From positions 1 through 64,000 of the forward strand of contig JABWCN010000020.1 in assembly GCA_013359135.1 (NCBI GenBank): DNA of 64,000 nucleotides, read 5' to 3'. Shown piece by piece: positions 1 to 64,000 of the stretch. The notes under the pieces are model-generated. The model made no database searches. It saw only the letters and a program-made list of their open reading frames with translations, and was not told where the DNA came from. The stretch comes from Pseudobdellovibrionaceae bacterium (lineage in GTDB: Bacteria; Bdellovibrionota; Bdellovibrionia; Bdellovibrionales; Bdellovibrionaceae). Positions within the stretch are counted from its first letter, which is position 1. Each line of letters begins with the position of its first letter. The translations under genes and the position numbers were made by a program.

Positions 1-88
1 GAGCTTCAGTGTATTGTTTATTCATCTTCTCTAACCCTTTCTTCTTATATAGATGTTCGAACTGAATCTGTCCACAGCATATAGGGGG
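1..88 (-). other. possible coding remnant at window edge
   Basis: Read on the minus strand, this stretch has an open frame running off the left edge (C-G-Q-I-Q-F-E-H-L-Y and on). It contains an internal ATG at 25-23 that would begin MNKQYTEA, with a purine-rich GAGAAG just before it. It begins directly after the stop of the truncated hsdM, so it is either the sequence joined to hsdM by the deletion or the start of the next gene. Too little is visible to assign it to a family. Confidence 0.25.
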
Positions 89-217
89 TTAAAAAGAAAG
101 CATTCCAAGTACGTATTGTTTAAAATCCCAACCATCTACGCTTCCGCGAAGATCGTTAGCAATTTTCCAAATAGTGGCATGTAGCTCAGCTCGTTCTTGT
201 TCTTTTCTGTTACTCAT
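89..217 (-). pseudogene. hsdM: hsdM N-terminal stub (type I DNA methyltransferase)
   Basis: The frame encodes 42 residues beginning MSNRKEQERAELHATIWKIA and continuing NDLRGSVDGWDFKQYVLGML. This is the characteristic start of HsdM, the N6-adenine methyltransferase subunit of type I restriction systems. The frame then ends SF-stop, where intact HsdM continues for roughly 450 more residues with a TYR-rich segment and the NPPF catalytic motif; neither is visible downstream. The ATG overlaps the TGA of the preceding HTH gene (ATGA, 4 bp), so the two were translationally coupled. The break after VLGML looks like a deletion or insertion junction rather than a point mutation, because the sequence after it resembles nothing in HsdM. 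The methyltransferase is therefore not functional here. The family call is from recalled N-terminal similarity. Confidence 0.75.
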
Positions 218-426
218 TTATTTTTTCCCTTAATTTCGTGTAAAGTCTCACTTGCTGCGCCAGACTGCACCCAAGCATCGACTTCAGAAGCCTTAAACTT
301 CCATAATTTGCCAACTCGATGGGCTGGTATTTTTTCTTTTTCCAGCCATCGGTAAACAGTCTCTTTTGAAATCCCCAAATGTTGGGCAATTTCCTCAACA
401 GACAGCCACTTTTCAGTAGTGCTCAT
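214..426 (-). CDS. excisionase-type helix-turn-helix DNA-binding protein
   Basis: This 70-residue protein is almost entirely one winged HTH of the excisionase/MerR-like HTH_17 class. WLSVEEIAQHLGISKETVYR (about residues 7-26) is the helix-turn-helix and IPAHRVGKLWKFKASEVDAW (about 33-52) is the wing and second helix. Proteins of this size and sequence often precede hsdM in type I restriction loci, and here the stop overlaps the hsdM ATG by 4 bp. The ATG at 426 has a good ribosome site (GGGAG, about 7 nt upstream). The likely role is control of the restriction operon. With hsdM truncated, the gene is an orphan remnant, although its own frame is intact. Confidence 0.8.
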   Translation of the reverse strand: MSTTEKWLSVEEIAQHLGISKETVYRWLEKEKIPAHRVGKLWKFKASEVDAWVQSGAASETLHEIKGKNK

Positions 427-544
427 TTAATTCTCCCGATGTATGTAAAAAATTATGAATTAAGACCAATGACAAGTAAATACAAAGAAACGCACTACTC
501 GAAATGCGCAATACGTCAAAAACAATTGAAAGATGCTTTAATGA

Positions 545-1078
545 TTAGCGAGCGGTTTTCAAAACTTTATTTTCGGTTGCGGCTCGTATGACATAGAGAG
601 AAGTTGATAAGACCATAAAAACCGCATTAAGTGGATTTAAAATCACCAATCCAAATTCTGAAACAACATACCCCAAATACATCGGATGCTTAATGTAGCG
701 ATAAATTCCACTGCGAACAAGGCCACGGTTAGCTGGCGAGATGCCAATTGAAGTCCCGAGTTCAACCGTGGCAAGGACAACAATTAAAAAACCAACAATG
801 GCCAATAGATCGGAAGCTAAAAATAGGGCCTTTGATGAAACTGTAGAACCGAAATACAAAAGTGGCATTGCTGAAGAAGCATAAGCTAAAACTGTTAAAG
901 TTCTAGAGCCCCTTGAATGAGCAGGCTGCCTTCTGAAAAAGAAATAACCAGCGGCAAAATCCCTCAAGACCAAAAGCAAGAAAAAGATCAGTTGAGTTTG
1001 TTGCCAGCGATAAAACGCCACAACACCAAATCCAACCATCATCGCTGATCCGAAATATTTGCCGTTGTCCTTAATCAC
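545..1078 (-). CDS. isoprenylcysteine/phospholipid-type membrane methyltransferase
   Basis: This 177-residue membrane protein has about four to five hydrophobic segments. Near the C-terminus it has LVRSGIYRYIKHPMYLGYVV, the SAM-binding signature (G-x-Y-x-x-x-K/R-H-P-x-Y) of the ICMT/PEMT methyltransferase superfamily, followed by a C-terminal acidic helix. Family members methylate prenylated cysteines, phospholipids or small hydrophobic substrates; the substrate here is unknown. I place the start at GTG 1078, which has AGGA seven bases upstream and overlaps the stop of the preceding gene (TAATGTG). A GTG at 1099 is also open but lacks a ribosome site. It is probably the last gene of the operon that starts at 9412 and was cut by the IS element. 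Confidence 0.75.
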   Translation of the reverse strand: MIKDNGKYFGSAMMVGFGVVAFYRWQQTQLIFFLLLVLRDFAAGYFFFRRQPAHSRGSRTLTVLAYASSAMPLLYFGSTVSSKALFLASDLLAIVGFLIVVLATVELGTSIGISPANRGLVRSGIYRYIKHPMYLGYVVSEFGLVILNPLNAVFMVLSTSLYVIRAATENKVLKTAR

Positions 1079-1079
1079 A

Positions 1080-1436
1080 TTAAATTCCTGGCTCGCCACG
1101 ACTGCGAAGAGATAGGAACTCTGGTTGCTTGATTACTTTAATTAAAGCGTCCTCCGCACCAATAGCTTGCAAGTAACGAAGTGCCTGACGTGCAAGAGCT
1201 TCATTAAGCTGCTCTTGGTTCGTAATCTGAGGAAACTCTTCACTTAGTGCTGTATAAGCAAACGGAATAGTGTCACCTGTAGCTGTAACTTCTTTTCTTA
1301 GTTCGATTAGCTTAGACATTCTGTGCTCTTCAACTTCTACAGAAAAGAACCCAGTCTCATCTGCATAAGCTCTGATCGTTTGAACAGTAGCACCGATCGC
1401 TAAAACCAAAGCTAGTATCTGTATTGTCTTCTTCAT
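1080..1436 (-). CDS. exported protein of unknown function
   Basis: This 118-residue protein has a clear signal peptide: MKKTIQILALVLAIGATVQT, with cleavage probably near AYA-DE. The mature part is short, charged and helical, with no cysteine and no motif I recognise. ATG 1436 is preceded by GGGGG about six bases upstream, so I prefer it to the ATG at 1472, which would add a hydrophilic leader before the signal. It lies 11 bp after the stop of the alpha/beta hydrolase and touches the methyltransferase gene, so all three were one transcript before the IS insertion. The periplasmic location is inferred from the signal peptide only. Confidence 0.6.
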   Translation of the reverse strand: MKKTIQILALVLAIGATVQTIRAYADETGFFSVEVEEHRMSKLIELRKEVTATGDTIPFAYTALSEEFPQITNQEQLNEALARQALRYLQAIGAEDALIKVIKQPEFLSLRSRGEPGI

Positions 1437-1446
1437 AAAATCCCCC

Positions 1447-1817
1447 TTATCCTTGCAATAATTTTGTTTCAATTATCTTAGCAACCATCACTGGTTGATC
1501 TATCGTTACGAAATGGCTTGCATCTTCGATTTGATTAAAATCAAATTTCCCTAAATGAGAATCCTTTTCTAAAATACTGGCTGGCAATAACTTATCATCT
1601 GTACCAGCTATAAAAACTTTTTTACTTCCAATCTGTGCTAACGACGAAAGTATCGTTTCTTTATCAAGAACATCAGAGCGATTATCCTTAAAGTATCTTG
1701 CAGACACTTTATCGTATTGAAGAATGTCTTTACCTCTCGGAGTCTTAAAATAAAGCTCTCCATACTCGGAAAGCCATTTTGAAAAAGACGTGTCATCTTG
1801 ATTTTTAGACCATTCAA
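1447..1817 (-). pseudogene. alpha/beta hydrolase, C-terminal half (split by IS21 element)
   Basis: The frame encodes the last 120 residues of an alpha/beta hydrolase. It contains the two remaining catalytic positions: the acid in FIAGTDDKLLPAS and the histidine in EDASHFVTIDQP. It is the direct continuation of the fragment at 4784-5197. Joining the two across a single copy of the 8-bp target CCATTCAA restores one uninterrupted 258-codon frame (…SEAEIEW + SKNQDDTSFSKWL…). An internal ATG at 1707 could allow an N-terminally truncated product, but it would lack the nucleophile and cannot be a working hydrolase. The left copy of the target duplication is at 1810-1817. Confidence 0.85.
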
Positions 1818-1927
1818 TGCACGCAACGATTTAATGATGGACAGTTTTCACCGGTTTACCGGGGCTATGGTCTAGAGATGAACACCGGAGTTTGATGGAC
1901 AGATTCCCGTGAATTTATAATTCAATC

Positions 1928-2182
1928 ATGGAAACTCTTCAACTCAGAGAAGGTCACGTACGCCCGGCGGTGGAATTTTGCTGTGCTAGGTGTTCAAAGA
2001 TCGTTAAGGTTTGCCAATGCTGTTGGAGGAACCAAAAATATTGTTCAGAGGAGTGTTCATATCAAAAGGCACTGGAAAGACACCGTCGTAATCAAAAATC
2101 TTATCGGATGACGGAAGCTGGCCGCGAAAAACATATTGCGCACCAGAAGGCCTATCGGGCCCGAAAAAAAATTCAAGAGTGA
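1928..2182 (+). CDS. small cysteine-rich (zinc-finger-like) protein of the IS element
   Basis: This 84-residue basic protein has a cluster of cysteines in an MYND- or treble-clef-like order: FCCARCSKIVKVCQCCWRNQ, then KYCSEEC at about residues 18-43. An Arg/Lys/His-rich helix follows (RHRRNQKSYRMTEAGREKH). It lies between the left end and istA. Typical IS21 elements carry only istA and istB, so this is an accessory gene, probably a zinc-binding DNA-binding protein. Beyond its stop, traces of another CxxC (NVCAVCG) occur in a different frame at about 2234-2254. The protein could therefore originally have been longer, or a frameshift could join the two parts. The function is not known to me. 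Confidence 0.5.
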   Translation: METLQLREGHVRPAVEFCCARCSKIVKVCQCCWRNQKYCSEECSYQKALERHRRNQKSYRMTEAGREKHIAHQKAYRARKKIQE

Positions 2183-2323
2183 TCGACCTCCAAAACAAGA
2201 AAGAAATTTTGTAAATCCTTTTTCGAATGAAAATGTTTGCGCTGTTTGCGGGACAAAAGTGTATGTCCTCGCGATTTTAAACAGAGAGCGGCGCGAGTTT
2301 TATTCTATTCGGAGGATTTGGTG

Positions 2324-4057
2324 ATGCTCGAACCAGAAATACAGGCGCAGATTTTAACATTGTACTACTCGGACAAAAGGTCCATGGAATCAATTTCCCG
2401 GGAGCTTGGAATTAATCGCAAAACTGTGATGAGAGTTGTTCAGCGAAGGTCCGTCCTCCTTGTGCCCAGTAAGCGTGAACGACGTAGTCATTTAGATCCG
2501 TTTAAAGAAATGATACGTGCCCAGTTACGCAAAGATTCCAGAGTTACTGGTACGGCCCTTTTAAATAATCTGCGTGGTTTGGGTTACACAGGCGGCATCA
2601 CTGTATTGCGTGATTTTTTAGTTTTAGAGCGAGGTCGCATGGAGAGACCAAGAGAGGCGTTCTTACGACTAGAGTTTGGCCCGGGCGAAGTAGCACAGGT
2701 GGATTGGGGTGAGTTCGGAGATGTTTTCGGTGATGGCATTAAAGTCCATTGTTTTGCCATGGTGTTGGCTTATTCCCGAATGATTTACGTAGAATTTACT
2801 CGCTCTGAAAAATTCGAAGAATTTATCCGCTGCCATGAGCATGCCTTCAATTTTTTTGGAGGAGTTCCTAGGGAGTGTTGGTATGACAACTTAACCTCGG
2901 CAGTAAGTGATCGTATGGGTGGACTTATTCGTTTTAATGCAAGATTTATGGCCTACATGGGTCATCACAGTGTGCGGCCTCATGCGTGCAATGTTGCCAG
3001 CGGCAACGAAAAGGGCCGAGTCGAGGATTTAATCAAATACATCCGAATGAACTTTTGGAGTGGGCGCACGTTTACCGACTTCGATGATTTAACAAAACAA
3101 TTTATAGTATGGCGTGATCAGATCGCAAACATCCGTGAACACCGAACCACCCGAAGGGTTGTGAAATTGCTTTTCGACTCAGACGAAAAACCAAAACTTT
3201 TGTCTCTGAATCCAGTTCCCTATGACACGGACGAGATATTCTCCAGGAATGTTACATCGGACTTCCACCTTCAATATGAAACCAATCGTTACTCTGTACC
3301 TTGGACGTTAGTGGGAATGACCATTACGGTTCGAGTGAATAGCCGGGAGCTTAAGATTTACTACAATGAAAAACTCATCTGTTCACACGCTCGAAGTTAC
3401 TTAAAAAACAAGGTGTTCACGACGGAGGCACACAGGACTGGATTATTAGAGCGAAAACCTGGCGCTACACGCGAAACCTGGCAACTTGGATATGTCAAGG
3501 GCCTTGGGCCGAGAATGGCGGAATATGTGGAGTTAGTTCGTAGGGGGCCGCGATCTTTAAAATACGAGCTTTCCCGTCTGGTGGCGCTTGTTACCGTTTA
3601 TGGTGAGCAGATTGTGCTTGATGCATGTTCTGAGTGTCTGGGTTCTGGAGTCGTTGGTGTGGATAATTTGGAGCTATTCTTGAAACGAAGCCATCATCCA
3701 TCGAAGGCGAATTTAATGCCTGAACTAATTAAATTTAACAATGAAAAACTAAACCGGGTTCATCCGGCGGTCGATCTTCGAAAATACGACGCGCTCTACT
3801 TCGAGGGGGAAAACCACACGAGCGCGTCGAAAGAAGTTACTGATGGAAACAATGAACAAGCTGCTGCAAGCAGGGCTCTCAGAGTTGAAGCTGAAATACT
3901 GGGGCCAAGCCCTGACAGAAGATCTTGTAAAGATGAAGGATCAGGAGCGAGAAGTGATCTCGAAGTATCTAATCCAGTGGATCGAGAAGGAGAAGGCGGA
4001 GCGACACTCATCAATGATCCAAAGCAAGATCAGAACAGCGAAATTTCGCAGAGTTGA
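2324..4057 (+). CDS. istA: IS21-family transposase IstA
   Basis: IstA is the DDE/RNase H-fold transposase that cuts and joins the element ends. The N-terminal HTH is visible as SMESISRELGINRKTVMRVV. The catalytic acids appear in order as AQVDWGEFG (D), CWYDNLTS (D) and NEKGRVEDLI (E). A Mu-type C-terminal beta-barrel region follows (FHLQYETNRYSVP). I take ATG 2324 (or GTG 2321), preceded by GGAGGA about seven bases away, as the start, giving 577 residues. The frame continues 215 bp into istB; the last ~70 residues are low-complexity and read like out-of-frame istB. The ancestral stop was therefore probably near 3840 and has been lost. Confidence 0.92.
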   Translation: MLEPEIQAQILTLYYSDKRSMESISRELGINRKTVMRVVQRRSVLLVPSKRERRSHLDPFKEMIRAQLRKDSRVTGTALLNNLRGLGYTGGITVLRDFLVLERGRMERPREAFLRLEFGPGEVAQVDWGEFGDVFGDGIKVHCFAMVLAYSRMIYVEFTRSEKFEEFIRCHEHAFNFFGGVPRECWYDNLTSAVSDRMGGLIRFNARFMAYMGHHSVRPHACNVASGNEKGRVEDLIKYIRMNFWSGRTFTDFDDLTKQFIVWRDQIANIREHRTTRRVVKLLFDSDEKPKLLSLNPVPYDTDEIFSRNVTSDFHLQYETNRYSVPWTLVGMTITVRVNSRELKIYYNEKLICSHARSYLKNKVFTTEAHRTGLLERKPGATRETWQLGYVKGLGPRMAEYVELVRRGPRSLKYELSRLVALVTVYGEQIVLDACSECLGSGVVGVDNLELFLKRSHHPSKANLMPELIKFNNEKLNRVHPAVDLRKYDALYFEGENHTSASKEVTDGNNEQAAASRALRVEAEILGPSPDRRSCKDEGSGARSDLEVSNPVDREGEGGATLINDPKQDQNSEISQS

Positions 4058-4622
4058 AACAGTACAGAACTATGACTTCCGTCACTCGAAGATGACCGAG
4101 AAAATTGAGAAAAATTATTTAGCTCTTCACAATGGAATCAGCAAAGATAATTTACCTTCGGCGGTCCTTACTGGAAACGCCGGCACCGGTAAAACCCATC
4201 TTGCAAGGGCTCTTGGATATGCTTCCTGTCAGAAGGGTCTATCCGTTTTATTTATCACTGCTGCTGAAATGGTGAACCATCTCCAGCACGCACAGAAAAC
4301 TTACAACTTAGAAGCGGAACTAAATAAATACCGCAAACCTCAGGTATTAATCATCGACGAACTCGGCTACGTGGCATTGGACACACAGGCCAGCAACTTG
4401 TTCTTCCAGGTTATTAGCTCCCGACATGATGCAGAGCTTGGTACTATTGCGACCACTAATCTGCCATTCGGAAAATTTAACCAGATTTTTGCTAATGATG
4501 CCATAGCCCATGCCATCGTAGACCGACTCGTCAATGAGGCTGAAGTTTTTTACATGGAGGGTGATAGCTATAGGCCGCACCAAAGACAAGAAAAATTAAA
4601 GCGAAAGAAGCAAAACGCTTAA
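3843..4622 (+). CDS. istB: IS21-family ATP-binding helper IstB
   Basis: IstB (259 residues) is a DnaA/DnaC-like AAA+ ATPase that forms oligomers on target DNA and stimulates IstA. Walker A is LTGNAGTGKTHLARALG (about residues 109-125), Walker B is VLIIDELGY (about 170-178), and sensor 1 is IATTNLPF. The N-terminal helical region and basic C-terminus (LKRKKQNA) are usual. Its start lies inside the extended istA frame; normal IS21 overlaps are only a few bases. The ATG at 3843 is followed by a second in-frame Met (METMNKL). Length and motifs indicate a working protein. Confidence 0.92.
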   Translation: METMNKLLQAGLSELKLKYWGQALTEDLVKMKDQEREVISKYLIQWIEKEKAERHSSMIQSKIRTAKFRRVETVQNYDFRHSKMTEKIEKNYLALHNGISKDNLPSAVLTGNAGTGKTHLARALGYASCQKGLSVLFITAAEMVNHLQHAQKTYNLEAELNKYRKPQVLIIDELGYVALDTQASNLFFQVISSRHDAELGTIATTNLPFGKFNQIFANDAIAHAIVDRLVNEAEVFYMEGDSYRPHQRQEKLKRKKQNA

Positions 4623-4638
4623 TCACCTGAAAAAAATC

Positions 4639-4684
4639 GGGATAGCATTGGTTCGATTGAAAATTCGACGACCAAGGCTATCCC
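4639..4684. terminator. large imperfect hairpin at the end of the IS element
   Basis: GGGATAGC (4639-4646) pairs with GCTATCCC (4677-4684), and inside this TTGGT and TCG pair with ACCAA and CGA, leaving a short AT-rich loop. It lies 17 bp after istB. There is no clear T-run on the plus side, so it may be an mRNA-stabilising or insulating structure rather than a standard terminator. Such structures can also block read-through into the element from the interrupted host operon. Confidence 0.5.
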
Positions 4685-4783
4685 ATACTCGCACACAAAA
4701 TGTCCCTTTTAAAAACGGTATTAGCTGACCACATGGTATCGGTGAACCGGTGAAATGTGTCCCTTCTTATTCCGGCGCCTGCA

Positions 4784-5197
4784 CCATTCAATTTCAGCCT
4801 CAGAAAGTGCAGATGTCTTATTAAGAGTGTAATTATCGTTAGCTGCCGAAAGTGCTTCTTTAGTAAATGGCGTCGAAATGCAAACAAGACCAGAAACGAC
4901 TTCGCGAATAAATAATTCCGCAGCTAAAAAACCACCGAAAGAATGACCGAGAGAAAACTTTTCTCCTGATTCATTAACAACTACATCAGCTAAAGCAGAA
5001 ACTATTTCCGCAAAAGATTTTTTACCCGTATAAGCAGAACCGTTTGTTCCTTGAATATCAACATACATAAGTTCAAAACTTCGTTTTAAAAGATCAAGGT
5101 CTCGAAGGGTATTTGAACTTAAGCCTGGCCCACCTGAGATAATAAAAAGCTTTGGTGCATTCTGTTTTTCTGATGGTACTCTTGTTAATTTAATCAT
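4784..5197 (-). pseudogene. alpha/beta hydrolase, N-terminal half (split by IS21 element)
   Basis: The first 138 residues of an alpha/beta hydrolase end at EAEIEW, exactly at the IS target site. Visible are the oxyanion-hole segment LFIISGGPGLSS (a proline-iminopeptidase-like GGPG) and the nucleophile elbow SLGHSFGGFLA with Ser at about 84. No signal peptide is seen, so the enzyme was cytoplasmic. The ATG overlaps the stop of the response-regulator gene by 4 bp (ATGA), which places the hydrolase in the same operon. After the insertion the frame runs ~20 codons into IS sequence before a stop. The substrate may relate to the ligand of the binding protein at 7916-9412, but that is a guess. Confidence 0.88.
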
Positions 5198-6561
5198 GTG
5201 AGTACCTCAAAGCGATTTCTAAAGGCTTGAGCACTTAGCGTATTACTCAATTTAAACTCTTTTATCCAGCGATATAGTGTTGCCTCACTTATACCAAGGC
5301 TAACAGCAGCCTTTCTTTTATTACCATTAAACTCATTCAGAGTTTTGATTACTTCTTCTTTGCGCGCATTCAATTCAACAACCTCTGCTCTGTTGACTGT
5401 TACCTCGTGAGGTGATCGGCCATACCCAATTGCTTCAGCAACAACAGCTTTATCAATTGACGTTTTTGCCGATAGTACAATAATTCGTTCAATGACATTT
5501 CTTAGTTCACGAATATTACCTTGCCACTGACAAGAAAGAAGCTCGGCTTCTCCATCAGAAGTTAAATGAAATCTGTCACCATCACGAGACAGATCATTGA
5601 TAAATAAATTTGCGTAGAAAATAATATCTTCTGGACGCTCTCTTAATGATGGCAATTTCAATACAAAGGTATTTAATCGCTGTAGGAGATCGAGTCTGAA
5701 TGTTCCATCTGCAACTTGCTTATTCAAATCCCTGTTCGTTGCGGCGATAAAGCGAACATTTAGCTTTTTGGTTTTATTTGAGCCTAGAGCTTGAACTTCT
5801 TTTTCTTGAATAACTCGAAGAAGTTTAGCTTGAACCGAATCAGAACATTCACCAATTTCATCTAAAAAGAATAATCCATTGTGAGCAGTCTCAATAAGAC
5901 CTGCCTTGTTTGCGACAGCGCCAGTAAAAGCTCCGCGCTCGTGTCCAAATAGAATGCTTTCGGCCATTTCTTTAGGGACACATCCCATGTTTGCAGTAAC
6001 GGCCTTCATTTTTAAATTGAGAGCTATATGCTGGGCCAAGAACTCTTTACCTGTTCCAGTTTCACCCAAAATTAAAATTGGAGCTTCAGAATTACTTCTG
6101 ATGATCGTGTCTACTTGTCGCAAAACATTTTTTACAGCTTCTGATTGAGTTAGGTATTTAATCTGAGCTTGGGCTTTGCTAGCAACCCTTAATTGAGTTG
6201 CGCTAGTAAGAGATTTCAAAAGAGCTTGAAAGTATCCGTCATCTTTTACAATAAATTGAAAATGCTTCCTTCTTGTTGCTTCAACGATACGTCGAGTGCT
6301 GGTATCACCACTTAGAACTATTAGGAATGTTCCCGCGGATTGTTTATTCATAAAATCTAAGAGATGAATACCGTCATGTTCTTGGCCTTCAAAGTTCAAA
6401 TCAATAACCGCAGCATCAAAGTCGCTATCTGCAACTAATTTCTTTGCTTTTTCAACACTGTTAGCAGTCGTGACTTCAAAACTAGAGCGAAGACTTAAAT
6501 TCAAAGTTTGCAAGATTTCAGAATCGTCATCGCAAATAAGAATTTTTGGTTTTAAATTCAT
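5194..6561 (-). CDS. sigma54-dependent response regulator (NtrC family)
   Basis: This 455-residue activator has three domains. The receiver (residues 1-120) has acid pocket ICDDDSE and phospho-acceptor Asp in AAVIDLNFEG. The AAA+ sigma54-interacting domain (about 140-370) has Walker A ILGETGTGKEFLAQHIALN, the sigma54-contact loop GAFTGA, and Walker B GLFFLDEIGE. The C-terminal Fis-type HTH is RKAAVSLGISEATLYRWIKE. It is translated with a 4-bp overlap from the histidine-kinase gene and should be phosphorylated by that kinase. A -24/-12 promoter with an upstream dyad sits at the head of its own operon, so positive autoregulation is the simplest reading. All key motifs are intact. Confidence 0.95.
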   Translation of the reverse strand: MNLKPKILICDDDSEILQTLNLSLRSSFEVTTANSVEKAKKLVADSDFDAAVIDLNFEGQEHDGIHLLDFMNKQSAGTFLIVLSGDTSTRRIVEATRRKHFQFIVKDDGYFQALLKSLTSATQLRVASKAQAQIKYLTQSEAVKNVLRQVDTIIRSNSEAPILILGETGTGKEFLAQHIALNLKMKAVTANMGCVPKEMAESILFGHERGAFTGAVANKAGLIETAHNGLFFLDEIGECSDSVQAKLLRVIQEKEVQALGSNKTKKLNVRFIAATNRDLNKQVADGTFRLDLLQRLNTFVLKLPSLRERPEDIIFYANLFINDLSRDGDRFHLTSDGEAELLSCQWQGNIRELRNVIERIIVLSAKTSIDKAVVAEAIGYGRSPHEVTVNRAEVVELNARKEEVIKTLNEFNGNKRKAAVSLGISEATLYRWIKEFKLSNTLSAQAFRNRFEVLT

Positions 6562-7919
6562 ATAACCCCCAAACGGATCTCAAAGCTTGAGCCACCAAGA
6601 TCGCTTTTTCTATAAATGAGCTTTCCACCATGGGAACGAACAATATGATTTGTCGATGAAAGACCGAAAGCTTGTCTATTGGCTTTGCCTGATTGACCTC
6701 GTCCTTGAAGGTAAACAGGAACCTTCGTTTCATCCATACCCGCACCATCATCACAAACCTTAATGATTGTGTTGTTATCTTTTCGTAATACAGAAACTCG
6801 AACCCGAGAGTTCGCGGCTTCAACGCCATTTTCTAAAAGGTTTACTATTGCACGCTTTAAAAGAAGTGGATCATGAGGAACTGTTATTTGCTCATCTTGA
6901 AAACTTGCTGAAATTGATTTTGAGTTTTCTAAAGTCTGAACCTGTCGAATTCCATCCTTAATACAATCAACAATGTTTAAGTCTCTAAGTGCAATTGGGT
7001 CTTGCTCTAAATTCTTCTTTGCAGAAGTAACCTGGCTTAAAATCTGATCTGCTAATCTAGGAATACTATTAGCAGCTTCAGTCTGAGTTTCTAAATCCTG
7101 TGTTTCATCATGGGCCAGACTTGCCATTTGCCTTAATGCTGAAACTGGATTGTGAAGATCATGAATAAGTCTTTTGTAGGCATCAGAAGAAAGCTTTTTA
7201 GCTTTTGTTTCTGCAAGCTGATCTTTTGCATTATCCAATGCCGTTTTGGTTGAGCGAACCGTATTTCTGATCTCTTCAAGTTCTCGGATTTGAATTGGTT
7301 CAGACTCTAAATGACCATCAGTAATCATTCCCTCAATTTCCGCATGAAGTTGATCCATTGGTCGCAAGGCCTTCTTAATTGCTTTTCTCATTTGGCGTGC
7401 CGAGAAAAGTGAAATCAGAATACTCGCCACGAAAGCACCTAGAAAAATCCCTAAAGTGCTTTCCATTGATGGCAATAGCGGTGAAATAATGTAAACCTTT
7501 GAATCTTCCAGAGATTGACCTGACTTTTTAATATTAGTTGTTGTGACAATTTCGTTATTGCCAAAATCAATATCAAAAAAGCGGACAAAGGTTTTTGGTT
7601 TGATAAACTTTCGATCTAATTCTTCAAGACTTCGGCTTGAAGCAAACACAGTTTCATCTTGGGTTAATACGACATCTGACTTCGTGGCCTCGGCAATTGA
7701 TTGCAAAACTCTTAACAGCTCAGGACGATCTGAAGACTCAATCAATGTTGCTAAATATGGCGCCAACGATTCTGCCATTTTCTTATCGGTATCAAGTCTT
7801 GATTCCAACGAAATACCAGCGAATAAACCAGAAATTAGAACTGCGGCGAGGACAGATATGGCCCAGCGGTAGGGATTAAGTGAAGAATTAACGTGTTTAA
7901 ACAAGCTCATACTTTTCAT
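6558..7919 (-). CDS. membrane histidine kinase paired with sigma54 regulator
   Basis: The kinase has 453 residues. A first membrane segment (about 17-36, WAISVLAAVLISGLFAGISL) and a second at about 155-175 (GIFLGAFVASILISLF) bracket a periplasmic domain of about 115 residues. A HAMP-like linker and coiled coil follow, then the H-box KRLIHDLHNPVSALRQMASL with His near 253, the N-box RAIVNLLENGVEAA, the G1 box VCDDGAGMD and a G2-like GLSSTNHIV. ATG 7919 overlaps the stop of the binding-protein gene, and its own stop overlaps the regulator ATG. The short periplasmic domain together with the co-encoded binding protein suggests that the kinase senses the liganded binding protein rather than the free ligand (inference). 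Confidence 0.93.
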   Translation of the reverse strand: MKSMSLFKHVNSSLNPYRWAISVLAAVLISGLFAGISLESRLDTDKKMAESLAPYLATLIESSDRPELLRVLQSIAEATKSDVVLTQDETVFASSRSLEELDRKFIKPKTFVRFFDIDFGNNEIVTTTNIKKSGQSLEDSKVYIISPLLPSMESTLGIFLGAFVASILISLFSARQMRKAIKKALRPMDQLHAEIEGMITDGHLESEPIQIRELEEIRNTVRSTKTALDNAKDQLAETKAKKLSSDAYKRLIHDLHNPVSALRQMASLAHDETQDLETQTEAANSIPRLADQILSQVTSAKKNLEQDPIALRDLNIVDCIKDGIRQVQTLENSKSISASFQDEQITVPHDPLLLKRAIVNLLENGVEAANSRVRVSVLRKDNNTIIKVCDDGAGMDETKVPVYLQGRGQSGKANRQAFGLSSTNHIVRSHGGKLIYRKSDLGGSSFEIRLGVI

Positions 7920-9412
7920 TGCTGAACGACCTTGTTAGTTTCGCAATCCGAAGCAAGTACCACCTTAGAATAATCAATATAAACATCTGATAAAATATTT
8001 GGTTTAAAATTCTGAACGCATTTAGAAACCCAATAGTTCGCCCTTGGATGAAACAGATTAACCGTTACAGCAGACTCTTCAATAAGTCTTAAAGCTTCCT
8101 TGTAATAGGTCTCTCTCTGCTTTCTGTCTTGTGTGGCTCGTGATGTTTTCAACAAAAGATCAATCTTTGAGTTTTTAAGACCGCTGAAATTATCTGGATT
8201 ATCAGATTCAAAATTCTTCAATAAAAAATCAGCATCTGGGTAGTCCATATTCATTGCCACAAGAAAAGCTTGGTGCAATTTTTTGCTATATCCCTCCATG
8301 AGCTGATCCCAAGGCATAAGATTAACTTCAACTTTCCAGCCTTTTGATGTCATGGCTTTTTCGATCATCTCCTTCATTTCTTGTCCGCGAGCAAGCTCAC
8401 GAGGAATTGCAATGGTGATCTTTTCTTTTGGAGGACGAATATCGCTTACTTTCAGTTCCACTTTAACTTGTGAACCAGTAAGACCATTCGGAACATAGCC
8501 ATTAGCCTTAATAGAATCGGGATAGAATGTTTTGCGAAATTCATCAACAGGTATGCTGACTTTGAATAGTTGTCTTATCTTAAGTTTATTAAATGGTGCT
8601 TTGTGTGTGTTAAGGCCGATAATCCATGTCGAAGCTACTGGACTAGAAATTCTTTGACCAAGACTAAAAATAGAATCACTTTCTGTTAGTGGCCAATTAG
8701 CCAGATCATGAATTTCGCTATTACGGGCAAGCTTTAGTGCCTCATCCTCTGTAGTTTCTTTTAGAATCATACGAGATATTTTAGGAACACCAGAGTGGTA
8801 TTTTTCAAATGCCACAAGGTTGATTTCTTTCTTCTTAGAATCGAGACTTGTAAAGCGGAATGCTCCAGAGCCAATTGGTGAACTGAAAAATTTAGGATCG
8901 GAAACTTTATTCTTTGGTAGAACTTTGGCCGTAGCTCCCGCAAGCACAGATAAAAACGGAGGGAACGGAAAATTTAACTCAATGACCAGAGTACTATCGT
9001 TTACTGAGCGAATTTCTTTAATTGAATCGTAAAACTTACGAACCGTACTTTCTGACGACAATGCCCTTTTTAGTGAAAATTCTGCATCAGCAGCCGTGAC
9101 GGGATCGCCATTGTGAAAAAAGATATTCTTTTTAAGTTTAAAAGTAAGTGTCTTTCCATCCTTACTGGATGACCACGACTCGGCCAATGCTCCCTCTATC
9201 TTAAGTGATGGTGAAAATTTCAATAGTCCATCATAAATCAAATTACCTACCGCCAGTGAAGCTGTATCGTTCATTTTAATAGGATCAAGTGAAAGTGGTA
9301 GCGAATAGATGGCCTTAACGTAAGCAGGACTGGGGCTTTGAGCATACGAAGGAGATTGGATTATAAATCCAATGGAAATAACTAAGAATAGAATTCGTCC
9401 CCCTGAAAACAT
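7916..9412 (-). CDS. family-5 extracellular solute-binding protein, sensor type
   Basis: This 498-residue protein has a signal peptide (ILFLVISIGFIIQSPSYAQS; cleavage near residue 24). The SBP_bac_5 fold (oligopeptide, nickel, opine or sugar-peptide binding) shows in the opening YSLPLSLDPIKMNDTASLAV, in GDPVTAADAEFSLKRAL, and in the C-terminal RETYYKEALRLIEESAVTV. There is no lipobox. No ABC permease or ATPase gene accompanies it. Instead it is the first gene of a 4-bp-overlap chain with a histidine kinase and a sigma54 activator. I infer a periplasmic ligand receptor for the kinase rather than a transporter part. The ligand is unknown; peptides or opine-like compounds fit the family. Confidence 0.9.
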   Translation of the reverse strand: MFSGGRILFLVISIGFIIQSPSYAQSPSPAYVKAIYSLPLSLDPIKMNDTASLAVGNLIYDGLLKFSPSLKIEGALAESWSSSKDGKTLTFKLKKNIFFHNGDPVTAADAEFSLKRALSSESTVRKFYDSIKEIRSVNDSTLVIELNFPFPPFLSVLAGATAKVLPKNKVSDPKFFSSPIGSGAFRFTSLDSKKKEINLVAFEKYHSGVPKISRMILKETTEDEALKLARNSEIHDLANWPLTESDSIFSLGQRISSPVASTWIIGLNTHKAPFNKLKIRQLFKVSIPVDEFRKTFYPDSIKANGYVPNGLTGSQVKVELKVSDIRPPKEKITIAIPRELARGQEMKEMIEKAMTSKGWKVEVNLMPWDQLMEGYSKKLHQAFLVAMNMDYPDADFLLKNFESDNPDNFSGLKNSKIDLLLKTSRATQDRKQRETYYKEALRLIEESAVTVNLFHPRANYWVSKCVQNFKPNILSDVYIDYSKVVLASDCETNKVVQQ

Positions 9413-9450
9413 TTATACCCCTTATTGGCAATTCAAGTTCTGTCCTCCTA

Positions 9451-9469
9451 ATTGCGAGTGTTGTGCCAA
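9451..9469 (-). promoter_or_regulatory. sigma54 (-24/-12) promoter of the sensor operon
   Basis: On the minus strand the sequence TTGGCACAACACTCGCAAT has GG and GC separated by exactly 10 bases, as sigma54 promoters require, and matches TGGCAC-N5-TTGC closely (TCGC for TTGC). It lies about 40 bp before the ATG at 9412, with ribosome site AGGGG or AGGAGG-like bases between. The operon encodes a sigma54 activator, which supports the call. Confidence 0.75.
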
Positions 9470-9508
9470 AACAACAGGGCTTATTTATGCCAGAGCTGAT
9501 TAAATGAC

Positions 9509-9526
9509 AAGCATAGCAATATGCTT
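9509..9526. promoter_or_regulatory. probable upstream activator site (dyad)
   Basis: The perfect 7-bp dyad AAGCATA-gcaa-TATGCTT is centred about 75 bp upstream of the start expected from the -24/-12 promoter. That is a usual place for an NtrC-type enhancer-binding protein. The response regulator encoded in the operon has a Fis-type HTH that could bind such a dyad. There is no second copy in the next 100 bp, although NtrC-like activators often use two. Confidence 0.5.
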
Positions 9527-9628
9527 AATTTTTTCGATGGGTTATTTGTTTTTATCTGAATTACAAAGCTGAAAATCGTGAAAGTATTACATAGGTGCCG
9601 TGGTCACTTTGGCTCCACATCCGTGAGA

Positions 9629-9652
9629 GAGTCTCTCAAAAATGAGAGACTC
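9629..9652. terminator. hairpin downstream of merA, with GTCTCTCA motif
   Basis: The arms GAGTCTCTCA and TGAGAGACTC form a perfect 10-bp stem with an AAAA loop. The hairpin lies 18 bp beyond the merA stop. No T-run follows on either strand, so it is not a classical intrinsic terminator. The GTCTCTCA arm recurs on the other side of the mer cassette (12228-12268), so the hairpin may instead belong to the boundary of that cassette. Confidence 0.5.
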
Positions 9653-9669
9653 ATACTCGCATCGACAAA

Positions 9670-11088
9670 TCAACTGGCACAACAACTAAGAGACTTTACA
9701 TCTTTATCAAAAGCTTGGACCGCAAGTTTTATTCCCTCTGAAAGGGTAAGATAAGGATGAAGAGTTTTGCCGACTTCCGAAAGTGGAATATTATATTTCA
9801 TTATTAAACTAAGCTCCATCAAAAGCTCAGATCCTTCAGAGGCAACAATTCGTGCACCAATAAGTTGATCCGTTCCGGTTCGTCGTAACAACTTAATAAA
9901 CCCCCTCGTGTCTCGTGCTGCAATCGAACGAGGTACGTTATCTAAGGTAAGTGTAGAAACATCGTATTCAATATTATTTGCTTTTGCCTGTGCTTCGCTA
10001 ACTCCCACTCCGCAAACTTGTGGATCAGTAAATATTACCCACGGGACAATGTTAAGATCAGATTTTCTTCTATTTCCTAAAATTGCATTTTCAGCAGCCA
10101 GAATGCCCTCGTAGGCCGCAACATAAACTAGTGCAGGAGTTGGAGTCACATCGCCTGCCGCGTAGATACTTGCGATGTTGGTTTGTCCATATTCGTTAAT
10201 CAATATATTTCCGTTTTTATCAATTTGAACGCCAGCACTTTCAAGACTGAGGCCGTTAGTATTTGCCTTTCTGCCAGTTGCAAATAAAATTTTAGAGAAG
10301 CTCTTTTCAATTTGCTCTTCATGCTTATGCATAAGCACCTTGACACCATCTGGTTGAGCTTGGACTTTAACAAGAGAAGTATGGTTTAAAATTTCAATTC
10401 CCTCTGAGCGTAGATAGTCTGTCATATATTTTGAAACTTCATCATCTTCTTGGAAGAGAATTTCACTTCTTTGAATGATAGTTACCTTAGAGCCTAATCT
10501 GGAAAACATTTGCGCAATTTCCAATGCAATATAACCACCTCCAACAACCGCAAGAGTTTCTGGCAATACATCTAATTCAAAGGCTTCCTTGCTCGTCAGA
10601 TAAGAAATTTTATCAATACCTTCGACAGGAGGGATGACCGCGTGACTTCCAGTAGCGATAATAATTTTTTCTGCACTTACAATCTTGCCATCAACTTTAA
10701 GGCGATTGGCATCTTGAAATTGAGCATGCCCCTGCATGAATGAGATTTTATTATATTGTTCTAATACCGACTGGTATTTTGCCTTCTGCAAAGACTCAAC
10801 CAATGCTTGCTTCTCATTTATCAGCATCTCAAAATCTAACTTTGCAGGCCCTGAACTAAGGCCCTTAAAATTAAAATGCTCCGCCTTGTGTTTTGCTTCT
10901 GCTGCGCGAATGAGTGTCTTTGATGGAACACAACCAAAATTCACACATGTTCCACCTAACTCTGACTTTTCAATCATCAATACAGTCTTATTAAGCTCAG
11001 AGGCCTTAATTGCTGCGGCAAATGCTGCTGACCCACTTCCTACAATGGCCAAGTCATAATCAAATTCGTGTGTTATACAACAGTCCAT
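9670..11088 (-). CDS. merA: mercuric reductase MerA
   Basis: This flavin- and NADPH-dependent enzyme reduces cytoplasmic Hg(II) to volatile Hg(0). The 472-residue protein shows the FAD-binding LAIVGSGSAAFAAAIKA, the redox-active disulfide GGTCVNFGCVPSK, the NADPH-binding LAVVGGGYIALEIAQMFSRL, and the C-terminal vicinal cysteine pair SCCAS that hands mercury to the active site. The C-terminal pair separates it from lipoamide dehydrogenase. It lacks the N-terminal heavy-metal domain (NmerA) found in longer MerA proteins and starts almost directly with the FAD domain, although MDCCITHE carries an N-terminal CC. It is the last gene of merT-merP-merA, starting 3 bp after merP. Confidence 0.95.
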   Translation of the reverse strand: MDCCITHEFDYDLAIVGSGSAAFAAAIKASELNKTVLMIEKSELGGTCVNFGCVPSKTLIRAAEAKHKAEHFNFKGLSSGPAKLDFEMLINEKQALVESLQKAKYQSVLEQYNKISFMQGHAQFQDANRLKVDGKIVSAEKIIIATGSHAVIPPVEGIDKISYLTSKEAFELDVLPETLAVVGGGYIALEIAQMFSRLGSKVTIIQRSEILFQEDDEVSKYMTDYLRSEGIEILNHTSLVKVQAQPDGVKVLMHKHEEQIEKSFSKILFATGRKANTNGLSLESAGVQIDKNGNILINEYGQTNIASIYAAGDVTPTPALVYVAAYEGILAAENAILGNRRKSDLNIVPWVIFTDPQVCGVGVSEAQAKANNIEYDVSTLTLDNVPRSIAARDTRGFIKLLRRTGTDQLIGARIVASEGSELLMELSLIMKYNIPLSEVGKTLHPYLTLSEGIKLAVQAFDKDVKSLSCCAS

Positions 11089-11091
11089 TTT

Positions 11092-11379
11092 TTATCCTTT
11101 GTCACATTGTTTAGAGGTAGCTTTATAGCCTACAGAATCTATTTTATTTTTAATTTCATCAGATGAAGTAAGGGCGTCGTCATATTTTATAACAGCACTT
11201 TTTTCATCCAGTGAGACTTGAACATCCTTAATTCCTTTTAGCTTTTTGATCGCTGCTTTTGTCGTCACTGTGCAGGTAGCACAAGTCATTCCCTCAACAC
11301 TAAAACAAGCATTTCTAGTTTCAGCTAAAGCTATTTGAGAAAACCCAATTAACATTACAATGATTCCTAAATTTTTCAT
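11092..11379 (-). CDS. merP: periplasmic mercury-binding protein MerP
   Basis: This 95-residue protein has a signal peptide (MKNLGIIVMLIGFSQIALAE) followed by one heavy-metal-associated domain with the ligand motif GMTCATCT at about residues 30-37. MerP binds Hg(II) in the periplasm and passes it to MerT. It lies 26 bp downstream of merT and 3 bp upstream of merA. A possible extra C-terminal cysteine (KQCDKG) is unusual but small. The ribosome site AAGGGG precedes the ATG. Confidence 0.92.
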   Translation of the reverse strand: MKNLGIIVMLIGFSQIALAETRNACFSVEGMTCATCTVTTKAAIKKLKGIKDVQVSLDEKSAVIKYDDALTSSDEIKNKIDSVGYKATSKQCDKG

Positions 11380-11405
11380 GTGTAAGACCCCTTTCCATAG
11401 TTAAT

Positions 11406-11762
11406 TTAAAAAAGCCAAGCTACCAGATATGGCGAACCAAGCCCCAATAAAGCGATGATAAGACCAATCCAGTAGGCAAAAACCATTCGCTTATATTTTT
11501 TTGGATCAGCACAAATTGATCCAGGTTCACAAACTTTTCTTTTGCGATATAAAGTAAATCCTGCAAAACCAAAAAGCACAGCGATAGCTATTGTTAATGG
11601 AATTCTTAGGAATTCAAATTTTGAAAGAACTGCGGCTCCAGAAACACCTAAGATCGTGAGTACTAAAGGGCCTATACAGCATAGTGAAGCTAGAAACCCA
11701 GCTAAAATTCCTGTTCCTATAAAGATGCCCGTTTTATTTTCAATTGGCTGATTCTTTTTCAT
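11406..11762 (-). CDS. merT: mercuric ion transporter MerT
   Basis: This 118-residue inner-membrane protein has three hydrophobic segments. The first carries the vicinal cysteine pair LASLCCIGPLVL that receives Hg(II) from MerP. The cytoplasmic loop has a second pair (RKVCEPGSICADPKKYK) as in family members. It is the first gene of the mer structural operon, transcribed away from merR from the shared operator region. Confidence 0.92.
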   Translation of the reverse strand: MKKNQPIENKTGIFIGTGILAGFLASLCCIGPLVLTILGVSGAAVLSKFEFLRIPLTIAIAVLFGFAGFTLYRKRKVCEPGSICADPKKYKRMVFAYWIGLIIALLGLGSPYLVAWLF

Positions 11763-11777
11763 TCTTTACCTCACTTC

Positions 11778-11816
11778 TTGTTACAGTATAAAGTATGTAG
11801 TATACTACAAGGTCAA
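11778..11816. promoter_or_regulatory. mer operator with divergent overlapping promoters
   Basis: The centre is a perfect palindrome TGTAGTATACTACA (11796-11809), the expected MerR site. On the minus strand TTGACC (11816-11811) and TTATAC or TATACT (11791-11785) form the merTPA promoter with the overlong 19-20 bp spacer typical of MerR-activated promoters. On the plus strand TTGTTA (11778-11783) and TATACT (11801-11806), 17 bp apart, give the merR promoter. Bound MerR would repress its own gene and hold the structural promoter ready for Hg(II) activation. Confidence 0.88.
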
Positions 11817-11825
11817 GAGGTAAAA

Positions 11826-12221
11826 ATGAGAACGAAGGATATTGTTGAAAGAACAGGTATAGATAAGGAAACACTCAGGTTTTATGAATCAAAGGGGCTG
11901 TTGCCTGAATCAAAAAGAACTGAATCAGGGTATCGAGTTTTCAACAGTGAAACACTCACTCGTATTCAATTTATAACAACAGCCAAACAGGCAGGCTTCA
12001 CTCTAAGCGAAATAAAAGGCCTAATTGATTTACAACAAAATAGTGGCCCATGCCGATCTAGCCGAGATATAGCAAAATCTAAGAAGACAGAAATTTCAGA
12101 TAAAATTAAAGCACTTAAAAAAATGGACAAGATGCTTACAAGTTTTATTTCCGAATGCGAAAAAAATGGTGAAAAAGGACTTAGTAAGCCGTGCCATTTT
12201 TCTTTTGAAAAATGTTGTTAA
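11826..12221 (+). CDS. merR: mercury-responsive regulator MerR
   Basis: This 131-residue MerR-family regulator has the N-terminal winged HTH TGIDKETLRFYESKGLLPES, a dimerisation helix and the mercury-binding cysteines C76 (SGPCRS), C111 (SECEK) and C123 (SKPCHF), plus a terminal CC. The C76-C111 spacing of 35 matches known MerR proteins, while C111-C123 is 12 rather than the usual 9, a small insertion in the binding loop. I choose ATG 11826, with AAGAGGT eight bases before it. An upstream ATG at 11778 lies inside the promoter. Divergent from merTPA. Confidence 0.93.
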   Translation: MRTKDIVERTGIDKETLRFYESKGLLPESKRTESGYRVFNSETLTRIQFITTAKQAGFTLSEIKGLIDLQQNSGPCRSSRDIAKSKKTEISDKIKALKKMDKMLTSFISECEKNGEKGLSKPCHFSFEKCC

Positions 12222-12227
12222 TGTAAA

Positions 12228-12283
12228 GTCTCTCATTAAAGCCTCTCATTTCTCATAGTAGTCTCTCACGCATGAGAGAGACT
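12228..12283. repeat. cluster of GTCTCTCA motifs right of the mer cassette
   Basis: GTCTCTCA occurs at 12228-12235 and 12261-12268, a related CCTCTCAT at 12242-12249, and the inverse GAGAGAC at 12276-12282, which can pair with the preceding copy in an 8-bp stem. The same octamer and its inverse form the hairpin at 9629-9652 on the other side of merA. The role is unknown: cassette boundary, regulator site or terminator-like structure. Confidence 0.55.
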
Positions 12284-12433
12284 TCACTCTGCGGCATAAA
12301 ATTGCTCAAAATCCCAATTTCTAAATCATTTTAAAAACTTGCTTCATTTTTTCTGTGCAGGTCGCACGGCTCGAAAACTTTGGCACGTGATTGCTTTACG
12401 TCCTCTCGTGAAACGAAAACGAAAGGAGGATTT

Positions 12434-12676
12434 ATGGACGGCTATTTCAAGCCAAACTTCAAAAATGAAAAACGAGAACTTCATGTTCTCAGCTTAGATG
12501 ATTGTGATTTCGTTCCTGACGATGAATCGAAAATTCAAGTCATCTATGGATGCAAACACATTTGCCCTCGATGTGGGTCTGCGACTCATGTCACAGGCGA
12601 AGACCCTTATTGTACGGACTGTAACTGGGATTCACTTACTGATCCCATTTACGAGAAACAAAAATGTGCGGCGTAA
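12434..12676 (+). CDS. small zinc-ribbon protein, first gene of the transfer region
   Basis: This 80-residue acidic protein has a C-terminal zinc ribbon: HICPRCGSATHVT, then DPYCTDCNWDSL (two CxxC knuckles 16 residues apart). ATG 12434 follows the excellent ribosome site AAAGGAGG; an upstream in-frame ATG at 12380 lacks one. It stands at the head of the secretion operon after 210 bp of non-coding DNA. Zinc-ribbon proteins of this size are common in conjugative elements, but I cannot name a function. Confidence 0.7.
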   Translation: MDGYFKPNFKNEKRELHVLSLDDCDFVPDDESKIQVIYGCKHICPRCGSATHVTGEDPYCTDCNWDSLTDPIYEKQKCAA

Positions 12677-12933
12677 GAACTAGAGTCAAAGCCTTCATTG
12701 CAAGGTTTTTGTCCAAGCTTAATGAGCAACCGATTTACCAAGTAAAAAACCAAAACAGCAAAGCGTGGATCACGCTAGATGAATTGATGAAAAGAAACAG
12801 AGAACGATACTTTTACCAAAACTTATTAGGAGCAAACAAACATGAAAGCATTGAAAGAAATTTTAGACACTCAAATGGAGAAAATGAAGCCAACCAAATT
12901 TTATCGGTTTCAACTTTTCGTGGAAAGTGCTGA
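12664..12933 (+). CDS. possible small basic protein
   Basis: This open frame of 89 codons starts within the end of the previous gene and overlaps the next one by 92 bp. The first ~60 residues are basic and helical (RTRVKAFIARFLSKLN, WITLDELMKRNRERYFYQNL) and read like real protein, while the tail is out-of-frame sequence of the next gene. There is no convincing ribosome site. It fills an otherwise empty 165-bp gap, so a coupled small gene is possible. Confidence 0.35.
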   Translation: MCGVRTRVKAFIARFLSKLNEQPIYQVKNQNSKAWITLDELMKRNRERYFYQNLLGANKHESIERNFRHSNGENEANQILSVSTFRGKC

Positions 12934-13279
12934 TAGCAACACCAAAAAGAAAACTGTGGGTATGGCCTATCTAAAAGAAGGCCAAGGCATTTACACGCTT
13001 CGCTTATGGACGCTTTTAGAGGACAAATTTTTTCTACTTCCTAGCAAAGATGATTCTACCAAGTATTTGCTGATGACGAGAGAACCGAACAAGTCTGCTA
13101 CGTCGAAGAATAAATACTTTTGGAACATCATTGGGAATGCCAAGGCCGATTCAGCCAAAGGCGTGATCGAAATGAACTTCGATCTACTTAATAAGAAAAT
13201 TTACATGAACATTTATCCTGAAGAGTCAGCAACTCCCTACGGACAACCAGTTCCCGAAGGAGCTTTGGAAGCTGCTTAA
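12842..13279 (+). CDS. conjugative-element protein of unknown function
   Basis: This 145-residue soluble protein starts at an ATG with GGAG seven bases upstream. There is no signal peptide, membrane segment or cysteine motif. The sequence is a mixed alpha/beta domain (KKTVGMAYLKEGQGIYTLRL, FFLLPSKDDSTKYLLMTREP) with a short Pro/Gly/Ala-rich tail. Its position directly before virB2 suggests an accessory protein of the transfer region. I do not recognise the family. Confidence 0.65.
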   Translation: MKALKEILDTQMEKMKPTKFYRFQLFVESADSNTKKKTVGMAYLKEGQGIYTLRLWTLLEDKFFLLPSKDDSTKYLLMTREPNKSATSKNKYFWNIIGNAKADSAKGVIEMNFDLLNKKIYMNIYPEESATPYGQPVPEGALEAA

Positions 13280-13306
13280 CGACTAACTACTTGCGCGACC
13301 TTTTGA
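13277..13306 (+). repeat. intercistronic repeat copy 1 (before virB2)
   Basis: TAACGACTAACTACTTGCG and the following CGACCTTTTGA begin at the stop codon of the preceding gene. A close copy (TAACGACTCATACTATTTGCG, then ACACCATTTGA) begins at the stop codon before the virB9-like gene (18684-18715). The two differ at few positions and by one or two small gaps. It may be an internal promoter, a processing site or a protein site within the operon. Confidence 0.55.
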
Positions 13307-13340
13307 AGTTTCAAAACAAAAAATTTCATAAGGAAAAACA

Positions 13341-13628
13341 ATGAACAAGAAACAAATGGTTTTTTTAGTGGCGGTAGTGGCTGCTGCGGGTCTCTTCATG
13401 CCTGATCTTGCCCATGCAGGTCTTGAATCAAGCTTGATGGGAATTAAGTCAAAGCTTACGGGAGTTATTCTCCCTCTGCTTTCGGTGATCGGGATTGCGC
13501 TTGCAGGAACTTCTTTCTTCACAGGAAATCCAAATGCAAAACAACACATCGCCTACGCGATCATCGGTTGCATTATCGGCTTTGGCGCACAAGGGATTGT
13601 GGACTTTATCGCTCAAACAGTTCGCTAG
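13341..13628 (+). CDS. virB2: VirB2/TrbC-family conjugative pilin
   Basis: This 95-residue protein has a long signal peptide (MVFLVAVVAAAGLFMPDLAH, cleavage after AHA) and two hydrophobic segments (VILPLLSVIGIALAGTSFF and HIAYAIIGCIIGFGAQGIVD) separated by a short polar loop. This is the layout of processed VirB2/TrbC major pilins. Its position before virB3 and virB4 supports the call. Ribosome site AAGGA is seven bases upstream. Confidence 0.85.
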   Translation: MNKKQMVFLVAVVAAAGLFMPDLAHAGLESSLMGIKSKLTGVILPLLSVIGIALAGTSFFTGNPNAKQHIAYAIIGCIIGFGAQGIVDFIAQTVR

Positions 13629-13637
13629 AGGTGAAAA

Positions 13638-13979
13638 ATGAAAGAAGAAGGACTCATCACAACCAGAGTGCCACGCGCACTAGAGATGAAAAGCAAGCTC
13701 TTCGGGTATGAACTCCCAGACTTGCTTCTCATTTTTTTCAATCTTGCGATTACTAACTTGGTGTTTGGTGGGACTTCCTTTCGCTATCCGCTTGTATGGG
13801 GAACAACGCTTGCTTTGGCGTTGTTCCTTCACTTTGCGAAGAAAGGTCGTCCAGACAATTACATTCAGCATTTAGGCGAATTTCTCATTCGTCCTGCTTA
13901 CTACGCAGCAGGTGGAGTTGATCGTCTTTATCGCAAATTTAAAGGACAGGTGAAAAATGTTTCAAAAGAAAAACACTGA
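13638..13979 (+). CDS. virB3: VirB3/TrbD-like inner-membrane protein
   Basis: This 113-residue protein has one hydrophobic hairpin (LPDLLLIFFNLAITNLVFGG and LVWGTTLALALFLHFAKKG) after a hydrophilic N-terminus, ending in a basic tail. VirB3 proteins have this size and topology and lie between the pilin and the VirB4 ATPase, as here. The end overlaps virB4 by 23 bp, so VirB3 and VirB4 are probably translated together. Confidence 0.8.
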   Translation: MKEEGLITTRVPRALEMKSKLFGYELPDLLLIFFNLAITNLVFGGTSFRYPLVWGTTLALALFLHFAKKGRPDNYIQHLGEFLIRPAYYAAGGVDRLYRKFKGQVKNVSKEKH

Positions 13980-16476
13980 GGCATCGCTTTCTGAAGAGCT
14001 GCCATATTGGGAATTTTCAGACGCCCCAAGACCGCATTTAATTTTGAATGACGGTTCTTTGGTGAGTGGCATCAAGCTCTCGCTGCTGGATATTGAGTGC
14101 TTCGATGATAACGAAGTCAATCAGCTTGTGGCGAGGCTACGCGGAGTCCTTAACTCCATTTCAGAAAATACTTCTGTGCAGTTCTGTCTTTCGGTGGGCT
14201 CTGATTTTTCGGAAGTCCTAAGAAAACACTCGGAAAGAAAAACAACATCAATTCACCCATTGGTGGCAAGTATCGCAGACTATCGAGAAAAGAAACTTCA
14301 GGCTGCCTTAGAGTCTTCAGAACTCTATCGTCCTGAGCTTTCCATTTATCTACGCACACAGATGATCGGAGGAAAAAAACTTAGCTTCTTAAAGAAGCAA
14401 GAAGATTTCTCAGACAATGCAGCGAAGACATACGAAGAGACTTTGGAAATTCTTTTTCAGAACGTCGATACACTGATCTCGTCTTTTGCGTCTATTGGCC
14501 TCTATGGAAGACTTTTAGAGGTTCAGGAGATGCAGAGACATATCTATGGCTTCCTCAATCCAAAACGCTCTAAAGCGGAGCCTACGCCTAAGATAGTCAC
14601 ACCCAAAGAAGACAATCTTGAACGTGAAACTCTAGAGACTATGGAGTGGCTTGCAGAACAGTCACCACGCGAGCAACTGGTTTTTGGTGATCTAATTTTG
14701 GGGTTTGAGCAATTCACCTTAGATTCTCATCATCACAGGGTTGTAACTCTTAAAACTCTGCCTGAAGTGACCTTCGCAGGACAGCTCTCTACGTTTCTGC
14801 GTATGCCATTTCATTATGATTTGATGTTATCTTTTGAGGTTCCAAGTCAGGCCGATGAAATGGCGAAGCTTCAACAAAAAAGGAAGATGGCCCATTCGCT
14901 TGCAGCGACTTCGGGAAACAAGGCCAGCGACCTTGAAAGTGAAACGAAGCTTTCATCGACAGAAGAGCTTATTCGTGAACTCTTAAACACTGGACAAAGA
15001 ATCTATGCAGTCCAAATGAGCCTAGTCCTTCGCGCTCCGGCGACTGATGAAGGTGTAAAAAAGCTTAACCGCGAAGTCCGAGAAGTGCTTTCTCGTTTTC
15101 GTTCCCTTCAAGGTTCAGAAGGGCTTGAGGAATCCGTAGGCTCTTGGAAGATTTTTAAAGGCAATCTTCCAGGTGCGCCCGTAAAGCTTGAACGAGCAAA
15201 AAAGTTTAAGACGAACAACTTAGTCGATTTCATTCCGATCTATGGGCCACGCGAAGGAGACGATGATCCTGCGGTGATCTTTAGAAACAGGCTTAATGGC
15301 CTTGTGAGTTTTAATCCATTTGATTCAAGCCTTACGAACTATAATGCGTTGGTCACGGGTTCATCGGGAGCTGGAAAAAGTTTTTTGAATAACTGCATCC
15401 TTGCTCAAGAGCTTGCTCGCGGTCTTAGAGTCTTCATCATCGACATTGGAGGTTCTTATAAAAAGTTAACCGAAGCTTTGGGAGGTCAGTATCTTGAAAT
15501 GGATTTGTCCGATCAATACAGACTTAACCCATTCGATATTCCAGACCCCTCTCAAGAGCCTAGCAACCAAAAGATCAAATCTTTGTTAGCAGTCATCGAA
15601 AGCATGATCGCTGAAGATGAAAGGTCTAAACTTTCAAAGCTTGATCGAGTGCTTTTAGAGAAAACTGTCATCGAGCTTTATGAGGAAAAAAGAAGACAGA
15701 ATAAAGTACCTGTTCTTTCTGAACTCTCGGAGAGACTTGCCAAGAGTAAGGAATCCTCAATGGTTGATATTTCCAAAATCCTCTATATGTGGACTGGAAA
15801 TCGACCTTACGGAAAGTTGCTTGATGGCATTGGCTCTCTCAGAACAGATGCACCGATATGTACTTTCGATTTAAAAGGTCTCGGAAATTATCCTGATCTT
15901 CAAAGTGTAATGATCTTGATTCTCACGGACTTCATCTTGACTCAGGTCGAACAAGATAAGGTGAACAAAAAACGCATTATTTTAGATGAAGCTTGGCAAC
16001 TTTTGAAATCAAACGCTGCTGCTGGCTTCATGGAGTATTGCGCGAGAACTCTTAGAAAGACAGGCTCAGGAATTACATTCATCACTCAAGGGGTCGAAGA
16101 GATCGTCACAAGTCCGATTGGCCCTGCGATTATGAACAACACCGCGACGAAGTTTATCCTACTTCAGCGCGGTGATTCGGAAATCTTGAAGAACGCTCTC
16201 AAGCTGAACTCACAAGAGTTGAATCTGGTTTACTCGCTTGAACAACGTAAGGGTGAATTTTCAGAAGGCTTTATGATTGAAGGCGATCATCGTCAAGTGA
16301 TCCGTATTTATCCGAGTCCTTTTGAATATTGGCTTTCAACTTCAGATGCAAGTGACAATCGCCATATTCAGGAATTGAGAGAATCAGGTCTATCACTTGT
16401 TGATGCTATTGAAGCCGCTGCTCGCACATATCCAAATGGTATTGCTCAAGGAAAAGTTGAACCGGAGGTCGCATGA
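13957..16476 (+). CDS. virB4: VirB4/TraC-family secretion ATPase
   Basis: This 839-residue ATPase energises pilus assembly and DNA transfer. An N-terminal VirB4 domain of about 400 residues precedes the motor domain, with Walker A LVTGSSGAGKSFLNN at about residues 463-477 and Walker B RIILDEAWQLL at about 672. A conserved FITQGVEEI and the C-terminal arginine-finger region follow. Length is normal for the family. The start overlaps virB3 and the stop overlaps the next gene by 4 bp (ATGA). It is an essential component that identifies the cluster as a real type IV secretion system. Confidence 0.95.
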   Translation: MFQKKNTEASLSEELPYWEFSDAPRPHLILNDGSLVSGIKLSLLDIECFDDNEVNQLVARLRGVLNSISENTSVQFCLSVGSDFSEVLRKHSERKTTSIHPLVASIADYREKKLQAALESSELYRPELSIYLRTQMIGGKKLSFLKKQEDFSDNAAKTYEETLEILFQNVDTLISSFASIGLYGRLLEVQEMQRHIYGFLNPKRSKAEPTPKIVTPKEDNLERETLETMEWLAEQSPREQLVFGDLILGFEQFTLDSHHHRVVTLKTLPEVTFAGQLSTFLRMPFHYDLMLSFEVPSQADEMAKLQQKRKMAHSLAATSGNKASDLESETKLSSTEELIRELLNTGQRIYAVQMSLVLRAPATDEGVKKLNREVREVLSRFRSLQGSEGLEESVGSWKIFKGNLPGAPVKLERAKKFKTNNLVDFIPIYGPREGDDDPAVIFRNRLNGLVSFNPFDSSLTNYNALVTGSSGAGKSFLNNCILAQELARGLRVFIIDIGGSYKKLTEALGGQYLEMDLSDQYRLNPFDIPDPSQEPSNQKIKSLLAVIESMIAEDERSKLSKLDRVLLEKTVIELYEEKRRQNKVPVLSELSERLAKSKESSMVDISKILYMWTGNRPYGKLLDGIGSLRTDAPICTFDLKGLGNYPDLQSVMILILTDFILTQVEQDKVNKKRIILDEAWQLLKSNAAAGFMEYCARTLRKTGSGITFITQGVEEIVTSPIGPAIMNNTATKFILLQRGDSEILKNALKLNSQELNLVYSLEQRKGEFSEGFMIEGDHRQVIRIYPSPFEYWLSTSDASDNRHIQELRESGLSLVDAIEAAARTYPNGIAQGKVEPEVA

Positions 16477-17183
16477 GTATGAAGAAAAGGATTCTTACGA
16501 TTCTTCTTTGCTTCACTTTGATTACCCCGAGGCCAGCAAAAGCTGACTTATTTGGCGGAGACGTTGCAGTTCTTGTTCAGATTCTAGCTCAGGCAATCAA
16601 ACAGCTCTATGAGCTTCAACGAATTGTCAGCACTGGACAAGATTCTCTAAGCTTAATGAGAGACATTAATAGAGGGATTCGTGACGGGCTTGCAGTCATC
16701 AGGATCATCAACCCGAAATTCAATCCTGGGCTTTACGGAGGACTTGAAACAACAGATCAGGTTCAGCGAGCAATTGAAGACCTTTATGGAGCGATCCCTC
16801 AGACTAGCGAGTATCGTTTGCAAGAAGCACAAGACCGATCCGTGTCTGAAAGCATTGCCATGAACGGCACTCTTTTTCAGTACGCAGACAGTGTGGACGA
16901 AGAAACGAAAAGGATCATTGCCCACTCTCAATCAACGAACCCGCAAGGTTCGGCAAAGCTCACGAATCAGTCTCTTGCTGTTTTGATCGGAGTCACAACT
17001 CAAGTGCTTCGTACTAATTCGATGATGTTGAAGATGATGGGGCAAAACATGGCCCTCTCAAACAGGAAAGAAAAACTCCAAGCGACTCAGTTTAAGTCTC
17101 AATACGAAGGCATCTCCAATGCTTTGGGTGCGCTTCCAAAGGAAACGAACTTGAGTCCACTTGGCTCAGGAGCTGGGAGGTAG
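16473..17183 (+). CDS. VirB5/TrbJ-like secreted pilus component
   Basis: This 236-residue protein has a signal peptide (ILTILLCFTLITPRPAKA) and a long, mainly helical mature domain (VLVQILAQAIKQLYELQRIV and on), as in TrbJ/VirB5 minor pilus proteins at the pilus tip. It starts at the ATG overlapping the virB4 stop; an ATG two codons later is also possible. It precedes a polytopic VirB6-like gene, the standard order. Sequence similarity in this family is weak, so the call rests on position, size and fold. Confidence 0.7.
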   Translation: MSMKKRILTILLCFTLITPRPAKADLFGGDVAVLVQILAQAIKQLYELQRIVSTGQDSLSLMRDINRGIRDGLAVIRIINPKFNPGLYGGLETTDQVQRAIEDLYGAIPQTSEYRLQEAQDRSVSESIAMNGTLFQYADSVDEETKRIIAHSQSTNPQGSAKLTNQSLAVLIGVTTQVLRTNSMMLKMMGQNMALSNRKEKLQATQFKSQYEGISNALGALPKETNLSPLGSGAGR

Positions 17184-17186
17184 TTC

Positions 17187-18077
17187 ATGCCACAGTTTGA
17201 ACTTTTAGGATCGCTTGCGCGTGACCTCCATCAAGAGTTTGTGAATATGTACTATCTTCTACTACCAGTGTTCTTTTCTCTGGCAGTCGTTGTGGCATGG
17301 TTTCGCAATCCCACTGGAAGTCCTGAGTTCTTGGACATTGTTAAAAGAGCAATCATTGCGACGATTTTACTGGTGGCGTTTCCTGATATTAGCAAAGCGA
17401 TTCTTTATGTGGCTGATGGGATCACTGAGAAGATCGACAAACTTAATAGTCTTGATACGTTGATCCGAATGGCACAGGAGAAATCCGACAGCTATTCGAT
17501 GTCAGCAACAAGTATGCTCTTGCAGTTTAATGATCTGATAATCGCAACATTGTCATTCTTGAGTTATCTCGTTCTTTATATTGCTCGGTATCTCACAATA
17601 GCGATGTATCACTTCTTTTGGATCTTCTTTATGATCTCAGCTCCGTTGCTCCTGCTATTCAATCTTTTTGAAGGAACACAGCAAATCACAAAGAACCTCT
17701 TTAAGGGAATGATCGAGGTTGCTTGTTGGAAAATTGTCTGGGCCATTTTGGGTGCGATGCTCGCAGCACTTTCTTTTGGGGATATGTATCGAACAGAAGG
17801 AAGTTATCTCGTCATCATCGTTATGAACTTCGTGATCGCCGTTGCCATGTTAATGACTCCAATGATGGTGAAGTCTCTTGTTGGTGGAGGACTTCAATCC
17901 ATGTCTTCTAGTATTGGCGCGGCTACTGTTGCTGCGATGGCAACTGCTCCAGCGAAAGCTGTAGCCGCTGTTAATACTTCGAGAGGTGCTATTAACGGAG
18001 CTGGTAACTATGTCCAAGGTCATCTCAATGCTCGACGTGAGCGACAAGCTGAAGAACGCAAAAGGTATATGTATTAA
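17187..18077 (+). CDS. VirB6/TrbL-like polytopic channel protein
   Basis: This 296-residue inner-membrane protein has about six hydrophobic segments (for example YYLLLPVFFSLAVVVAWF, ATILLVAFPDISKAILYVA, FFWIFFMISAPLLLLFNLF) and a basic C-terminal tail (RRERQAEERKRYMY). VirB6/TrbL proteins form part of the inner-membrane translocation channel and have this topology. It lies directly after the VirB5-like gene with a 3-bp gap. Confidence 0.8.
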   Translation: MPQFELLGSLARDLHQEFVNMYYLLLPVFFSLAVVVAWFRNPTGSPEFLDIVKRAIIATILLVAFPDISKAILYVADGITEKIDKLNSLDTLIRMAQEKSDSYSMSATSMLLQFNDLIIATLSFLSYLVLYIARYLTIAMYHFFWIFFMISAPLLLLFNLFEGTQQITKNLFKGMIEVACWKIVWAILGAMLAALSFGDMYRTEGSYLVIIVMNFVIAVAMLMTPMMVKSLVGGGLQSMSSSIGAATVAAMATAPAKAVAAVNTSRGAINGAGNYVQGHLNARRERQAEERKRYMY

Positions 18078-18095
18078 AAAAAAGGAAAATGAACT

Positions 18096-18686
18096 ATGCA
18101 AGAATCAAAAACAATCGGACTTAAAAACTCGCAGCTCCCTAAAATGGTTGGAGAACTACTGCACTCGAACCAATTTCTGAAAGTTTTTGCACTTTCAGCT
18201 CTCGCTCTTGTCTTTATAGGGCTTGGAGTGACTATGGTCATGGCAATGAAAGAGCCTACAGTCATCACACTTGGCTCTGATGGAAAATCTCTTGAAAGAA
18301 CTAATCAGCCAAAAGCGGAAGATCAAATCCGTGAAGGTATCAAACGCTATCTTGAAAAACGTTATCAGTGGGAACCTGAAAGCGTGATTAAGAAGCTCAA
18401 GGATTCAGAACAGTTCATCACTCCACAGGCTCTCAAGGCTTTTCAAGTAGCCGTCGCCAATGTCGCAAAATTTTCTACGGAAAAGATTGTTTCTCAAAAG
18501 GTCTATCCAGAAAAAATTGAAATTGATCTGACAAAACAAACGGCACTCATTACTGGCGACCGTGTAACTTCAATTCAAGGATTGAAAGCCGCTGGAAACC
18601 TGAAACTTGAACTTACTTTTGAAGGTGGGCCTCGCACACAGGAAAATCCTTGGGGCATCTACATTTCAAAAGAACGTGAAGAATAA
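18096..18686 (+). CDS. VirB8/TraE-like assembly factor
   Basis: This 196-residue protein has a short cytoplasmic N-terminus, one membrane segment (VFALSALALVFIGLGVTMVM, about 29-48) and a periplasmic domain of about 145 residues ending in beta strands. This is the bitopic layout of VirB8 and F-type TraE, which bridge the inner-membrane platform and the core complex. Its position after the VirB6-like gene and before the VirB9-like gene is as expected. Confidence 0.8.
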   Translation: MQESKTIGLKNSQLPKMVGELLHSNQFLKVFALSALALVFIGLGVTMVMAMKEPTVITLGSDGKSLERTNQPKAEDQIREGIKRYLEKRYQWEPESVIKKLKDSEQFITPQALKAFQVAVANVAKFSTEKIVSQKVYPEKIEIDLTKQTALITGDRVTSIQGLKAAGNLKLELTFEGGPRTQENPWGIYISKEREE

Positions 18687-18715
18687 CGACTCATACTATT
18701 TGCGACACCATTTGA
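18684..18715 (+). repeat. intercistronic repeat copy 2 (before virB9-like gene)
   Basis: Second copy of the element at 13277-13306, again starting exactly at a TAA stop codon and ending about 28 bp before the next ATG. The shared positions are TAACGACT, then CTA, then TTGCG, then TTTGA. Confidence 0.55.
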
Positions 18716-18742
18716 TTCTCCCAAACGAACACAAGGAGAATT

Positions 18743-19477
18743 ATGAAAATAAAACTTATCACGTTGTTGGCGTTTTCTCTTGCTGCAATGACCTCGGAGG
18801 CGAATCAAAGAGTCCGTCGAGTCGCTGTGCAGGGAGATCAAATCGTCACAGTAAAAACAAGTCTTGGTATTGCTACGATCATTCAAGTTCCAGATCGTCC
18901 TAACAGCGTTGTTGTTGGAGATCAGGATTCTTTTAAGGTGGAATATCTCGACCAAGCAATCACGATAAAACCGCTTTCTGGTGGGGCGAAAAGCAATCTC
19001 TATATCTATACCGATTGGAGGCGTTTCAATGTTGCTCTTATCTCAGGAAACGAGGCCATTGCTGATTATGTAGTTTATCTCGATATACCAAAAGAGAAAC
19101 CGCAAACCACATCCATCAAAGATTCAGGTATTAAGTGGACTGATTTAAAAAACTCACTCAAAAATGACACTCTTTCCCTAAGTGTAAAGCGTGTCGGAAG
19201 AACCAAGGAAGGTATCTTGCTTGTGGAGTTTTTAGTTTCATCAACAGTAAAGGAGGTATTTAAACCTGAATGGCTTTGGCTCACTCAATCTGGCGAGACT
19301 CAGCCAATTCACAATCTTTTTATGTCGGCACTTGAAGTGACACCACAGAGACCCATATCAGGTGTTCTTCAGATGAGAGAAATTGATCTCAATGTAAATG
19401 ATCCAGTCCGAGTTGAACTGAGAAGAAAAAGAACTTCATATCTCACAATCCAAAAGGTCACTTCATGGAAGCGATAG
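18743..19477 (+). CDS. VirB9/TraK-like outer-core protein
   Basis: This 244-residue protein has a signal peptide (MKIKLITLLAFSLAAMTSEA) and is otherwise rich in beta strands. An N-terminal half resembles the TraK/secretin-like domain (VKTSLGIATIIQVPDRPNSV, YIYTDWRRFNVALISG). A C-terminal half resembles the VirB9 domain that binds the VirB7 lipoprotein. Ribosome site AAGGAG is six bases upstream. With the VirB10-like protein and the lipoprotein at 22077 it would form the outer-membrane core complex. Confidence 0.75.
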   Translation: MKIKLITLLAFSLAAMTSEANQRVRRVAVQGDQIVTVKTSLGIATIIQVPDRPNSVVVGDQDSFKVEYLDQAITIKPLSGGAKSNLYIYTDWRRFNVALISGNEAIADYVVYLDIPKEKPQTTSIKDSGIKWTDLKNSLKNDTLSLSVKRVGRTKEGILLVEFLVSSTVKEVFKPEWLWLTQSGETQPIHNLFMSALEVTPQRPISGVLQMREIDLNVNDPVRVELRRKRTSYLTIQKVTSWKR

Positions 19478-19491
19478 CAAAGGAGGTGTAT

Positions 19492-20454
19492 TTGGAAGGC
19501 TTTAAAAATTATTTTTTGAAACAACCCAAGCCTTTCACTTCTAAACGAGAAGTAAATTGGCCGAAGGTGCAAACGTGGGCGATATCATTTGTTTGTGCTT
19601 TGATTATAGGAATTATTGTTATTCCTAGTTCGAAACCAGATCAAGAAACTTTCCACGAAAAAGCCGAAAGAGGAAGTCTGGCCAAAGCTCTACCTGCTGA
19701 AAATGATCCGACACAAGAGACGATCAGACAGCTTCAAGAGTCACAAGTAAATGTCGGAAAAATTCCTGGCTCACTTGATAATCTTTATCGACCAAGTAGC
19801 CCTGCTGGTTCAGGTGGTGGTGGGCGAAGTGATCAAGACCGTAGTGCTTCGATGATCTTAAGTCGTGGAGGAACTGATGCTAGAACTCAGCTATCTGCGG
19901 GAGCAAGGGTGTCTATTCGCTTAAGTGGAAAAGTGACAATAGCAAATCAAGGGTTGCCTGTCGTAGGGATCGTTTCTGATGATGTTTCTGCGGAAAGCGG
20001 AATTGCGATTCCAAGCGGTTCAAAGGTTCTGGGAGATGCTTCTTTTGATGAAGAATCCGAACGGGCCTCAATCTCTTGGCGCTCTATCATCCTACCAGAT
20101 GGAAGAGAAAGACCATTTTCGGCCATCGGTATTGGTCGTGACGGACAAGTTGGTGTTAACGGCAAAGTCCACTCTGACGGCGTAAAAAATGCTGTAGGAC
20201 AAACGCTTACTCGATTCGTAGGAGCTTATGCTGCTGGCTCGATGAATACTGGGGCTTTCGGAGCAAATCAGGGAGGTCACGAAAATGGTCTTCGCAATGC
20301 TGTTGCTCAAACTGCGACTGATCGAGCAAACGCAATGGGCGAAGAACTTCAAAAGGAACGCAAATGGATTGAGCTACAAAGTGGTTCTGAAACTTTCGCT
20401 GTCTTGAATCAACCTTTCACTTTCAGGGATGCTGGAGCCACTAATGGAAGATAA
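19492..20454 (+). CDS. virB10: VirB10/TrbI-like core-complex protein
   Basis: This 320-residue protein has one N-terminal membrane segment (VQTWAISFVCALIIGIIVIP), a Pro/Gly/Ser-rich periplasmic linker (SSPAGSGGGGRSDQDRS) and a C-terminal beta-barrel domain with the antenna region (AAGSMNTGAFGANQGGHENG). VirB10 spans from inner to outer membrane and gates the channel. I place the start at TTG 19492, five bases after a near-perfect ribosome site AGGAGGTG. ATG 19465 lies within the preceding gene and has no ribosome site. The end overlaps the coupling-protein gene. Confidence 0.85.
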   Translation: MEGFKNYFLKQPKPFTSKREVNWPKVQTWAISFVCALIIGIIVIPSSKPDQETFHEKAERGSLAKALPAENDPTQETIRQLQESQVNVGKIPGSLDNLYRPSSPAGSGGGGRSDQDRSASMILSRGGTDARTQLSAGARVSIRLSGKVTIANQGLPVVGIVSDDVSAESGIAIPSGSKVLGDASFDEESERASISWRSIILPDGRERPFSAIGIGRDGQVGVNGKVHSDGVKNAVGQTLTRFVGAYAAGSMNTGAFGANQGGHENGLRNAVAQTATDRANAMGEELQKERKWIELQSGSETFAVLNQPFTFRDAGATNGR

Positions 20455-22060
20455 AAATAACTCTATTTCTCACGGAGAAAGAATCATCCTTGCTGGCTTG
20501 ATTCTACTTTTCGTAGTCAAAGGGGTTGAACGTTTGTGGAGCTGGATGCAATCGCCTCGTCACTTTATCCTAGTGGCGGGGCTTTTACTTCTAATCCTCA
20601 TTCCTGTTGGCAAAATACTCTGGGACAAGATTAAAAAGAAACGTGAAAAAACACTATTTGAAAAAACAATTACTGCTCAAATTGATGACTCCGTTTTCTG
20701 TGGGACTTCTGACAACGGAGAAGATATTTGGATTAAACCACGACAAAGGTCTATGCACACACAAGTCATCGGCACGACTAATGCTGGTAAAACTGAAAGT
20801 GTAATTCTTCCGTGGGCGATACAAGACATTCACTCAGGAAAAGGTCTTTTACTTATCGACGGAAAGGCAGACAACTCTCTAATTGATAAACTTTGGGCCT
20901 ATACCAAACAAGCACAACGTGAAAGTGATTTTAAACTCTTTAGTCTTAGCCGTAGAGAACAGTCTTTTCAGTTTAATCCTTTACTTGGTGGAACTGCTGA
21001 AGAGATCACAGAGCGTATCTTTAATTCATTTGATTTTGAAAATCCGTATTACCGCAGTCTTCAATATGAAGTGATGAATCAGGTAATGAGAATCTTTGAG
21101 GCTTCAAATACAACACCAACCTTTCAACGACTTCATCAAGCGATTTCACGTCCGAAAGTGATGGAGGAAATAGCAAAGGTAGTACAAGACCCTGAAGTTC
21201 GACGCTGGTATGTGACTTATTGTGAAATGTCTCCCAAGGATCGAGAAGAACGCACAAGTGGTCTTCTTTCAGCAATTGGACACTTTGCCTTTGGTGATAA
21301 TGCAAGACTATTTAATCCAGAAGAAGGTGCAATAACGATTGATGAAGCATTAAGAACGAATCAGATCGTTTACTTTCAGCTACCAGTACTTCTCTCTCCC
21401 TTTTTAGGAAAGGCAACTGGAAAGCTCGTTCTTCAATCTTTACAAGCGGCCGTGGCGAACCGCCATAGACTCGCTCAAGGAGTTGAGAAAAAGTTTTTTA
21501 GCGTCTTCCTCGACGACTTTTCTGAATATCTTTATGAGGGATTTATTTCGATCTTGAACAAATCAAGATCGGCCAATGTAGGAATCGTATTCGCCCACCA
21601 AGCTTTAGGAGACATTACTGTTCTTGGTGATTCTGTTGCAAATTCGATTCTTACAAATGCGAATCTTAAAGTTTTTATGCGTGGTAATGATCCAGATTCG
21701 GCTGAGTATTTCTCTAAGGTCATCGGAACACTCACCTCTACTAAATTCACAGAACGCCAGTCCAAGACATTATTTGGGGTGAATAAAAGTGGCGAGATGT
21801 CGGTTCGTGATGTCGAGGAATTCACGATTCACCCCAATGTCTTCAAAAAAGATTTAGGTGTGGGTGAAGCTATTATGATTGTGCCACATGAACGTGGGGC
21901 AAAAACCGTGAGGATTAAATTTAGTAAAACAGATGATCTTGAACCAGAAGTCATGCCACAGATTGCAAAAACTATAATGCCACTGCTTGAAGAAATGGAA
22001 TTGAAACCTAAAAAAGTTCAATCAGACAAAGTAAACAGTGCTCTTGAAAACGCTGCTTAA
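20444..22060 (+). CDS. virD4: VirD4/TraD-type coupling protein
   Basis: This 538-residue ATPase carries the relaxase-DNA complex to the secretion channel. Two N-terminal membrane segments (IILAGLILLFVVKGVERL and FILVAGLLLLILIPVGKIL) precede the motor domain, with Walker A VIGTTNAGKTESVILPW and a Walker B-like FFSVFLDDFSEYL followed by FAHQALGDI. I prefer ATG 20444, which has GGAG seven bases upstream, over ATG 20429. It overlaps the VirB10 stop by 11 bp. Its presence shows the system is built for DNA transfer and not only for protein secretion. Confidence 0.9.
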   Translation: MEDKNNSISHGERIILAGLILLFVVKGVERLWSWMQSPRHFILVAGLLLLILIPVGKILWDKIKKKREKTLFEKTITAQIDDSVFCGTSDNGEDIWIKPRQRSMHTQVIGTTNAGKTESVILPWAIQDIHSGKGLLLIDGKADNSLIDKLWAYTKQAQRESDFKLFSLSRREQSFQFNPLLGGTAEEITERIFNSFDFENPYYRSLQYEVMNQVMRIFEASNTTPTFQRLHQAISRPKVMEEIAKVVQDPEVRRWYVTYCEMSPKDREERTSGLLSAIGHFAFGDNARLFNPEEGAITIDEALRTNQIVYFQLPVLLSPFLGKATGKLVLQSLQAAVANRHRLAQGVEKKFFSVFLDDFSEYLYEGFISILNKSRSANVGIVFAHQALGDITVLGDSVANSILTNANLKVFMRGNDPDSAEYFSKVIGTLTSTKFTERQSKTLFGVNKSGEMSVRDVEEFTIHPNVFKKDLGVGEAIMIVPHERGAKTVRIKFSKTDDLEPEVMPQIAKTIMPLLEEMELKPKKVQSDKVNSALENAA

Positions 22061-22076
22061 AAAGTTAGGAGAAAGC

Positions 22077-22520
22077 ATGGGAAAACAAAAAAATAAATTA
22101 ATTTTAATCTTGAGCCTATCAATATTGTTGCTACAGACAGGTTGCTCATCAATGGGAAAATCAATGGGTCTCGGTGGGACGATTGGCGCAGGAACTGGAG
22201 CCGCATTGGGTGGGATTGTTGACCCTGGAAAAAACGGACAATATCGCACCCGCAATGTCATCATCGGTGCTGGCGTGGGTGCTATTGCAGGAACACTCGC
22301 AGCAGCATCAATCCATGATAGCAATGAACGCGACAAGGAGCTTGCTTATCTAAAAGGACAAGAGGCCCAAAGAAAATCGTCTAAAGGACAATCTGTTCCA
22401 TCACTACAGCAACCCAAAGTTGAAGCTGTTTGGGTTGAAAGCAAAGTTGTTGGCAACCGTTACATCGAAGGTCACTTTGAGTACATCATCACAGAGCCTA
22501 CACGTTGGGAGGCTCCTTAA
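22077..22520 (+). CDS. glycine-zipper lipoprotein of the transfer system
   Basis: This 147-residue lipoprotein has the lipobox LLLQTGCSS at about residues 14-22. A glycine-rich double zipper follows (GTIGAGTGAALGGIVDPG and IIGAGVGAIAGTLAAAS), then a charged segment and a C-terminal beta region. I use ATG 22077, which follows AGGAG. An upstream ATG at 22038 would bury the signal peptide behind residues encoded by the virD4 end. It probably plays the VirB7/TraV part of anchoring the core complex in the outer membrane (position and lipidation; no direct sequence match recognised). Confidence 0.7.
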   Translation: MGKQKNKLILILSLSILLLQTGCSSMGKSMGLGGTIGAGTGAALGGIVDPGKNGQYRTRNVIIGAGVGAIAGTLAAASIHDSNERDKELAYLKGQEAQRKSSKGQSVPSLQQPKVEAVWVESKVVGNRYIEGHFEYIITEPTRWEAP

Positions 22521-23269
22521 TGAAATATACTCACGGTCGCAGGCTTTCAAAAAATACTGTTGAGGCCGTGAGGTTTGTTGCAAAGGTTGGGGCCATGAGC
22601 CGTGAAACTTGGTACGAATTGTTTGCTCAAGGAACTCTCCGCTGGCGACAAATGCAACTTCAACATTTGATTGATCGAAGAATATTTAAGCGACATACCA
22701 GCAAGCACGGACACAATGCTGTTGTGATTGACACTTTCGGAGTTGAGCTTATCAAAGAAATGAAGTGGCAACACGTTCACTCTATCTATCCACACTTCAT
22801 CGAACATGATGAAACTGTAGGAACTGGACTTTGGAAATTAGAAAAAGCTGGCATCTGCCAAAAATGGATAACCGAAAGTGAAATGAAGATTCAGAAGTCT
22901 GCCAGCTTTAGGTTGGAAGTTCAGGAAGGTGGTTTTAAATATCCAGATGCCGTGTTCAAACTCCAAGGAAATCTCAATACTCCAATTGTGGCGGTTGAAT
23001 ATGAAAGAACAGCAAAGACTAACTGGCGATATAACAAAGCTATACGCGCCTACAGTGAAGCGTACGATTTTGGTTTTGTTTTCTTTGTTGTTGAAAACAA
23101 TGCCATTGAAAAGACCATTCAAAGGGCCATGAAATACATTGGTGATGGAAGACTGAATTCACGAATCGGTTTTATTAGTATTGAGGATTGGAAAATGAAT
23201 CCCGCAAGCGCAGAACTCCGAGGACTCAAGATGTGTCAGAGTTTAAAGGAACTCTCCTCGAAAATTTGA
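22520..23269 (+). CDS. replication-relaxation family protein, candidate relaxase
   Basis: This 249-residue protein has an N-terminal winged helix (SRETWYELFAQGTLRWRQMQ) and a C-terminal PD-(D/E)xK-like core: FKYPDAVFKLQ, then PIVAVEYERTAKTNWRYNKA with the acid pair and downstream lysine/tyrosine. This arrangement (PDA…EvDrgT…K…Y) matches the Replic_Relax family found on plasmids and conjugative elements. The start ATG 22520 overlaps the TAA of the lipoprotein gene. No classical relaxase with an HUH triad is present in the window, and a nested inverted repeat like an oriT lies right after this gene. It is therefore the best candidate for origin recognition or nicking (inference). Confidence 0.65.
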   Translation: MKYTHGRRLSKNTVEAVRFVAKVGAMSRETWYELFAQGTLRWRQMQLQHLIDRRIFKRHTSKHGHNAVVIDTFGVELIKEMKWQHVHSIYPHFIEHDETVGTGLWKLEKAGICQKWITESEMKIQKSASFRLEVQEGGFKYPDAVFKLQGNLNTPIVAVEYERTAKTNWRYNKAIRAYSEAYDFGFVFFVVENNAIEKTIQRAMKYIGDGRLNSRIGFISIEDWKMNPASAELRGLKMCQSLKELSSKI

Positions 23270-23272
23270 AAT

Positions 23273-23313
23273 GAGAAGTCTTCGCCAAAGCCTACACATG
23301 GCGAAGGCTTCTC
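23273..23313 (+). terminator. hairpin after the transfer operon
   Basis: GAGAAG-TCTTCGCCA pairs with TGGCGAAGG-CTTCTC around an 11-nt loop. The long, strong stem begins 4 bp after the stop of the replication-relaxation gene. It is followed by GATTAA and not a clean T-run, so it may act with Rho or as an mRNA 3' stabiliser. Confidence 0.6.
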
Positions 23314-23363
23314 TGATTAACTGATGAGAGAATATCTATCAAAAAGATAAAGAATAACAAGAG

Positions 23364-23480
23364 TTTCCCCACCGCCACCTCGTTCTTAACGTCCCTTGGC
23401 CGCTGTTGACCCCTCCCCCCCAACGAGTTGAGAGGAAGGGGTCAACAGCTAGGTACTAAACAGAGGTGGCGGTGGGGAAA
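23364..23480. other. nested inverted repeat, candidate origin of transfer
   Basis: The outer arms are an 18-bp perfect inverted repeat (23364-23381 TTTCCCCACCGCCACCTC and 23463-23480). Nested inside is a 13-bp perfect pair (GCTGTTGACCCCT 23402-23414 and AGGGGTCAACAGC 23437-23449) with a 22-nt loop containing a run of eight C (broken by one T upstream). It lies between the candidate relaxase gene and a small protein gene, with no coding sequence of its own. Such nested dyads at this position are typical of oriT or of plasmid replication origins. A transcriptional role is possible but the length argues for a DNA-processing site. Confidence 0.6.
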
Positions 23481-23501
23481 TAAAAAATAAAGGTAAGAGA
23501 T

Positions 23502-23915
23502 ATGGATAATAATATTAATATTAATAATAATATAAATACAAATACGGGGAAAGAGAGAGAAGAAGATCGTACTAATCAAATAGTCAGTGCCAAGTTACAA
23601 AGGATTGTGGTTTCTAATGAGTCATTGGTCGCATTGAAGGCCATCATTGATAAAGTGAATGATGGCTTCAATGGCGGCAAGGTCAATCAGACTGAAATCG
23701 CAAACTGGATAATCTTGCGTTTTCAGTCTGAGCTAGATGAATCTCAAATCAAAGACATTCGAGCTGAACACTTCGACGAAGTGGCCATGCTCGAAAACAT
23801 TTTAAAACAAGCGAAAGAGTCTGGAAAAGTCCCTACGGATTTCAAGAACTTGCTTCAAAAGCAATTTGGTCTGGACGAACCGACCAAGCGCAAGGCCAAA
23901 TCGGCCTTGACTTAA
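23502..23915 (+). CDS. small accessory protein beside the putative oriT
   Basis: This 137-residue protein starts with an Asn/Ile low-complexity stretch (MDNNININNNINTNTG, encoded by an AAT/ATT-rich repeat). A helical domain follows (VALKAIIDKVNDGFNGGKVN, TEIANWIILRF), with a basic tail (PTKRKAKSALT). Size, charge and position 22 bp after the nested repeat fit a relaxosome accessory or ribbon-helix-helix-like DNA-binding protein, but I see no diagnostic motif. The start has AAAGGT eight bases upstream. Confidence 0.55.
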   Translation: MDNNININNNINTNTGKEREEDRTNQIVSAKLQRIVVSNESLVALKAIIDKVNDGFNGGKVNQTEIANWIILRFQSELDESQIKDIRAEHFDEVAMLENILKQAKESGKVPTDFKNLLQKQFGLDEPTKRKAKSALT

Positions 23916-23957
23916 TAATAAAACCATTTCATCATTGATGAAATAACATTTTTGACC

Positions 23958-23970
23958 GATGAGAGTATAT
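23958..23970 (+). promoter_or_regulatory. possible operator of the XRE regulator
   Basis: GATGAGAGTATAT overlaps the start codon at 23969. A copy with one change, GATGAGAGAATAT, lies at 23323-23335 just before the nested repeat. Two near-identical 13-mers upstream of a small HTH regulator suggest its binding sites. Confidence 0.35.
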
Positions 23971-24193
23971 GCAAGGCAAAGAAGTACGATTGATTCGAGA
24001 GAAATTAGGTCTGAGCGTGGAAGAGTTTGCAGACCTTCTTTGCCTTGCTGGTTATCAAAGTGTGATGAACATTGAGTCGGATTTTCGCAAACCAAGTAAA
24101 CTCGCAATACGGCTTCTCCGCTACCTTGATGACCAACAGAAAAAAAAGGCATTGGAATTTATTGAGGAGTTTAAAGACTATGAGTCTAAATAA
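23969..24193 (+). CDS. XRE-type helix-turn-helix regulator
   Basis: This 74-residue protein is essentially one Cro/CI-like HTH: REKLGLSVEEFADLLCLAGY, then QSVMNIESDFRKPSKLAIRL with helix 3. This is followed by a short helical tail (DDQQKKKALEFIEEF). Regulators like this beside integrase genes commonly control excision and transfer. It sits between the oriT-like region and the recombinase. The start is the first ATG of the frame and lacks a strong ribosome site. Confidence 0.75.
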   Translation: MQGKEVRLIREKLGLSVEEFADLLCLAGYQSVMNIESDFRKPSKLAIRLLRYLDDQQKKKALEFIEEFKDYESK

Positions 24194-24218
24194 CTTTATC
24201 CAAATATGGAGTGTAACA

Positions 24219-24422
24219 ATGGCAAAAGTTAAAAACGCCGTTGAACACTTGAGAAATAAAAAAGAGATCGAAGTAGAACTAATCCCTGCCTATATGCCAG
24301 ATGCTGACTTCCAAGACAAAAAAGAGGAAGTACAAAATTTGATTTCAAGAATACTACTTTCCACACACAAGCGTGGAAGACCCTCTAACAGCAAAGAGGA
24401 GATAGAAGAATATGCAGCATAA
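24219..24422 (+). CDS. small protein upstream of the recombinase
   Basis: This 67-residue charged protein (EHLRNKKEIEVELIPAYMPD; tail KRGRPSNSKEEIEEY) has an AT-hook-like RGRP core. ATG 24219 has GGAG nine bases upstream. The stop region overlaps the recombinase start by 11 bp, so the two are coupled. A recombination-directionality or accessory DNA-binding role is possible but unproven. Confidence 0.55.
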   Translation: MAKVKNAVEHLRNKKEIEVELIPAYMPDADFQDKKEEVQNLISRILLSTHKRGRPSNSKEEIEEYAA

Positions 24423-26136
24423 AATTGGAATTTATGTTCGTGTCAGTACAGAGGAGCAGGCGCAGGTTGCTGATGGCTCAATCGAAAGCCAGCAACACCG
24501 AATCAATGGCTTTATTGACATCAAAAAACACCAAGAAAAAGGATGGGGAAAGGTCGTTGAAACCTATATTGATGATGGCTATTCCGCAGGAAGCACCAAC
24601 CGCCCTGCTTATCAACGAATGATTCGTGATCTTAAAACTGGTAAAATCAATTTAATCTTGGTGACAGATTTATCACGTCTATCGCGTAACATATCTGACT
24701 TTTGTGATCTCTATAAAGACTTCGGAAAGTACAAAGCAAATTTTCTTTCAATCAAAGAGCAATTCGATACAAGTACACCTATTGGCGAAATGATGGTTTT
24801 CAACATGGTTAATCTTGCTCAGTTTGAAAGAAAACAAACATCCGAAAGAATCTCAATGAACTTCCATTCACGGGCCATGCGTGGTCTTGTGAATGGTGGA
24901 AGTCCTTTGCTAGGCTATGACCGTGATCCATCAAATCCAGGAAAAAGAATTGTAAATGAAGATGAAGCCGAATTGGTTAAAAAGATTTTCCGTATGTACG
25001 ATGAAGGTCAAAGCCAGAATGCTGTTGCAGATCAGCTCACGAAAGATTGTGAGAAAAGAAAAGATTTGGGAAGTAAGAAATATCGCCACATCAAAGATGG
25101 TCGATGGACATTAAATGCTATTCAAAACATCCTAAAGAATTATGCCTACATTGGAAAACGTGAAGTGAATGTTGGCAATAAAAATGAAAAGCAAGAGTAT
25201 CTCAAGGCTTGGCAACAATACCAAATTGTTCCTGCTGCATGGGATGCGATTATTGACGAGAAGCTTTTTGCCCGTGTTCAGAAAAGAATGACAGAAGCTC
25301 ATCATAAGGAAAGAAAGCGTTTTGATGATGGCGAAAGACGCGCCTTTCTTGTCTCTGGGAGCATTAGGTGTGGCCATTGCGGAATGGCCTTAATTGGTCA
25401 GTCTGCTCACGGAAAAACACAAGTTCACCGCTACTACGGTCACAGACAAGTTGTTGGAGAAAAAATCGCTTGTCCAATTAAGCGTTTTCCGGCTGTTGAA
25501 ATTGAGACCGCAATTCTTCGACACTTGGATACAGTTTTGAGTGAACCTGGCTATCTTGATCAAATTGAACGCAATATTGAAAAAAGTGCTGGCGTAGATA
25601 AGAAAGCTACGAAACACAAATTCGACTCACTTCAAAAGTCGATTGAAAAAACGGAACGAGAAATTGAATCTATCTTTAAGCTCGTTACAAATATGGGGTC
25701 TGGCACGGCAGGTGCTGATCTTATCCAAGACAAACTACAAACGCTGGCAGAAAAAAAGAAGACATTGGAACAAGAGCTTAATCTTGTGATCCAAGCAGAG
25801 GAAAGTGCTGGCCAAGTTGAAACAGCAAAAAGACATATTGAGGCAAATGCTAAGGCCGTTAAGCTATCGCTTAAAAAGGCAAAGCCCCACTTACAGAAAA
25901 AACTTTTGGGTGCGCTTTTTCAGCAATTAGTTGCGACCGACACTGGCATTAAAGTCTTTTACCATTTGGCAGAATCTAAAAATTTAATTGGGAATTTAGT
26001 AAAAACAAAAAAGCCATCGGAGAAAAACTCCGATGGCGATTCTATTTCATCGAGCTGGAGAACAAGCCAAACCCTTGGATTTTTTTCGTCCAAGAGTTCG
26101 CCTATCCATTGTGTTGGTGGAGGCGGGGGGAATTGA
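24412..26136 (+). CDS. large serine recombinase, integrase of the element
   Basis: This 574-residue recombinase has a resolvase-type catalytic domain (IGIYVRVSTEEQ, nucleophile Ser12; LVTDLSRLSRN), a recombinase domain (about 165-270) and a zinc ribbon (IRCGHCGMALIG … ACPIKRFP). A long coiled coil follows (about 395-480). These are the parts of a large serine integrase. The final ~45 residues after VKTKK are encoded by what appears to be host DNA: the ssrA terminator, spacer, and the last 22 bp of tmRNA, ending CVGGGGGN. The native integrase stop was therefore probably lost or changed at the attachment junction. The protein may be active regardless, because the C-terminal tail lies beyond the known domains. 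Confidence 0.9.
   Translation: MQHKIGIYVRVSTEEQAQVADGSIESQQHRINGFIDIKKHQEKGWGKVVETYIDDGYSAGSTNRPAYQRMIRDLKTGKINLILVTDLSRLSRNISDFCDLYKDFGKYKANFLSIKEQFDTSTPIGEMMVFNMVNLAQFERKQTSERISMNFHSRAMRGLVNGGSPLLGYDRDPSNPGKRIVNEDEAELVKKIFRMYDEGQSQNAVADQLTKDCEKRKDLGSKKYRHIKDGRWTLNAIQNILKNYAYIGKREVNVGNKNEKQEYLKAWQQYQIVPAAWDAIIDEKLFARVQKRMTEAHHKERKRFDDGERRAFLVSGSIRCGHCGMALIGQSAHGKTQVHRYYGHRQVVGEKIACPIKRFPAVEIETAILRHLDTVLSEPGYLDQIERNIEKSAGVDKKATKHKFDSLQKSIEKTEREIESIFKLVTNMGSGTAGADLIQDKLQTLAEKKKTLEQELNLVIQAEESAGQVETAKRHIEANAKAVKLSLKKAKPHLQKKLLGALFQQLVATDTGIKVFYHLAESKNLIGNLVKTKKPSEKNSDGDSISSSWRTSQTLGFFSSKSSPIHCVGGGGGN
26001..26037 (-). terminator. intrinsic terminator of ssrA
   Basis: Read on the minus strand, GCCATCGGAG-TTTTT-CTCCGATGGC forms a perfect 10-bp stem followed by TTTTTTGTTTTT. 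The U-run is on the minus side only, so it serves the minus-strand tmRNA gene 78 bp upstream. It lies inside the 3' end of the recombinase frame. Confidence 0.85.
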
Positions 26137-26467
26137 ACCCCCGTCCGCAAGTGATCCACGAAAAGGCGCTACATACTTAGTCTTTGTTTTTAGTTTGACC
26201 ATCAGACTTCCAAAGACAAAATTCCAAAGGTCACTCCTCCAGTTTATTTAGGTTGGTGCCCTGGAGAAAACAACACGCAACCGGTACGGCATTAATGACA
26301 GTCTATTAGCTCAACACCGTCGATTCAGCTAGAGACCGTGGCAGAACTAAGCTGCCATTGCTACGTTTACGTCAGCAATTAAAAGTTTGCACCTTTTTAT
26401 CGAGGTCCTTGTGCGCCCCGGTATGCTCCCTTTGCTTCAGCGCCCACGTCGAAGCCGTGTCGCCCCC
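26115..26467 (-). ncRNA. ssrA: transfer-messenger RNA (tmRNA)
   Basis: tmRNA rescues stalled ribosomes and tags nascent proteins. The 353-nt gene begins GGGGGCGACACGGCTTCGAC and ends with the T-arm GGGGGTTCAATTCCCCC and acceptor …CGCCTCCACCA. The 5' GGGGGCG pairs with CGCCTCC in a 7-bp acceptor stem. The reading frame GCT-GAC-GTA-AAC-GTA-GCA-ATG-GCA-GCT-TAG gives a tag ADVNVAMAA (plus the charged Ala), ending in the usual hydrophobic AA. The terminator is at 26001-26037. The conjugative element sits immediately downstream of this gene. Confidence 0.96.
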
Positions 26468-26815
26468 AAAGTTCAAAACTTATTCTCTAACTTATCCTGA
26501 ATACCATGGAAATTTGTAAATTGATATTTTTAAGCAAGAGAACATTTAAAAAACATTTGAAACTACATGAATAGAATTAATTCGAGAAGTAAAATTCTAG
26601 TCAAAAAATATTTTTTTTAAAAGGAAAAAATCATTAAAAAAAAATTTATTTCTTAGGCTAACCAAATTTTGTCGAATTTCTCTAAACTTTTCATAAGTTA
26701 TCAACCAAACCCACAGACTTATCCACATACTAGACCATGTTTTTATGAGAAAATTTAATTTTTTTTAATATTTTAAAACGCAATGCACAACATTGTTTCA
26801 GAATAAAAAAGCAAA
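26468..26815. other. AT-rich intergenic region between ssrA and TIGR02147 gene
   Basis: The stretch is very AT-rich with many A and T runs. It should hold the ssrA promoter at its left edge; I see no strong -35/-10 pair. It contains one exact DnaA box (TTATCCACA, 26719-26727), but no cluster of boxes and no oriC-type genes nearby. No coding potential or RNA gene recognised. Confidence 0.5.
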
Positions 26816-26842
26816 AACCTTCACCAAATTAAAGTGAAGGTT
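26816..26842 (-). terminator. terminator overlapping the end of the TIGR02147 gene
   Basis: AACCTTCAC and GTGAAGGTT form a perfect 9-bp stem with a 9-nt loop, followed on the minus strand by TTTTGCTTTTTT. The stop codon of the gene at 26829 lies in the loop, so the last codons double as half of the terminator. Confidence 0.8.
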
Positions 26843-27863
26843 CAAATAAAGAGGCTGCTTGAAGGGCTTGTTCGGCCAAAGATTGAACTGCTGTTTTGTC
26901 TTTATCTAAAGACTTTAATTCCTCAAGTTGCTTCTTATACAAAGCTAACTGTTCAGGAGTCACTTTGTTTGTCACAGGGAAAAGTTGAATATTCAACTGA
27001 TACACACGTTCACCTTTTTTTTCTTTTCTGGCGATAGAGTTATCTTTATTCAAAGTTTTTCTCAACTGACGCAACTTAAATTTAATTTCTTCAAACTCTT
27101 CTTTACTCAGTGACATTGTTAAAGTTCCAAACTCACGCTCCTGAGGAGCATCTTGATACAAAGACTCAAGTCCTAAATACATCAACTGAGTTTGCAACTT
27201 TCTTACTAAGGCAACAGGAATTTCCTCAGGAGAGTCAATTAAATTATGAGATTTTCTAATCTCCCCGGTAATGGGATCTTTTTTGATTTCTCCGCTGGCT
27301 AATAAAGAGTTAAGTGCTGACTCAATCTCAGATTCAGAAGCTTTGTTGCGCAATAATTCTTTAAGATTCTTCATAGTAAAAGAAACACCCTCTTGGTCAA
27401 TCATTGCATAAACAATCCAGGCCACCCAATTAGGAATTTTTTCCCATGTCTTTCTGTCGATTTCACCTGATTTTAATTTTTGCTCTACACGAACTTCAGA
27501 GATTTTCTTTAAATAAATATTACGCTCAGAAGTATCTTCAGCTTGATTTAACTTAACCAAATATGAAAACTCTTCGGTTTGATCTTTATTTAAGCCCAAA
27601 GCCTTAGCAAATTTTCCAATCATATCATCTGAAAGATTCCTTTGCCCCTCGATAATCATTTTTAAGTAATTTGGAGACTTGATATTGGCTGCAGCAGAGA
27701 AAAGCTGATAACTATAAGGCCTAAGATCATTTTTGGTAACAAACTTCTTATACAGGTAAAACTCCTGCAAAAATAAACGATAGTCTAAATAATCAGACAA
27801 ATTAGGTTGAACGCTAAAACTCTTTGATTTTTCTTCGCTTTTTTTGGACTCACTAACCAACAT
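26829..27863 (-). CDS. TIGR02147-family protein (DUF4423)
   Basis: This 344-residue protein opens with the typical segment LSDYLDYRLFLQEFYLYKK, then an HTH-like region (SYQLFSAAANIKSPNYLKMI, GKFAKALGLNKDQTEEFSYL). A long helical domain follows, with IPNWVAWIVYAMIDQ and a C-terminal coiled coil. TIGR02147 proteins occur in many copies in Bdellovibrionota and Fibrobacteres and are thought to be DNA-binding regulators; no target is known. This gene supports the taxonomic placement of the host DNA. Ribosome site GGGGG is seven bases before ATG 27863. Confidence 0.85.
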   Translation of the reverse strand: MLVSESKKSEEKSKSFSVQPNLSDYLDYRLFLQEFYLYKKFVTKNDLRPYSYQLFSAAANIKSPNYLKMIIEGQRNLSDDMIGKFAKALGLNKDQTEEFSYLVKLNQAEDTSERNIYLKKISEVRVEQKLKSGEIDRKTWEKIPNWVAWIVYAMIDQEGVSFTMKNLKELLRNKASESEIESALNSLLASGEIKKDPITGEIRKSHNLIDSPEEIPVALVRKLQTQLMYLGLESLYQDAPQEREFGTLTMSLSKEEFEEIKFKLRQLRKTLNKDNSIARKEKKGERVYQLNIQLFPVTNKVTPEQLALYKKQLEELKSLDKDKTAVQSLAEQALQAASLFEPSL

Positions 27864-28156
27864 CCCTAACCCCCATCGCTAACTTAAGTACACAAAAGTA
27901 ATATATTAAAAGCAAATCAATTTTAATTTTGCCTTAACCCTATGCATTTCTTGTTAAATTCGAAATCAACTCTTACTTCATACCTCAGATAACTTATCTA
28001 GCAACTCAATCATGGGTCACTATTTAAGCAACTGGTGTCACATTTCCTCTGAAGTGCAAGTCAAACCTTCCTTGAGAAACATAATAGCAAACTAAGTGCC
28101 ATAACTTTTGACAACCATTTATTTTTTTCAAAACTTAGCATGAATATAAAAAGAAA

Positions 28157-28185
28157 AGCCAGTCATGAGGGGGCTCACACTGGCT
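28157..28185 (-). terminator. terminator of the lipoprotein gene at 28223
   Basis: AGCCAGT and ACTGGCT form a 7-bp stem with a 15-nt loop, followed on the minus strand by TTTTCTTTTT. A T-rich tail on the other strand (TATTTT) might also give weak termination in the plus direction. Confidence 0.7.
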
Positions 28186-28222
28186 TATTTTAGAATCAAA
28201 AAATCAGTTTGCAATATTATAC

Positions 28223-29515
28223 TTAGAAATTAGTTGGTACTAACTCTCTCGTCATTTTGAATTTAATTCGATTTTGTGATTTAGAAACTTTTGATTCAAA
28301 CATAACATCCATTGAGAATTGACCTTTTCCGTTATTTTCAGTCAGCTTGGCAGATTTGATCATCGACTGAAATTTCATATCCTTAATGAAGCGGGCTTTC
28401 TCTAAATACAAATCATTCCAGTCCTGAGCCTTGTCTACGTTATTTAACGAAGGAGATAAATCTTTCTTAACTGTTAACTCAGATTTAAAAGAAAGTACTT
28501 GATTAGCTACTCCCATGAGCACTGTTGTCTGAGCTGATTTTCCATTTAAAACTTCAAAAGAATATACATTAATTGTCGCCACTCTTTCAGAAGTTTGTAC
28601 ATCAAGATTTGAATTTCGCAAATATTGAGCAAGTTCATTAAAGTCAGAGTCTTCACTTAGATCCATTTGATAATCCAAACGTGCTCCAGATTGACGAAGA
28701 ACTATTTTAGTTTCTGCTCCAGACTTTTCTAGAGTGACAATCATGTTGTAACAGTCTTCACTGCGCTTATTTAAATCAATACACTCTGCAGTCATTTTTA
28801 TACTATCAAGGTTAACCACCATTAATTGGTTTTTATCATAAGGTGCTACAAATCTTCTCTCTTCGAACCCCTTACCAATTCTTAAACTCACATCAACAGT
28901 CAAATTTCCTTTTCTATCAATCAAAAACTGCGCATCGTAAATACTTTGAGAAAAAGCAATATCTTTTTCGATTTCGTCAGCAGTTTTTTCAGCAACTAGT
29001 TCCTGTAAAACTCTAAATACACCATCGTTAGCGATTGTAGTATAGTATAAACCGTAATCAGAAATGCCACCTGTTAGATACAATGAGTTTGCTAGCTTGT
29101 TGGCTGCTCCAGAAGAGGCTAAGGACTCTCCCACTTTAACTTTTTTATCACTCACCTGAGATGGTATTACTTTAGTCATTGTCTTAGAAGACGTCTTCAC
29201 AGGAACTTTGCGATCGTTAATATTACCTCTGCCATTCATCTTAAGAGAAACTTCTTCACTAGTTTTAACTCCTTTATTTGCAATGTCAGTTACAGGTTTT
29301 GGAGCTTCCTTAGAATTGTCTACTCTAGTTTTTTCTGCTTTATCGCTAACTTTTACATCAGGAGGTACTGACTCCGGAGCAGACTGAGGTGTTCCAGCTG
29401 GTTGAGGTGTTTGAGTCGCAACTGGAGCTTCTTGCCTAGTAGCTTCTTTCTTTTTTCCGCAAGACGCCAAAAAAAGAGACAGACCTAGAAAAATTATAAG
29501 TTTTTGCAAATTCAT
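28223..29515 (-). CDS. lipoprotein of unknown function
   Basis: This 430-residue lipoprotein has signal and lipobox LIIFLGLSLFLASCGKKKEA, with Cys19 as the lipidation site. A Pro/Gln/Ala/Lys-rich linker (APVATQTPQPAGTPQSAPES and on, to about residue 130) leads to a beta-rich domain (ISDYGLYYTTIANDGVFRVL, VSLRIGKGFEERRFVAPYD). The Lys after the +1 Gly gives no clear Lol avoidance signal, so it is probably in the outer membrane. It is transcribed alone, with its own terminator, after an AGGGGGAA ribosome site. Family not recognised. Confidence 0.75.
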   Translation of the reverse strand: MNLQKLIIFLGLSLFLASCGKKKEATRQEAPVATQTPQPAGTPQSAPESVPPDVKVSDKAEKTRVDNSKEAPKPVTDIANKGVKTSEEVSLKMNGRGNINDRKVPVKTSSKTMTKVIPSQVSDKKVKVGESLASSGAANKLANSLYLTGGISDYGLYYTTIANDGVFRVLQELVAEKTADEIEKDIAFSQSIYDAQFLIDRKGNLTVDVSLRIGKGFEERRFVAPYDKNQLMVVNLDSIKMTAECIDLNKRSEDCYNMIVTLEKSGAETKIVLRQSGARLDYQMDLSEDSDFNELAQYLRNSNLDVQTSERVATINVYSFEVLNGKSAQTTVLMGVANQVLSFKSELTVKKDLSPSLNNVDKAQDWNDLYLEKARFIKDMKFQSMIKSAKLTENNGKGQFSMDVMFESKVSKSQNRIKFKMTRELVPTNF

Positions 29516-29646
29516 TAAGTTCCCCCTTAGGTTATTTAGCTTTCAACTACGCTCTGGAATGGAGCAAGAACGAGGCCATCTAGAATCACAAAGGAAAACA
29601 CAAAAGAAACGTTGTCTTTAAAAAAAATTAAGTAAAAAATACACCT

Positions 29647-30339
29647 ATGTTTATTTTTTCAACGTCAGACAATACTACTTCTTCAACTATTTCTTATCAG
29701 AAAACTCGCGTTTATTCTTTGAAACTTTCATTGATGACTCTAATTTTGGTCATTTTATCAATTCTTTTTTTTGATCAAAAAATAACCTGGTTGTTTAGAG
29801 AAGATGATTGGAAATGGCTTTTTGCTAGAGAAATAACTAATGTCGGTCTATTTAGTCATTATTTTTTCTTAGCTCTTACAGGCTTGGCCATAAGCTTTTA
29901 TTTCATCAAAATAAAAAAAGACACCTCAGACCAAGTCATTCGCTTTTTAGAAAAATCTAAAGTCCTTGTTTACACTCTGTTATTTTCTGGTGTTTGGGTT
30001 CATATTTTTAAATTTCTACTTGGCAGACAACGTCCAAAGATTTCTCCAGATTTTTCCCCCCATGTATTTCACCCTTTAACAACAAACTGGGATTTTCATT
30101 CTCTACCTTCGGGACACACTCAAGTCTTATTTTGTGTAGCTAGTTTTTTAGCTTTTTACTACCCACGATACAGATATTTCTTTTTTATTTTAGCAGCGCT
30201 TTTAAGCTTCACTCGAGTTATGACCAGAGATCATTTCTTTGCTGATGTCATGATGGGAGCCCTTGTTGGTCATCTTAGTACTGTGTGGCTCTATACTTAC
30301 CTAATTAAAAAAAATGTTATTCGTTTAAAAAATCAGTAA
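29647..30339 (+). CDS. PAP2-superfamily membrane phosphatase
   Basis: This 230-residue protein has about five to six membrane segments and the three-part PAP2 signature: KFLLGRQRP (KxxxxxxRP), then PSGHT in WDFHSLPSGHTQVLF, then SRxxxxxH-like SFTRVMTRDHFFADVMMG. Family members hydrolyse undecaprenyl pyrophosphate, phosphatidylglycerophosphate or lipid A phosphates at the outer face of the inner membrane; the substrate here is not clear. The gene converges with the metallopeptidase gene and their 3' ends overlap by 23 bp. Confidence 0.9.
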   Translation: MFIFSTSDNTTSSTISYQKTRVYSLKLSLMTLILVILSILFFDQKITWLFREDDWKWLFAREITNVGLFSHYFFLALTGLAISFYFIKIKKDTSDQVIRFLEKSKVLVYTLLFSGVWVHIFKFLLGRQRPKISPDFSPHVFHPLTTNWDFHSLPSGHTQVLFCVASFLAFYYPRYRYFFFILAALLSFTRVMTRDHFFADVMMGALVGHLSTVWLYTYLIKKNVIRLKNQ

Positions 30340-31066
30340 GAGCTTGAGTGTTTTTTAAAGCTTGATTTTGTTTTTTATAGTTAGGACAATATCTTTGCAC
30401 TAAATTCCAAAAATCAGCCGAGTGATCTAAATGTTGTAAATGAGCTAGTTCATGAATAAGAACATAATCTGTTAGTTCATCTGAAAATAAAATGAGCTTC
30501 CAATTCAAGTTAATTATTTTTCTTGCAGAACAACTACCCCAGCGTTTTTTTTGCTCACGAAACTTCACTGCTGATGGAAACAAGCTCATCTCCCTAGCCC
30601 AGTAAGCGATCCTTTCCGAAAGATACGACATAGCTTCTCTTTTATAAAAATCGCGCAAGGCATGCAGTTGATTTTCATACTCAAGCTGCTTACTCAATGC
30701 ATTCCATTCGTTAATTGGGACGTGCAACAACAAATGACTCTCAACTAAAGATACAAAATATTTTTTCCCGGGAGTGATTACTACTCTAAGTTGACGCTCA
30801 TGTCCTCGAAATGGAAAGACTTCGGCCTCTTTAATTTTTTTTTCTGGAAATTGACTTTCAATTTTTTTGAAGTTCTCTAGATTTTTCTCAATCCATGATT
30901 GCTTGCTTTTTATAAAACTCAAAATAAAACTGGGCGGTGTTTTTAGTCCAGCTCTGACTATAATTGGTTTCTTGGGCGCCAATAAAATGGTCACAGAGCG
31001 ACGATGAGATTTTCTCTCCACTTTAATCTCTAGATTTTCAAATTGCAAAAATTCGATCTTACTCAA
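30317..31066 (-). CDS. YgjP-like zinc metallopeptidase domain protein
   Basis: This 249-residue cytoplasmic protein of the YgjP/DUF45 family has the zinc site YVLIHELAHLQHLDHSADFW (HExxH, third ligand H in LDHSADF) near residues 200-220, preceded by the family signature KKRWGSCSARKIINLNWKLI. Family members are SprT/WSS1-like proteases; E. coli YgjP has no firmly known substrate. Convergent overlap with the PAP2 gene at the 3' end. Confidence 0.88.
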   Translation of the reverse strand: MSKIEFLQFENLEIKVERKSHRRSVTILLAPKKPIIVRAGLKTPPSFILSFIKSKQSWIEKNLENFKKIESQFPEKKIKEAEVFPFRGHERQLRVVITPGKKYFVSLVESHLLLHVPINEWNALSKQLEYENQLHALRDFYKREAMSYLSERIAYWAREMSLFPSAVKFREQKKRWGSCSARKIINLNWKLILFSDELTDYVLIHELAHLQHLDHSADFWNLVQRYCPNYKKQNQALKNTQALTDFLNE

Positions 31067-31177
31067 GTTTATTAACTCGCCTTTACCTATTTGTTCTATC
31101 TTAGAACCTATTCAAAAATTTAATCAAGACTTAGTTCTACTAGATTTCAATTCTAAATTCAGCTATCATCAAAAGCG

Positions 31178-32161
31178 ATGACAGACCAGAAAAAAAAACC
31201 ACCACTTAAGCCAACTAAAACAGATAATTTTTTTAATCTGGATCCAGAGAATGTGCTTGTGGCAGCTGAACTTGCTGGTTTTGAGCCAACGGGTCTTTTT
31301 ACACAACTGAACTCTTATGAAAATCGAGTATTTGATATTAGAATGGAAAATAATGAAAGCCTCATTGCTAAGTTCTATCGTCCTGGCCGCTGGAATTATT
31401 CTGCCATTTCTGAAGAACATGATTTTTTGCAAGAACTAAATCAAGATGATATCCCTTGCCTTCAACCGCTGATCTTAAGTAATAATTCTACGATTATAGA
31501 ACATCAGGGGATTTATGTTTCTTTTTTTCCCAAATTCAAAGGTCGAATGCCACAGGAATTACTTGAGCCTGATTTTAATCGTTTAGGTCAACTCTTGGCC
31601 AGAGTTCATAATGTAGGCGCCAGAAAAGAAGCCCCCCACAGACCTTACATGGACACATCTTATTATGGTGGCTGGCAAACGCTTAATACTCTTCAAAATT
31701 TGATAACTCCCGAAGTAAGAACTCGCTATTTAAATGCGGCTGAGAACATTCTAGATTTTATAGATGCTGAATTTGATCCATCAGAATTTATTCGTATCCA
31801 TGGAGACTGCCACAAAGGAAATGTACTCCAACATGAAAATCTTTTTTACTTGGTAGATTTTGATGATTTTGCCAACGGACCGATCATTCAAGATTTCTGG
31901 ATGCTCTTCAACTACAACCACGACACTCTTCAAAAAGAAAAGGATCTCTTAGTCGAGGGTTATGAAATGTTCCGAGAATTTCCTTTTCATCAATGGGATT
32001 GGGTCGAGGCTTTACGAGGTTTACGAATTATCATGTATGCCGGTTGGATTGCAAAACGTTGGAGTGATCCCTCTTTTCCTAAGCTTTTTCCAGACTTTGG
32101 ATCTTACTCATACTGGGCCGAAGAAACCGAAGCTCTAGAGAAAATTGCCTGGTCTCTTTAG
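31178..32161 (+). CDS. srkA: stress-response kinase SrkA (YihE/RdoA)
   Basis: This 327-residue kinase of the aminoglycoside-phosphotransferase/choline-kinase fold shows the catalytic loop IRIHGDCHKGNVLQHE and the metal-binding LVDFDDFANGPIIQDFW, with N-terminal YENRVFDIRMEN. Length and these segments match SrkA/YihE, a Ser/Thr protein kinase that protects cells from envelope-stress and oxidative death and is usually linked to dsbA; no dsbA is adjacent here. The gene stands alone between a divergent peptidase gene and icd. Confidence 0.88.
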   Translation: MTDQKKKPPLKPTKTDNFFNLDPENVLVAAELAGFEPTGLFTQLNSYENRVFDIRMENNESLIAKFYRPGRWNYSAISEEHDFLQELNQDDIPCLQPLILSNNSTIIEHQGIYVSFFPKFKGRMPQELLEPDFNRLGQLLARVHNVGARKEAPHRPYMDTSYYGGWQTLNTLQNLITPEVRTRYLNAAENILDFIDAEFDPSEFIRIHGDCHKGNVLQHENLFYLVDFDDFANGPIIQDFWMLFNYNHDTLQKEKDLLVEGYEMFREFPFHQWDWVEALRGLRIIMYAGWIAKRWSDPSFPKLFPDFGSYSYWAEETEALEKIAWSL

Positions 32162-32320
32162 TTTCCTCATTATTTGCATCAATTTTGAGCATTTGACGCT
32201 TTGATCTGGTCTTTCATTTATCGAATTTATGCACTATTTTGAAATTTAGCTCATCAAAATGCTAAATCAAATTAGATAATTAAACATTTTTGATATTTAA
32301 ACGCAGTTAAGGAAATTGTT

Positions 32321-33547
32321 ATGAAAAAAATTAAAGTTGCAAATCCCGTTGTCGAACTTGATGGCGATGAAATGACAAGAATCATTTGGGCCTTCATCAA
32401 AAATAAATTGATCACTCCCTATTTAGATATTGATATCAAGTATTTTGATTTAGGAATGGAAAACAGAGACAAAACCAATGACCAAGTAACAATTGACTCT
32501 GCTGAAGCCATCAAGAAATATAATGTTGGTATCAAGTGTGCGACTATTACTCCAGACGAAGCCAGAGTGAAAGAATTTAATCTAAAACAAATGTGGAAAT
32601 CACCAAATGGAACCATCAGAAATATCTTAGATGGAACTGTTTTCCGTGAACCTATCATTATGAAAAACGTTCCACGCTTAGTGCCTGGTTGGACAAAACC
32701 GATTGTTATCGGCAGACACGCTTTTGGTGATCAATACCGAGCTACTGACTTCGTAACTAAGGGTAAGGGTAAACTAACAATTACTTTTGAAGCAGAAAAT
32801 GGCGAGAAAATTTCTCACGAAGTTTATAATTTTAAAGGCGATGGTGTTGCCCTTGCTATGTACAATACCGATGAATCTATCAAAGGCTTTGCAAGATCAT
32901 GCTTCAATGTAGCACTAACTAAGAAGTGGCCTTTATACCTTTCAACTAAAAATACAATTTTGAAGAAGTATGATGGTCGATTCAAAGATATCTTCCAAGA
33001 AATCTACGAAAAAGAATTTAAAGCTAGTTATGCAGCTGCTGGCATCACCTATGAACACCGTTTAATCGATGACATGGTTGCTAGCTGTCTGAAGTGGGAT
33101 GGTGGTTTTGTTTGGGCTTGTAAAAATTATGACGGCGATGTGCAATCAGACACGGTTGCGCAGGGCTTTGGATCTCTTGGTCTAATGACTTCTGTTTTAA
33201 TCACTCCAGATGGAAAAACTATGGAATCAGAAGCTGCTCATGGGACTGTGACAAGACACTATCGCTTACACCAGCAAGGTAAACCAACCTCAACAAATCC
33301 AATCGCTTCTATCTTTGCTTGGACTAGAGGTCTTGCACACAGAGGAAAATTAGATAGCAATACTGATTTAATTAAGTTCGCGGAAACTTTAGAGAAAGTT
33401 TGTATTGAAACTGTTGAGTCAGGTCTTATGACAAAAGATCTTGCAGCTTGTATCTATGGAGATAAAATCCCAGCTGATAAATATTTAAACACTGAACCCT
33501 TCTTAGAGGCCATCGACAAGAATTTACAAAAAGCCTTGGGAAATTGA
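32321..33547 (+). CDS. icd: NADP-dependent isocitrate dehydrogenase
   Basis: This TCA-cycle enzyme oxidises isocitrate to 2-oxoglutarate with NADP. The 408-residue protein belongs to the homodimeric type II group shared with eukaryotes and some bacteria: [16 protein letters not shown] at the start, [19 protein letters not shown] in the substrate loop, [19 protein letters not shown], and [20 protein letters not shown] with [12 protein letters not shown] for NADP binding. All catalytic positions look present. It has its own promoter region (160 bp) and a strong terminator. Confidence 0.97.
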
Positions 33548-33578
33548 TTCCCTTTGAAACATTAAAGAAAATAAAAAA

Positions 33579-33598
33579 AGCAATTGCTAGCAATTGCT
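33579..33598. terminator. bidirectional terminator between icd and 33634 gene
   Basis: AGCAATTGC and GCAATTGCT are perfectly paired around TA, with A-run before and T-run (TTTTTTTAT) after, so it can stop transcription from icd and from the converging gene. Confidence 0.85.
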
Positions 33599-33633
33599 TT
33601 TTTTATTTGTAAGCCTTTTCTTAAAAGATTTTA

Positions 33634-34038
33634 CTACCTCGTGGAACAAACAAAATCACTTGGAGACAACATCACTTGTCTTGCTCCAGAAGGTTGAACT
33701 TGTGATACCGTAAAATTCACTTTTTTAAGTTTCACATCATAGATGCTGGTCAAAGCGATAACGAAATATTGATTTCCCATTTTGCTAGCACCAACGGTGT
33801 CAAAGCAATGAGCACAGTTGCCTTGATCCCAAGTTCTTTTTGTAAAGTCCATTCCAATTTGTTCTTCGCCTTCTGATTGCCAAAACTTTTTTAGTGTCTC
33901 ACTTACATAAAATGTAGCACCTTTTGATTTACATACTAAAGTTACTTCTCTGATAGGAGAAACTTTAATTTTAGGCAAAGTAAATTGTGCTTGTGCCATC
34001 ACACTTGCGAGAACTAAAACAACTAATGCTTTTATCAT
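33634..34038 (-). CDS. small secreted protein of unknown function
   Basis: This 134-residue protein has a signal peptide (MIKALVVLVLASVMAQAQ, cleavage after AQA). The mature part has three or four cysteines (TLVCKSKGA, NCAHCFDT, DFVCSTR) that probably form disulfides, and a beta-rich pattern. No family recognised. Ribosome site GGAG is seven bases before the ATG. A monocistronic envelope protein; the cysteine pair CAHC could also bind a metal. Confidence 0.65.
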   Translation of the reverse strand: MIKALVVLVLASVMAQAQFTLPKIKVSPIREVTLVCKSKGATFYVSETLKKFWQSEGEEQIGMDFTKRTWDQGNCAHCFDTVGASKMGNQYFVIALTSIYDVKLKKVNFTVSQVQPSGARQVMLSPSDFVCSTR

Positions 34039-34236
34039 ATATTAGACTCCTTAAATTGGGTTATTCTTCCTCGGAACACAATAGTCTGTCATAAAAACTA
34101 TTGAAAGTATCAAAACTTTTGACAGTAAATTTTATAGAAGATATCTCTCATAAAGAGAAGTGCGGCTTTTGACCCCTTTAAAAACAACCTTAGCTGAATA
34201 AATTACAGCTATAAGATATTCCTCTATAATTTCTCT

Positions 34237-34412
34237 CTAGAGCGAAACTACTGTATTAAAAAAAACAGTAGGATTTGAAAAAATTAATTGTTAATCAGCT
34301 CACTCATCTTAACTAATTTTTCTAAATAAACTTAGAGTAGAATTTTTAAGATATCGTACATGGGTGGGTTCAGGGTATCTAACTATTTTTTTGAAGTTAG
34401 ATACCCTTTTTA
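34237..34412 (+). ncRNA. tandem small RNA, copy 1
   Basis: A -10 box TATAAT (34225-34230) with a possible -35 TTACAG (16-bp spacer) precedes an RNA of about 176 nt. It has a first hairpin CTACTGT/ACAGTAG (34248-34271), then TTGTTAATCA, then the block GTACATGGGTGGGTT (34356-34370). It ends in an intrinsic terminator GGGTATCTAAC/GTTAGATACCC + TTTTTATTTT (34373-34412). A second copy of the same plan lies 308 bp downstream. No open frame spans it. The family is not one I recognise (not 6S, SRP, RNase P or a known riboswitch). Confidence 0.75.
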
Positions 34413-34544
34413 TTTTCTCTGCCTTGATTGAGGATAATTTAGCTTTCATATAGAGGTCCTACTCAAATAATTCGTCTAACATGAACAAAGTGAAATAGAG
34501 ATTGAATAAACTTCATCTGTAAATTGTATCTCTATAATTTATTA

Positions 34545-34728
34545 CTAGCGTGATTTTACCGTACGCAAAACAAACAGTATCACTTTCAAAAAAACTTTGT
34601 TAAACACTAACCACTTCTTAATAGCAATGCGTCTATAGAAGTATAGAGTTGAAATAAACTCTTTGTACATGGGTGGGTTGAGGGTATCTAACTTTAATAT
34701 ATTTCCTCTGGTTAGATACCCTTTTTAT
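34545..34728 (+). ncRNA. tandem small RNA, copy 2
   Basis: It has the same layout as copy 1: -10 TATAAT (34533-34538) followed by a similar start region (TTTATTACTAGCG), a hairpin closed by GTGAT/ATCAC (34550-34583), TTGTTAAACA, the identical 15-mer GTACATGGGTGGGTT (34665-34679), and a terminator with identical stem GGGTATCTAAC/GTTAGATACCC (34682-34721) plus TTTTTATT. The distance from -10 to the 15-mer is 132 bp versus 131 in copy 1. The intervening sequence has diverged, while the ends and helices are kept. Confidence 0.75.
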
Positions 34729-34876
34729 TCCAAATTCTTAGATTTTCAGTCTTCGCTTAAAGAATTTCATAAAATTTAAATGACTAGTTGCTGTTTAAAT
34801 CAATCTAATTGATTTTAAATTTATTTCCTCTTGGCTGCTGAATTGCAAATTGGATTCTGCAAAGTCGGGGGATTTC

Positions 34877-36169
34877 ATGCTAACATATACACTTTCAAAA
34901 AATCAGATCTATAACAACTCACAACTGTTAAAAGCTATGGAAAACAATAAAAAACTCTTTTTCCTGAAAGGTGATTTCAAATTAAATCCAAACTCTGTTA
35001 TACAAGGTCATGGATTACTACGTAGAGACCTCAATTTAGAGAAACAGACTCAATATTTGTTGAAAAATATCCTCAACAATTCAAGTTTAGAAGAATATTT
35101 CCAGAGCATAGAAAAACAATTTCAAAACAAAAAAAACCATCTTATCTTACAACATCTAACTCGTAAAATTTCATTAACAAACATGCGTCTACAACAAGAA
35201 ATGTTTAAAAAGTTCTCTTTGGAATCCTACGACATAGAAAAAATAACTCCCGTTGAAGTCATACCAGTCAATTTATATTCTCTGCGACCTTTACTCACCA
35301 ATCCCTATCAAGCAAATGTGCGTCACTTATTTAACTTTAAGCCTAAATTTGAAACTAAAAACACACTTCTAGCTTTTACTGACATCAAAGAAAATGAATC
35401 CTTACATACTGTATTACCATGTGTTGAAAAAAATTTTGATTCTAAAACACTTGATAAATACAGAACTGGAATTTTTGAACATGCAGAAAGAAACTTTTAT
35501 CTTTTTTCAATGTTATACCCATTAGCGTCTCAAGTTGGACCTTGGAAAATTTTTGCAAATAAAAAAGAAGAACTTAATGATCTAGATCCATCTGATGCGA
35601 GCTTACTTGCCGAACTTTGTACGTTTGCTCTTATCATTAAAGAGTTTTCAGGAGTTCAAAATTTTTCACAAACACTTATATTTGATACTCTCTTTAATTT
35701 GGGGCGTAGGTCCTTTATCAGCACTAACTACTCAACTAATAGCTTCGCCAATGAAGAAAGTAGAAAAAATGATCCAAACAAAGACTTAATTTCTAAAGAA
35801 CTAATTTGTTATCTCTGGAATAAATTAGTTCAATTTGAAGTCATTCACTTTAAAGATAATAAACTAAGCTACAATGATAATAAGACATTGCCATGCTTTA
35901 TTAATATTCTAGAAGAAATTCAAAATATCTACTTTCAGTTTCTTCATCACAATACAGAAAGTGTCAGTCTTCGAAATAGAAAAAGACTAAGTTCTTTTGT
36001 CTTTTCCTGGAAAGAAAAAAACATTTCTAGAAAAAATGAAATGCTTCCTTTGTCATTAAACCTTAATGAAATATTCAATAACTGTCGAGAGATTCCACTG
36101 ACAGTGAGCTTCACACCGACTTTTGCATTTCCAACATTAAGTGAAACTGAAATAGTTTCTTATGCTTAA
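34877..36169 (+). CDS. orphan protein downstream of the tandem RNAs
   Basis: This 430-residue protein has no signal peptide and no recognised family. It is Asn/Lys/Leu-rich and mostly helical, with an N-terminal LTYTLSKNQIYNNSQLLKAM and a central MLYPLASQVGPWKIFANKKE. ATG 34877 follows an excellent ribosome site (GGGGGA); an ATG at 34850 has none. Some size and helix features recall TIGR02147 proteins (430 vs ~300 residues), but the opening YxDYRxFL signature is missing. The two small RNAs lie directly upstream on the same strand, so they could act on it in cis or trans (speculative). Confidence 0.65.
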   Translation: MLTYTLSKNQIYNNSQLLKAMENNKKLFFLKGDFKLNPNSVIQGHGLLRRDLNLEKQTQYLLKNILNNSSLEEYFQSIEKQFQNKKNHLILQHLTRKISLTNMRLQQEMFKKFSLESYDIEKITPVEVIPVNLYSLRPLLTNPYQANVRHLFNFKPKFETKNTLLAFTDIKENESLHTVLPCVEKNFDSKTLDKYRTGIFEHAERNFYLFSMLYPLASQVGPWKIFANKKEELNDLDPSDASLLAELCTFALIIKEFSGVQNFSQTLIFDTLFNLGRRSFISTNYSTNSFANEESRKNDPNKDLISKELICYLWNKLVQFEVIHFKDNKLSYNDNKTLPCFINILEEIQNIYFQFLHHNTESVSLRNRKRLSSFVFSWKEKNISRKNEMLPLSLNLNEIFNNCREIPLTVSFTPTFAFPTLSETEIVSYA

Positions 36170-36183
36170 ATTTAGTTAACTTA

Positions 36184-38370
36184 TCATGATATTTTGATTT
36201 CAGTCGATGAAAGGCCAAGAAGATTCTCTTCGATACTTTTCATCAATGATTTAACCCTTTGAAGCCGTTTTATAAGTATTTCATTTTCATTTGGCTCTAT
36301 CTTGTTAACATTTCCCTTTAAGGTTTGTAAATAGTCGTTGGTTTTATAAACAACTGGATCTTTTTCAAAATAAAATCGAAGCAACTCTTCTATTACATAC
36401 AATGCACTTGCTTTAAATAATGGCTTTTCAGAAAAAAGTAGTTTGTTTAACTCATTCACGTCAGTTGCATTCAATGATCTTTTCAGCTTAGCTAGAAGAT
36501 ACACTGCCAAAATACGATTTTCTTGTTGCCATGATTTAAGATTATTTTTTAACGTTGAAATATTATCATTATAAAACTCAAAAACTTCAATCGCATTAGA
36601 AACGACTCTTGGATTTGATGAAAGTAAATAATTACGAATCAACTCTTCCCATTTTTCACTCCACAAGTTTTTATGCACTAAATCTTTAACAATAAGTACT
36701 AGGCTGGGCAAGAAAGAATACTCCATATCCTTTGATTTAATGATTGCAAAATGATCGCTTAGAACTTGCATCAACTTCAAAGAAATTTCAGGCTCTGGAA
36801 TAGTTACATTGGACTTTTTTAACGACTGAATCAAGTAAAAGACAGGGTTATAGTAGTTTTCCTTAAAGTACTTATCAATAAGATCTAGAGATTGAAAAAT
36901 ATCTTCTCGACTCCTAAAATACTCTAGAAACCTAAGTCTTCCTCTCACATGCTCAAAGTTATGTGGCTCAATATTTTTTGAAAAATAGCTAGCCATACTC
37001 AAAAATTCTTTGATTTCATAAACTTTAACATCATCGTCAAAGCCTTTCAAAGTAGAAAATTTTTCTGTTGGGCCTGACAGAATAGAAGAAAAAGCCTGAA
37101 AAACTTCAGTCTTAGCAATTAACGTATTTTCATTCTTATCAGAAACACTGCCTAGGAGTCGAACTGACTCAATCAAAGGAACTCCAGCAAAAGCATATCC
37201 TGTGTTTAGCTTTACAAAGCGTAACTGACCGTGAGAAATTGACGATTTTAACAAAAATCTGTGCCCATACTGTCTGTAAATTTTATTATCAAGCTCCCTA
37301 GACCACTCAAAAATAGCTTTTACACAAAATAAAGCCCTAAGTTGCTTATCTGATTGTTCCACTTCCTGAGTAGCTGAATCGATGACATTTTTAGTCAGTA
37401 AACGGTTTTTTGTTAAATCCAGGTTTTTAAAAATGAAAATAACTTCATCACCAATTATTTGATATATTTCTCCATGGTAGCGCTTAATAATATCATTCGT
37501 TACGGCAAAATATTCATTCAATACAGTCACAATATGCTCTTCTTTTTTTTCTAAAAAAATTTGAGTATAACCATTCAAATCAATCCTAACTACCACGCAA
37601 GGGATTGTTGTCAAGCTAGGTGTATGCGCCTTAATTTCATTTGTTAAAGCCTCACCAACTGTGTTTTGTAAAATTGAAATACTTTCCTTTTGTTGAGAAT
37701 TGATACTATCTAAAGTACTTGTTGAGTCGATAAGAGCTTGCGCTTCTTTACTTTTTGCTTTTATCTCTGAAAGACTATTTCTATCACCTTTTTTTAGCAA
37801 CTGCTCGATGGTTAAAAAATCTTTTAGTATAAGAAAAATTAAAACGGCAACAAACAAAGTGATGATAATTACATCTTTTATAAATGGAACGATATTTTCC
37901 TTATGTTCCCATTTTAGATAGCTGATCAAATCAGAGCCATAGGCAACAAACAAAGTGTATTTATCAATTTGAATCACACGAATAACGACATTAGAGTATT
38001 TAAGGAATTTCTGAGTATCACGAACTTGATAATCTTTAAAATACTGACAGGCTTTATCTCCTTCTTTTTTAGTGTATTCAGAAATCACTTTTTCTGTATT
38101 CTCTTCTGCTTTTCTAAAGCAGAAGAGGTCAATGAATTGTAATGAAACGGCCTTGTTCATTTGCTGTTTAACTAAATCTTCATTTTCAGAGTAAAGATAG
38201 TCTTTAGTTGATTCTAGAATAAATTCAATTTGTCTGTTTTTTGATTCTTCTACTTTTTCCCTAATAAGCAAGCTTGAGTATATCGTCTGAACTAGACTTA
38301 ATCCCATGTAGCCAAGCCAGAATGAAACTAGTAAAATTATGACAAAAGATTTTTTCTTTATAGACTTCAT
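36184..38370 (-). CDS. membrane class III nucleotide cyclase with HEAT-like tail
   Basis: This 728-residue protein has a TM segment (about 8-30), an extracytoplasmic domain (about 31-150), and a second TM (DVIIITLFVAVLIFLILKDF). A coiled coil then leads to a class III adenylate/guanylate cyclase domain: VVVRIDLNGYTQIFLEKKEE with the metal Asp, and YHGEIYQIIGDEVIFIFKN with the second metal Asp. The C-terminal ~230 residues are helical repeats of HEAT type (SNPRVVSNAIEVFEFYN, ENRILAVYLLAKLKRSL). Likely a sensor that makes cAMP or cGMP; the base-specifying residues cannot be assigned safely by eye. Its ATG overlaps the stop of the secreted-protein gene by 4 bp. Confidence 0.85.
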   Translation of the reverse strand: MKSIKKKSFVIILLVSFWLGYMGLSLVQTIYSSLLIREKVEESKNRQIEFILESTKDYLYSENEDLVKQQMNKAVSLQFIDLFCFRKAEENTEKVISEYTKKEGDKACQYFKDYQVRDTQKFLKYSNVVIRVIQIDKYTLFVAYGSDLISYLKWEHKENIVPFIKDVIIITLFVAVLIFLILKDFLTIEQLLKKGDRNSLSEIKAKSKEAQALIDSTSTLDSINSQQKESISILQNTVGEALTNEIKAHTPSLTTIPCVVVRIDLNGYTQIFLEKKEEHIVTVLNEYFAVTNDIIKRYHGEIYQIIGDEVIFIFKNLDLTKNRLLTKNVIDSATQEVEQSDKQLRALFCVKAIFEWSRELDNKIYRQYGHRFLLKSSISHGQLRFVKLNTGYAFAGVPLIESVRLLGSVSDKNENTLIAKTEVFQAFSSILSGPTEKFSTLKGFDDDVKVYEIKEFLSMASYFSKNIEPHNFEHVRGRLRFLEYFRSREDIFQSLDLIDKYFKENYYNPVFYLIQSLKKSNVTIPEPEISLKLMQVLSDHFAIIKSKDMEYSFLPSLVLIVKDLVHKNLWSEKWEELIRNYLLSSNPRVVSNAIEVFEFYNDNISTLKNNLKSWQQENRILAVYLLAKLKRSLNATDVNELNKLLFSEKPLFKASALYVIEELLRFYFEKDPVVYKTNDYLQTLKGNVNKIEPNENEILIKRLQRVKSLMKSIEENLLGLSSTEIKIS

Positions 38371-40304
38371 TTGTCAGTCAATCCATCCCCAGAATCTGTA
38401 CTTCTAATTGTTTTTAAGACGCGAACATTACCATCTTTAATGATCAAAACGAATTGTGTTTTTTGTGGACTATAGACTGTGAGTTGACGATTTGTTGGGC
38501 CTGTTGAGTTCGTTGTTTCTTCTGAAATTTTAATTCCATTTCGTTCAAATATTTTTACAACTTCAGCTGCTTCTTTTAATTCTGTTGGATTTTTAGAATT
38601 ACCTGCAGAGGACGGACTTCTTTTAGACGAAATCTCTAGTGTGGATTTTAACTGCTGAGCACTTCTTAAATTTAATGATTTTAAGACATCTGAAAGATAT
38701 TTAAATTCGCTATAATTTTTATCTCCTGAAACAATCGACATTAAATTATTCACGTCTTCTGCACTTTTCAATGCTTTGACAAATAGTTGATAAGAAGCCT
38801 TTTCCTGCGGAGTTTGCTTTGGTAAGCTAAACCCATTCTGATTTGTTAACTTTACCGGGTCAGATAAAGTGTTGTCTCTTGGGCCAGAAAAATCATTCGG
38901 TCGACTAGCAGCTAGATTATCAGTTTTAAATCTAGAATCTGAATCACCAAGAGTTTTAAAGGCTTTTGAGTTGTCGCCACCTTCAACCAAAGATGATTTA
39001 CTTCCAACTTTTGTAACTTCCTGATCTACACCTGTTGTTACTAAACTACCAGTTGAGGCAACAGGAGTTGGAAAGGTATTTTTTTCTCCATATTCAATCG
39101 TTTCTGGAGTTATCTTATTAAACTTTCCATCCCTTGTCCTAGCCTGCTTAGAATATGAAGTATTTTTAGTTTTATCAGCTGAAGGTGAATTCCCTTTATT
39201 AGATGCGCTGAATTTAGAGGTCAAAGAATCAAATTTATTTGCAAAATTTTGGACTGGCTCAACCATACCTGAGAATGTAGCACCAATGACCTCTCGATCC
39301 TCTGCCGACAAATTCTCTACACCTCCAGCACTGGCCACCATTCGATCAATTTTATTAAGTGCTGTCTTATCAATAGTAGGCAATGGTGTTTCATCTAACT
39401 TAACCGTAAAAGTCTGAGGCTCTCCAGAAAGATTGGGTGCCTGACTCCCCAAAACCTGAGCCCCAGCAGCACTCGTTTCTGAAGTAGCTTGATAAATCGT
39501 TTTTTGATTTGAAACGGCATCATTTTCTGCACAAATGAAATTTTTAATAGAGCGAATTTCCTGCAGTTTTATACAAAGAAATAATCCAGGATCAATTATT
39601 TTTTTTCCTTCAATTTCAGTAAACGAATCACACAAGTTATTCTCAGACTCAATATACTGACTATATAATTTTAAAAGACTTTTGTGAAGTTCTTGCTTAG
39701 TTTTTCCATCTACAATTTTAACACCATTTTCATCTATAATACTAAGAAAACAACGATTTACAAAATCTTCCGAATTAATGAGTTTATTAATTTTTTCTTT
39801 ATTTTTTGATAAACTCAAGTTTGTCTCTTCCTGGCCAATACAACTTTTACTAATCAAATCTTTATTAGACTCAGCTAAATCATTCAATGCCACTTTATGA
39901 CCTGTATCACATTGTCTAGAAAGGTCTATGGTGGTTCTTTCTATTGCTTTACCAAGATTTTCCTTTTCTTTTTGACAATTATTTTCAATAATACATCTCA
40001 AATTTTTTTCTCTATCAGATACAGAACATTGTTTTTGGTCGGCATCACTTTTTGATAAAACCGAAATTGATTCAATTTTTCCATTTTCAAATTTAGAATT
40101 AAAAATACTTAGTCTGGTATTGATAACAAAATTACACTTATCTAGATCTTTATTTAAACAATTAACGCTAATTTCCTTGTCATTGCACTTAAATACATAC
40201 TCTATATTGGGACTCACCTTCTCAACAATACAACTACCTTTACAAATAGATGGCATCACGAATAAAATTATAGAAACTAAGGATATAAAAAAATTAACTG
40301 GCAT
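38367..40304 (-). CDS. large secreted protein of unknown function
   Basis: This 645-residue protein has a signal peptide (MPVNFFISLVSIILFVMPSI) and a Cys-rich N-terminal half (ECNDKEISVNC-like pairs; at least ten cysteines before residue 270). A Ser/Thr/Asn-rich low-complexity middle (about 350-500) and a small C-terminal alpha/beta domain (TELKEAAEVVKIFERNGIKI … QFVLIIKDGNVRVLKTIRS) follow. No family recognised. It lies 35 bp after the protease gene and is coupled to the cyclase gene, so the three probably form one envelope-linked signalling or processing unit. Confidence 0.65.
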   Translation of the reverse strand: MPVNFFISLVSIILFVMPSICKGSCIVEKVSPNIEYVFKCNDKEISVNCLNKDLDKCNFVINTRLSIFNSKFENGKIESISVLSKSDADQKQCSVSDREKNLRCIIENNCQKEKENLGKAIERTTIDLSRQCDTGHKVALNDLAESNKDLISKSCIGQEETNLSLSKNKEKINKLINSEDFVNRCFLSIIDENGVKIVDGKTKQELHKSLLKLYSQYIESENNLCDSFTEIEGKKIIDPGLFLCIKLQEIRSIKNFICAENDAVSNQKTIYQATSETSAAGAQVLGSQAPNLSGEPQTFTVKLDETPLPTIDKTALNKIDRMVASAGGVENLSAEDREVIGATFSGMVEPVQNFANKFDSLTSKFSASNKGNSPSADKTKNTSYSKQARTRDGKFNKITPETIEYGEKNTFPTPVASTGSLVTTGVDQEVTKVGSKSSLVEGGDNSKAFKTLGDSDSRFKTDNLAASRPNDFSGPRDNTLSDPVKLTNQNGFSLPKQTPQEKASYQLFVKALKSAEDVNNLMSIVSGDKNYSEFKYLSDVLKSLNLRSAQQLKSTLEISSKRSPSSAGNSKNPTELKEAAEVVKIFERNGIKISEETTNSTGPTNRQLTVYSPQKTQFVLIIKDGNVRVLKTIRSTDSGDGLTDK

Positions 40305-40339
40305 AAATCAACTATCGGCAACCAGTCATCAAAGTTAAA

Positions 40340-41386
40340 TTATTTACAATTCTCAACTATGGTCTGTAAATTTTCACCAATTTCATTCAATCGTTCATTA
40401 AGAACATGCAGACCTGATAAATGTCTAGCGTTATTTTCTCCGGTTTCTTTCACGAATATTTTAGGTGCAGCAAACTCCCCATCAATTGTAGAGTTAAATC
40501 CATTTGAAACTAATCCTATTATGGTGTCCTCTTGATTATACAAGCTACATGCTCCACCTGACATTCCTGGGGAAGCTACTAAATTGGAAGCATAACCTAA
40601 GCCCAAATTACCAGAATCTTTACCATTGTGATGATCGTAGAATATTCTAGCACCTTTTTGTGTCCATAAAAAGTCTGAGCCTTTACAAGATCCATAAGTT
40701 TTCTCAGTGCGATGACTAGGAGATCCAGTACAACTGATCATCACTGGATTTTTTTTAGCTTGAGCATCCATTACTGAAGGATAAATCACTTTCGTTTTTT
40801 TATAATTACTATCTGAGTGATTTTCTAGTTTTAAAAGAACTAAATCATTATGACCATAAAAAACTCTTTTCTGGGAAATTTTACCATTTACTTCTACTTT
40901 AGCGATATGATAATCAACATCTTTCTTTGTCATTTGAAAAAAAACAGAAGCTTTAAAAGTTTCTTTTTTGTCACCAAAACCTCTTGAGAAAGTGATTTTT
41001 CCATCAAATTGACCTTTATTATTTTCTGACATCTTCGTTTCAACATTCTTATAAAGAACGTGAGCTTCAGTTAAAATGCAACTTTTTCCAATTTTTACAC
41101 CGTTTCCTAACGATTCAACATTAGGGGAACTATTACTAATAACACTTACTGTTCCAATAGTTGCATCGCTTTTTGCTGATGGAATCATTCTATCTTCATT
41201 CAGTATTCTTTCTTGTTTTTCATTTGAACCATCAAATGGGAAATTATTTGGATCTTCAAATAAATCATCAACTTCCTTAGCAGCTTTGATTAAAGCCTGA
41301 ATTTCTGGTTCATTAATGCCACTGCATGCGCTAACTTTGCTAGCGATTGTAAGTATCAAACTGAGAGTTATTACTAAGGCTTTCAT
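40340..41386 (-). CDS. secreted trypsin-like serine protease
   Basis: This 348-residue chymotrypsin-fold protease has the catalytic triad visible in order: His109 in SCILTEAHVLYKN, Asp181 in FYGHNDLVLLKLEN, Ser276 in SPGMSGGACSLYN. The signal peptide ends KVSAC, and VSA-C is an acceptable lipobox, so it may be a lipoprotein anchored at Cys21. It is the first gene of a three-gene run with a secreted protein and a membrane cyclase. A regulatory protease cleaving an envelope partner is as likely as a digestive enzyme. Confidence 0.85.
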   Translation of the reverse strand: MKALVITLSLILTIASKVSACSGINEPEIQALIKAAKEVDDLFEDPNNFPFDGSNEKQERILNEDRMIPSAKSDATIGTVSVISNSSPNVESLGNGVKIGKSCILTEAHVLYKNVETKMSENNKGQFDGKITFSRGFGDKKETFKASVFFQMTKKDVDYHIAKVEVNGKISQKRVFYGHNDLVLLKLENHSDSNYKKTKVIYPSVMDAQAKKNPVMISCTGSPSHRTEKTYGSCKGSDFLWTQKGARIFYDHHNGKDSGNLGLGYASNLVASPGMSGGACSLYNQEDTIIGLVSNGFNSTIDGEFAAPKIFVKETGENNARHLSGLHVLNERLNEIGENLQTIVENCK

Positions 41387-41637
41387 CGTGGCTCCTTATT
41401 TGTGACTGTTGTCTTTATATATATTCAATGTACAGGCCAATTCCAATCTGAGATATCAACCGCTTAACGCAATGCTATTTTTATATTTTTCTCATTTTGA
41501 GACTCGCTTACAAAAATTGCCAACACTGCGAAAATTGTAACTTGCAACCTAAGTATAGGCAGCTATTCTTACCGACAACGCTCAATCTGAATCTAATATT
41601 ATGATGCACATTTTGGTTTTTTTAATTAGATCCGTTT

Positions 41638-43055
41638 ATGAAAAGTTTATTTAAAAAAATTAATTTTTATTTTTTATTTAATAGAAGGTTTTAGTAATAT
41701 GGTAGCAGCACAAGAATTGACAGTTAACTTTATAGCAACCAGTTTTCCTCGAGATACTTTAAATGTAAATGTTTATAATGAACATGTAATTATAGGGTAA
41801 GTTTTAGAACCTCTTTTTACACTTGGGGAAGATGGATTAGTTACTGGTGGTATAGCTGAGTCATGGAGTTTCAATAAAAATGGAGATCAATTACTAGTAA
41901 TTCATAGAAAGGATTTATTCTTTTCTAATAGCAAACAAGTTGATTCTAAAGATGTTAAATTTTCCTTAGAAAGACACATAATAAGTCCACAGTCTCAGAG
42001 TCAAGCTTTCTACAAAGTTGTTCAATTTATAGAAATCTTATCAACGATTAAACTAAAAAAACCTTTTGTTCCTGTTCTTTTAGCTCTATCCAGAGACCAG
42101 CTAGGAATATTACCAAAAAATTGGAAATTCGATTTAAACTCCATCGAACCTTTTATTGGGACTGGGCCCTATAGAATACTCAGTGAAAATAACAAATGGG
42201 TTTTAATCAAAAATTTGAAATATAGAAAACTCTCTGAAATTAATATTAAGAAATGGAATTTAGATCTATTTGATCCTCATCAAAATATACTTCCATCTCC
42301 TAGTACTGATCTGATTGTCTTACTTCCAAAACAAACTAAAGATTTACTACAAAAAAAATTTAATCTTTTTTCAAATGAAAGATCTGAGCATAGCAAAATA
42401 AGCTTTTTCCAAACCTCTTTTTGGTGGTTAAATAGAAGTTTCAACTTTTACTCATTAAATCAACGATTATGTATTCAAAAATCTCTGAAACAACTTTCTT
42501 CTAACATAGCTAATAATTTGAAAAGTAAAATTGCCTCAGGAGTTATCCCAAATGGGATATTAGGAACCTTACCAGAAAGACCTGCTTATGATGTTTGTTC
42601 ACTAAGAAAAAATATTAAAGGAAATTTCAAGTGACCTAACAAAGAAATTCAATTTAGAATTAACTCTTTTCCTATACAAGATATTTCTAAGCTTCAAAAG
42701 ACTGATAATCACTTAGTTATTCTGTCTTATGCAGGTGGTTTTTTTGATCCTGAAGGCTATTTGTCTGTTCTTCCACCAATGTTGGGAAAAAAAACAAAGG
42801 ACATTTTTGGCAAGAAGGCTGAATCAATAAGATTAAAAGCAACTGAAGAGTTTGATGCTCAAATACGTTCTGGATTGTATAAGCAATTTTCAATATTGGC
42901 AGAGCAGCAAGTACTATATATTCCGGGATGGATTCCTGTTTTCTTTGAAATTAGAAGTAGTAAAATTTCAAAGAAACAATCCTGCATTTAAGTATAGTTA
43001 CAAGTTAGCAGATTATTTTGAGGTTGTTCAAAATGAGGAGAACAATGGTGATTAA
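41638..43055 (+). pseudogene. decayed family-5 solute-binding protein A
   Basis: A signal-peptide-like start (ATG 41638, MKSLFKKINFYFLF) is in a different frame from the rest, with the shift in a T-run near 41670. The body then reads TVNFIATSFPRDTLNVNVYN, stop TAA at 41798, VLEPLFTLGEDGLVTGGIAE, SWSFNKNGDQ and so on in one frame to a TGA at 42632. It resumes FPIQDISKLQ … LSYAGGFFDPEGYLSVL. A second shift near 42970 restores a C-terminus ending at 43055. The order of segments is that of SBP_bac_5 proteins. Two stops and two frameshifts show it is dead. Confidence 0.85.
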
Positions 43056-43206
43056 TTTAGACATTTTTAATTTAGAGCCAACTCTTCACAGAATAACTTC
43101 AGCAAAAGATCCTTGGCTTGAGTGCTATCTAATTATTTAGTCTCACTTGCCATATCCTTATACTCTCAGAAAAAAGGATCACTTATATTTAGAGAAACTG
43201 TTTTAG
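43045..43206 (+). pseudogene. short remnant following the decayed binding protein
   Basis: ATG 43045 overlaps the end of the decayed gene and opens MVINLDIFNLEPTLHRITSA for 31 codons to TAG. The same frame continues SHLPYPYTLRKKDHLYLEKL to another TAG. It looks like the start of a once-coupled downstream gene, now broken. Family unknown. Confidence 0.35.
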
Positions 43207-43252
43207 AAAAATAATGAGCATTAGTTGTGTAACTAATGGGAAAAATTAAACC

Positions 43253-44556
43253 TTATTCGATGGCTAACTTAAAAACCTCTCTAATTTTTGATGTAGTTAC
43301 TGTCTTTTCTACTGAGTATTTTGCTGAGTTCAAGATCTTCAATAAATTTCCATCCTTATTGTCAAGATTAGCAACAGAAGGAGAAAATAAAAAAGTCGCT
43401 CCACTAATAGTATCTGTATCAGACATTCCAATACTTGAAATCATTAAATCATATTCAGACTGTTCCCAATTATTTGGCATTGCCAAAAAAGGTCCTTCTT
43501 TAAAATCATTTTCATATCCAATTTTTTCAGCATTTTTTTAACCATTCTGTATCACCAACATCTGAACGCGGAGTTGCCCAAGCTAAAGGTCTTTTAAAAT
43601 TAACTTTTTTTAAATTTTTTTAAAGATTAAAAATAAAATTCTGCCAATTTATATCCGAAAGTCTTCCAACCAAAACAAATTGTGGAATTTGATCGGTCCT
43701 ATATTTTGCATGAAATATCGGCAAATTGGCTTTATAAAGTCTAAATTAAAACTCCAACCGAGATGCTTTATTCTTAAATGCCTCCCTGTTCAGGTTTGGA
43801 ATCAAAAACTAATTCCATTTAGTCGTGTTGCAAGAAAATTTAAATCATTTTCAAGTCTTTTTAAGAAATTTGTCATTTCCCAATTTCTTATTGTTGCAAA
43901 ACAATGTTTATCATTAAACATTGTTTTAACTTGCTCCAGATTAATTTTTTTCTCAGGTGGAAAATACTGAATATTCCAATTCAGCTGACCTTCCTGAAAA
44001 AGATAGTGATTTATATTTGGTTTAAATACTATTGGTTCTTTTTCCATCGAAGTTAAAGAGCTAGATTTGTATATACGGCCCACGATTTCTTTTCCAATCT
44101 ATTTGTAGCTCCGAAAAACCTGGAAGATTCACCCAAAGTTTATCAAGTATAATAACTGTATCAGCCATTACCAGTGGATCAAGTATTGCCCCAGCATCAC
44201 TTTCAGTTTCAATTTTTAAAGTTGTATCATCTAAAACGACTATATTGTCAGCAGTTTTAATTTGAGCAGACAAATTTGAATGACTGGTCTGTTTTTTTGC
44301 TAATAGCCGCCTTAAACTCTGAGCTACTTCTTCAGCATCATAAAGCCCCTGTCGAAGATAACAAATTATCTCTTTCCGATTATTTGAGATTTCCCAAGAA
44401 CTTCCTAATCCACCTACAATATTTTGATGATCATCTTTTCGAACCAAAAAATCACCAACCTGATGAACAAACCTATACTCGGCAACAAAATTTAGTTTAT
44501 ATGGATTAGGATAGTTAAACTTGCTGAATATTAATTCAGTACCTTCCTTTTTTCAT
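43253..44556 (-). pseudogene. decayed family-5 solute-binding protein B
   Basis: The minus strand carries pieces of another SBP_bac_5 protein in successive frames. From near 44556 (ATG, then a shift in the A-run) come KLNFVAEYRFVHQVGDFLVR and NIVGGLGSSWEISNNRKEII to 44061. Next is NHYLFQEGQLNWNIQYFPPE to 43802, and a C-terminal segment SEYDLMISSIGMSDTDTISG to 43253. At least three frame changes are needed. It lies 60 bp downstream of the intact paralogue at 44617-46101 in the same direction, and it converges with decayed copy A. Confidence 0.8.
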
Positions 44557-44616
44557 ATCATCTAATTTTCAATCAATATACCTGCATGATAATAATATTT
44601 CGAGGATTCAAAGGTA

Positions 44617-46101
44617 TCAATTTTTATTCTTCCAGCCTATGGCTCTAAATTCAATTGGATCAGCAAATAAATTATAGTTGCTGAAATCAAAATTTTTATT
44701 CATTAAATACAATACACTTGAATGAGCAAAAGTAATTATAGCTGCTTCCTCGTAAATATTTTCATTTATTTGAATTACTAACTTTTCTCTTTGATGTTTG
44801 CATGGTTCATCCTCTGCTTGTAATATTAAATCTTTTATTTTATTTGATGGATCTGGAATTTTTGCACCTAAATTACTCATAAACATCATTCTTAAATCAG
44901 CAAATGGATTATGAACAAGTATCCCAGAACCTCTTACAATAAGATCAAAATCGTCATTTCTCATTCTATCAAAGGCTTTTGATCTTTCTGAGTAATGTAC
45001 AACATTGGCATCAAGACCTAAGTTTTCTATTACATTAAGTATGATCCTCTCTATTGATTTTTGTATTTTAAAATCAGAAGAAAATGGATAAAAAAGAATT
45101 TCAATTTTCTTTTTAAAGTTGATTTCTATATTGATTGGGTTATCTAACAAGTTGAATTTGACATAACCAATTCCCCCTTTAGGAATAAAAGAAGGATCCA
45201 CTTCTGATCCAGCAGAAAGGTATTCCGGATCTATTGAAATTAAGTTTAAAAATTGATCTCTGAACATTTCTCTTAAAATTTTTTTTGAAAAAGGCTCTCT
45301 CTTATAATTCAAATGTACAAAGTGCATCCGCAGAGGAGGCTCCTCAACAATTTGTATACCTTGCCGAAGAAACTCATCAAACCTCTCCTTACCAATTGCA
45401 AAGCTGTGCTCAACTGTTAAATCAACTTTTCTTTCAGATAAAAGACTGAGAACGGTATCACCCTCTTTGTAAGGCCAACTTATCCTTACTTCATCTGGAG
45501 CATTTTTAACGTTTCTAAAAACATATCTATTCTTGATTTGAATGTATCTGTCATTAGCCACACTAATTGAATATTGTCCTGAGGCAGATGAAAAAAAAGG
45601 TTCTTTCCATATACCATTGCGATCAAAACACTTAGGATGAACAATGCCATAAATGGGCTGACTAATAGTCTCAAATAGACCTAGTGGTTCTTTAATAAAT
45701 CTAAACACAAGCTGATTAACATTTTCAATGCAAATACCTCTTGAGTCTTCTCTCATCGATTTCCATTTTTGGATCTCTGGAAGAAGTGAGTTTAAAACTA
45801 AACCTTCTTCTCTAGTTAGCCATAATATTCTCTTAAAACTCATCAAGACTATTTCAGGCGTAATTAATGACCCATCATCAAATCTCAGATTTTCTTTAAG
45901 TTTAAATCTCCACTCTTTTCCTTGATCACTGACAATCCAACTTTTAGCAAGAATTCCCTCAGGATTTCCAAGAATGTGCTCAGAAACTAAAGTGGCATAA
46001 ATGTTTCTTGCTATTTGCATAACTGGAGGAGTATCTGCCTCATGAGTGTCCAGTGTTTTAATTGGCCACCAAAAACAGTATTCTAAAACTTTTTTATTCA
46101 T
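44617..46101 (-). CDS. family-5 solute-binding-like protein without signal peptide
   Basis: This 494-residue protein has the full SBP_bac_5 order: YCFWWPIKTLDTHEADTPPV (cf. the usual SLDP start), GILAKSWIVSDQGKEWRFKL, NLRFDDGSLITPEIVLMSFK, IVHPKCFD, and a C-terminal QREKLVIQINENIYEEAAII. The frame begins directly with the mature-type sequence. ATG 46101 (AAGGA ten bases before) is followed by MNKKVLEYCFWWP, with no hydrophobic leader, and no signal is seen upstream. It is therefore predicted to stay in the cytoplasm unless exported otherwise, which is unusual for the family. It is divergent from the radical SAM gene. It may be a ligand-binding regulator like the SgrR domain, or a recent N-terminal truncation. 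Confidence 0.75.
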   Translation of the reverse strand: MNKKVLEYCFWWPIKTLDTHEADTPPVMQIARNIYATLVSEHILGNPEGILAKSWIVSDQGKEWRFKLKENLRFDDGSLITPEIVLMSFKRILWLTREEGLVLNSLLPEIQKWKSMREDSRGICIENVNQLVFRFIKEPLGLFETISQPIYGIVHPKCFDRNGIWKEPFFSSASGQYSISVANDRYIQIKNRYVFRNVKNAPDEVRISWPYKEGDTVLSLLSERKVDLTVEHSFAIGKERFDEFLRQGIQIVEEPPLRMHFVHLNYKREPFSKKILREMFRDQFLNLISIDPEYLSAGSEVDPSFIPKGGIGYVKFNLLDNPINIEINFKKKIEILFYPFSSDFKIQKSIERIILNVIENLGLDANVVHYSERSKAFDRMRNDDFDLIVRGSGILVHNPFADLRMMFMSNLGAKIPDPSNKIKDLILQAEDEPCKHQREKLVIQINENIYEEAAIITFAHSSVLYLMNKNFDFSNYNLFADPIEFRAIGWKNKN

Positions 46102-46575
46102 ATAACCAATCCTTGCTTTAAAACTTTAAAGACACACATCATATCCTAATGAGAGAATGTCTTTCTAGTCACTGCTGTTAATCATTTATTTTAGTATATT
46201 TTTAAAATTCAAAAAAATGTCTCTCTCATGGATACTTTACTATTCTTATAGGTCAATCTTTAAATATAATCTAATTGGTTAGACATTTAAATATACATTA
46301 TTCCTTGATATGAAGAAAATAATGAACTTTTACAAGACTATAGTTTGAAATATAAATAATCAAAAAAAACGATAATTTAAATATGAATTCAATAATTTAT
46401 AATTATTGAAAATTTTTTCTACATGTAAATAAATTGTACAACCTTTATTTAAATCAAAGCCAGTAAAATGATTTATAAGTAAAATAAAGTAAATAACTTA
46501 AATTAACATTTAAGTTTTCAACATTTTGTGCTATTTGAAAATTATATCCAATATCAACAAATGTAGTTAAACACG
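46102..46575. other. AT-rich divergent intergenic region
   Basis: These 474 bp separate the divergent solute-binding-like and radical SAM genes and should hold both promoters. An inverted pair ATGAGAGA (46149-46156) and TCTCTCAT (46222-46229) about 65 bp apart could be regulator sites. Many near-consensus -10 boxes (TATAAT-like) occur simply because of the AT content. No terminator or RNA gene recognised. Confidence 0.4.
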
Positions 46576-47961
46576 ATGTATTTAACTTTTGCCAATGTGA
46601 GGTTGAAATTGCAAGAACTTAGAAATTTATCATATCCAAATTCTTTGTTTTATGAAAGTTTATATTCCAATTCTGAACTGCTATTAGACTCTGCTAAAAA
46701 GTCACTTTCTATGCATGCGAGGGATGAATATGTAAACGCCAAATTTGTTATTAAAACTATTGATAACATACTTAACAAAAGATCACCCCTTGGGCTTAAG
46801 GATTCAGATATAGCACTAATATTAGTAACCTTATTTGATTATCGCTTTACTGATGATGTTTCAAATCTCTTGATCAAATACTCAACAGTTTTAAGAAGAA
46901 AAACTTTTTCAAATTTTTTATCTACTATGGTGCCAATTGAAGTTAGCTCGTATTGCGCTTCGAATTGTAAATTTTGCGGGTGGAAATCTTCAAATAAAGA
47001 TATGATTCGTCTTAGAATTAATGACGATGGTTTTTTTGAACAGTTAAAGTACCTTGTAAATATGGGATTTACCCACATTGAAATTGCTAGTGGTGATGAC
47101 TTAGATTTTATAAAAAACAACCTTAACGATTTAATAAAAAAAATTAAGTTTTATTATCCACAAATAAGATTGTCAATTTGTCTAACGCCTTTAAGTACAA
47201 ACACTTACAATACATTGCTCAATAGCGGCTTAGATGCTGTGTTAACCTGGCAAGAAACATACAACAAAGATTTATTTAACTCATTCATTACCAGTGGTCC
47301 TAAATCGAAAGGAATAAATGACTCTATCAAGCCAGTTGTAAATGGGAATGGTTTTTTAGACAGAATGATGTCTCAGGAGCGGGCTCTAGAGTCTGGTTTG
47401 CAAGTAGGCTTGGGTGTTATGTTGGGTTTAAGCGATACTCCTGGTACAGACATTCTATCCCTAATACTTCATGGTAAATATCTAATCCAAAAGTTTTCAT
47501 CAAATATAAAACCTCTAATTATAGGAATGCCAACTTGGAATCATATTACCACTGAGAATTATGATATTAAAAATAGTGAAGTTTCTAAATTTTCTATTGA
47601 AAATTTATTTCCAGCTATAGCCAGTTTGTATTTTATTTCATTTGAAGACAAAAAAGCTTGGATATTTGCAAATTGTAGAGTGTCCATGAAAACACAAGTG
47701 AATACAATACAAGCGGCATCTGTTTTCACCTCAACAATGGTTCTTCTTGGCCCTGGGGCTTATCTAAAAAAGTCTTTGATTACTTCATCGTTTAGCCGGT
47801 ACTTCTCAAAATTTTCAAATAGCAAATCAGAAATTTCTGAGAATGAACTGCTATTAGGGGAACAATTTAAACATTATTTTTATGAACATTCCAAATACAT
47901 TGATGAATTTGAAAGACATGGCTTATCGATTTGTTCGGATGCAGATTTACTTAAAGCATAA
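46576..47961 (+). CDS. radical SAM enzyme of the ThiH/HydE/PylB-like group
   Basis: This 461-residue enzyme has an N-terminal helical region of about 110 residues, then the iron-sulfur motif SSYCASNCKFCGWKSSNK (CxxxCxxC at 127/131/134) that opens the radical SAM barrel. Barrel strands with GFTHIEIASGDD (the GGE-like SAM contact) and QVGLGVMLGLSDT follow, with a C-terminal part resembling the biotin/thiamin-synthesis-associated domain (AASVFTSTMVLLGPGAYLKK). The VPIEVSSYC lead-in resembles ThiH, HydG, HydE and PylB, enzymes that cleave or rearrange amino acids. It heads a five-gene run on the plus strand. The reaction is unknown; amino-acid lyase or mutase chemistry is the best guess. No clear ribosome site. 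Confidence 0.85.
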   Translation: MYLTFANVRLKLQELRNLSYPNSLFYESLYSNSELLLDSAKKSLSMHARDEYVNAKFVIKTIDNILNKRSPLGLKDSDIALILVTLFDYRFTDDVSNLLIKYSTVLRRKTFSNFLSTMVPIEVSSYCASNCKFCGWKSSNKDMIRLRINDDGFFEQLKYLVNMGFTHIEIASGDDLDFIKNNLNDLIKKIKFYYPQIRLSICLTPLSTNTYNTLLNSGLDAVLTWQETYNKDLFNSFITSGPKSKGINDSIKPVVNGNGFLDRMMSQERALESGLQVGLGVMLGLSDTPGTDILSLILHGKYLIQKFSSNIKPLIIGMPTWNHITTENYDIKNSEVSKFSIENLFPAIASLYFISFEDKKAWIFANCRVSMKTQVNTIQAASVFTSTMVLLGPGAYLKKSLITSSFSRYFSKFSNSKSEISENELLLGEQFKHYFYEHSKYIDEFERHGLSICSDADLLKA

Positions 47962-47975
47962 CGGAGACTTACAGT

Positions 47976-49265
47976 ATGTGGTTAGTTTTATTAGAAACGA
48001 ATCCTAACTTTGAAGATTTATTTAGATCAATAAAAAATTTGAATTTTAAAATTCTATACTTAACTACTAGTTTAGAAATATTTAAACTTGTTGAAAAGCA
48101 AGCCGACGAAGTATTGTTAATATCTAGCTATGATCATTTTGAAATTTTATCTAGATTAAAACTCTTTAAGTATTTCAATTCAATTTATGGAGTTTATGGT
48201 CTTAAAGATTGTTTTCTTCCTTTACTTTATTTTTTGAACATAAATCTAATGAATAAAAATAATTTTTATTCATTAGATTTAATTCTAAACACCAAAGATA
48301 AATTAAAAATGAGGAAACGTCTTTCACAACTTCCCTATAATCCCCATTACTCCATAGCTACAAAATCTGATTTAATTGACTTGAATGAGTATATTAATGG
48401 CATAGTACTTAAGCCAATCTTAGGCTATGGAAGTATTGGCGTTGAAAAAGTTGACGCAGCGAAAGATCTGAATGAAGCTTTTAACAGATCTCTTTCTGTT
48501 CTTAAAAAAATCAATCACTCTGTCAACTCAAAGTTATTATATGGAAAAAATTCTGAAGATATTATTTTTTCTGAAAAAGCTCTTTTAATTGAGGAAAGAA
48601 TCTTAGGGATTGAGGTAAGTGTCGAAGTCATAGCACAAAATGGCCATTTAAAAATTCTTGGTATTTGTGGAAAATCTGAGATGCAAGCTCCTTTTTTTGA
48701 GGAAGTTTCATATCAAATGCCAGCTTTATTATCGGAAACTTATAAAAAAAGAATACAAACAGCTGCTAAAGATATACTGAATGAGTTAAATTTTAAAAAT
48801 GGTATAGCTCATATGGAGTTTATAATAAATGATTCGCAAACTACTCTTCTTGATATCGGTTTGAGAATTGGCGGAAGTGGTTTAAGCCATAACTTAGTTT
48901 ATTTATCTTCTGGATTTAATCTCGTAGATTTTTCAATTCGAAACTTATTAGGTCTAGAAATAGCAATGGATATAGAGTTAACTGTTAACGACATTTCACT
49001 TCTATTTTTATTTCAAATAGAAAAAGGGGGTATTGTTGCAAATCCAATAACTAATCAGTCAATTGAAGACGAACCAGAATTTGTAACAAGCCACATTTTT
49101 ATTAAAAAGGGCGACAAATTGACTGGATATCCAGACCATTCTGGCCTTCCAGGATACGCGTTATTTAAAGTAAATAACAGAGATGACATTTCTTACAAAA
49201 GAGCAGAACAATTACTTTTAAAAAGCAAATCTTGCTACAAAGTTCAATATGAAGAATCATTTTAA
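47976..49265 (+). CDS. ATP-grasp amino-acid ligase-like enzyme
   Basis: This 429-residue protein has an N-terminal Rossmann-like part (about 1-110) and an ATP-grasp domain: NGIVLKPILGYGSIGVEKVD (P-loop-like), ALLIEERILGIEVSVEVIAQ, and a metal site region AHMEFIINDSQTTLLDIGLRIGGSG. The usual E-x-N-x-R motif is partly replaced (LDIGLRIGG), which may alter metal binding. Such enzymes join a carboxylate to an amine; relatives include PylC, BacD and carboxylate-amine ligases. GGAG nine bases upstream of ATG 47976, 14 bp after the radical SAM gene. The pair recalls PylB-PylC, but no pylD, pylS or pylT is present. Confidence 0.85.
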   Translation: MWLVLLETNPNFEDLFRSIKNLNFKILYLTTSLEIFKLVEKQADEVLLISSYDHFEILSRLKLFKYFNSIYGVYGLKDCFLPLLYFLNINLMNKNNFYSLDLILNTKDKLKMRKRLSQLPYNPHYSIATKSDLIDLNEYINGIVLKPILGYGSIGVEKVDAAKDLNEAFNRSLSVLKKINHSVNSKLLYGKNSEDIIFSEKALLIEERILGIEVSVEVIAQNGHLKILGICGKSEMQAPFFEEVSYQMPALLSETYKKRIQTAAKDILNELNFKNGIAHMEFIINDSQTTLLDIGLRIGGSGLSHNLVYLSSGFNLVDFSIRNLLGLEIAMDIELTVNDISLLFLFQIEKGGIVANPITNQSIEDEPEFVTSHIFIKKGDKLTGYPDHSGLPGYALFKVNNRDDISYKRAEQLLLKSKSCYKVQYEESF

Positions 49266-50169
49266 AGTATATTTATCGCTTATTTTTATTCCTATATTGG
49301 TTTCTTTAAGCTGGATTATTGGTGGAGACTTAGTAAAAGTTATGCCAACAGTCACGTTAACAATTGCGAGAATCGCTTTTTCAACAGTCACATTATTAAT
49401 AATGCTCTTTTTATTTAACAGAAAAGATCTCACAAATCTGCAAAATCGAATAATAAAATTAGACTGGTGGAAAGGACAACTTATTTTGACTTTAACTGGA
49501 AGAGTTTTGTATTTCATTTTATCAACTCATGCATTGAAATCAATTTCTCCACTTCAAGCAATTTTATTTAATGGACTTTTACCAATTTTTGGACTTTTTC
49601 TTGCTAGAATCTCCGGTCAAAAATTTAAAAATAAGTTAATTCCTTTTTTTTCATTCCTTACATCACTTAGCGCTATAGCCGCAATTTTTAATATCTTTAG
49701 TGGTTCTTGGATATTAAATTTAGGCATAATTGAGATGTTTTTTGCAGTATTTTTCTTTAGCTTGCATATTTCTTTATATAAAAAGTATGTGTCCAGTAAA
49801 AGCGCTACAGAAACGCTTTTTTCGCAATTTTTACTTTGTTTTTTAATATTATTACCTTTTGATTTTGATTTTATAAATCCACTTTTCCAGATTACGATTC
49901 ATGACCTAATTAAATTTTTAATTTACTCTATAGTTTGCAATCTAGCTCCTTTTTTTCTTTTGCACTATACTCTTAAATATATAAAGCCGATAAATATACA
50001 GCTCGTATGCACACTCGCACCAATCTTTGGACTTTTTTTTAATTTTCTTTACCAAAAATCTCAAATATCAAATTTATTTATTTATTTAACTTTATTAACT
50101 GTTGCGCTAATAAGTATAACAATTTTTTTAGATTTTCAATCAACTAAAGGATCTACAAATGCTTCTTAA
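49249..50169 (+). CDS. EamA/DMT-family exporter
   Basis: This 306-residue protein has ten hydrophobic segments in two EamA repeats (LSLIFIPILVSLSWIIGGDL … VTLTIARIAFSTVTLLIMLF; second repeat from about residue 155, EMFFAVFFFSLHISLYKKY). Members export amino acids, nucleosides or small metabolites. It overlaps the ATP-grasp gene by 17 bp and the following binding-protein gene by 11 bp, so expression is tightly coupled. Its place after the two enzymes suggests it exports their product. Confidence 0.88.
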   Translation: MKNHFKVYLSLIFIPILVSLSWIIGGDLVKVMPTVTLTIARIAFSTVTLLIMLFLFNRKDLTNLQNRIIKLDWWKGQLILTLTGRVLYFILSTHALKSISPLQAILFNGLLPIFGLFLARISGQKFKNKLIPFFSFLTSLSAIAAIFNIFSGSWILNLGIIEMFFAVFFFSLHISLYKKYVSSKSATETLFSQFLLCFLILLPFDFDFINPLFQITIHDLIKFLIYSIVCNLAPFFLLHYTLKYIKPINIQLVCTLAPIFGLFFNFLYQKSQISNLFIYLTLLTVALISITIFLDFQSTKGSTNAS

Positions 50170-51250
50170 TTTTTTCTTCTTCATGAGTACTGTATTTGCC
50201 TTCGAAAATTCATTAGTTGGATATGGCTCCTCTGATGCGGTTTTGCCATCAAAAAATCAAGAGCTCTTTTATTTAGGTTTTGAGTTAGCTTTACAAAAGT
50301 CTCGTCTCTCTGAAGACATAATGTCTAGGATAATCACTTCAAGTGTCAACAATGGATCTGCACTTGGTGCACAAAAAGCTGTGGAAAATTTGATTGCAAA
50401 TAAAGTAGAATTAATTGTAGGTTTCCCCACTTCTCATGAAGCACTTCTTGCTGCAAAAATTGCAAGTGCAAACAACAAATTTGCTATTTTTGCTGGAGCT
50501 GGACATGAAGATTTGGCAAAGTTTGGACCAAAAATACTTACTACCGGTGAATCAATGGATAGAAGTGTAACATCTACTTTAGCATTTATAAAAAAAAATG
50601 TTTATGGAACTAAAGGTATTGTAGTTGTTAATCCTTTTGCTGTTTTTTCACAAAATCAAGCCGACAAAATTAAGGAAATTAACTCAAAGAATTTTAAACT
50701 TAAGTTAGATTTTGCTTATTTAAACCAGAATAAAACTCTTTCAGAGGAAGACTTAAAAAAAATTGAAAAAAGTAATTTCATTTTTATTACACCATATGCA
50801 GATGAATCTGTAAAATTTTTAGAACAATTTAATAAAAATAAAATTGATTTACCAATAATAACTAATTCCTCTTGGACCACTGGTGATTTAGAATCAATTC
50901 GACGATTTTTGGTACAGCGTAAGTCTCCTATTTACAGTTCTTCTCTATGGATTAAAGGTTCTAAAGAGTCACTTACCTTTGAAAATTTAGTTAGATCAAC
51001 TTATGGTAGAGAAGCAGTAGCTGAAATTTCTTATGGATACGACTTGGGTATAATCGTAAAAAGTATCTTAACTGAATTACCCAAAAAATTCACCTCTGAT
51101 GATGTGGTCAATTTCATAAAAAATAAGAAATGTTTCTCTAATACAACTAGCGGAAAAATTTGCTTTAGTCCAAATGGTGGTCACGCCGAGAGAAAACTAT
51201 TTTTTGTCAAATTTAATAAATCAAATTTTTCAGTAATTGGAACAAACTAG
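50159..51250 (+). CDS. type-1 periplasmic binding protein, sensor type
   Basis: This 363-residue protein has a short signal peptide (MLLNFFFFMSTVFAFEN, cleavage after VFA) and the two-lobed Peripla_BP_6 fold of LivJ/AmiC-like proteins: ELFYLGFELALQKSRLSED, NKVELIVGFPTSHEALLAAK, IFAGAGHEDLAKFG, GTKGIVVVNPFAVFSQNQAD, and YGREAVAEISYGYDLGIIVK. Ligands in the family are branched-chain amino acids, amides, urea and similar compounds. No ABC permease follows; the next gene, 8 bp on, is a histidine kinase. I infer a periplasmic receptor that passes ligand status to that kinase. Confidence 0.85.
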   Translation: MLLNFFFFMSTVFAFENSLVGYGSSDAVLPSKNQELFYLGFELALQKSRLSEDIMSRIITSSVNNGSALGAQKAVENLIANKVELIVGFPTSHEALLAAKIASANNKFAIFAGAGHEDLAKFGPKILTTGESMDRSVTSTLAFIKKNVYGTKGIVVVNPFAVFSQNQADKIKEINSKNFKLKLDFAYLNQNKTLSEEDLKKIEKSNFIFITPYADESVKFLEQFNKNKIDLPIITNSSWTTGDLESIRRFLVQRKSPIYSSSLWIKGSKESLTFENLVRSTYGREAVAEISYGYDLGIIVKSILTELPKKFTSDDVVNFIKNKKCFSNTTSGKICFSPNGGHAERKLFFVKFNKSNFSVIGTN

Positions 51251-51258
51251 GATTTATT

Positions 51259-52590
51259 GTGAAACCTGCCTCAATAGTAAAAAAGTTGTTTTTAATTCAA
51301 TGCCTGCTTGCTTTGTTTTCATTAGTTTTATTAGTTGCTGGATCAAAAGTAGTCATATCTCAGCAATTAAGCTCACGAATTGAATACGAAAAAGAGTTAC
51401 TTATTCCAATTTTATCTGCAAAAGAAGACGAATGGATCGCTTGGACAATTTTAGGACTTAATCATGCAATTCAAAGTGATTTTAGTGAAATAATTAAGTC
51501 TTATCATGTTAAAAGCATTAAGACCATTTCTCGCTCTTCAAATCCAAAAGAAGTAGTTGATCAGGCTTGTATTTATATTCCCAAAAATTGGAAATCCGAT
51601 AAATCTATTTCAAACATTATCGAGGCTTGCATTGATGACACTTTTTTTAAAAATCAGTCTTTAAATGAGATGAGTCTGGTTTATTTAGGAATTTTATTTT
51701 TAGTTTCTTTTTTTCTATTCTCAGCTTTCTCTGTTTATTTAATTCACAAAGAAGTTTACTTCCCATTTAGACAGCTTCAAAAAGCCCTTGAAAACATAAC
51801 CGTGGAAGACGGGTTAGAAATTGGACACATTTCTGCATCTGGAGAAATTAAAGAACTTTTTGTATCTTTTTCAACACTTTGGAATAAGTCACAACAGTTA
51901 GAACGAGAAAGATTGCTAACTGAAGTAGCTTCTCAAGTTTCCCACGATATAAGGAGTCCTTTGAGTGTTCTGAACTTGTTGCTGTCAAACCTTGAGACTA
52001 TAACGGAAGAAAAGAAAATGATTCTTAAGTCTGCACTCAGCAGAATTAATGAAATCAGTAACGAATTACTTTGTTATAGTAAGATGAGTTCAAATAGTTT
52101 AATTAAACCAATGAAACTTGAAATTGTTTCTTTAAACGATGTTGTTAACTCTGTCGTCTCTGAAATGAAAATTTCTATCAGTGAGTATCATTCTATTCTC
52201 ATAAAATCTAATATTAATGAAAAAAACAGTTTATTCTCAAAAATTAACCCCACTGAAATGAAGCGCTTACTAGCAAATATTATAAATAACTCAATTGAGT
52301 CTTTTACCAATCAGCAGGGGGTTATTGAAATTTCTTTAAAATTGGTAGATCAAAAAATTTTACTAATTGTTAAGGATAATGGGAAAGGCATTCAGCCCGA
52401 AGTTTTAAAAAAACTTGGTATACGTGGTGTTACTTATGGGAAAAGTGGGACTAATAGTGGGACGGGACTTGGCCTTTATCATGCGATCAAAACCATTGAG
52501 CAATTTAATGGTAAAATTGACATTACAAGCTCTTTAGGTATTGGAACTTCAATTGTAATTACATTAGATAAAGCAATTAGTTCCATTTGA
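51259..52590 (+). CDS. membrane histidine kinase, orphan
   Basis: This 443-residue kinase starts at GTG 51259 (GGA eight bases upstream). A TM (about 9-30, LFLIQCLLALFSLVLLVAGS), a periplasmic domain of about 100 residues and a second TM (SLVYLGILFLVSFFLFSAFS) are followed by a HAMP-like linker. The H-box is ASQVSHDIRSPLSVLNLLLS (His near 229), the N-box is LANIINNSIESF, the G1 box is VKDNGKGIQPEV and the G2 box is GTGLGLYHAI. No response regulator is encoded nearby. The short periplasmic domain fits interaction with the neighbouring binding protein. Last gene of the cluster. Confidence 0.92.
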   Translation: MKPASIVKKLFLIQCLLALFSLVLLVAGSKVVISQQLSSRIEYEKELLIPILSAKEDEWIAWTILGLNHAIQSDFSEIIKSYHVKSIKTISRSSNPKEVVDQACIYIPKNWKSDKSISNIIEACIDDTFFKNQSLNEMSLVYLGILFLVSFFLFSAFSVYLIHKEVYFPFRQLQKALENITVEDGLEIGHISASGEIKELFVSFSTLWNKSQQLERERLLTEVASQVSHDIRSPLSVLNLLLSNLETITEEKKMILKSALSRINEISNELLCYSKMSSNSLIKPMKLEIVSLNDVVNSVVSEMKISISEYHSILIKSNINEKNSLFSKINPTEMKRLLANIINNSIESFTNQQGVIEISLKLVDQKILLIVKDNGKGIQPEVLKKLGIRGVTYGKSGTNSGTGLGLYHAIKTIEQFNGKIDITSSLGIGTSIVITLDKAISSI

Positions 52591-52750
52591 TTCTTTTAAA
52601 GTCTTTTTAAAATATTTTAACTTACATTTGTCATTGGCGTAATTTTAAGTAATCAAAAAAGTTAAGAGACTGTGATTTTTTATGACAAATTAAAAATTTC
52701 TTATAGTATGATCATCTGTATGATTTACTTTAACAAACGAGGATTTTTCG

Positions 52751-53425
52751 ATGAAAAGAGTAAGTATTAATTTTGATTACGTAAACTATTACTTTCTATC
52801 TCTATTTATTCTTTTTTTTACCAGTTTTCAGGTGACAGCGCGTAATGTGCTTCCATCTAGTGAGAAATTAGATACTATGAAAGCTCCAAAGAAAATACAT
52901 GAGGTGAAGAAAATGAATAAACCAACGACTTCGATTCAAACGGCTATTTTGGCTGGTGGTTGCTTTTGGGGTGTTGAGGAGTTATTTCGAAACCTTCCTG
53001 GAGTTGTGTCTACAGAAGTAGGCTACACCGGTGGCATTGTCCCCAATCCTACCTATGAAATTGTTAAACAGGGAACATCAGGCCATGCAGAGTCGATTAA
53101 AATCGAGTTTGATTCTTCAAAATTAAGTTATGAAGATTTACTGAAATTCTTTTTTAAAATCCATGATCCAACGACCAAAAATCAGCAGGGTAATGATATT
53201 GGCTCTCAGTATCGCTCTGCCATTTTTTTCGAGTCTGAAGAACAACATAAATCAGCTCAGAAAATCAAAGAGCTTGTCGAAGCCTCTGGAGCTTGGAAAA
53301 AACCCCTTGTCACTGAAATTGTAAAGGCTTCTACTTTTTATTCAGCTGAAAATTTCCATCAAGATTATTTGAAAAAGAATCCTGGCGGATATACTTGTCA
53401 CTATATTCGTGACGTCAAGTTTTAG
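52751..53425 (+). CDS. msrA: exported peptide methionine sulfoxide reductase A
   Basis: MsrA reduces methionine-S-sulfoxide. The catalytic motif GGCFWGVEELF lies at about residues 73-83, followed by GYTGGIVPNPTYEIV, SGHAESIKIEFD, and EDYLKKNPGGYTC-like C-terminal residues (QDYLKKNPGGYTCHY) with the resolving region. The ~70-residue N-terminal extension begins with a hydrophobic segment (YYFLSLFILFFTSFQVTARN), so this copy is probably periplasmic or membrane-anchored, which is uncommon for single-domain MsrA. GAGG precedes the ATG. A start at Met 55 would give the cytoplasmic form and cannot be excluded. Confidence 0.92.
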   Translation: MKRVSINFDYVNYYFLSLFILFFTSFQVTARNVLPSSEKLDTMKAPKKIHEVKKMNKPTTSIQTAILAGGCFWGVEELFRNLPGVVSTEVGYTGGIVPNPTYEIVKQGTSGHAESIKIEFDSSKLSYEDLLKFFFKIHDPTTKNQQGNDIGSQYRSAIFFESEEQHKSAQKIKELVEASGAWKKPLVTEIVKASTFYSAENFHQDYLKKNPGGYTCHYIRDVKF

Positions 53426-53484
53426 TAGCGATTAATTTCATTTTTTTATTGTATCTCTTTTTAAATTCTATTTATCCTTAAAAA

Positions 53485-54048
53485 ATGAAAAAAAATATTT
53501 TTAATTTAATTGCTCTTGTTGTCTCTGTTGTTGTTTTTACTTCTTCGTCTTTTTCGAAAGCCAGTGTGTCGCCCACAACTTCACAAGATCCAAACACCTC
53601 TTCTGAAAAGAATCTATCTGTTGATCCTTTTTATGAAGAGCTCATCGACTTTTTATTTGATTCCGCATCAGCTCTTTCTAAATATCCTCTATACGAAAAA
53701 ACCAAGCGTCCACAAATTCTTAAAAAAACTAAAGTTCAAATGACCCAAGAAATTTGCCCTGAAGACCCAAACAATTGCTACAATTTGGCCGCTTTTTATA
53801 ATACAGATAAAAATGAAATCACCTATGATGAAATGCTAGATATAAACAGCGATCACGATAACTCCTTTATCGTTCACGAAATTGTCCATTCATTGCAGTT
53901 TCATCACAAAGGTTCTTCTATCTACATAGATTGCAAAGCCACCAAGGCAACCGAACTTGAAGCTTATACCGTACAAAATATTTATTTAAAAAAGAGAGGG
54001 CAGTTTGCTCAATACGGCGAAGCACTTAGGTTTTTGGTTTGCGATTAG
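53485..54048 (+). CDS. secreted HExxH protein of unknown function
   Basis: This 187-residue protein has a signal peptide (IFNLIALVVSVVVFTSSSFS) and a zinc-protease-like site SFIVHEIVHSLQFHHKGSS (HExxH at about 133-137), with Glu in KATELEAYTVQNIY about 20 residues later as a possible third ligand. Disulfide candidates: CPEDPNNC, IDCKA, LVCD. It is a small gluzincin-like protein, and I do not know the family. It lies alone upstream of the SRP RNA gene. Confidence 0.65.
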   Translation: MKKNIFNLIALVVSVVVFTSSSFSKASVSPTTSQDPNTSSEKNLSVDPFYEELIDFLFDSASALSKYPLYEKTKRPQILKKTKVQMTQEICPEDPNNCYNLAAFYNTDKNEITYDEMLDINSDHDNSFIVHEIVHSLQFHHKGSSIYIDCKATKATELEAYTVQNIYLKKRGQFAQYGEALRFLVCD

Positions 54049-54269
54049 TTTTTTTTCATAATCCAGAGTGACTTTTCGATTCTGACTCCTAGGTTCTAAT
54101 TTGCTTCATATCCCACTTACTTCGTTGATGATAAAAACAAAATAGGCTCTGCCAGGATTTTTGAAACGAGCCTTTTGAAATAGGCTTTGAAGCCCGTTGA
54201 GAACTAAACTTAGCAAAGCCGCTAAGCGTTAAGTGATGATTATGCCTAACAACTAATATAGACCAGTGA

Positions 54270-54368
54270 GTGCCGAGTCCCATACAATAGCGTCTTTGAC
54301 GAATCCCGCCAGATCCGGAAGGAAGCAACGGTAATCGAAGAACTATGTGATATGGGGTGCTCGGCGCT
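54270..54368 (+). ncRNA. ffs: signal recognition particle RNA (4.5S)
   Basis: The conserved domain IV is plain: CCAGATCCGGAAGGAAGCAA with the GGAA tetraloop. The ends pair as a long helix: GCCGAG and TCCCATA (from 54272) with TATGGGG and CTCGGC (to 54365). Length is about 100 nt, the small bacterial form. It lies 48 bp before dnaX, a common arrangement. It binds Ffh for co-translational targeting. Confidence 0.95.
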
Positions 54369-54415
54369 TTTAGTTTGAGGCAAATCAAAAACCAATCACA
54401 AATTAAGGCGTCTAA

Positions 54416-56125
54416 ATGAGTTACCAAGTCATAGCAAGAAAATGGAGACCTCAGTCTTTTCAAGAAGTTGTAGGCCAAGCTCATATTACGCAAACTCTGC
54501 AAAATGCCCTCGCTAATGGCCGCATTCCTCATGCTATTTTATTCACTGGCCCCAGGGGCACAGGAAAAACAACTTCCGCTAGAATTTTAGCTAAAGCTTT
54601 GCGATGCCCAAATGCTCAAAACTTCATCCCTTGTAATACCTGTTCTAGCTGCGAAGAAATTGCCTCCTCTAGCAGTGTGGATGTAGTAGAAATCGATGGT
54701 GCTTCTAATAATGGAGTTGATTCAATTCGGGATCTACGTGAAACCGTTGGGTACATGCCCTCGTCTGGGACCTATAAGGTCTATATTATCGACGAGGTCC
54801 ACATGCTTTCTACCTCAGCTTTTAATGCCCTATTAAAAACTTTGGAAGAACCACCGCCTCACATTATTTTCATAATGGCAACGACAGAAGTTCACAAAAT
54901 TCCCCAGACAATTTTGTCACGCTGTCAAAGATTTGATTTTCGACGTATCAGCATTAAGGAAATTGCCAATCATCTGAAACACATTTGTAACGAAGACCAG
55001 ATTCAGACCGATGATGAAGCTCTTTGGTTGGTGGCAAAACAGGCCGATGGGTCTATGCGCGATAGCCAAAGTTTGCTTGATCAAGTGATTACCTTTGCTA
55101 ATGGCCCTTTAACCAAACCTCTAGTTCAACAAATTTTAGGACTTACTGACAGAGAATTGCTGTTTAATACTTTGGAGTTGATTCTAACAAGAGACAATCG
55201 TGGCATGGTGATGCTCTTTCAAAATCTGAAAATAGCTGGGATTGAGCCAGATTTGTTTTTTCAGGAACTTATCGAGCTATCTAGACACTTGCTGGTCATT
55301 AAAATTTCAGCAGCCGAGGCCACTAATATTATAGAAATCCCTGAAAGTGAATTTGAACGCTTAGCTTTTTTAACTCAAAAATGCTCTCAGGAAGACATTC
55401 ATTTACTCTTTGATATGCTATTAAAGGCTTTTCAAGACCTTAACTATGCCACAGATCCTATGTTGGTCGTTGAAATGCTTCTCCTTCGCTTAGCCTCTGG
55501 GCCCAAAATCATAGATTTACAACAGCTTCTTTCTGGATCTACTCAGCATACAATGGCGGTGATATCACCCACTGCAAATACTGCGATAACAGCAACACCA
55601 GTGAAATCAACAACTTTATCCACAACTGTCATACCACAAGTTTCATCCTCAATCGTTGTGGAAACACCCGCTTCTCCCCCACCAAAAGTTGTGACAAAAC
55701 AACGAGCCTCTGGGACCTCTCCTGCAGACAAATGGATTCACTTTATCCAACTACTTAGAAGTGAAGATGCTCTTTTTGCCGCGAAATTAGAGAATGTCAT
55801 TTTTAACTCGGAAGTAGACAAAAAACTTTCTCTGAGCGTACCAAAGCATCTGGTATTTATTAAGGACCAATTAAATGAGCTTGCAACCAAAAAAAAGTTA
55901 CAAGGATATATTGATTCCTTATGGGGGGATGGTTATGCTTTTGAAGTGGTGATGCAATCCTCACCTCAAGGAGAGACAGCTCAAGCCCTGATGAGTAAAA
56001 AAACTCAGTTGGCCGAGGAAGAACTCAAACAAAAAATATTAAATGATCCTAAAGTGATTGCTGCGCAAAAAGCGTTTAAAGGATCGATTAAATCGGTAAC
56101 AGATATAAAATCTAATAAAGATTAA
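54416..56125 (+). CDS. dnaX: DNA polymerase III subunit tau/gamma
   Basis: DnaX (569 residues) is the AAA+ clamp-loader ATPase. Opening MSYQVIARKWRPQSFQEVVG, Walker A FTGPRGTGKTTSARILAKAL, zinc module CPNAQNFIPCNTCSSC, Walker B VYIIDEVHMLS and the SRC motif ILSRCQRFDF are all present. A Thr/Ser/Pro linker (about 370-430) precedes the C-terminal polymerase-binding domain. First gene of dnaX-ybaB-recR-mglA-nadA. Confidence 0.97.
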   Translation: MSYQVIARKWRPQSFQEVVGQAHITQTLQNALANGRIPHAILFTGPRGTGKTTSARILAKALRCPNAQNFIPCNTCSSCEEIASSSSVDVVEIDGASNNGVDSIRDLRETVGYMPSSGTYKVYIIDEVHMLSTSAFNALLKTLEEPPPHIIFIMATTEVHKIPQTILSRCQRFDFRRISIKEIANHLKHICNEDQIQTDDEALWLVAKQADGSMRDSQSLLDQVITFANGPLTKPLVQQILGLTDRELLFNTLELILTRDNRGMVMLFQNLKIAGIEPDLFFQELIELSRHLLVIKISAAEATNIIEIPESEFERLAFLTQKCSQEDIHLLFDMLLKAFQDLNYATDPMLVVEMLLLRLASGPKIIDLQQLLSGSTQHTMAVISPTANTAITATPVKSTTLSTTVIPQVSSSIVVETPASPPPKVVTKQRASGTSPADKWIHFIQLLRSEDALFAAKLENVIFNSEVDKKLSLSVPKHLVFIKDQLNELATKKKLQGYIDSLWGDGYAFEVVMQSSPQGETAQALMSKKTQLAEEELKQKILNDPKVIAAQKAFKGSIKSVTDIKSNKD

Positions 56126-56146
56126 AAAACGAGAAAGGATATCGTT

Positions 56147-56476
56147 ATGAACATGAAGGGTATGCCAGGTGGAATGGCTCAGCTGATGAAGCAAGCTAAT
56201 CAAATGCAATTAAAAATGAAAAAAACTCAAGAAGAAATCGGCAAACAAGAGTTTGAAGGGACTTCTGGTGGTGGCGCTGTAAAAGTAAAAGTAAATGGAG
56301 ACCACAAAGTTATTGCTGTGACCATTAATCCTGATGTTTTCAAAGCTGGAGATGCCGAAATGTTACAAGACATGATCGTTTCTGCTACGAATGAAGGTAT
56401 CAAAATCGCTAAAGAAACCATGGCTAAAGAGATGGAAAAAATCACTGGCGGTTTAGGAATCCCAGGATTATTTTAA
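56147..56476 (+). CDS. ybaB: YbaB/EbfC nucleoid-associated protein
   Basis: This 109-residue protein has an N-terminal Met/Gly/Gln-rich helix (MPGGMAQLMKQANQMQLKMK) and the central strand region GTSGGGAVKVKVNGDHKVIA, typical of YbaB/EbfC, a dimeric DNA-binding protein. It sits between dnaX and recR as in most bacteria. Its stop overlaps the recR start by one base. Confidence 0.95.
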   Translation: MNMKGMPGGMAQLMKQANQMQLKMKKTQEEIGKQEFEGTSGGGAVKVKVNGDHKVIAVTINPDVFKAGDAEMLQDMIVSATNEGIKIAKETMAKEMEKITGGLGIPGLF

Positions 56477-57114
56477 TGCTGCACATACCCGCTCTTGAAA
56501 AACTAGTTCATGAACTAACTAAACTTCCTGGAATTGGGCCTAAAACAGCTCAAAGGTTAGCTTACTATATTTTAAAATCTCGGGCTGATTATTCCGAGGT
56601 TTTATCTGAAGCACTGAAGCGGGTCAGTGCAGAAGTTCATGATTGTCCTGAATGTTTCAATTTTACTGACTCAGATTTATGCAAGTTCTGCTCAGATGTG
56701 CATCGACAAGATGATATCATTTGTATCGTGGAAGAACCTTCTGATGTTATGCGCATTGAAGCCTCTGGGGGATTTCGCGGACGTTACCACGTTTTGCATG
56801 GTGCCTTATCTCCCCTTGATGGCATTACACCTGACGATCTAAGAATTAAAGAGCTTTTTCTACGTTTAGAGAAAGCTAAGACACAAGGAACTCCTATTAA
56901 AGAAATCATTTTGGCGCTAGATGCAGATCTTGAAGGTGATACTACCGTATTGTATCTAGCAAAAGCTTTGCAAAATTTTAATCTTCAAGATCACGATCTA
57001 ACTCATAAGATAAAACTCAGCCGTATCGCTCATGGAGTACCAATTGGTGGAGACATTGATTTTGTTGACGATCGCACGATGAATCGGGCCCTGGAAAATA
57101 GAGTTATCCTATAA
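56476..57114 (+). CDS. recR: recombination mediator RecR
   Basis: RecR (212 residues) loads RecA with RecF and RecO. N-terminal HhH LPGIGPKTAQRLAYYIL, zinc finger CPECFNFTDSDLCKFC, Toprim domain with IICIVEEPSDVMRIEAS, and Walker-like C-terminal GGDIDFVDDRTMNRAL are present. Normal length. Confidence 0.96.
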   Translation: MLHIPALEKLVHELTKLPGIGPKTAQRLAYYILKSRADYSEVLSEALKRVSAEVHDCPECFNFTDSDLCKFCSDVHRQDDIICIVEEPSDVMRIEASGGFRGRYHVLHGALSPLDGITPDDLRIKELFLRLEKAKTQGTPIKEIILALDADLEGDTTVLYLAKALQNFNLQDHDLTHKIKLSRIAHGVPIGGDIDFVDDRTMNRALENRVIL

Positions 57115-57132
57115 GGCCTAAGGGAGCTATAT

Positions 57133-57726
57133 ATGTCATTTATAAATTATAATGCTAAAGAAATTCACTGTAAAGTGGTCTACTATGGCCCCTCTCTTGG
57201 AGGAAAAACAACCAACCTTCAATGGGTATACCAACAAACGGCCGAAGAACAGAAATCTAAATTAATGACTTTAAACACAGATGTGGAAAGAACTTTATTT
57301 TTTGATTTTCTACCACTAAATGTCGGTGAAATCAGAGGCTTCAAAACACGCTTTCACTTGTACACAGTTCCAGGACAAGTAGTTTATGATGCCTCAAGAA
57401 AATTGATTTTGAAAGGCTTAGATGGAGTTATCTTTGTTGCTGACTCTCAAATTGAGCGAATGGAAGAAAATCTTGAGTCCTTAAAAAATCTTCAGATCAA
57501 CCTAGAACAACAAGGCTATAGCTTAAAAGAAATCCCAATGGTTATGCAGTATAACAAGCGTGACTTACCTAATGCAGCCTCTTTAGCTGAATTAAGATCA
57601 GTTCTTAATACTTTTAATGCTCCTGATTTTGAAGCAACAGCTAATGAAGGACGTGGAGTTTTTGAATCACTAAAGAGTGCATCTAAATCTATTATTAATG
57701 TGCTTAAGGGTGGTGCTTCACTATGA
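57133..57726 (+). CDS. mglA: Ras-like GTPase MglA
   Basis: This 197-residue bacterial small GTPase has P-loop YYGPSLGGKTTNLQW, switch region TLFFDFLPLNVGEIRGF, VPGQ (TVPGQVVYDASRK), the NKRD specificity motif (QYNKRDLPNA), and a conserved Thr at the end of the P-loop. MglA sets cell polarity and gliding in Myxococcus and is needed for prey entry in Bdellovibrio. The mglB partner gene is not adjacent. The stop overlaps nadA by 4 bp. Confidence 0.95.
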   Translation: MSFINYNAKEIHCKVVYYGPSLGGKTTNLQWVYQQTAEEQKSKLMTLNTDVERTLFFDFLPLNVGEIRGFKTRFHLYTVPGQVVYDASRKLILKGLDGVIFVADSQIERMEENLESLKNLQINLEQQGYSLKEIPMVMQYNKRDLPNAASLAELRSVLNTFNAPDFEATANEGRGVFESLKSASKSIINVLKGGASL

Positions 57727-58718
57727 CAACTTCAGATAATACTCAGAAAAACTTTTCCTATGATATTGCAAGTGAAATTAGAGATTTAAAGGCTAAAAAA
57801 AAGGCAACCATTTTAGCTCATTATTATGAAGAAGGTGATATTCAAGATATCGCTGATTTTGTTGGAGACAGTTATTTCTTAGCAAAAAAAGGCCAAGAAG
57901 TTCAATCTGACTTAATTCTACTTGCTGGTGTTGTTTTCATGGCTGAAAGTGTGAAAATTCTTAACCCAACAAAAAAAGTTTTAGTTCCTGACCTGGATGC
58001 TGGCTGCTCGCTAGTGAACTCTTCTCCTTATGAAAAATATCTTAAATGGCGACAACAGAACCCTGATGGTATCGCGGTCACTTACATTAATTCATCCGCT
58101 GAAGTCAAAGCGATTTCTGATGTGATTATCACATCGTCAAATGCAGAAAGAATCATTAATTCAATCCCAAAAGATAGAAAAATTTTATTTGGCCCTGACC
58201 AGCACCTTGGCCGTTGGTTAATGAAAAAACTAAGCCGCAAGTTTGAACTTTGGAATGGCTCCTGTGAAGTGCATGTTTTATTCAATGCTAAACGCCTTAA
58301 TGACTTAATCCAAGAACATCCAGACGCTGTCGTTATAGCACATCCGGAGTGTGAAGAGCTAGTATTGCAATATGCCTCTGTGATAGGATCAACTTCTCGT
58401 CTGTTGGAAGAGGTCGAAAAAAATCCAGCTAAAAAATTTATTGTTGCAACAGAAACTGGAATTTTTCATCAGATGCAAAAACTCAGACCAGATGTACAAC
58501 TGATTCAAGCTCCGGTCGAAGATAAGTCATGCGCTTGCAACAACTGCCCTTATATGAAACTGAACTCATTACAAAAGATTAAACAAGCTTTACTCACTGA
58601 AAAACCAGAAATCACGTTAAACGAAGCTCTTCGCGTGAAAGCTCAAATTTCTTTAGACAGAATGATGGATATCACAACTGGGAAATCTGTGAGCTGGCCG
58701 TCGCAGTTTGAAATGTAA
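57723..58718 (+). CDS. nadA: quinolinate synthase
   Basis: NadA (331 residues) condenses iminoaspartate and dihydroxyacetone phosphate to quinolinate in NAD synthesis using a [4Fe-4S] cluster. Cluster cysteines are visible in LDAGCSLVN, AHPECEELV and CACNNCPYMKLNSL; substrate residues in ATILAHYYEEGDIQDIADFV are also present. Translationally coupled to mglA, an unusual partner. Confidence 0.96.
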   Translation: MTTSDNTQKNFSYDIASEIRDLKAKKKATILAHYYEEGDIQDIADFVGDSYFLAKKGQEVQSDLILLAGVVFMAESVKILNPTKKVLVPDLDAGCSLVNSSPYEKYLKWRQQNPDGIAVTYINSSAEVKAISDVIITSSNAERIINSIPKDRKILFGPDQHLGRWLMKKLSRKFELWNGSCEVHVLFNAKRLNDLIQEHPDAVVIAHPECEELVLQYASVIGSTSRLLEEVEKNPAKKFIVATETGIFHQMQKLRPDVQLIQAPVEDKSCACNNCPYMKLNSLQKIKQALLTEKPEITLNEALRVKAQISLDRMMDITTGKSVSWPSQFEM

Positions 58719-58733
58719 GATACAACTACTTGC

Positions 58734-59489
58734 ATGAGCGCAGAGATTCAAAAAAAAGATTTGATAATAGAACTTTCACTTTTACAGGATCAATGGAAAA
58801 AAAAATTTTCTGAAGAAATATTACTTTTTCCATTTCACGGGAAACTCGAAATTAAAGATTTTCTAATTAAACAATTCAACGATTTCGATCCAAGACTTTT
58901 TACTAATAAATTTATCCCCCAGACGCTAAATCTAAATGGAGAATCTTATCTTTCTTCTCTATCTCATTGCCAAAGCCAAGGCCTCTTTATGATTTCCAAA
59001 ACCCCTACAACTGAAAATATTTTAGGATTTGGGGTAGACATTGAACAAAAAAGTAGACTAACTAAACAACTTATAAAACGAATTTCTTCTTCAAAGGAAA
59101 TCCAACGACTTTCTGAAAATTTAGACTTAAGTTTTCACCTTTGGACAGTTAAAGAATCTTCATTCAAAGCTCTACCAGTTGCAATACAACCAAGGGTAAT
59201 TTCAAAGATAACCCTGGAAACTTTTTCTATACTTTCACATTCTACAGACTCTTTCACCACCATAAAAACTAGTACAATTAAGGATACGTATGATTCCTTT
59301 TTCCACTCTGAAGCAGACAGTAGTTTAATCACTTTTGAAGCAACTACTGAACCAAAAAATCAAACAGGTGAAATGTCTCAAATAGATATATCCATTATGG
59401 GGCTTTCCTTTACGACCAAGGATCTTGTTATCTCACTGGCACTGAGCAAAAAAGCAGAGAATTTGAATAAAGTCCAACTACCTGTCTAA
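58734..59489 (+). CDS. 4'-phosphopantetheinyl transferase-like protein
   Basis: This 251-residue protein has the superfamily motifs in order: SSLSHCQSQGLFMIS, then LGFGVDIEQKSRL (metal-binding D-x-E), then FHLWTVKESSFKALP (WxxKES-x-KA). It would attach phosphopantetheine to carrier proteins of fatty-acid or secondary-metabolite synthesis. It diverges in the C-terminal part, which is Ser/Thr-rich. Twelve bp downstream of nadA, no strong ribosome site. Annotated by motif only. Confidence 0.8.
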   Translation: MSAEIQKKDLIIELSLLQDQWKKKFSEEILLFPFHGKLEIKDFLIKQFNDFDPRLFTNKFIPQTLNLNGESYLSSLSHCQSQGLFMISKTPTTENILGFGVDIEQKSRLTKQLIKRISSSKEIQRLSENLDLSFHLWTVKESSFKALPVAIQPRVISKITLETFSILSHSTDSFTTIKTSTIKDTYDSFFHSEADSSLITFEATTEPKNQTGEMSQIDISIMGLSFTTKDLVISLALSKKAENLNKVQLPV

Positions 59490-59648
59490 ATAGTATTCGC
59501 TATTTCATCTCAAAAAATAGCAGTTCTTAATAAAAATAAAAAATATTTCTAAACAACTTAACTTTGATTTTGGTCTAGCCGAACTCTTAAGTATAAAATT
59601 TCTGCGAGCTTGTTGAAAGCTGAGTTGTGAAACAAAAAGGAGTTGAAT

Positions 59649-60095
59649 GTGGAAGGTAAAGCGAAAGTAAAAAAAGAGAAAAAAACAAAAGCACCAACTA
59701 CGGTGAAAAATAAACGAGTGGCACCCAGAAAAGAAGTTGAACCGATACGAGTCAGCTATATGGCCTCTTTAAATGATTTAGCGAAGCTTGCTAAAAACTG
59801 TGAAATTGTTGAAGCCTCATCATCTGGTTTATTACTTATTATTGAAAGAACTAATTTAATTCCTCAATCTTTAAGAGGAAATCTTGACCTTGAATGCTTA
59901 GTAGGTAATCGAGTTTATTTAAAACTAGAACCCATGAACATAGAAATAAGTGGCGAAATTAAAAGAACTAAGTTCTTAGGAAAGAAGGGTTTTCACGTAG
60001 CCGTTGATTATTCCGATGAAGCCCCTCAGTATTGGCGAGAGTGCTTAATGGATCTACTCCCTCAACCTGGAGAATTTGAAAAAGACACTCACTAG
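59649..60095 (+). CDS. PilZ-like domain protein
   Basis: This 148-residue protein has a Lys-rich N-terminus (KAKVKKEKKTKAPTTVKNKR), an arginine region RVAPRKEVEPIRVSY reminiscent of the PilZ RxxxR, and a beta-barrel-like domain (VEASSSGLLLIIER, GNRVYLKLEPMNIEISGEIK). The D/NxSxxG motif is only weakly matched by EASSSG, so c-di-GMP binding is uncertain. I choose GTG 59649, seven bases after AAGGAG; TTG at 59643 is too close to it. Confidence 0.55.
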   Translation: MEGKAKVKKEKKTKAPTTVKNKRVAPRKEVEPIRVSYMASLNDLAKLAKNCEIVEASSSGLLLIIERTNLIPQSLRGNLDLECLVGNRVYLKLEPMNIEISGEIKRTKFLGKKGFHVAVDYSDEAPQYWRECLMDLLPQPGEFEKDTH

Positions 60096-60108
60096 TGGTA
60101 TTTCTAGT

Positions 60109-60149
60109 AAAACCTTTCTAAAGATCAATGAACGTGGGAAGGTTTTTTT
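60109..60149 (+). terminator. terminator after the PilZ-like gene
   Basis: AAAACCTT (60109-60116) and AAGGTTTT (60139-60146) pair, followed by a T-run on the plus strand. The stop codon of the converging gene (60118) lies in the loop. Confidence 0.65.
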
Positions 60150-60777
60150 CGCCAATTAATAAAATAGGATAGTGCGGTGGTAAAAACCAGCTTATGGCTT
60201 CTGCAATGCCCTCATGCTCTTCCTTTGGGGGATTTCCAAGACTTTCTAGAGAAAATGCCAAATCAAACTCTTTGTTATCTGATGATAGCATCAACAACTT
60301 AACATTCATGAGACCTTGATCTCTAAAAAATTCCCTTAAAACTTTGCGAACATAATCCGGCAAATACTGCTGACTTGGTGGTCCATAATAGAACTGTGTA
60401 GTCCCATCACTGGGAAGAGATTCTGTGCTTGAAACCGTATCTGTCCTGTAGAAAAAACCTGTTTCCTTGAAAGACCAAATCATTCCATAAGTAAATACAT
60501 AATCTGGATATTCCTTCATAGGATTAATAACAAGTCCAATACCTTTATCTGAAAGCCACTGGATCACTTTTTGAGTTTCTTCTTTGTCCGGCTCCATCGT
60601 CTTATCTGACTTTTCATTCCACTCTGCCATTAAATAAGGCCAGTTGTCGGGACCAATTTGAGGATCAGCACTCAAAATGTTAACATGGGAAGCTGTCAAA
60701 AGATTAAAAAAATTATTTTCCCAGCTAACATCCCTTTTATCGTGAGCTACTGTCAACAAACTTGATTCCTGATTCAT
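60118..60777 (-). CDS. conserved-looking cytoplasmic protein, unknown function
   Basis: This 219-residue protein has no signal peptide. It is rich in aromatic and acidic residues (PQIGPDNWPYLMAEW, QFYYGPPSQQYLPDYVRKVL, ISWFLPPHYPILLIGE). It might belong to the SseB- or YbjN-like accessory folds, but I cannot confirm this. It follows the lipoprotein gene by three bases with GGAG before the ATG, so the two form an operon. Confidence 0.65.
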   Translation of the reverse strand: MNQESSLLTVAHDKRDVSWENNFFNLLTASHVNILSADPQIGPDNWPYLMAEWNEKSDKTMEPDKEETQKVIQWLSDKGIGLVINPMKEYPDYVFTYGMIWSFKETGFFYRTDTVSSTESLPSDGTTQFYYGPPSQQYLPDYVRKVLREFFRDQGLMNVKLLMLSSDNKEFDLAFSLESLGNPPKEEHEGIAEAISWFLPPHYPILLIGEKNLPTFIDL

Positions 60778-60780
60778 TCT

Positions 60781-61674
60781 CTATTCTCCAGAAAGATTTT
60801 TTAGTACTTCATTATAGAGATAATAAAAGAAAGTCAAACTTTCATCAGAAAGAGGATACGGATAAATGTCATCAAAACTTGAGTCATTCAAAACTCTTTT
60901 AATTTGTTTATCCTCAATATTTGATAATACAGGAGCTTGTCCCTTAAAAGTTCCGTCAATTTTTTTGTAAAAAAGATAATCTCTGTTTTTAAGAGTTACC
61001 AATGACCTATACAGCCTTTTCTCGTCATTAAAGTGATAGACATAAACATCCATTTTAACTTCAGCTTCAGTCTCTGCTACAACTTCATTATTCTTATTGA
61101 TTCCTCGATTCTTTTCATAACTCTCTGAGGACAGGAGAAAAATCACCACAGAGTATTTTGCTAAGTCTTTTCTAATAATCGAAAAATCAGAATCTAAAAC
61201 CTCTTGCCTCAAGAAAATCTTATCGAAATAAAAATTCAATTGGCTCTCACTAAATACATCAATAGGGTTCAAAATTTCTATGTGGTCGCAGGAATCACAA
61301 TAAGTTACTAAAGCTTGTCTAAGCAATTCAGCTCGCTCCTTCTGTATATTTCGAGCTTGATCTATTGCCAAATCAGGGGGATTCATTTTTGCTTTCGCTG
61401 AAATTAAAGCACTATCTGGAAAATCATGAATATTGATTATAGCTACTCTTTCATTTTTAAATTTTATAAAACCGTCTTTTAGCTCATTTAACTTAACTTC
61501 TGAATCAATTTTAAGCTGCTCTTTTTTATTTGCAAAATCCTTTTCCTTAGCCGTTTTCTCTTTAGTACCCTTTAAACTTAACTTACTTAAGGAAGTACAA
61601 GAAAACGAAATAATACAAACTAGGGATACTAGTACAAAACCGATTTTTTTAAAGTTAATCTTTATTTTACTCAT
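60781..61674 (-). CDS. lipoprotein of unknown function
   Basis: This 297-residue protein has signal and probable lipobox FVLVSLVCIISFSCTSLSKL (Cys26). A Lys/Glu-rich helix (residues 35-65) leads to an alpha/beta domain (ERVAIINIHDFPDSALISAK, YSVVIFLLSSESYEKN, VYHFNDEKRLYRSLVTLKN). No motif recognised. Upstream gene of the two-gene operon with 60118-60777. Confidence 0.65.
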   Translation of the reverse strand: MSKIKINFKKIGFVLVSLVCIISFSCTSLSKLSLKGTKEKTAKEKDFANKKEQLKIDSEVKLNELKDGFIKFKNERVAIINIHDFPDSALISAKAKMNPPDLAIDQARNIQKERAELLRQALVTYCDSCDHIEILNPIDVFSESQLNFYFDKIFLRQEVLDSDFSIIRKDLAKYSVVIFLLSSESYEKNRGINKNNEVVAETEAEVKMDVYVYHFNDEKRLYRSLVTLKNRDYLFYKKIDGTFKGQAPVLSNIEDKQIKRVLNDSSFDDIYPYPLSDESLTFFYYLYNEVLKNLSGE

Positions 61675-61759
61675 AAGGTGATTATCTAGTTAATTCTTCT
61701 GTAAGCCAACAGATAATTTAATTGCATTTTGCAACATAAACTTATTAGACTTTTCGAAC

Positions 61760-62992
61760 ATGGTCTTTTTATCTATTCTTTTTTTTTCACTCTCTCGAAT
61801 CTTAATATTAACATCTGCACCCTATATGTCAGATACATTCTACTATCATGAGTTAATAAAAAATTCCCTAGAAAATCATCTGAATGTTTACAAAGATTTT
61901 TTCTTTGCCTATCCATGGCTGTCATGGATTCTGGTTAAAATGCCTTTTTCTTTCAGCCCCAACCTATCACAAGAAGCCTACCGTAATTACTTTCACATAA
62001 TTAATCTTTTATGCGAATGTTTTTTCTTAGTTATTATCTATGTAAAAACCCCAAGATTTCGTAAAATTTTTAGTTCTTCATTACTTTACTATTCAATTAT
62101 ATCTCTAAGCATGAAAGACCTAATCTATGATAGAGTTGATCTTTTCCTAACTCTATCATTTTTTTCATTATTCTTACTTTGGTGTAAATGTTATTGGATA
62201 CAACTTTTAAATTACTTCATTGGTTTTTCTATAAAAATTATACCAATTGCACTATTAGGATTTAAAGCTTTTGAGGAGCTATATCTAAAGATTCGTGTTG
62301 AAAAAGTTAACACCAACATAAAGAGTATTTTTTTTATTTTTTCAAAATACACTTCACTATTAATATTAATTATTTTTTGTTTTTATCTAACCGACATCTT
62401 ATTTTTCAACAAAATGTCTTTGGTCATTTTTCAACACTTTGATAGAGGAATTCAAATTGAATCCACGTGGGCCAGTTTTTATTTTTTGAAAAAACTAATT
62501 ATTCCTGACTTTAATTTATCACTAATCCATAATTTTGGCTCCTACGAAATTAACCCGAATCTTATTAGCTCTTCATTTTTGAGCTTTTCAAAAATATCTT
62601 TTTTTGTATTTCTTTTCTTTTTCTTCTTTATGTTTTATTTAAAAAAAACTCATACTGTTAAAATAAGAAATCGACTGAATTTATTCTTAATTTTTATTTT
62701 GAGTTTCCTCTGTTTTCAAAAAATCCTATCAGTGCAATTTTTTGTTTGGTTACTGCCTTTTATTGCAATTGATTTAAGTATTAACTTCCATTTTTTGAAA
62801 CTGTTTGTTGTTTGTGTGATTTACTTAGGTTCTTATTTAATATTCTCTATAAATTATTACTATTTGACTGAGTTCAACCCCCTTTATCTCTTCTTTCTTT
62901 GTCTACGAAACCTGGCTACTATCTTGTTATTGATCTTCTACCTTTGGACTTATTTAAAACCTCGTGCATCAAAAATGTCTGTCATGGCTTAA
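61760..62992 (+). CDS. polytopic membrane protein, glycosyltransferase-like
   Basis: This 410-residue protein has about ten hydrophobic segments. The N-terminal loop YMSDTFYYHELIKNSLENHL carries an Asp followed by aromatic residues, as in GT-C type polyprenyl-phosphate-dependent mannosyltransferases (family GT39/GT87), and a later DLIYDRVDLFLTL also fits. Function inferred from layout only. The plus-strand gene diverges from the lipoprotein gene. Confidence 0.55.
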   Translation: MVFLSILFFSLSRILILTSAPYMSDTFYYHELIKNSLENHLNVYKDFFFAYPWLSWILVKMPFSFSPNLSQEAYRNYFHIINLLCECFFLVIIYVKTPRFRKIFSSSLLYYSIISLSMKDLIYDRVDLFLTLSFFSLFLLWCKCYWIQLLNYFIGFSIKIIPIALLGFKAFEELYLKIRVEKVNTNIKSIFFIFSKYTSLLILIIFCFYLTDILFFNKMSLVIFQHFDRGIQIESTWASFYFLKKLIIPDFNLSLIHNFGSYEINPNLISSSFLSFSKISFFVFLFFFFFMFYLKKTHTVKIRNRLNLFLIFILSFLCFQKILSVQFFVWLLPFIAIDLSINFHFLKLFVVCVIYLGSYLIFSINYYYLTEFNPLYLFFLCLRNLATILLLIFYLWTYLKPRASKMSVMA

Positions 62993-63115
62993 GTGTTCAT
63001 CATTACCATAAGGTTTACTTATGAATATTCTAAATTTAAATATCTTGTCATCCCACATGGTAGAGAATAGCTTCCTCGCAGATTGTGGAAATCACAATAT
63101 CTAGGGGGAAATAAA

Positions 63116-64000
63116 ATGGGGAATAAAGGAAGAATTTTATCAGCAAGACTACGTAACACTCTTAACAATCGGCTTATTGAAGCTAAATCTTACTCAGAAG
63201 AAAAGTTGACGTGTTTCTTAAAGTCAAAAAACTCACACATAAAAACATTAGCCTTTTTGGCTTTACTTCCTGCTTCTTTCGCTGTGGCTCCGTCTTCAGC
63301 TATAAGTCAGCATACTCACATCACCCTAGCTAAAACCGCTACCGAAACGGATAAATGTAACTTTATTCCAGTTAACAATTTAAAATTCCCAGTCAGACCT
63401 TCTGGCCATATGAGCCAAAACACCTTCACTCAGGTAATTAAAACTGCGGAACAAGTTTATGATCCTATTTTTCAAAAATTAGGTTATGGCAGATTTCGTG
63501 TACTTCCATTGTGGCAAAATGATGATGTGAACGCTATTGCATTTATGTGCGATCCTAGCGAGTTACAAAGTATTGCTGGCAATCAGGATCCGAGGATTGT
63601 TTGTAAGGGAGTTATGAATACGTCCCCTGGGATATATATTAAAACTAGAGTCGTAGAGATGTTTGGTGGTCTTGCAAGACACCCCTTAATGACTGCAGAG
63701 GGACTACTTTTGGTTCTATGCCATGAAATTGGCCATCATCTTGGCGGTTACCCTACTTATACAGGTAGAACGCTTTCTACTGAGGGACAAGCTGACTATT
63801 TCTCTACTTCTAAATGCGCCAGAACAATTCTATCTCAAGTACCTAATAATGAGGGTTGGGCTCAAATGGCTGCTATTCCTTTGCAAGTAAGGGTTTCTTG
63901 TCAGAATTCTTTTCCAAATAGTATTAAAGATGCAGCTATTTGCATGAGATCTTCTATGGCTGGTTTAACTTTAGCACGTGTTTTAGCTTCATTTAAAGGA
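63116..64000 (+). CDS. secreted zinc-metalloprotease-like protein, partial at window end
   Basis: The frame is open for 295 codons to the window edge. After a hydrophilic ~40-residue leader is a hydrophobic segment (TLAFLALLPASFAVAPSSAI), a late signal peptide or anchor. The mature region has cysteines (KCNFIPVNN, FMCDPSE, IVCKG) and the zinc site LVLCHEIGHHLGGYPTY (HExxH), with EGQADYF about 20 residues on as the third ligand, a gluzincin arrangement. ATG 63116 follows TAGGGGGAA. Similar in plan to the HExxH protein at 53485. Confidence 0.75.
   Translation, partial: MGNKGRILSARLRNTLNNRLIEAKSYSEEKLTCFLKSKNSHIKTLAFLALLPASFAVAPSSAISQHTHITLAKTATETDKCNFIPVNNLKFPVRPSGHMSQNTFTQVIKTAEQVYDPIFQKLGYGRFRVLPLWQNDDVNAIAFMCDPSELQSIAGNQDPRIVCKGVMNTSPGIYIKTRVVEMFGGLARHPLMTAEGLLLVLCHEIGHHLGGYPTYTGRTLSTEGQADYFSTSKCARTILSQVPNNEGWAQMAAIPLQVRVSCQNSFPNSIKDAAICMRSSMAGLTLARVLASFKG

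Follow-up and report, generated by a model that had tools for sequence, protein, structure and literature searches.

What do the two similar stretches encode that follow the isocitrate dehydrogenase gene icd in the 64,000-nt piece of Pseudobdellovibrionaceae DNA analysed here (the window)? They occupy positions 34225-34412 and 34533-34728, run head to tail and are diverged copies, 71% identical. A sequence-only reading had taken them for two tandem paralogues of a new small RNA, and this proposal is well supported by homologues at the same locus in five other genomes and by an Rfam search without a match. We consider the copies members of a real, previously unlisted and genus-restricted family of predicted small-RNA genes of the Bdellovibrionales.

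Anatomy and relatedness of the two units

Several landmarks named in the earlier reading are indeed present, all of them on the forward strand. Each unit contains a TATAAT box (34225-34230 and 34533-34538, as read in the sequence), a TTGTTAA block (34288-34294 and 34598-34604), the identical 15-mer GTACATGGGTGGGTT (34356-34370 and 34665-34679, at 131 and 132 bp from the -10 box) and a terminator, the stems GGGTATCTAAC/GTTAGATACCC being identical in both units and the loops different in length and sequence. The exact 15-mer has two sites in the 3.84-Mb genome, those of units 1 and 2, and its core, ATGGGTGGGTT in unit 1, is the proposed seed. The candidate promoter of unit 1 (34202-34230) combines ATTACA and TATAAT at a distance of 17 nt and matches the consensus at 10 of 12 positions, a score that equally numerous promoter-like sites reach in shuffled sequence. 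For unit 2, the -10 region is TATCTCTATAAT (34527-34538). The -35 boxes of both units are weak, ATTACA in unit 1 included. The predicted transcripts are ~176 nt (34237-34412) and ~184 nt long (34545-34728), and the covariance model described below scores them at 116.5 and 125.3 bits, respectively. The intrinsic terminator of unit 1 (34373-34412; stem 34373-34383/34396-34406) has a loop of ~10-12 nt and a T tail, and that of unit 2 (34682-34728; stem 34682-34692/34711-34721) has the same stems around a loop of ~16-18 nt. A consensus terminator scanner called neither of them because the loops exceed its 8-nt limit.

Are the units paralogous genes, or do they look alike by virtue of their terminators? 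With unit 1 as query, blastn retrieved unit 2 at E=1.1e-10 (69% identity), and a blastn search of 59 relatives with the unit gave, besides units 1 and 2, short AT-rich matches only. After removal of the box, the 15-mer and the terminator, the alignment of the remaining unit bodies still surpassed those of 1000 out of 1000 dinucleotide-shuffled pairs (z ~5). Since the bodies are related without these three elements, the copies are best understood as paralogous genes and not as chance look-alike terminators. Similarity is also found in the 44 nt upstream of the -10 boxes, where 6-13 of 1000 shuffles were as good. Judged by sequence only, the locus has the arrangement of sibling sRNAs, that is, adjacent related genes with a promoter and a terminator each, the -35 box of unit 2 being the weak point. 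A tandem duplication of the gene in the present species, yielding the two paralogues, thus appears well supported.

A genus-restricted family at a constant locus

One homologue is present in every other genome of the genus, five in all (their records include Bdellovibrionaceae MAGs such as UBA2351 and UBA2316), which makes seven copies in six genomes. The homologues are located in G003 (L073, ~4799-4960), G001 (L074, minus strand, 11233-11402), G004 (L075, ~3098-3283), G005 (L076, minus strand) and G002 (L077, minus strand). All seven copies sit on the strand of icd, between this gene and a cyclase-like gene that is specific to the genus, and the locus is constant in the six genomes despite gain and loss of flanking genes. 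In the window, icd lies upstream (32321-33547, forward strand; Pfam Iso_dh, 2.4e-70; orthologues in relatives) and the gene for the cyclase-like membrane protein lies downstream (36184-38370, reverse strand), convergent with the sRNAs. The protein encoded by the latter, which was found in no other genus, contains a class III cyclase-like domain (RIDLNGYTQIF...) that has diverged; an orthologue gave a weak Guanylate_cyc match (E=0.016) that falls below the Pfam cut-off.

We built a covariance model from the seven copies; run against 140 genomes of the order under stricter filters that can lose weak matches, it returned exactly these seven at 111-172 bits and everything else below 30 bits. A second search with a looser cut-off in 41 genomes of the family, run with the same kind of filters, found nothing between 111 and 25 bits. 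The best match outside the family, in G043 at a chance-level 29 bits, was rejected, as it overlaps the start of a protein gene. The sequence-only reading had contemplated that such a model might find terminators only; full-length copies, upstream portions included, were recovered, an outcome that speaks for that reading. Because the seven copies had trained the model, independent leave-out tests were also run: with a profile of unit 2 and G003, unit 1 was found at E=2.4e-14, and units 1 and 2 as a profile retrieved G003 at E=8e-7 in 204 kb. A spread across Bdellovibrionota is not supported; within the reach of these searches, the family occurs in a single genus. Other genera yielded near-matches of the 15-mer, which were discarded, those read showing no terminator directly behind them, and phage-borne spread was likewise set aside after two pattern scans of viral contigs with zero matches.

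Two sub-lineages and the elements they share

The seven copies fall into two sets, one formed by units 1 and 2 together with G003 (57-71% identity) and the other by G001, G002, G004 and G005 (72-93%). Identity between the sets is ~50% and the bodies are not alignable above chance, so the unity of the family rests on synteny, core and terminator. Both sets share their locus and strand, the stem of the terminator and, immediately 5′ of the terminator, the core ATGGGYGGKTT. The core, nearly invariant and the best-kept stretch across the whole family, is present in seven of seven members, with ATG replaced by TTG in one. When one mismatch at most was allowed, the set 1 core was found in three of the four set 2 intervals (G005 has two mismatches), each time with a terminator directly 3′, a combination seen 2 times in 2000 shuffled intervals. 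The distance from the candidate -10 box to the core is 135, 136 and 118 in set 1 and ~137-139 in three of the four set 2 genomes. The terminator stems CACTTGAT and TATCTAAC differ by transitions only, each matched on the partner strand; in 8 of 12 pairs both partners have changed between the sub-lineages, and pairing holds in 96% of cells. These changes mostly represent one difference between two sets and therefore count as one line of evidence, not eight. Among the four genomes of set 2, the sequence is highly conserved along the RNA and loses conservation abruptly past the terminator.

Kept ends and helices with drift in between had been read as the mark of functional RNA paralogues. Between the sub-lineages this holds for the 3′ module; the upstream helices are not kept. 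Two sub-lineages as different as these show what selection keeps, namely the 3′ core and the terminator.

The first hairpin proposed for unit 1, CTACTGT/ACAGTAG with an A-rich loop (34248-34271), is firmly predicted in both the MFE and the centroid folds, whereas its proposed counterpart in unit 2, GTGAT/ATCAC, would consist of 5 bp across a 24-nt gap and is absent from both kinds of fold. The 15-mer had been described as unpaired, a description at odds with unit 1, whose core pairs with GCUCACUCAU at a probability near 1; the mean unpaired probability of the 15-mer is 0.21 in unit 1 vs 0.40 in unit 2. Throughout set 1 the core is predicted to be partly or fully paired (mean unpaired 0.21, 0.40 and 0.49). 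The set 2 RNAs are predicted to fold into three stem-loops, the third being a long GAACCC...GGGGTTC hairpin, followed by the core and the terminator, and in these folds their core is mostly single-stranded (mean unpaired 0.60-0.77) between the long hairpin and the terminator. The only structure common to both sub-lineages is the terminator plus a 4-bp AACC-type helix.

How might the RNAs act?

The reading that we favour, and hold to be somewhat probable, is that the units are stand-alone sRNAs that act by base pairing in trans, with the G-rich core as seed and probably without Hfq or ProQ. Each unit would be transcribed independently as a discrete small RNA of ~176 or ~184 nt. The AUGGGYGGKUU core just 5′ of the terminator would pair with C-rich stretches of target mRNAs, and such pairing would alter their translation or stability. 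Before it could pair, the core of unit 1 would need to be freed from the internal helix in which it is predicted to sit, and for this reason the siblings may differ in readiness. The analysis shows the anatomy of the units, their homology, the conservation of their locus and their absence from Rfam; transcription, the seed role, trans action and regulation are what we infer.

Searches for Hfq (PF17209) and ProQ (PF04352) were negative in seven of seven genomes (G000-G005 and B. bacteriovorus HD100), E. coli controls being positive for both, so that the genomes encode no detectable chaperone of the Hfq- or ProQ-dependent class. Consequently, there is no sign here of the way in which sRNAs of this type most often act in Gram-negative bacteria, and a trans-acting sRNA would work without the two proteins or via another chaperone; its action is probably independent of both. 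As an aside, abundant sRNA expression has been reported for B. bacteriovorus, yet both proteins went undetected in HD100. A more daring extension, that Hfq/ProQ-free siblings of predatory bacteria retain a short G-rich seed beside the terminator as their sole kept sequence while all other parts are remodelled, and that masking of the seed in one copy and its exposure in the other provide one switchable and one ready regulator, strikes us as quite improbable.

A search for exact complements of the 11-nt core returned 49 sites vs 35 for the reversed control, little or no excess, and 6 of the 49 were the family's own copies. The complement sites that were sampled were not shared sense-strand sites near start codons. 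A conserved family with a fixed locus and a short invariant core offers a testable entry to post-transcriptional control in bacteria where Hfq and ProQ are undetected.

Alternative explanations

Could the core serve a protein instead of an mRNA? A protein-binding or sponge RNA, in which the core and 3′ end titrate an RNA-binding protein as CsrB/RsmZ does with CsrA or 6S RNA with RNA polymerase, is unlikely in our judgement. A core kept while the bodies drift would suit a protein site as well, the conserved part being the 3′ module, and GUACAUGGGUGG loosely resembles the CsrA SELEX consensus. However, there is a single core per RNA and no array. RNAs of the CsrB/RsmZ type have multiple GGA motifs in hairpin loops, whereas the single GGA of unit 1 lies outside the core and unit 2 contains none, so the GGA of CsrA sites is not kept. 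As for 6S RNA (RF00013), the units resemble it in being stand-alone genes of ~180 nt, but the locus gave no RF00013 match even at E up to 5, and true 6S genes are encoded elsewhere, here on another contig and likewise away from this locus in all relatives searched (present in 20 of 20 genomes).

The units could also be promoter-terminator cassettes or decaying duplicates that produce a functionless RNA, their similarity reflecting duplication and shared descent. Bodies that drift freely, to the point of being unalignable between sub-lineages, and the restriction to one genus would fit such a history. We find it distinctly unlikely, because the locus is the same in six of six genomes while flanking genes come and go, the core hardly varies although intergenic DNA past the terminator diverges, and paired changes maintain the terminator stem.

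That the units are cis-acting elements, such as a leader, a riboswitch or attenuator, or the 3′ UTR of a neighbouring gene, is very improbable. Hairpins followed by a terminator are the typical layout of an attenuator, and a co-directional ORF begins at 34850, ~120 bp downstream of unit 2; none of the other genomes of the genus, however, gave a match to this ORF. With the upstream gene divergent in the window and in G003, and the downstream gene convergent in G003 and G004, neither an mRNA leader nor a 3′ UTR can be the common explanation. Riboswitches and other Rfam families were dismissed for lack of a match at gathering score, and permissive Rfam searches of the units yielded chance-level matches or none; within the window, Rfam recognised only tmRNA and SRP RNA. 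The frame that starts at ATGGGTGGG is lost beyond four codons. This last point also led us to drop a coding explanation: the ATGGG frame ends after 4 codons in G003 and after 6 in G001 and G002. The changes seen within ATGGGYGGKTT are synonymous with respect to Met-Gly-Gly, and the start codon is either ATG or TTG; the other small ORFs vary from copy to copy, none of them being conserved. Finally, an antisense RNA against the mRNA 3′ end of the convergent cyclase-like gene is scarcely credible. It is true that this gene is consistently found near the sRNA, and that in G005 ~20 bp separate its stop codon from the terminator of the sRNA; but a further gene intervenes in the window (1.3 kb, 34850-36169), in G004 (chemoreceptor-like) and in G001 (another ORF).

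Relation to known small RNAs

If the units are trans-acting siblings, they would have precedents. Judged by analogy, the family is ordinary as a kind, sibling sRNAs being already known. In Neisseria, NgncR_162 and NgncR_163 are encoded by adjacent sibling genes, are 78% identical and share seed-like elements (PMC9973317). The likeness to our units (two adjacent sRNA genes, 78% identity there and 71% here, shared seed-like elements) is one of arrangement, with no sequence relation claimed. The Neisseria siblings differ in having three stem-loops and in pairing through the single-stranded region of SL2 and the SL1-SL2 linker, and their targets are known (PMC9973317), whereas none were found for the present units.

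Closer in taxonomy, RNA-seq of HD100 revealed eight attack-phase sRNAs for which no significant homology was found outside B. bacteriovorus (PMC3627812). Like our units, APsRNA1-7 and merRNA are intergenic, of similar size (APsRNA5 has 176-177 nt) and from the same bacterial family (PMC3627812). A profile search of the units against APsRNA1, 3, 4, 5 and merRNA gave no match, nor did the covariance model in the HD100 genome, the search by which APsRNA2, 6 and 7 were covered. A c-di-GMP-I aptamer was found in HD100 (G059) at the published position of merRNA (PMC3627812); merRNA carries this aptamer and the present units do not.

Other features of the region

The ORF at 34850-36169 (forward strand), which separates the sRNAs from the cyclase-like gene, encodes 439 aa without a Pfam family; its only relatives, weak ones, were found in G024 (28% identity) and G044, with none elsewhere in the genus. 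In G003, a long inverted repeat composed of ATACCCGATAGGGTATAGTATTATCAT and its near-complement directly follows icd (L073, 2719-2780); it is perhaps a terminator or an operator, unrelated to the sRNA. The window also encodes a tmRNA (26115-26467, reverse strand) with the tag ADVNVAMAA and a small SRP RNA (54271-54369, forward strand).

Follow-up and report, generated by a model that had tools for sequence, protein, structure and literature searches.

Introduction

Pairs of a periplasmic binding protein (SBP) and a sensor kinase are represented by LuxP-LuxQ, which is associated with LuxS, and by TorT-TorS, and the ligand of LuxPQ is made by the cell itself. Classical gamma-butyrolactone receptors are cytosolic TetR-type proteins. 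The functional link between adjacent SBP and histidine kinase (HK) genes is not universal (PMC11113362). For the radical SAM enzyme ThiH, residue roles are described in TcThiH numbering, with T299, S318, S321, and R306 binding the phenolate and R300 binding the substrate (PMC9046217).

Here, we analyzed a 64,000-nucleotide stretch of DNA, referred to as the window, from a host that is probably a relative of the predator Bdellovibrio. It carries a run of enzyme, exporter, SBP, and HK genes that most likely forms a loop for making, exporting, and sensing a small molecule, with a predicted product, ligand, and SBP-HK contact.

Organization of the five-gene locus

The five genes at 46576-52590 were confirmed to be co-directional on the + strand, at the coordinates given by the earlier note, with spacings of +14, -17, -11, and +8 bp. 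They encode a radical SAM enzyme (46576..47961, 461 aa), an ATP-grasp ligase (47976..49265, 429 aa), an EamA/DMT exporter (49249..50169, 306 aa), a type-1 periplasmic SBP of the branched-chain amino acid class (50159..51250, 363 aa), and an HK (51259..52590, 443 aa). The AT-richness described for this region was also reproduced, as the GC content of the five-gene module was 0.303 versus 0.365 for the window.

The exporter scored 61.7 bits against Pfam EamA (cut-off 28.2) with two domains. Its gene overlaps the ligase gene by 17 bp and the SBP gene by 11 bp, and it is the sole transporter permease gene adjoining the SBP. EamA homologues occupied the equivalent position at loci L022 (36%) and L050 (35%). 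The host genome contains six EamA genes and a single ATP-grasp_4 gene above the Pfam cut-off.

A divergent family-5 binding-like protein (44617-46101) had been considered as a partner. It was placed outside the module because it had no homologue in the other recurring loci.

Radical SAM enzyme and ATP-grasp ligase

The radical SAM CX3CX2C motif corresponds to C127, C131, and C134 and was invariant across 13 homologues in the family alignment. Profile scores were low: 21.2 bits for Pfam Radical_SAM (under the 29.5 cut-off), 105.9 bits versus 380 for NCBIfam thiH (TIGR02351), and 64.7 bits versus 312 for the HydG equivalog (TIGR03955). The AlphaFold model (pLDDT 84.7) was compared with ThiH 7pd2 (Z 41.3, 362 residues, rmsd 2.3) and HydG 4rtb (Z 39.3). 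As modelled, the enzyme is a member of the ThiH/HydG/NosL-type fold, resembling these lyases in its full-length barrel, its CX3CX2C motif, and its invariant substrate-binding Arg, which is retained from R300 as R368.

In the sequence alignment, as distinct from a superposition, T299, S318, S321, and R306 of TcThiH correspond to C367, S386, V389, and Q374. Only the S318 position (S386) is thus retained among the four tyrosine-phenolate residues. Since the Arg is kept but three of the four phenolate residues are lost, the substrate is likely an amino acid other than tyrosine, and the tyrosine lyase reading was rejected on the same loss. The enzyme is probably an amino-acid-modifying enzyme rather than a tyrosine lyase.

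The window ligase scored 76.8 bits against Pfam ATP-grasp_4 (cut-off 27), and the GLRxGG region was conserved among its homologues. The best PDB match of its profile was the L-amino acid ligase BL00235 (3vot, 4.3e-31), followed by BacD (1.5e-10). By profile comparison, its nearest relatives are thus L-amino acid (dipeptide) ligases and not PylC. The proposal of PylB and PylC as nearest relatives and as a guide to the chemistry was therefore abandoned: PylB scored 51.4 bits against 348 and PylC 35.7 against 248, and they ranked behind ThiH/HydG and the L-amino acid ligases. Because every curated equivalog cut-off was missed, the two enzymes were given no known pathway.

A single-sequence scan of genome contigs gave no matches; a profile scan was successful. 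The radical SAM family occurs without the SBP-HK pair in many other organisms from several phyla, and other members lie within biosynthetic-looking clusters (L027). Carriage of the radical SAM gene by plasmids or phages was rejected, with just weak partial thiH/hydG-type matches at <30% identity.

Binding protein and histidine kinase

The SBP scored 46.9 bits against Pfam Peripla_BP_6 (cut-off 31.7), and its short, hydrophobic N-terminus is a probable signal sequence. Its model (pLDDT 81.4) matched LivK 3td9 (Z 34.4) and LivJ 4gnr (Z 33.2). The SBP had been described as permease-less, and indeed no LivH-like gene was seen adjoining the loci of its subfamily. Among the next-nearest SBPs, used as an outgroup, 15 of 19 lay beside LivH-like permeases, which were recognised by eye. 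A canonical liv amino-acid uptake system, in which the SBP comes with LivH/LivM genes, was rejected for this subfamily.

The HK contains HisKA and HATPase_c domains (HATPase_c 66.6 bits, cut-off 26.4) and the H-box SHDIRSP. Hydrophobic segments at 10-28 and 144-162 enclose a periplasmic domain of ~115 residues, and this two-TM spacing was retained in all 11 HK homologues (11/11). The window HK has no receiver domain and no linked response regulator, and in some relatives a receiver domain is fused to the HK (hybrid kinases) or a sigma-54 regulator is encoded upstream.

The SBP subfamily was present in 11 of the 369 genomes of the phylum, and the HK sensor domain was confined to exactly those 11. 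The sensor profile also matched two members left out of profile building. The best-conserved unit of the module is the SBP and HK, a permease-less SBP gene beside a two-TM HK as in LuxPQ, and the HK was absent at one of the 15 SBP loci (L108).

The SBP and HK trees showed no significant correlation (Mantel r 0.13, p 0.28), and neither did the SBP tree and the HK sensor-domain tree (r 0.28, p 0.13). When the upstream enzyme was set against the SBP tree, the counts were 6/8 versus 0/4 for the ligase and 0/8 versus 4/4 for the O-methyltransferase, a suggestive pattern that is not separable from shared ancestry, comes from a tree with weak support, and was excluded from the evidence.

Recurrence and exchangeable enzymes in other genomes

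The genes of the neighbourhood do recur together, with all five in identical order at L022 and partial versions at L032, L028, and L107. As the host genome has few EamA and ATP-grasp_4 genes, the repetition of the five-gene order at L022 indicates an association beyond chance, as does the contiguity of the radical SAM, ligase, and SBP genes in five genomes, namely those of the window, L022, L032, L028, and L107. Three phylum-level groups, each searched on its own, contain this trio, and the SBPs share only 37-49% identity with that of the window.

Beside the SBP-HK pair, the synthases and exporters vary yet remain of small-molecule type. The sets included a radical SAM enzyme and ligase with EamA or MFS; an aromatic-amino-acid hydroxylase with an O-methyltransferase and a LysE exporter; a ligase with hydrolases; and a TPP enzyme. 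At L104, which was found via the SBP profile alone, a homologue of the gamma-butyrolactone signal synthase AfsA lies two genes upstream of the SBP; the match is at the domain level only (ScbA/BarX model, 21 bits versus the 200 cut-off). L051 carries the SBP-HK pair without a recognisable synthase. Sigma-54 regulators were found within the SBP-HK gene run at L057 and L052.

Proposed function and alternative explanations

The idea of a cell that makes, exports, and senses a compound was strengthened, because synthases and exporters, including the AfsA homologue, are exchanged around one SBP-HK pair; the pyrrolysine parallel and the family-5 partner of the original proposal did not stand. In the proposed mechanism, the radical SAM enzyme would modify a non-tyrosine amino acid through a ThiH/HydG-type active site, as its fold and residues suggest, and the L-amino acid ligase would couple it to another amino acid, as expected from its family. 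EamA, judged by family and position, would export the product. The LivJ-like SBP may then bind this product in the periplasm, and the loaded SBP may act on the HK at its short periplasmic domain, as LuxP does on LuxQ, a step suggested by the strict co-occurrence of SBP and HK. With the domain anatomy described above, the HK would pass phosphate to a response regulator whose gene lies at another place in the genome. From the gene content, the product looks like a modified amino acid or dipeptide that is exported and then sensed outside the cell. As the SBP-HK core is conserved while synthase and exporter are swapped, the cell probably uses the compound as a signal of its own making.

The main rival is a regulated toxin or antibiotic, which we consider unlikely. 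The enzymes would then produce an antimicrobial amino acid or dipeptide (cf. bacilysin and phaseolotoxin components), EamA would serve in export and self-protection, and the SBP-HK pair would sense the compound and tune its production or immunity. BacD of the bacilysin pathway follows BL00235 among the ligase matches, other radical SAM family members lie in the biosynthetic-looking clusters (L027), and the Pbo cluster required for phaseolotoxin, as described, has a radical SAM gene adjoining an L-amino acid ligase-like ATP-grasp gene together with MFS transporters (PMC8473136). However, the sensor pair also accompanies chemically unrelated enzymes such as the AfsA homologue, and the module has no recurrent companion gene for immunity or target protection.

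Sensing of nutrients or the environment, in which the pair detects an amino acid or peptide from outside and does no more than control neighbouring metabolic genes, is less probable still. The SBP fold is of the Leu/Ile/Val-binding type, and nutrient SBP-HK pairs are common (PMC11113362), whereas the neighbouring genes here serve synthesis and export, not uptake or breakdown, and liv permeases were not seen beside the subfamily. We regard it as very improbable that a metabolic radical SAM-ligase-EamA unit and a stand-alone sensor pair are unrelated neighbours inherited together. The radical SAM family and the sensor do each occur without the other, but the EamA and SBP frames overlap at their junction, and the radical SAM-ligase-SBP trio recurs across phylum-level groups with divergent SBPs.

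Under the preferred reading of a self-made signal, the presence of the sensing pair beside quite different enzymes suggests an undescribed modular family of chemical signalling. The LivJ-type SBP-HK pair with exchangeable synthases in several phylum-level groups, including Bdellovibrio relatives, may well constitute such an autoinducer family, with many signals derived from amino acids. Among the titles and abstracts listed by the literature searches, none connected the pairing of a radical SAM enzyme and an L-amino acid ligase with signalling through a histidine kinase, and those listed for Bdellovibrio gave no description of such a system. If the proposal is true, predatory and related bacteria have a set of chemical signals of their own making, all detected by a single type of receptor, and signalling gains a link to dipeptide ligases, amino-acid exporters, and a radical SAM family that has received little study. 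It would also supply synthase-receptor pairs whose ligands are directly identifiable. Because conservation lies in the receptor, its sequence can serve as bait when genomes are mined for new signal synthases, and such mining already yielded the AfsA homologue.

Comparison with known systems

Compared with the tyrosine lyases, the window radical SAM enzyme differs from ThiH and HydG in the phenolate residues and in scores far under their cut-offs. It has a Cys at the E158 position of ThiH. It shares its CX3CX2C, QExY, and GPK motifs with HydG and partly also with ThiH, and it lacks the C-terminal cluster domain of HydG. PylB/PylC of the pyrrolysine pathway have in common with this locus the pairing of a radical SAM and an ATP-grasp enzyme acting on an amino acid. 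BL00235 and BacD match the window ligase across most of its length and have the ATP-grasp_4 domain in common; the window ligase differs in its setting, behind a radical SAM gene and ahead of a sensor pair. The Pbo cluster, compared by description only, has a lysine-2,3-aminomutase-like radical SAM enzyme and no SBP-HK pair in its gene table (PMC8473136).

Among signalling systems, the likeness to AfsA/gamma-butyrolactone signalling of the Streptomyces A-factor type lies in the AfsA-domain protein in the L104 gene run, whereas the window has no AfsA and the L104 homologue falls short of the equivalog cut-off. The module resembles LuxP-LuxQ and TorT-TorS in placing a stand-alone periplasmic binding protein gene beside a two-TM HK, which is hybrid in several members, and in the sigma-54 regulators at some loci; a self-made ligand would be a further likeness to LuxPQ. 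It differs in that its SBP belongs to the LivJ/LivK class, the window kinase lacks a receiver domain, and the synthase gene is part of the operon and can be exchanged from one member to another.

Organization of the module and its surroundings

Five plus-strand ORFs were confirmed at 46576-52590, where the earlier note had placed them, and the gaps between them are 14, -17, -11 and 8 bp. In gene order, their products were assigned to the Pfam families Radical_SAM (under the cut-off), ATP-grasp_4, EamA, Peripla_BP_6 and HisKA/HATPase_c, namely a radical SAM enzyme (rSAM), a ligase, an exporter, a LivJ-like binding protein (SBP) and a histidine kinase (HK). A single contig of the 3.84 Mb genome contains the whole window. 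A tmRNA gene is located on the minus strand at 26115-26467, with the tag ADVNVAMAA.

The divergent gene at 44617-46101 is outside the module. It encodes a family-5 binding-like protein of 494 aa without an obvious signal sequence, which is weakly NikA-like (55 of 393 bits). Downstream of it, two short minus-strand ORFs (43802-44447) seem to be what is left of a disrupted second family-5 copy, since the first matches SBP_bac_5 at 30.5 bits.

Fold and family matches of the enzymes and SBP

The predicted rSAM model (pLDDT 84.7) was nearest to ThiH (Z 41.3, rmsd 2.3, 362 aligned), followed by HydG (Z 39.3) and then NosL, HydE and PylB. In ThiH, R300 contacts the amino and carboxyl groups of the substrate, and the tyrosine phenolate is held by T299, S318, S321 and R306 (PMC9046217). 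These residues align with R368 and with C367, S386, V389 and Q374, respectively, and ThiH E158 aligns with C202. Because R368 is kept and the phenolate positions are mostly changed, the alignment makes an amino-acid substrate plausible and tyrosine unlikely. The ligase profile best matched the L-amino acid ligase BL00235 (4e-31), with BacD second, and the predicted SBP model (pLDDT 81.4) was closest to LivK and LivJ.

Recurrence of rSAM

Close rSAM homologues were found in 5 genomes, including that of the window, among the 369 of the phylum-wide search; additional weak matches were general family members and lie outside this count. All five module genes recur in the same order at locus L022. 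The locus of Bdellovibrionaceae bacterium UBA1609 carries MFS, a second ATP-grasp, rSAM, ligase, SBP and HK, and L028 carries rSAM, ligase, SBP and HK. L107, from a further phylum-level group searched separately, shows rSAM, ligase and SBP before the contig ends, and at L025 the rSAM and ligase genes lie at the edge of their contig.

A species-genome profile scan gave more rSAM homologues, among others in Roseibium, Bradyrhizobium, Evansella and a cyanobacterium, and there the SBP-HK pair was absent. In Evansella (L027, 4953-14289), the homologue lies inside a biosynthetic-looking cluster with an Ldh_2/PEP-mutase/methyltransferase fusion, a class-III aminotransferase, a Cys/Met PLP enzyme and GATase. 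In Roseibium (L023 and L024, about 8200-11350), it follows arsC-like and arsH-type FMN reductase-like genes, of which the FMN reductase was confirmed by Pfam and the other genes were called by eye. In the cyanobacterium Plectonema (L026, 9941-13183), it precedes a gene of the GCS2 type resembling glutamate-cysteine ligase, which is a different class of amino-acid ligase, and a MATE exporter gene lies on the opposite strand. In two further genomes (L020, 604-1494; L021, 2090-3004), the rSAM homologue is truncated or lies at a contig edge, and the next gene, in convergent orientation, encodes a protein that weakly matches V4R and may be a different, cytosolic type of receptor for what rSAM makes.

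SBP-HK pair as the core

The putative receptor pair SBP-HK is the core of the system. Strong SBP-profile matches occurred in 11/369 genomes, with a clear score gap to other type-1 SBPs, and the HK sensor domain alone matched the identical 11 genomes and none besides. Recovery of these members is expected because both profiles were derived mostly from them. The informative part of the co-occurrence is that neither profile found orphans in the remaining 358 genomes and that two members outside the sensor profile still matched it (G031, 4e-21; G409, 6e-27).

Over all groups, 13 of the 15 SBP loci have an HK; L107 stops at the contig edge, and L108, whose SBP is a distant member of the subfamily, is without one. 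At L055, the HK lies within the gene run of the SBP and does not adjoin it. Among the 19 next-nearest SBP loci, used as a control, a LivH-like permease recognised by eye adjoins the SBP at 15 and an HK-like gene at 3, and 1 gave no clear call. An SBP gene and its HK neighbour need not be functionally linked (PMC11113362), and comparison of the SBP tree with the HK tree gave no significant correlation.

At L054 (8080-9314), two adjoining transposase-like ORFs have inserted into the SBP gene and split it, which suggests that the sensor was recently lost there. A more distant SBP-HK pair (L069, 1384-3901) lies behind a PLP-dependent amino-acid decarboxylase-like gene, called by eye, a possible further synthase type.

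Exchangeable neighbours and interpretation

The genes beside SBP-HK were ligase and EamA at L050, hydrolases and ligase at L054, O-methyltransferase, aromatic amino acid hydroxylase and LysE at L055 and L057, O-methyltransferase at L052, and a TPP enzyme at L056. O-methyltransferase, EamA and 2OG oxygenase lie near the pair at L053, and inspection of the L051 genes found no recognisable partner enzyme beside it. Sigma-54 regulators occur within the gene run at L057 and L052. L104, from another group, was recovered with the SBP profile alone and shows a tight order of AfsA-domain protein, CMD protein, SBP and hybrid HK, with an OYE-type oxidoreductase and HAD hydrolases farther upstream. Its AfsA match (PF03756, 5.8e-13) is at the domain level, and the ScbA/BarX equivalog scored 21 of 200 bits and missed the cut-off. 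The AfsA family makes gamma-butyrolactone signals in Streptomyces. Related ABC-transporter-like proteins are encoded near the module at L050 (1760-4553) and L104 (2145-3500), the former adjoining a ryptide-type radical SAM/SPASM maturase-like gene.

The observed gene anatomy and co-occurrence are most simply read as a make-export-read module. The enzymes would make an amino-acid-derived compound, EamA would export it, and SBP-HK would read it through putative ligand binding and kinase control. Such a compound could also be a toxin sensed by its own producer. The sensor stays constant while the neighbouring chemistry varies, including an AfsA homologue, and this favours a signal over a self-sensed toxin. 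No description of the SBP subfamily or its exchangeable synthases was found in the searched open-access library, which covers a minority of subscription journals; SBP-HK signalling and the enzyme folds themselves are already known.
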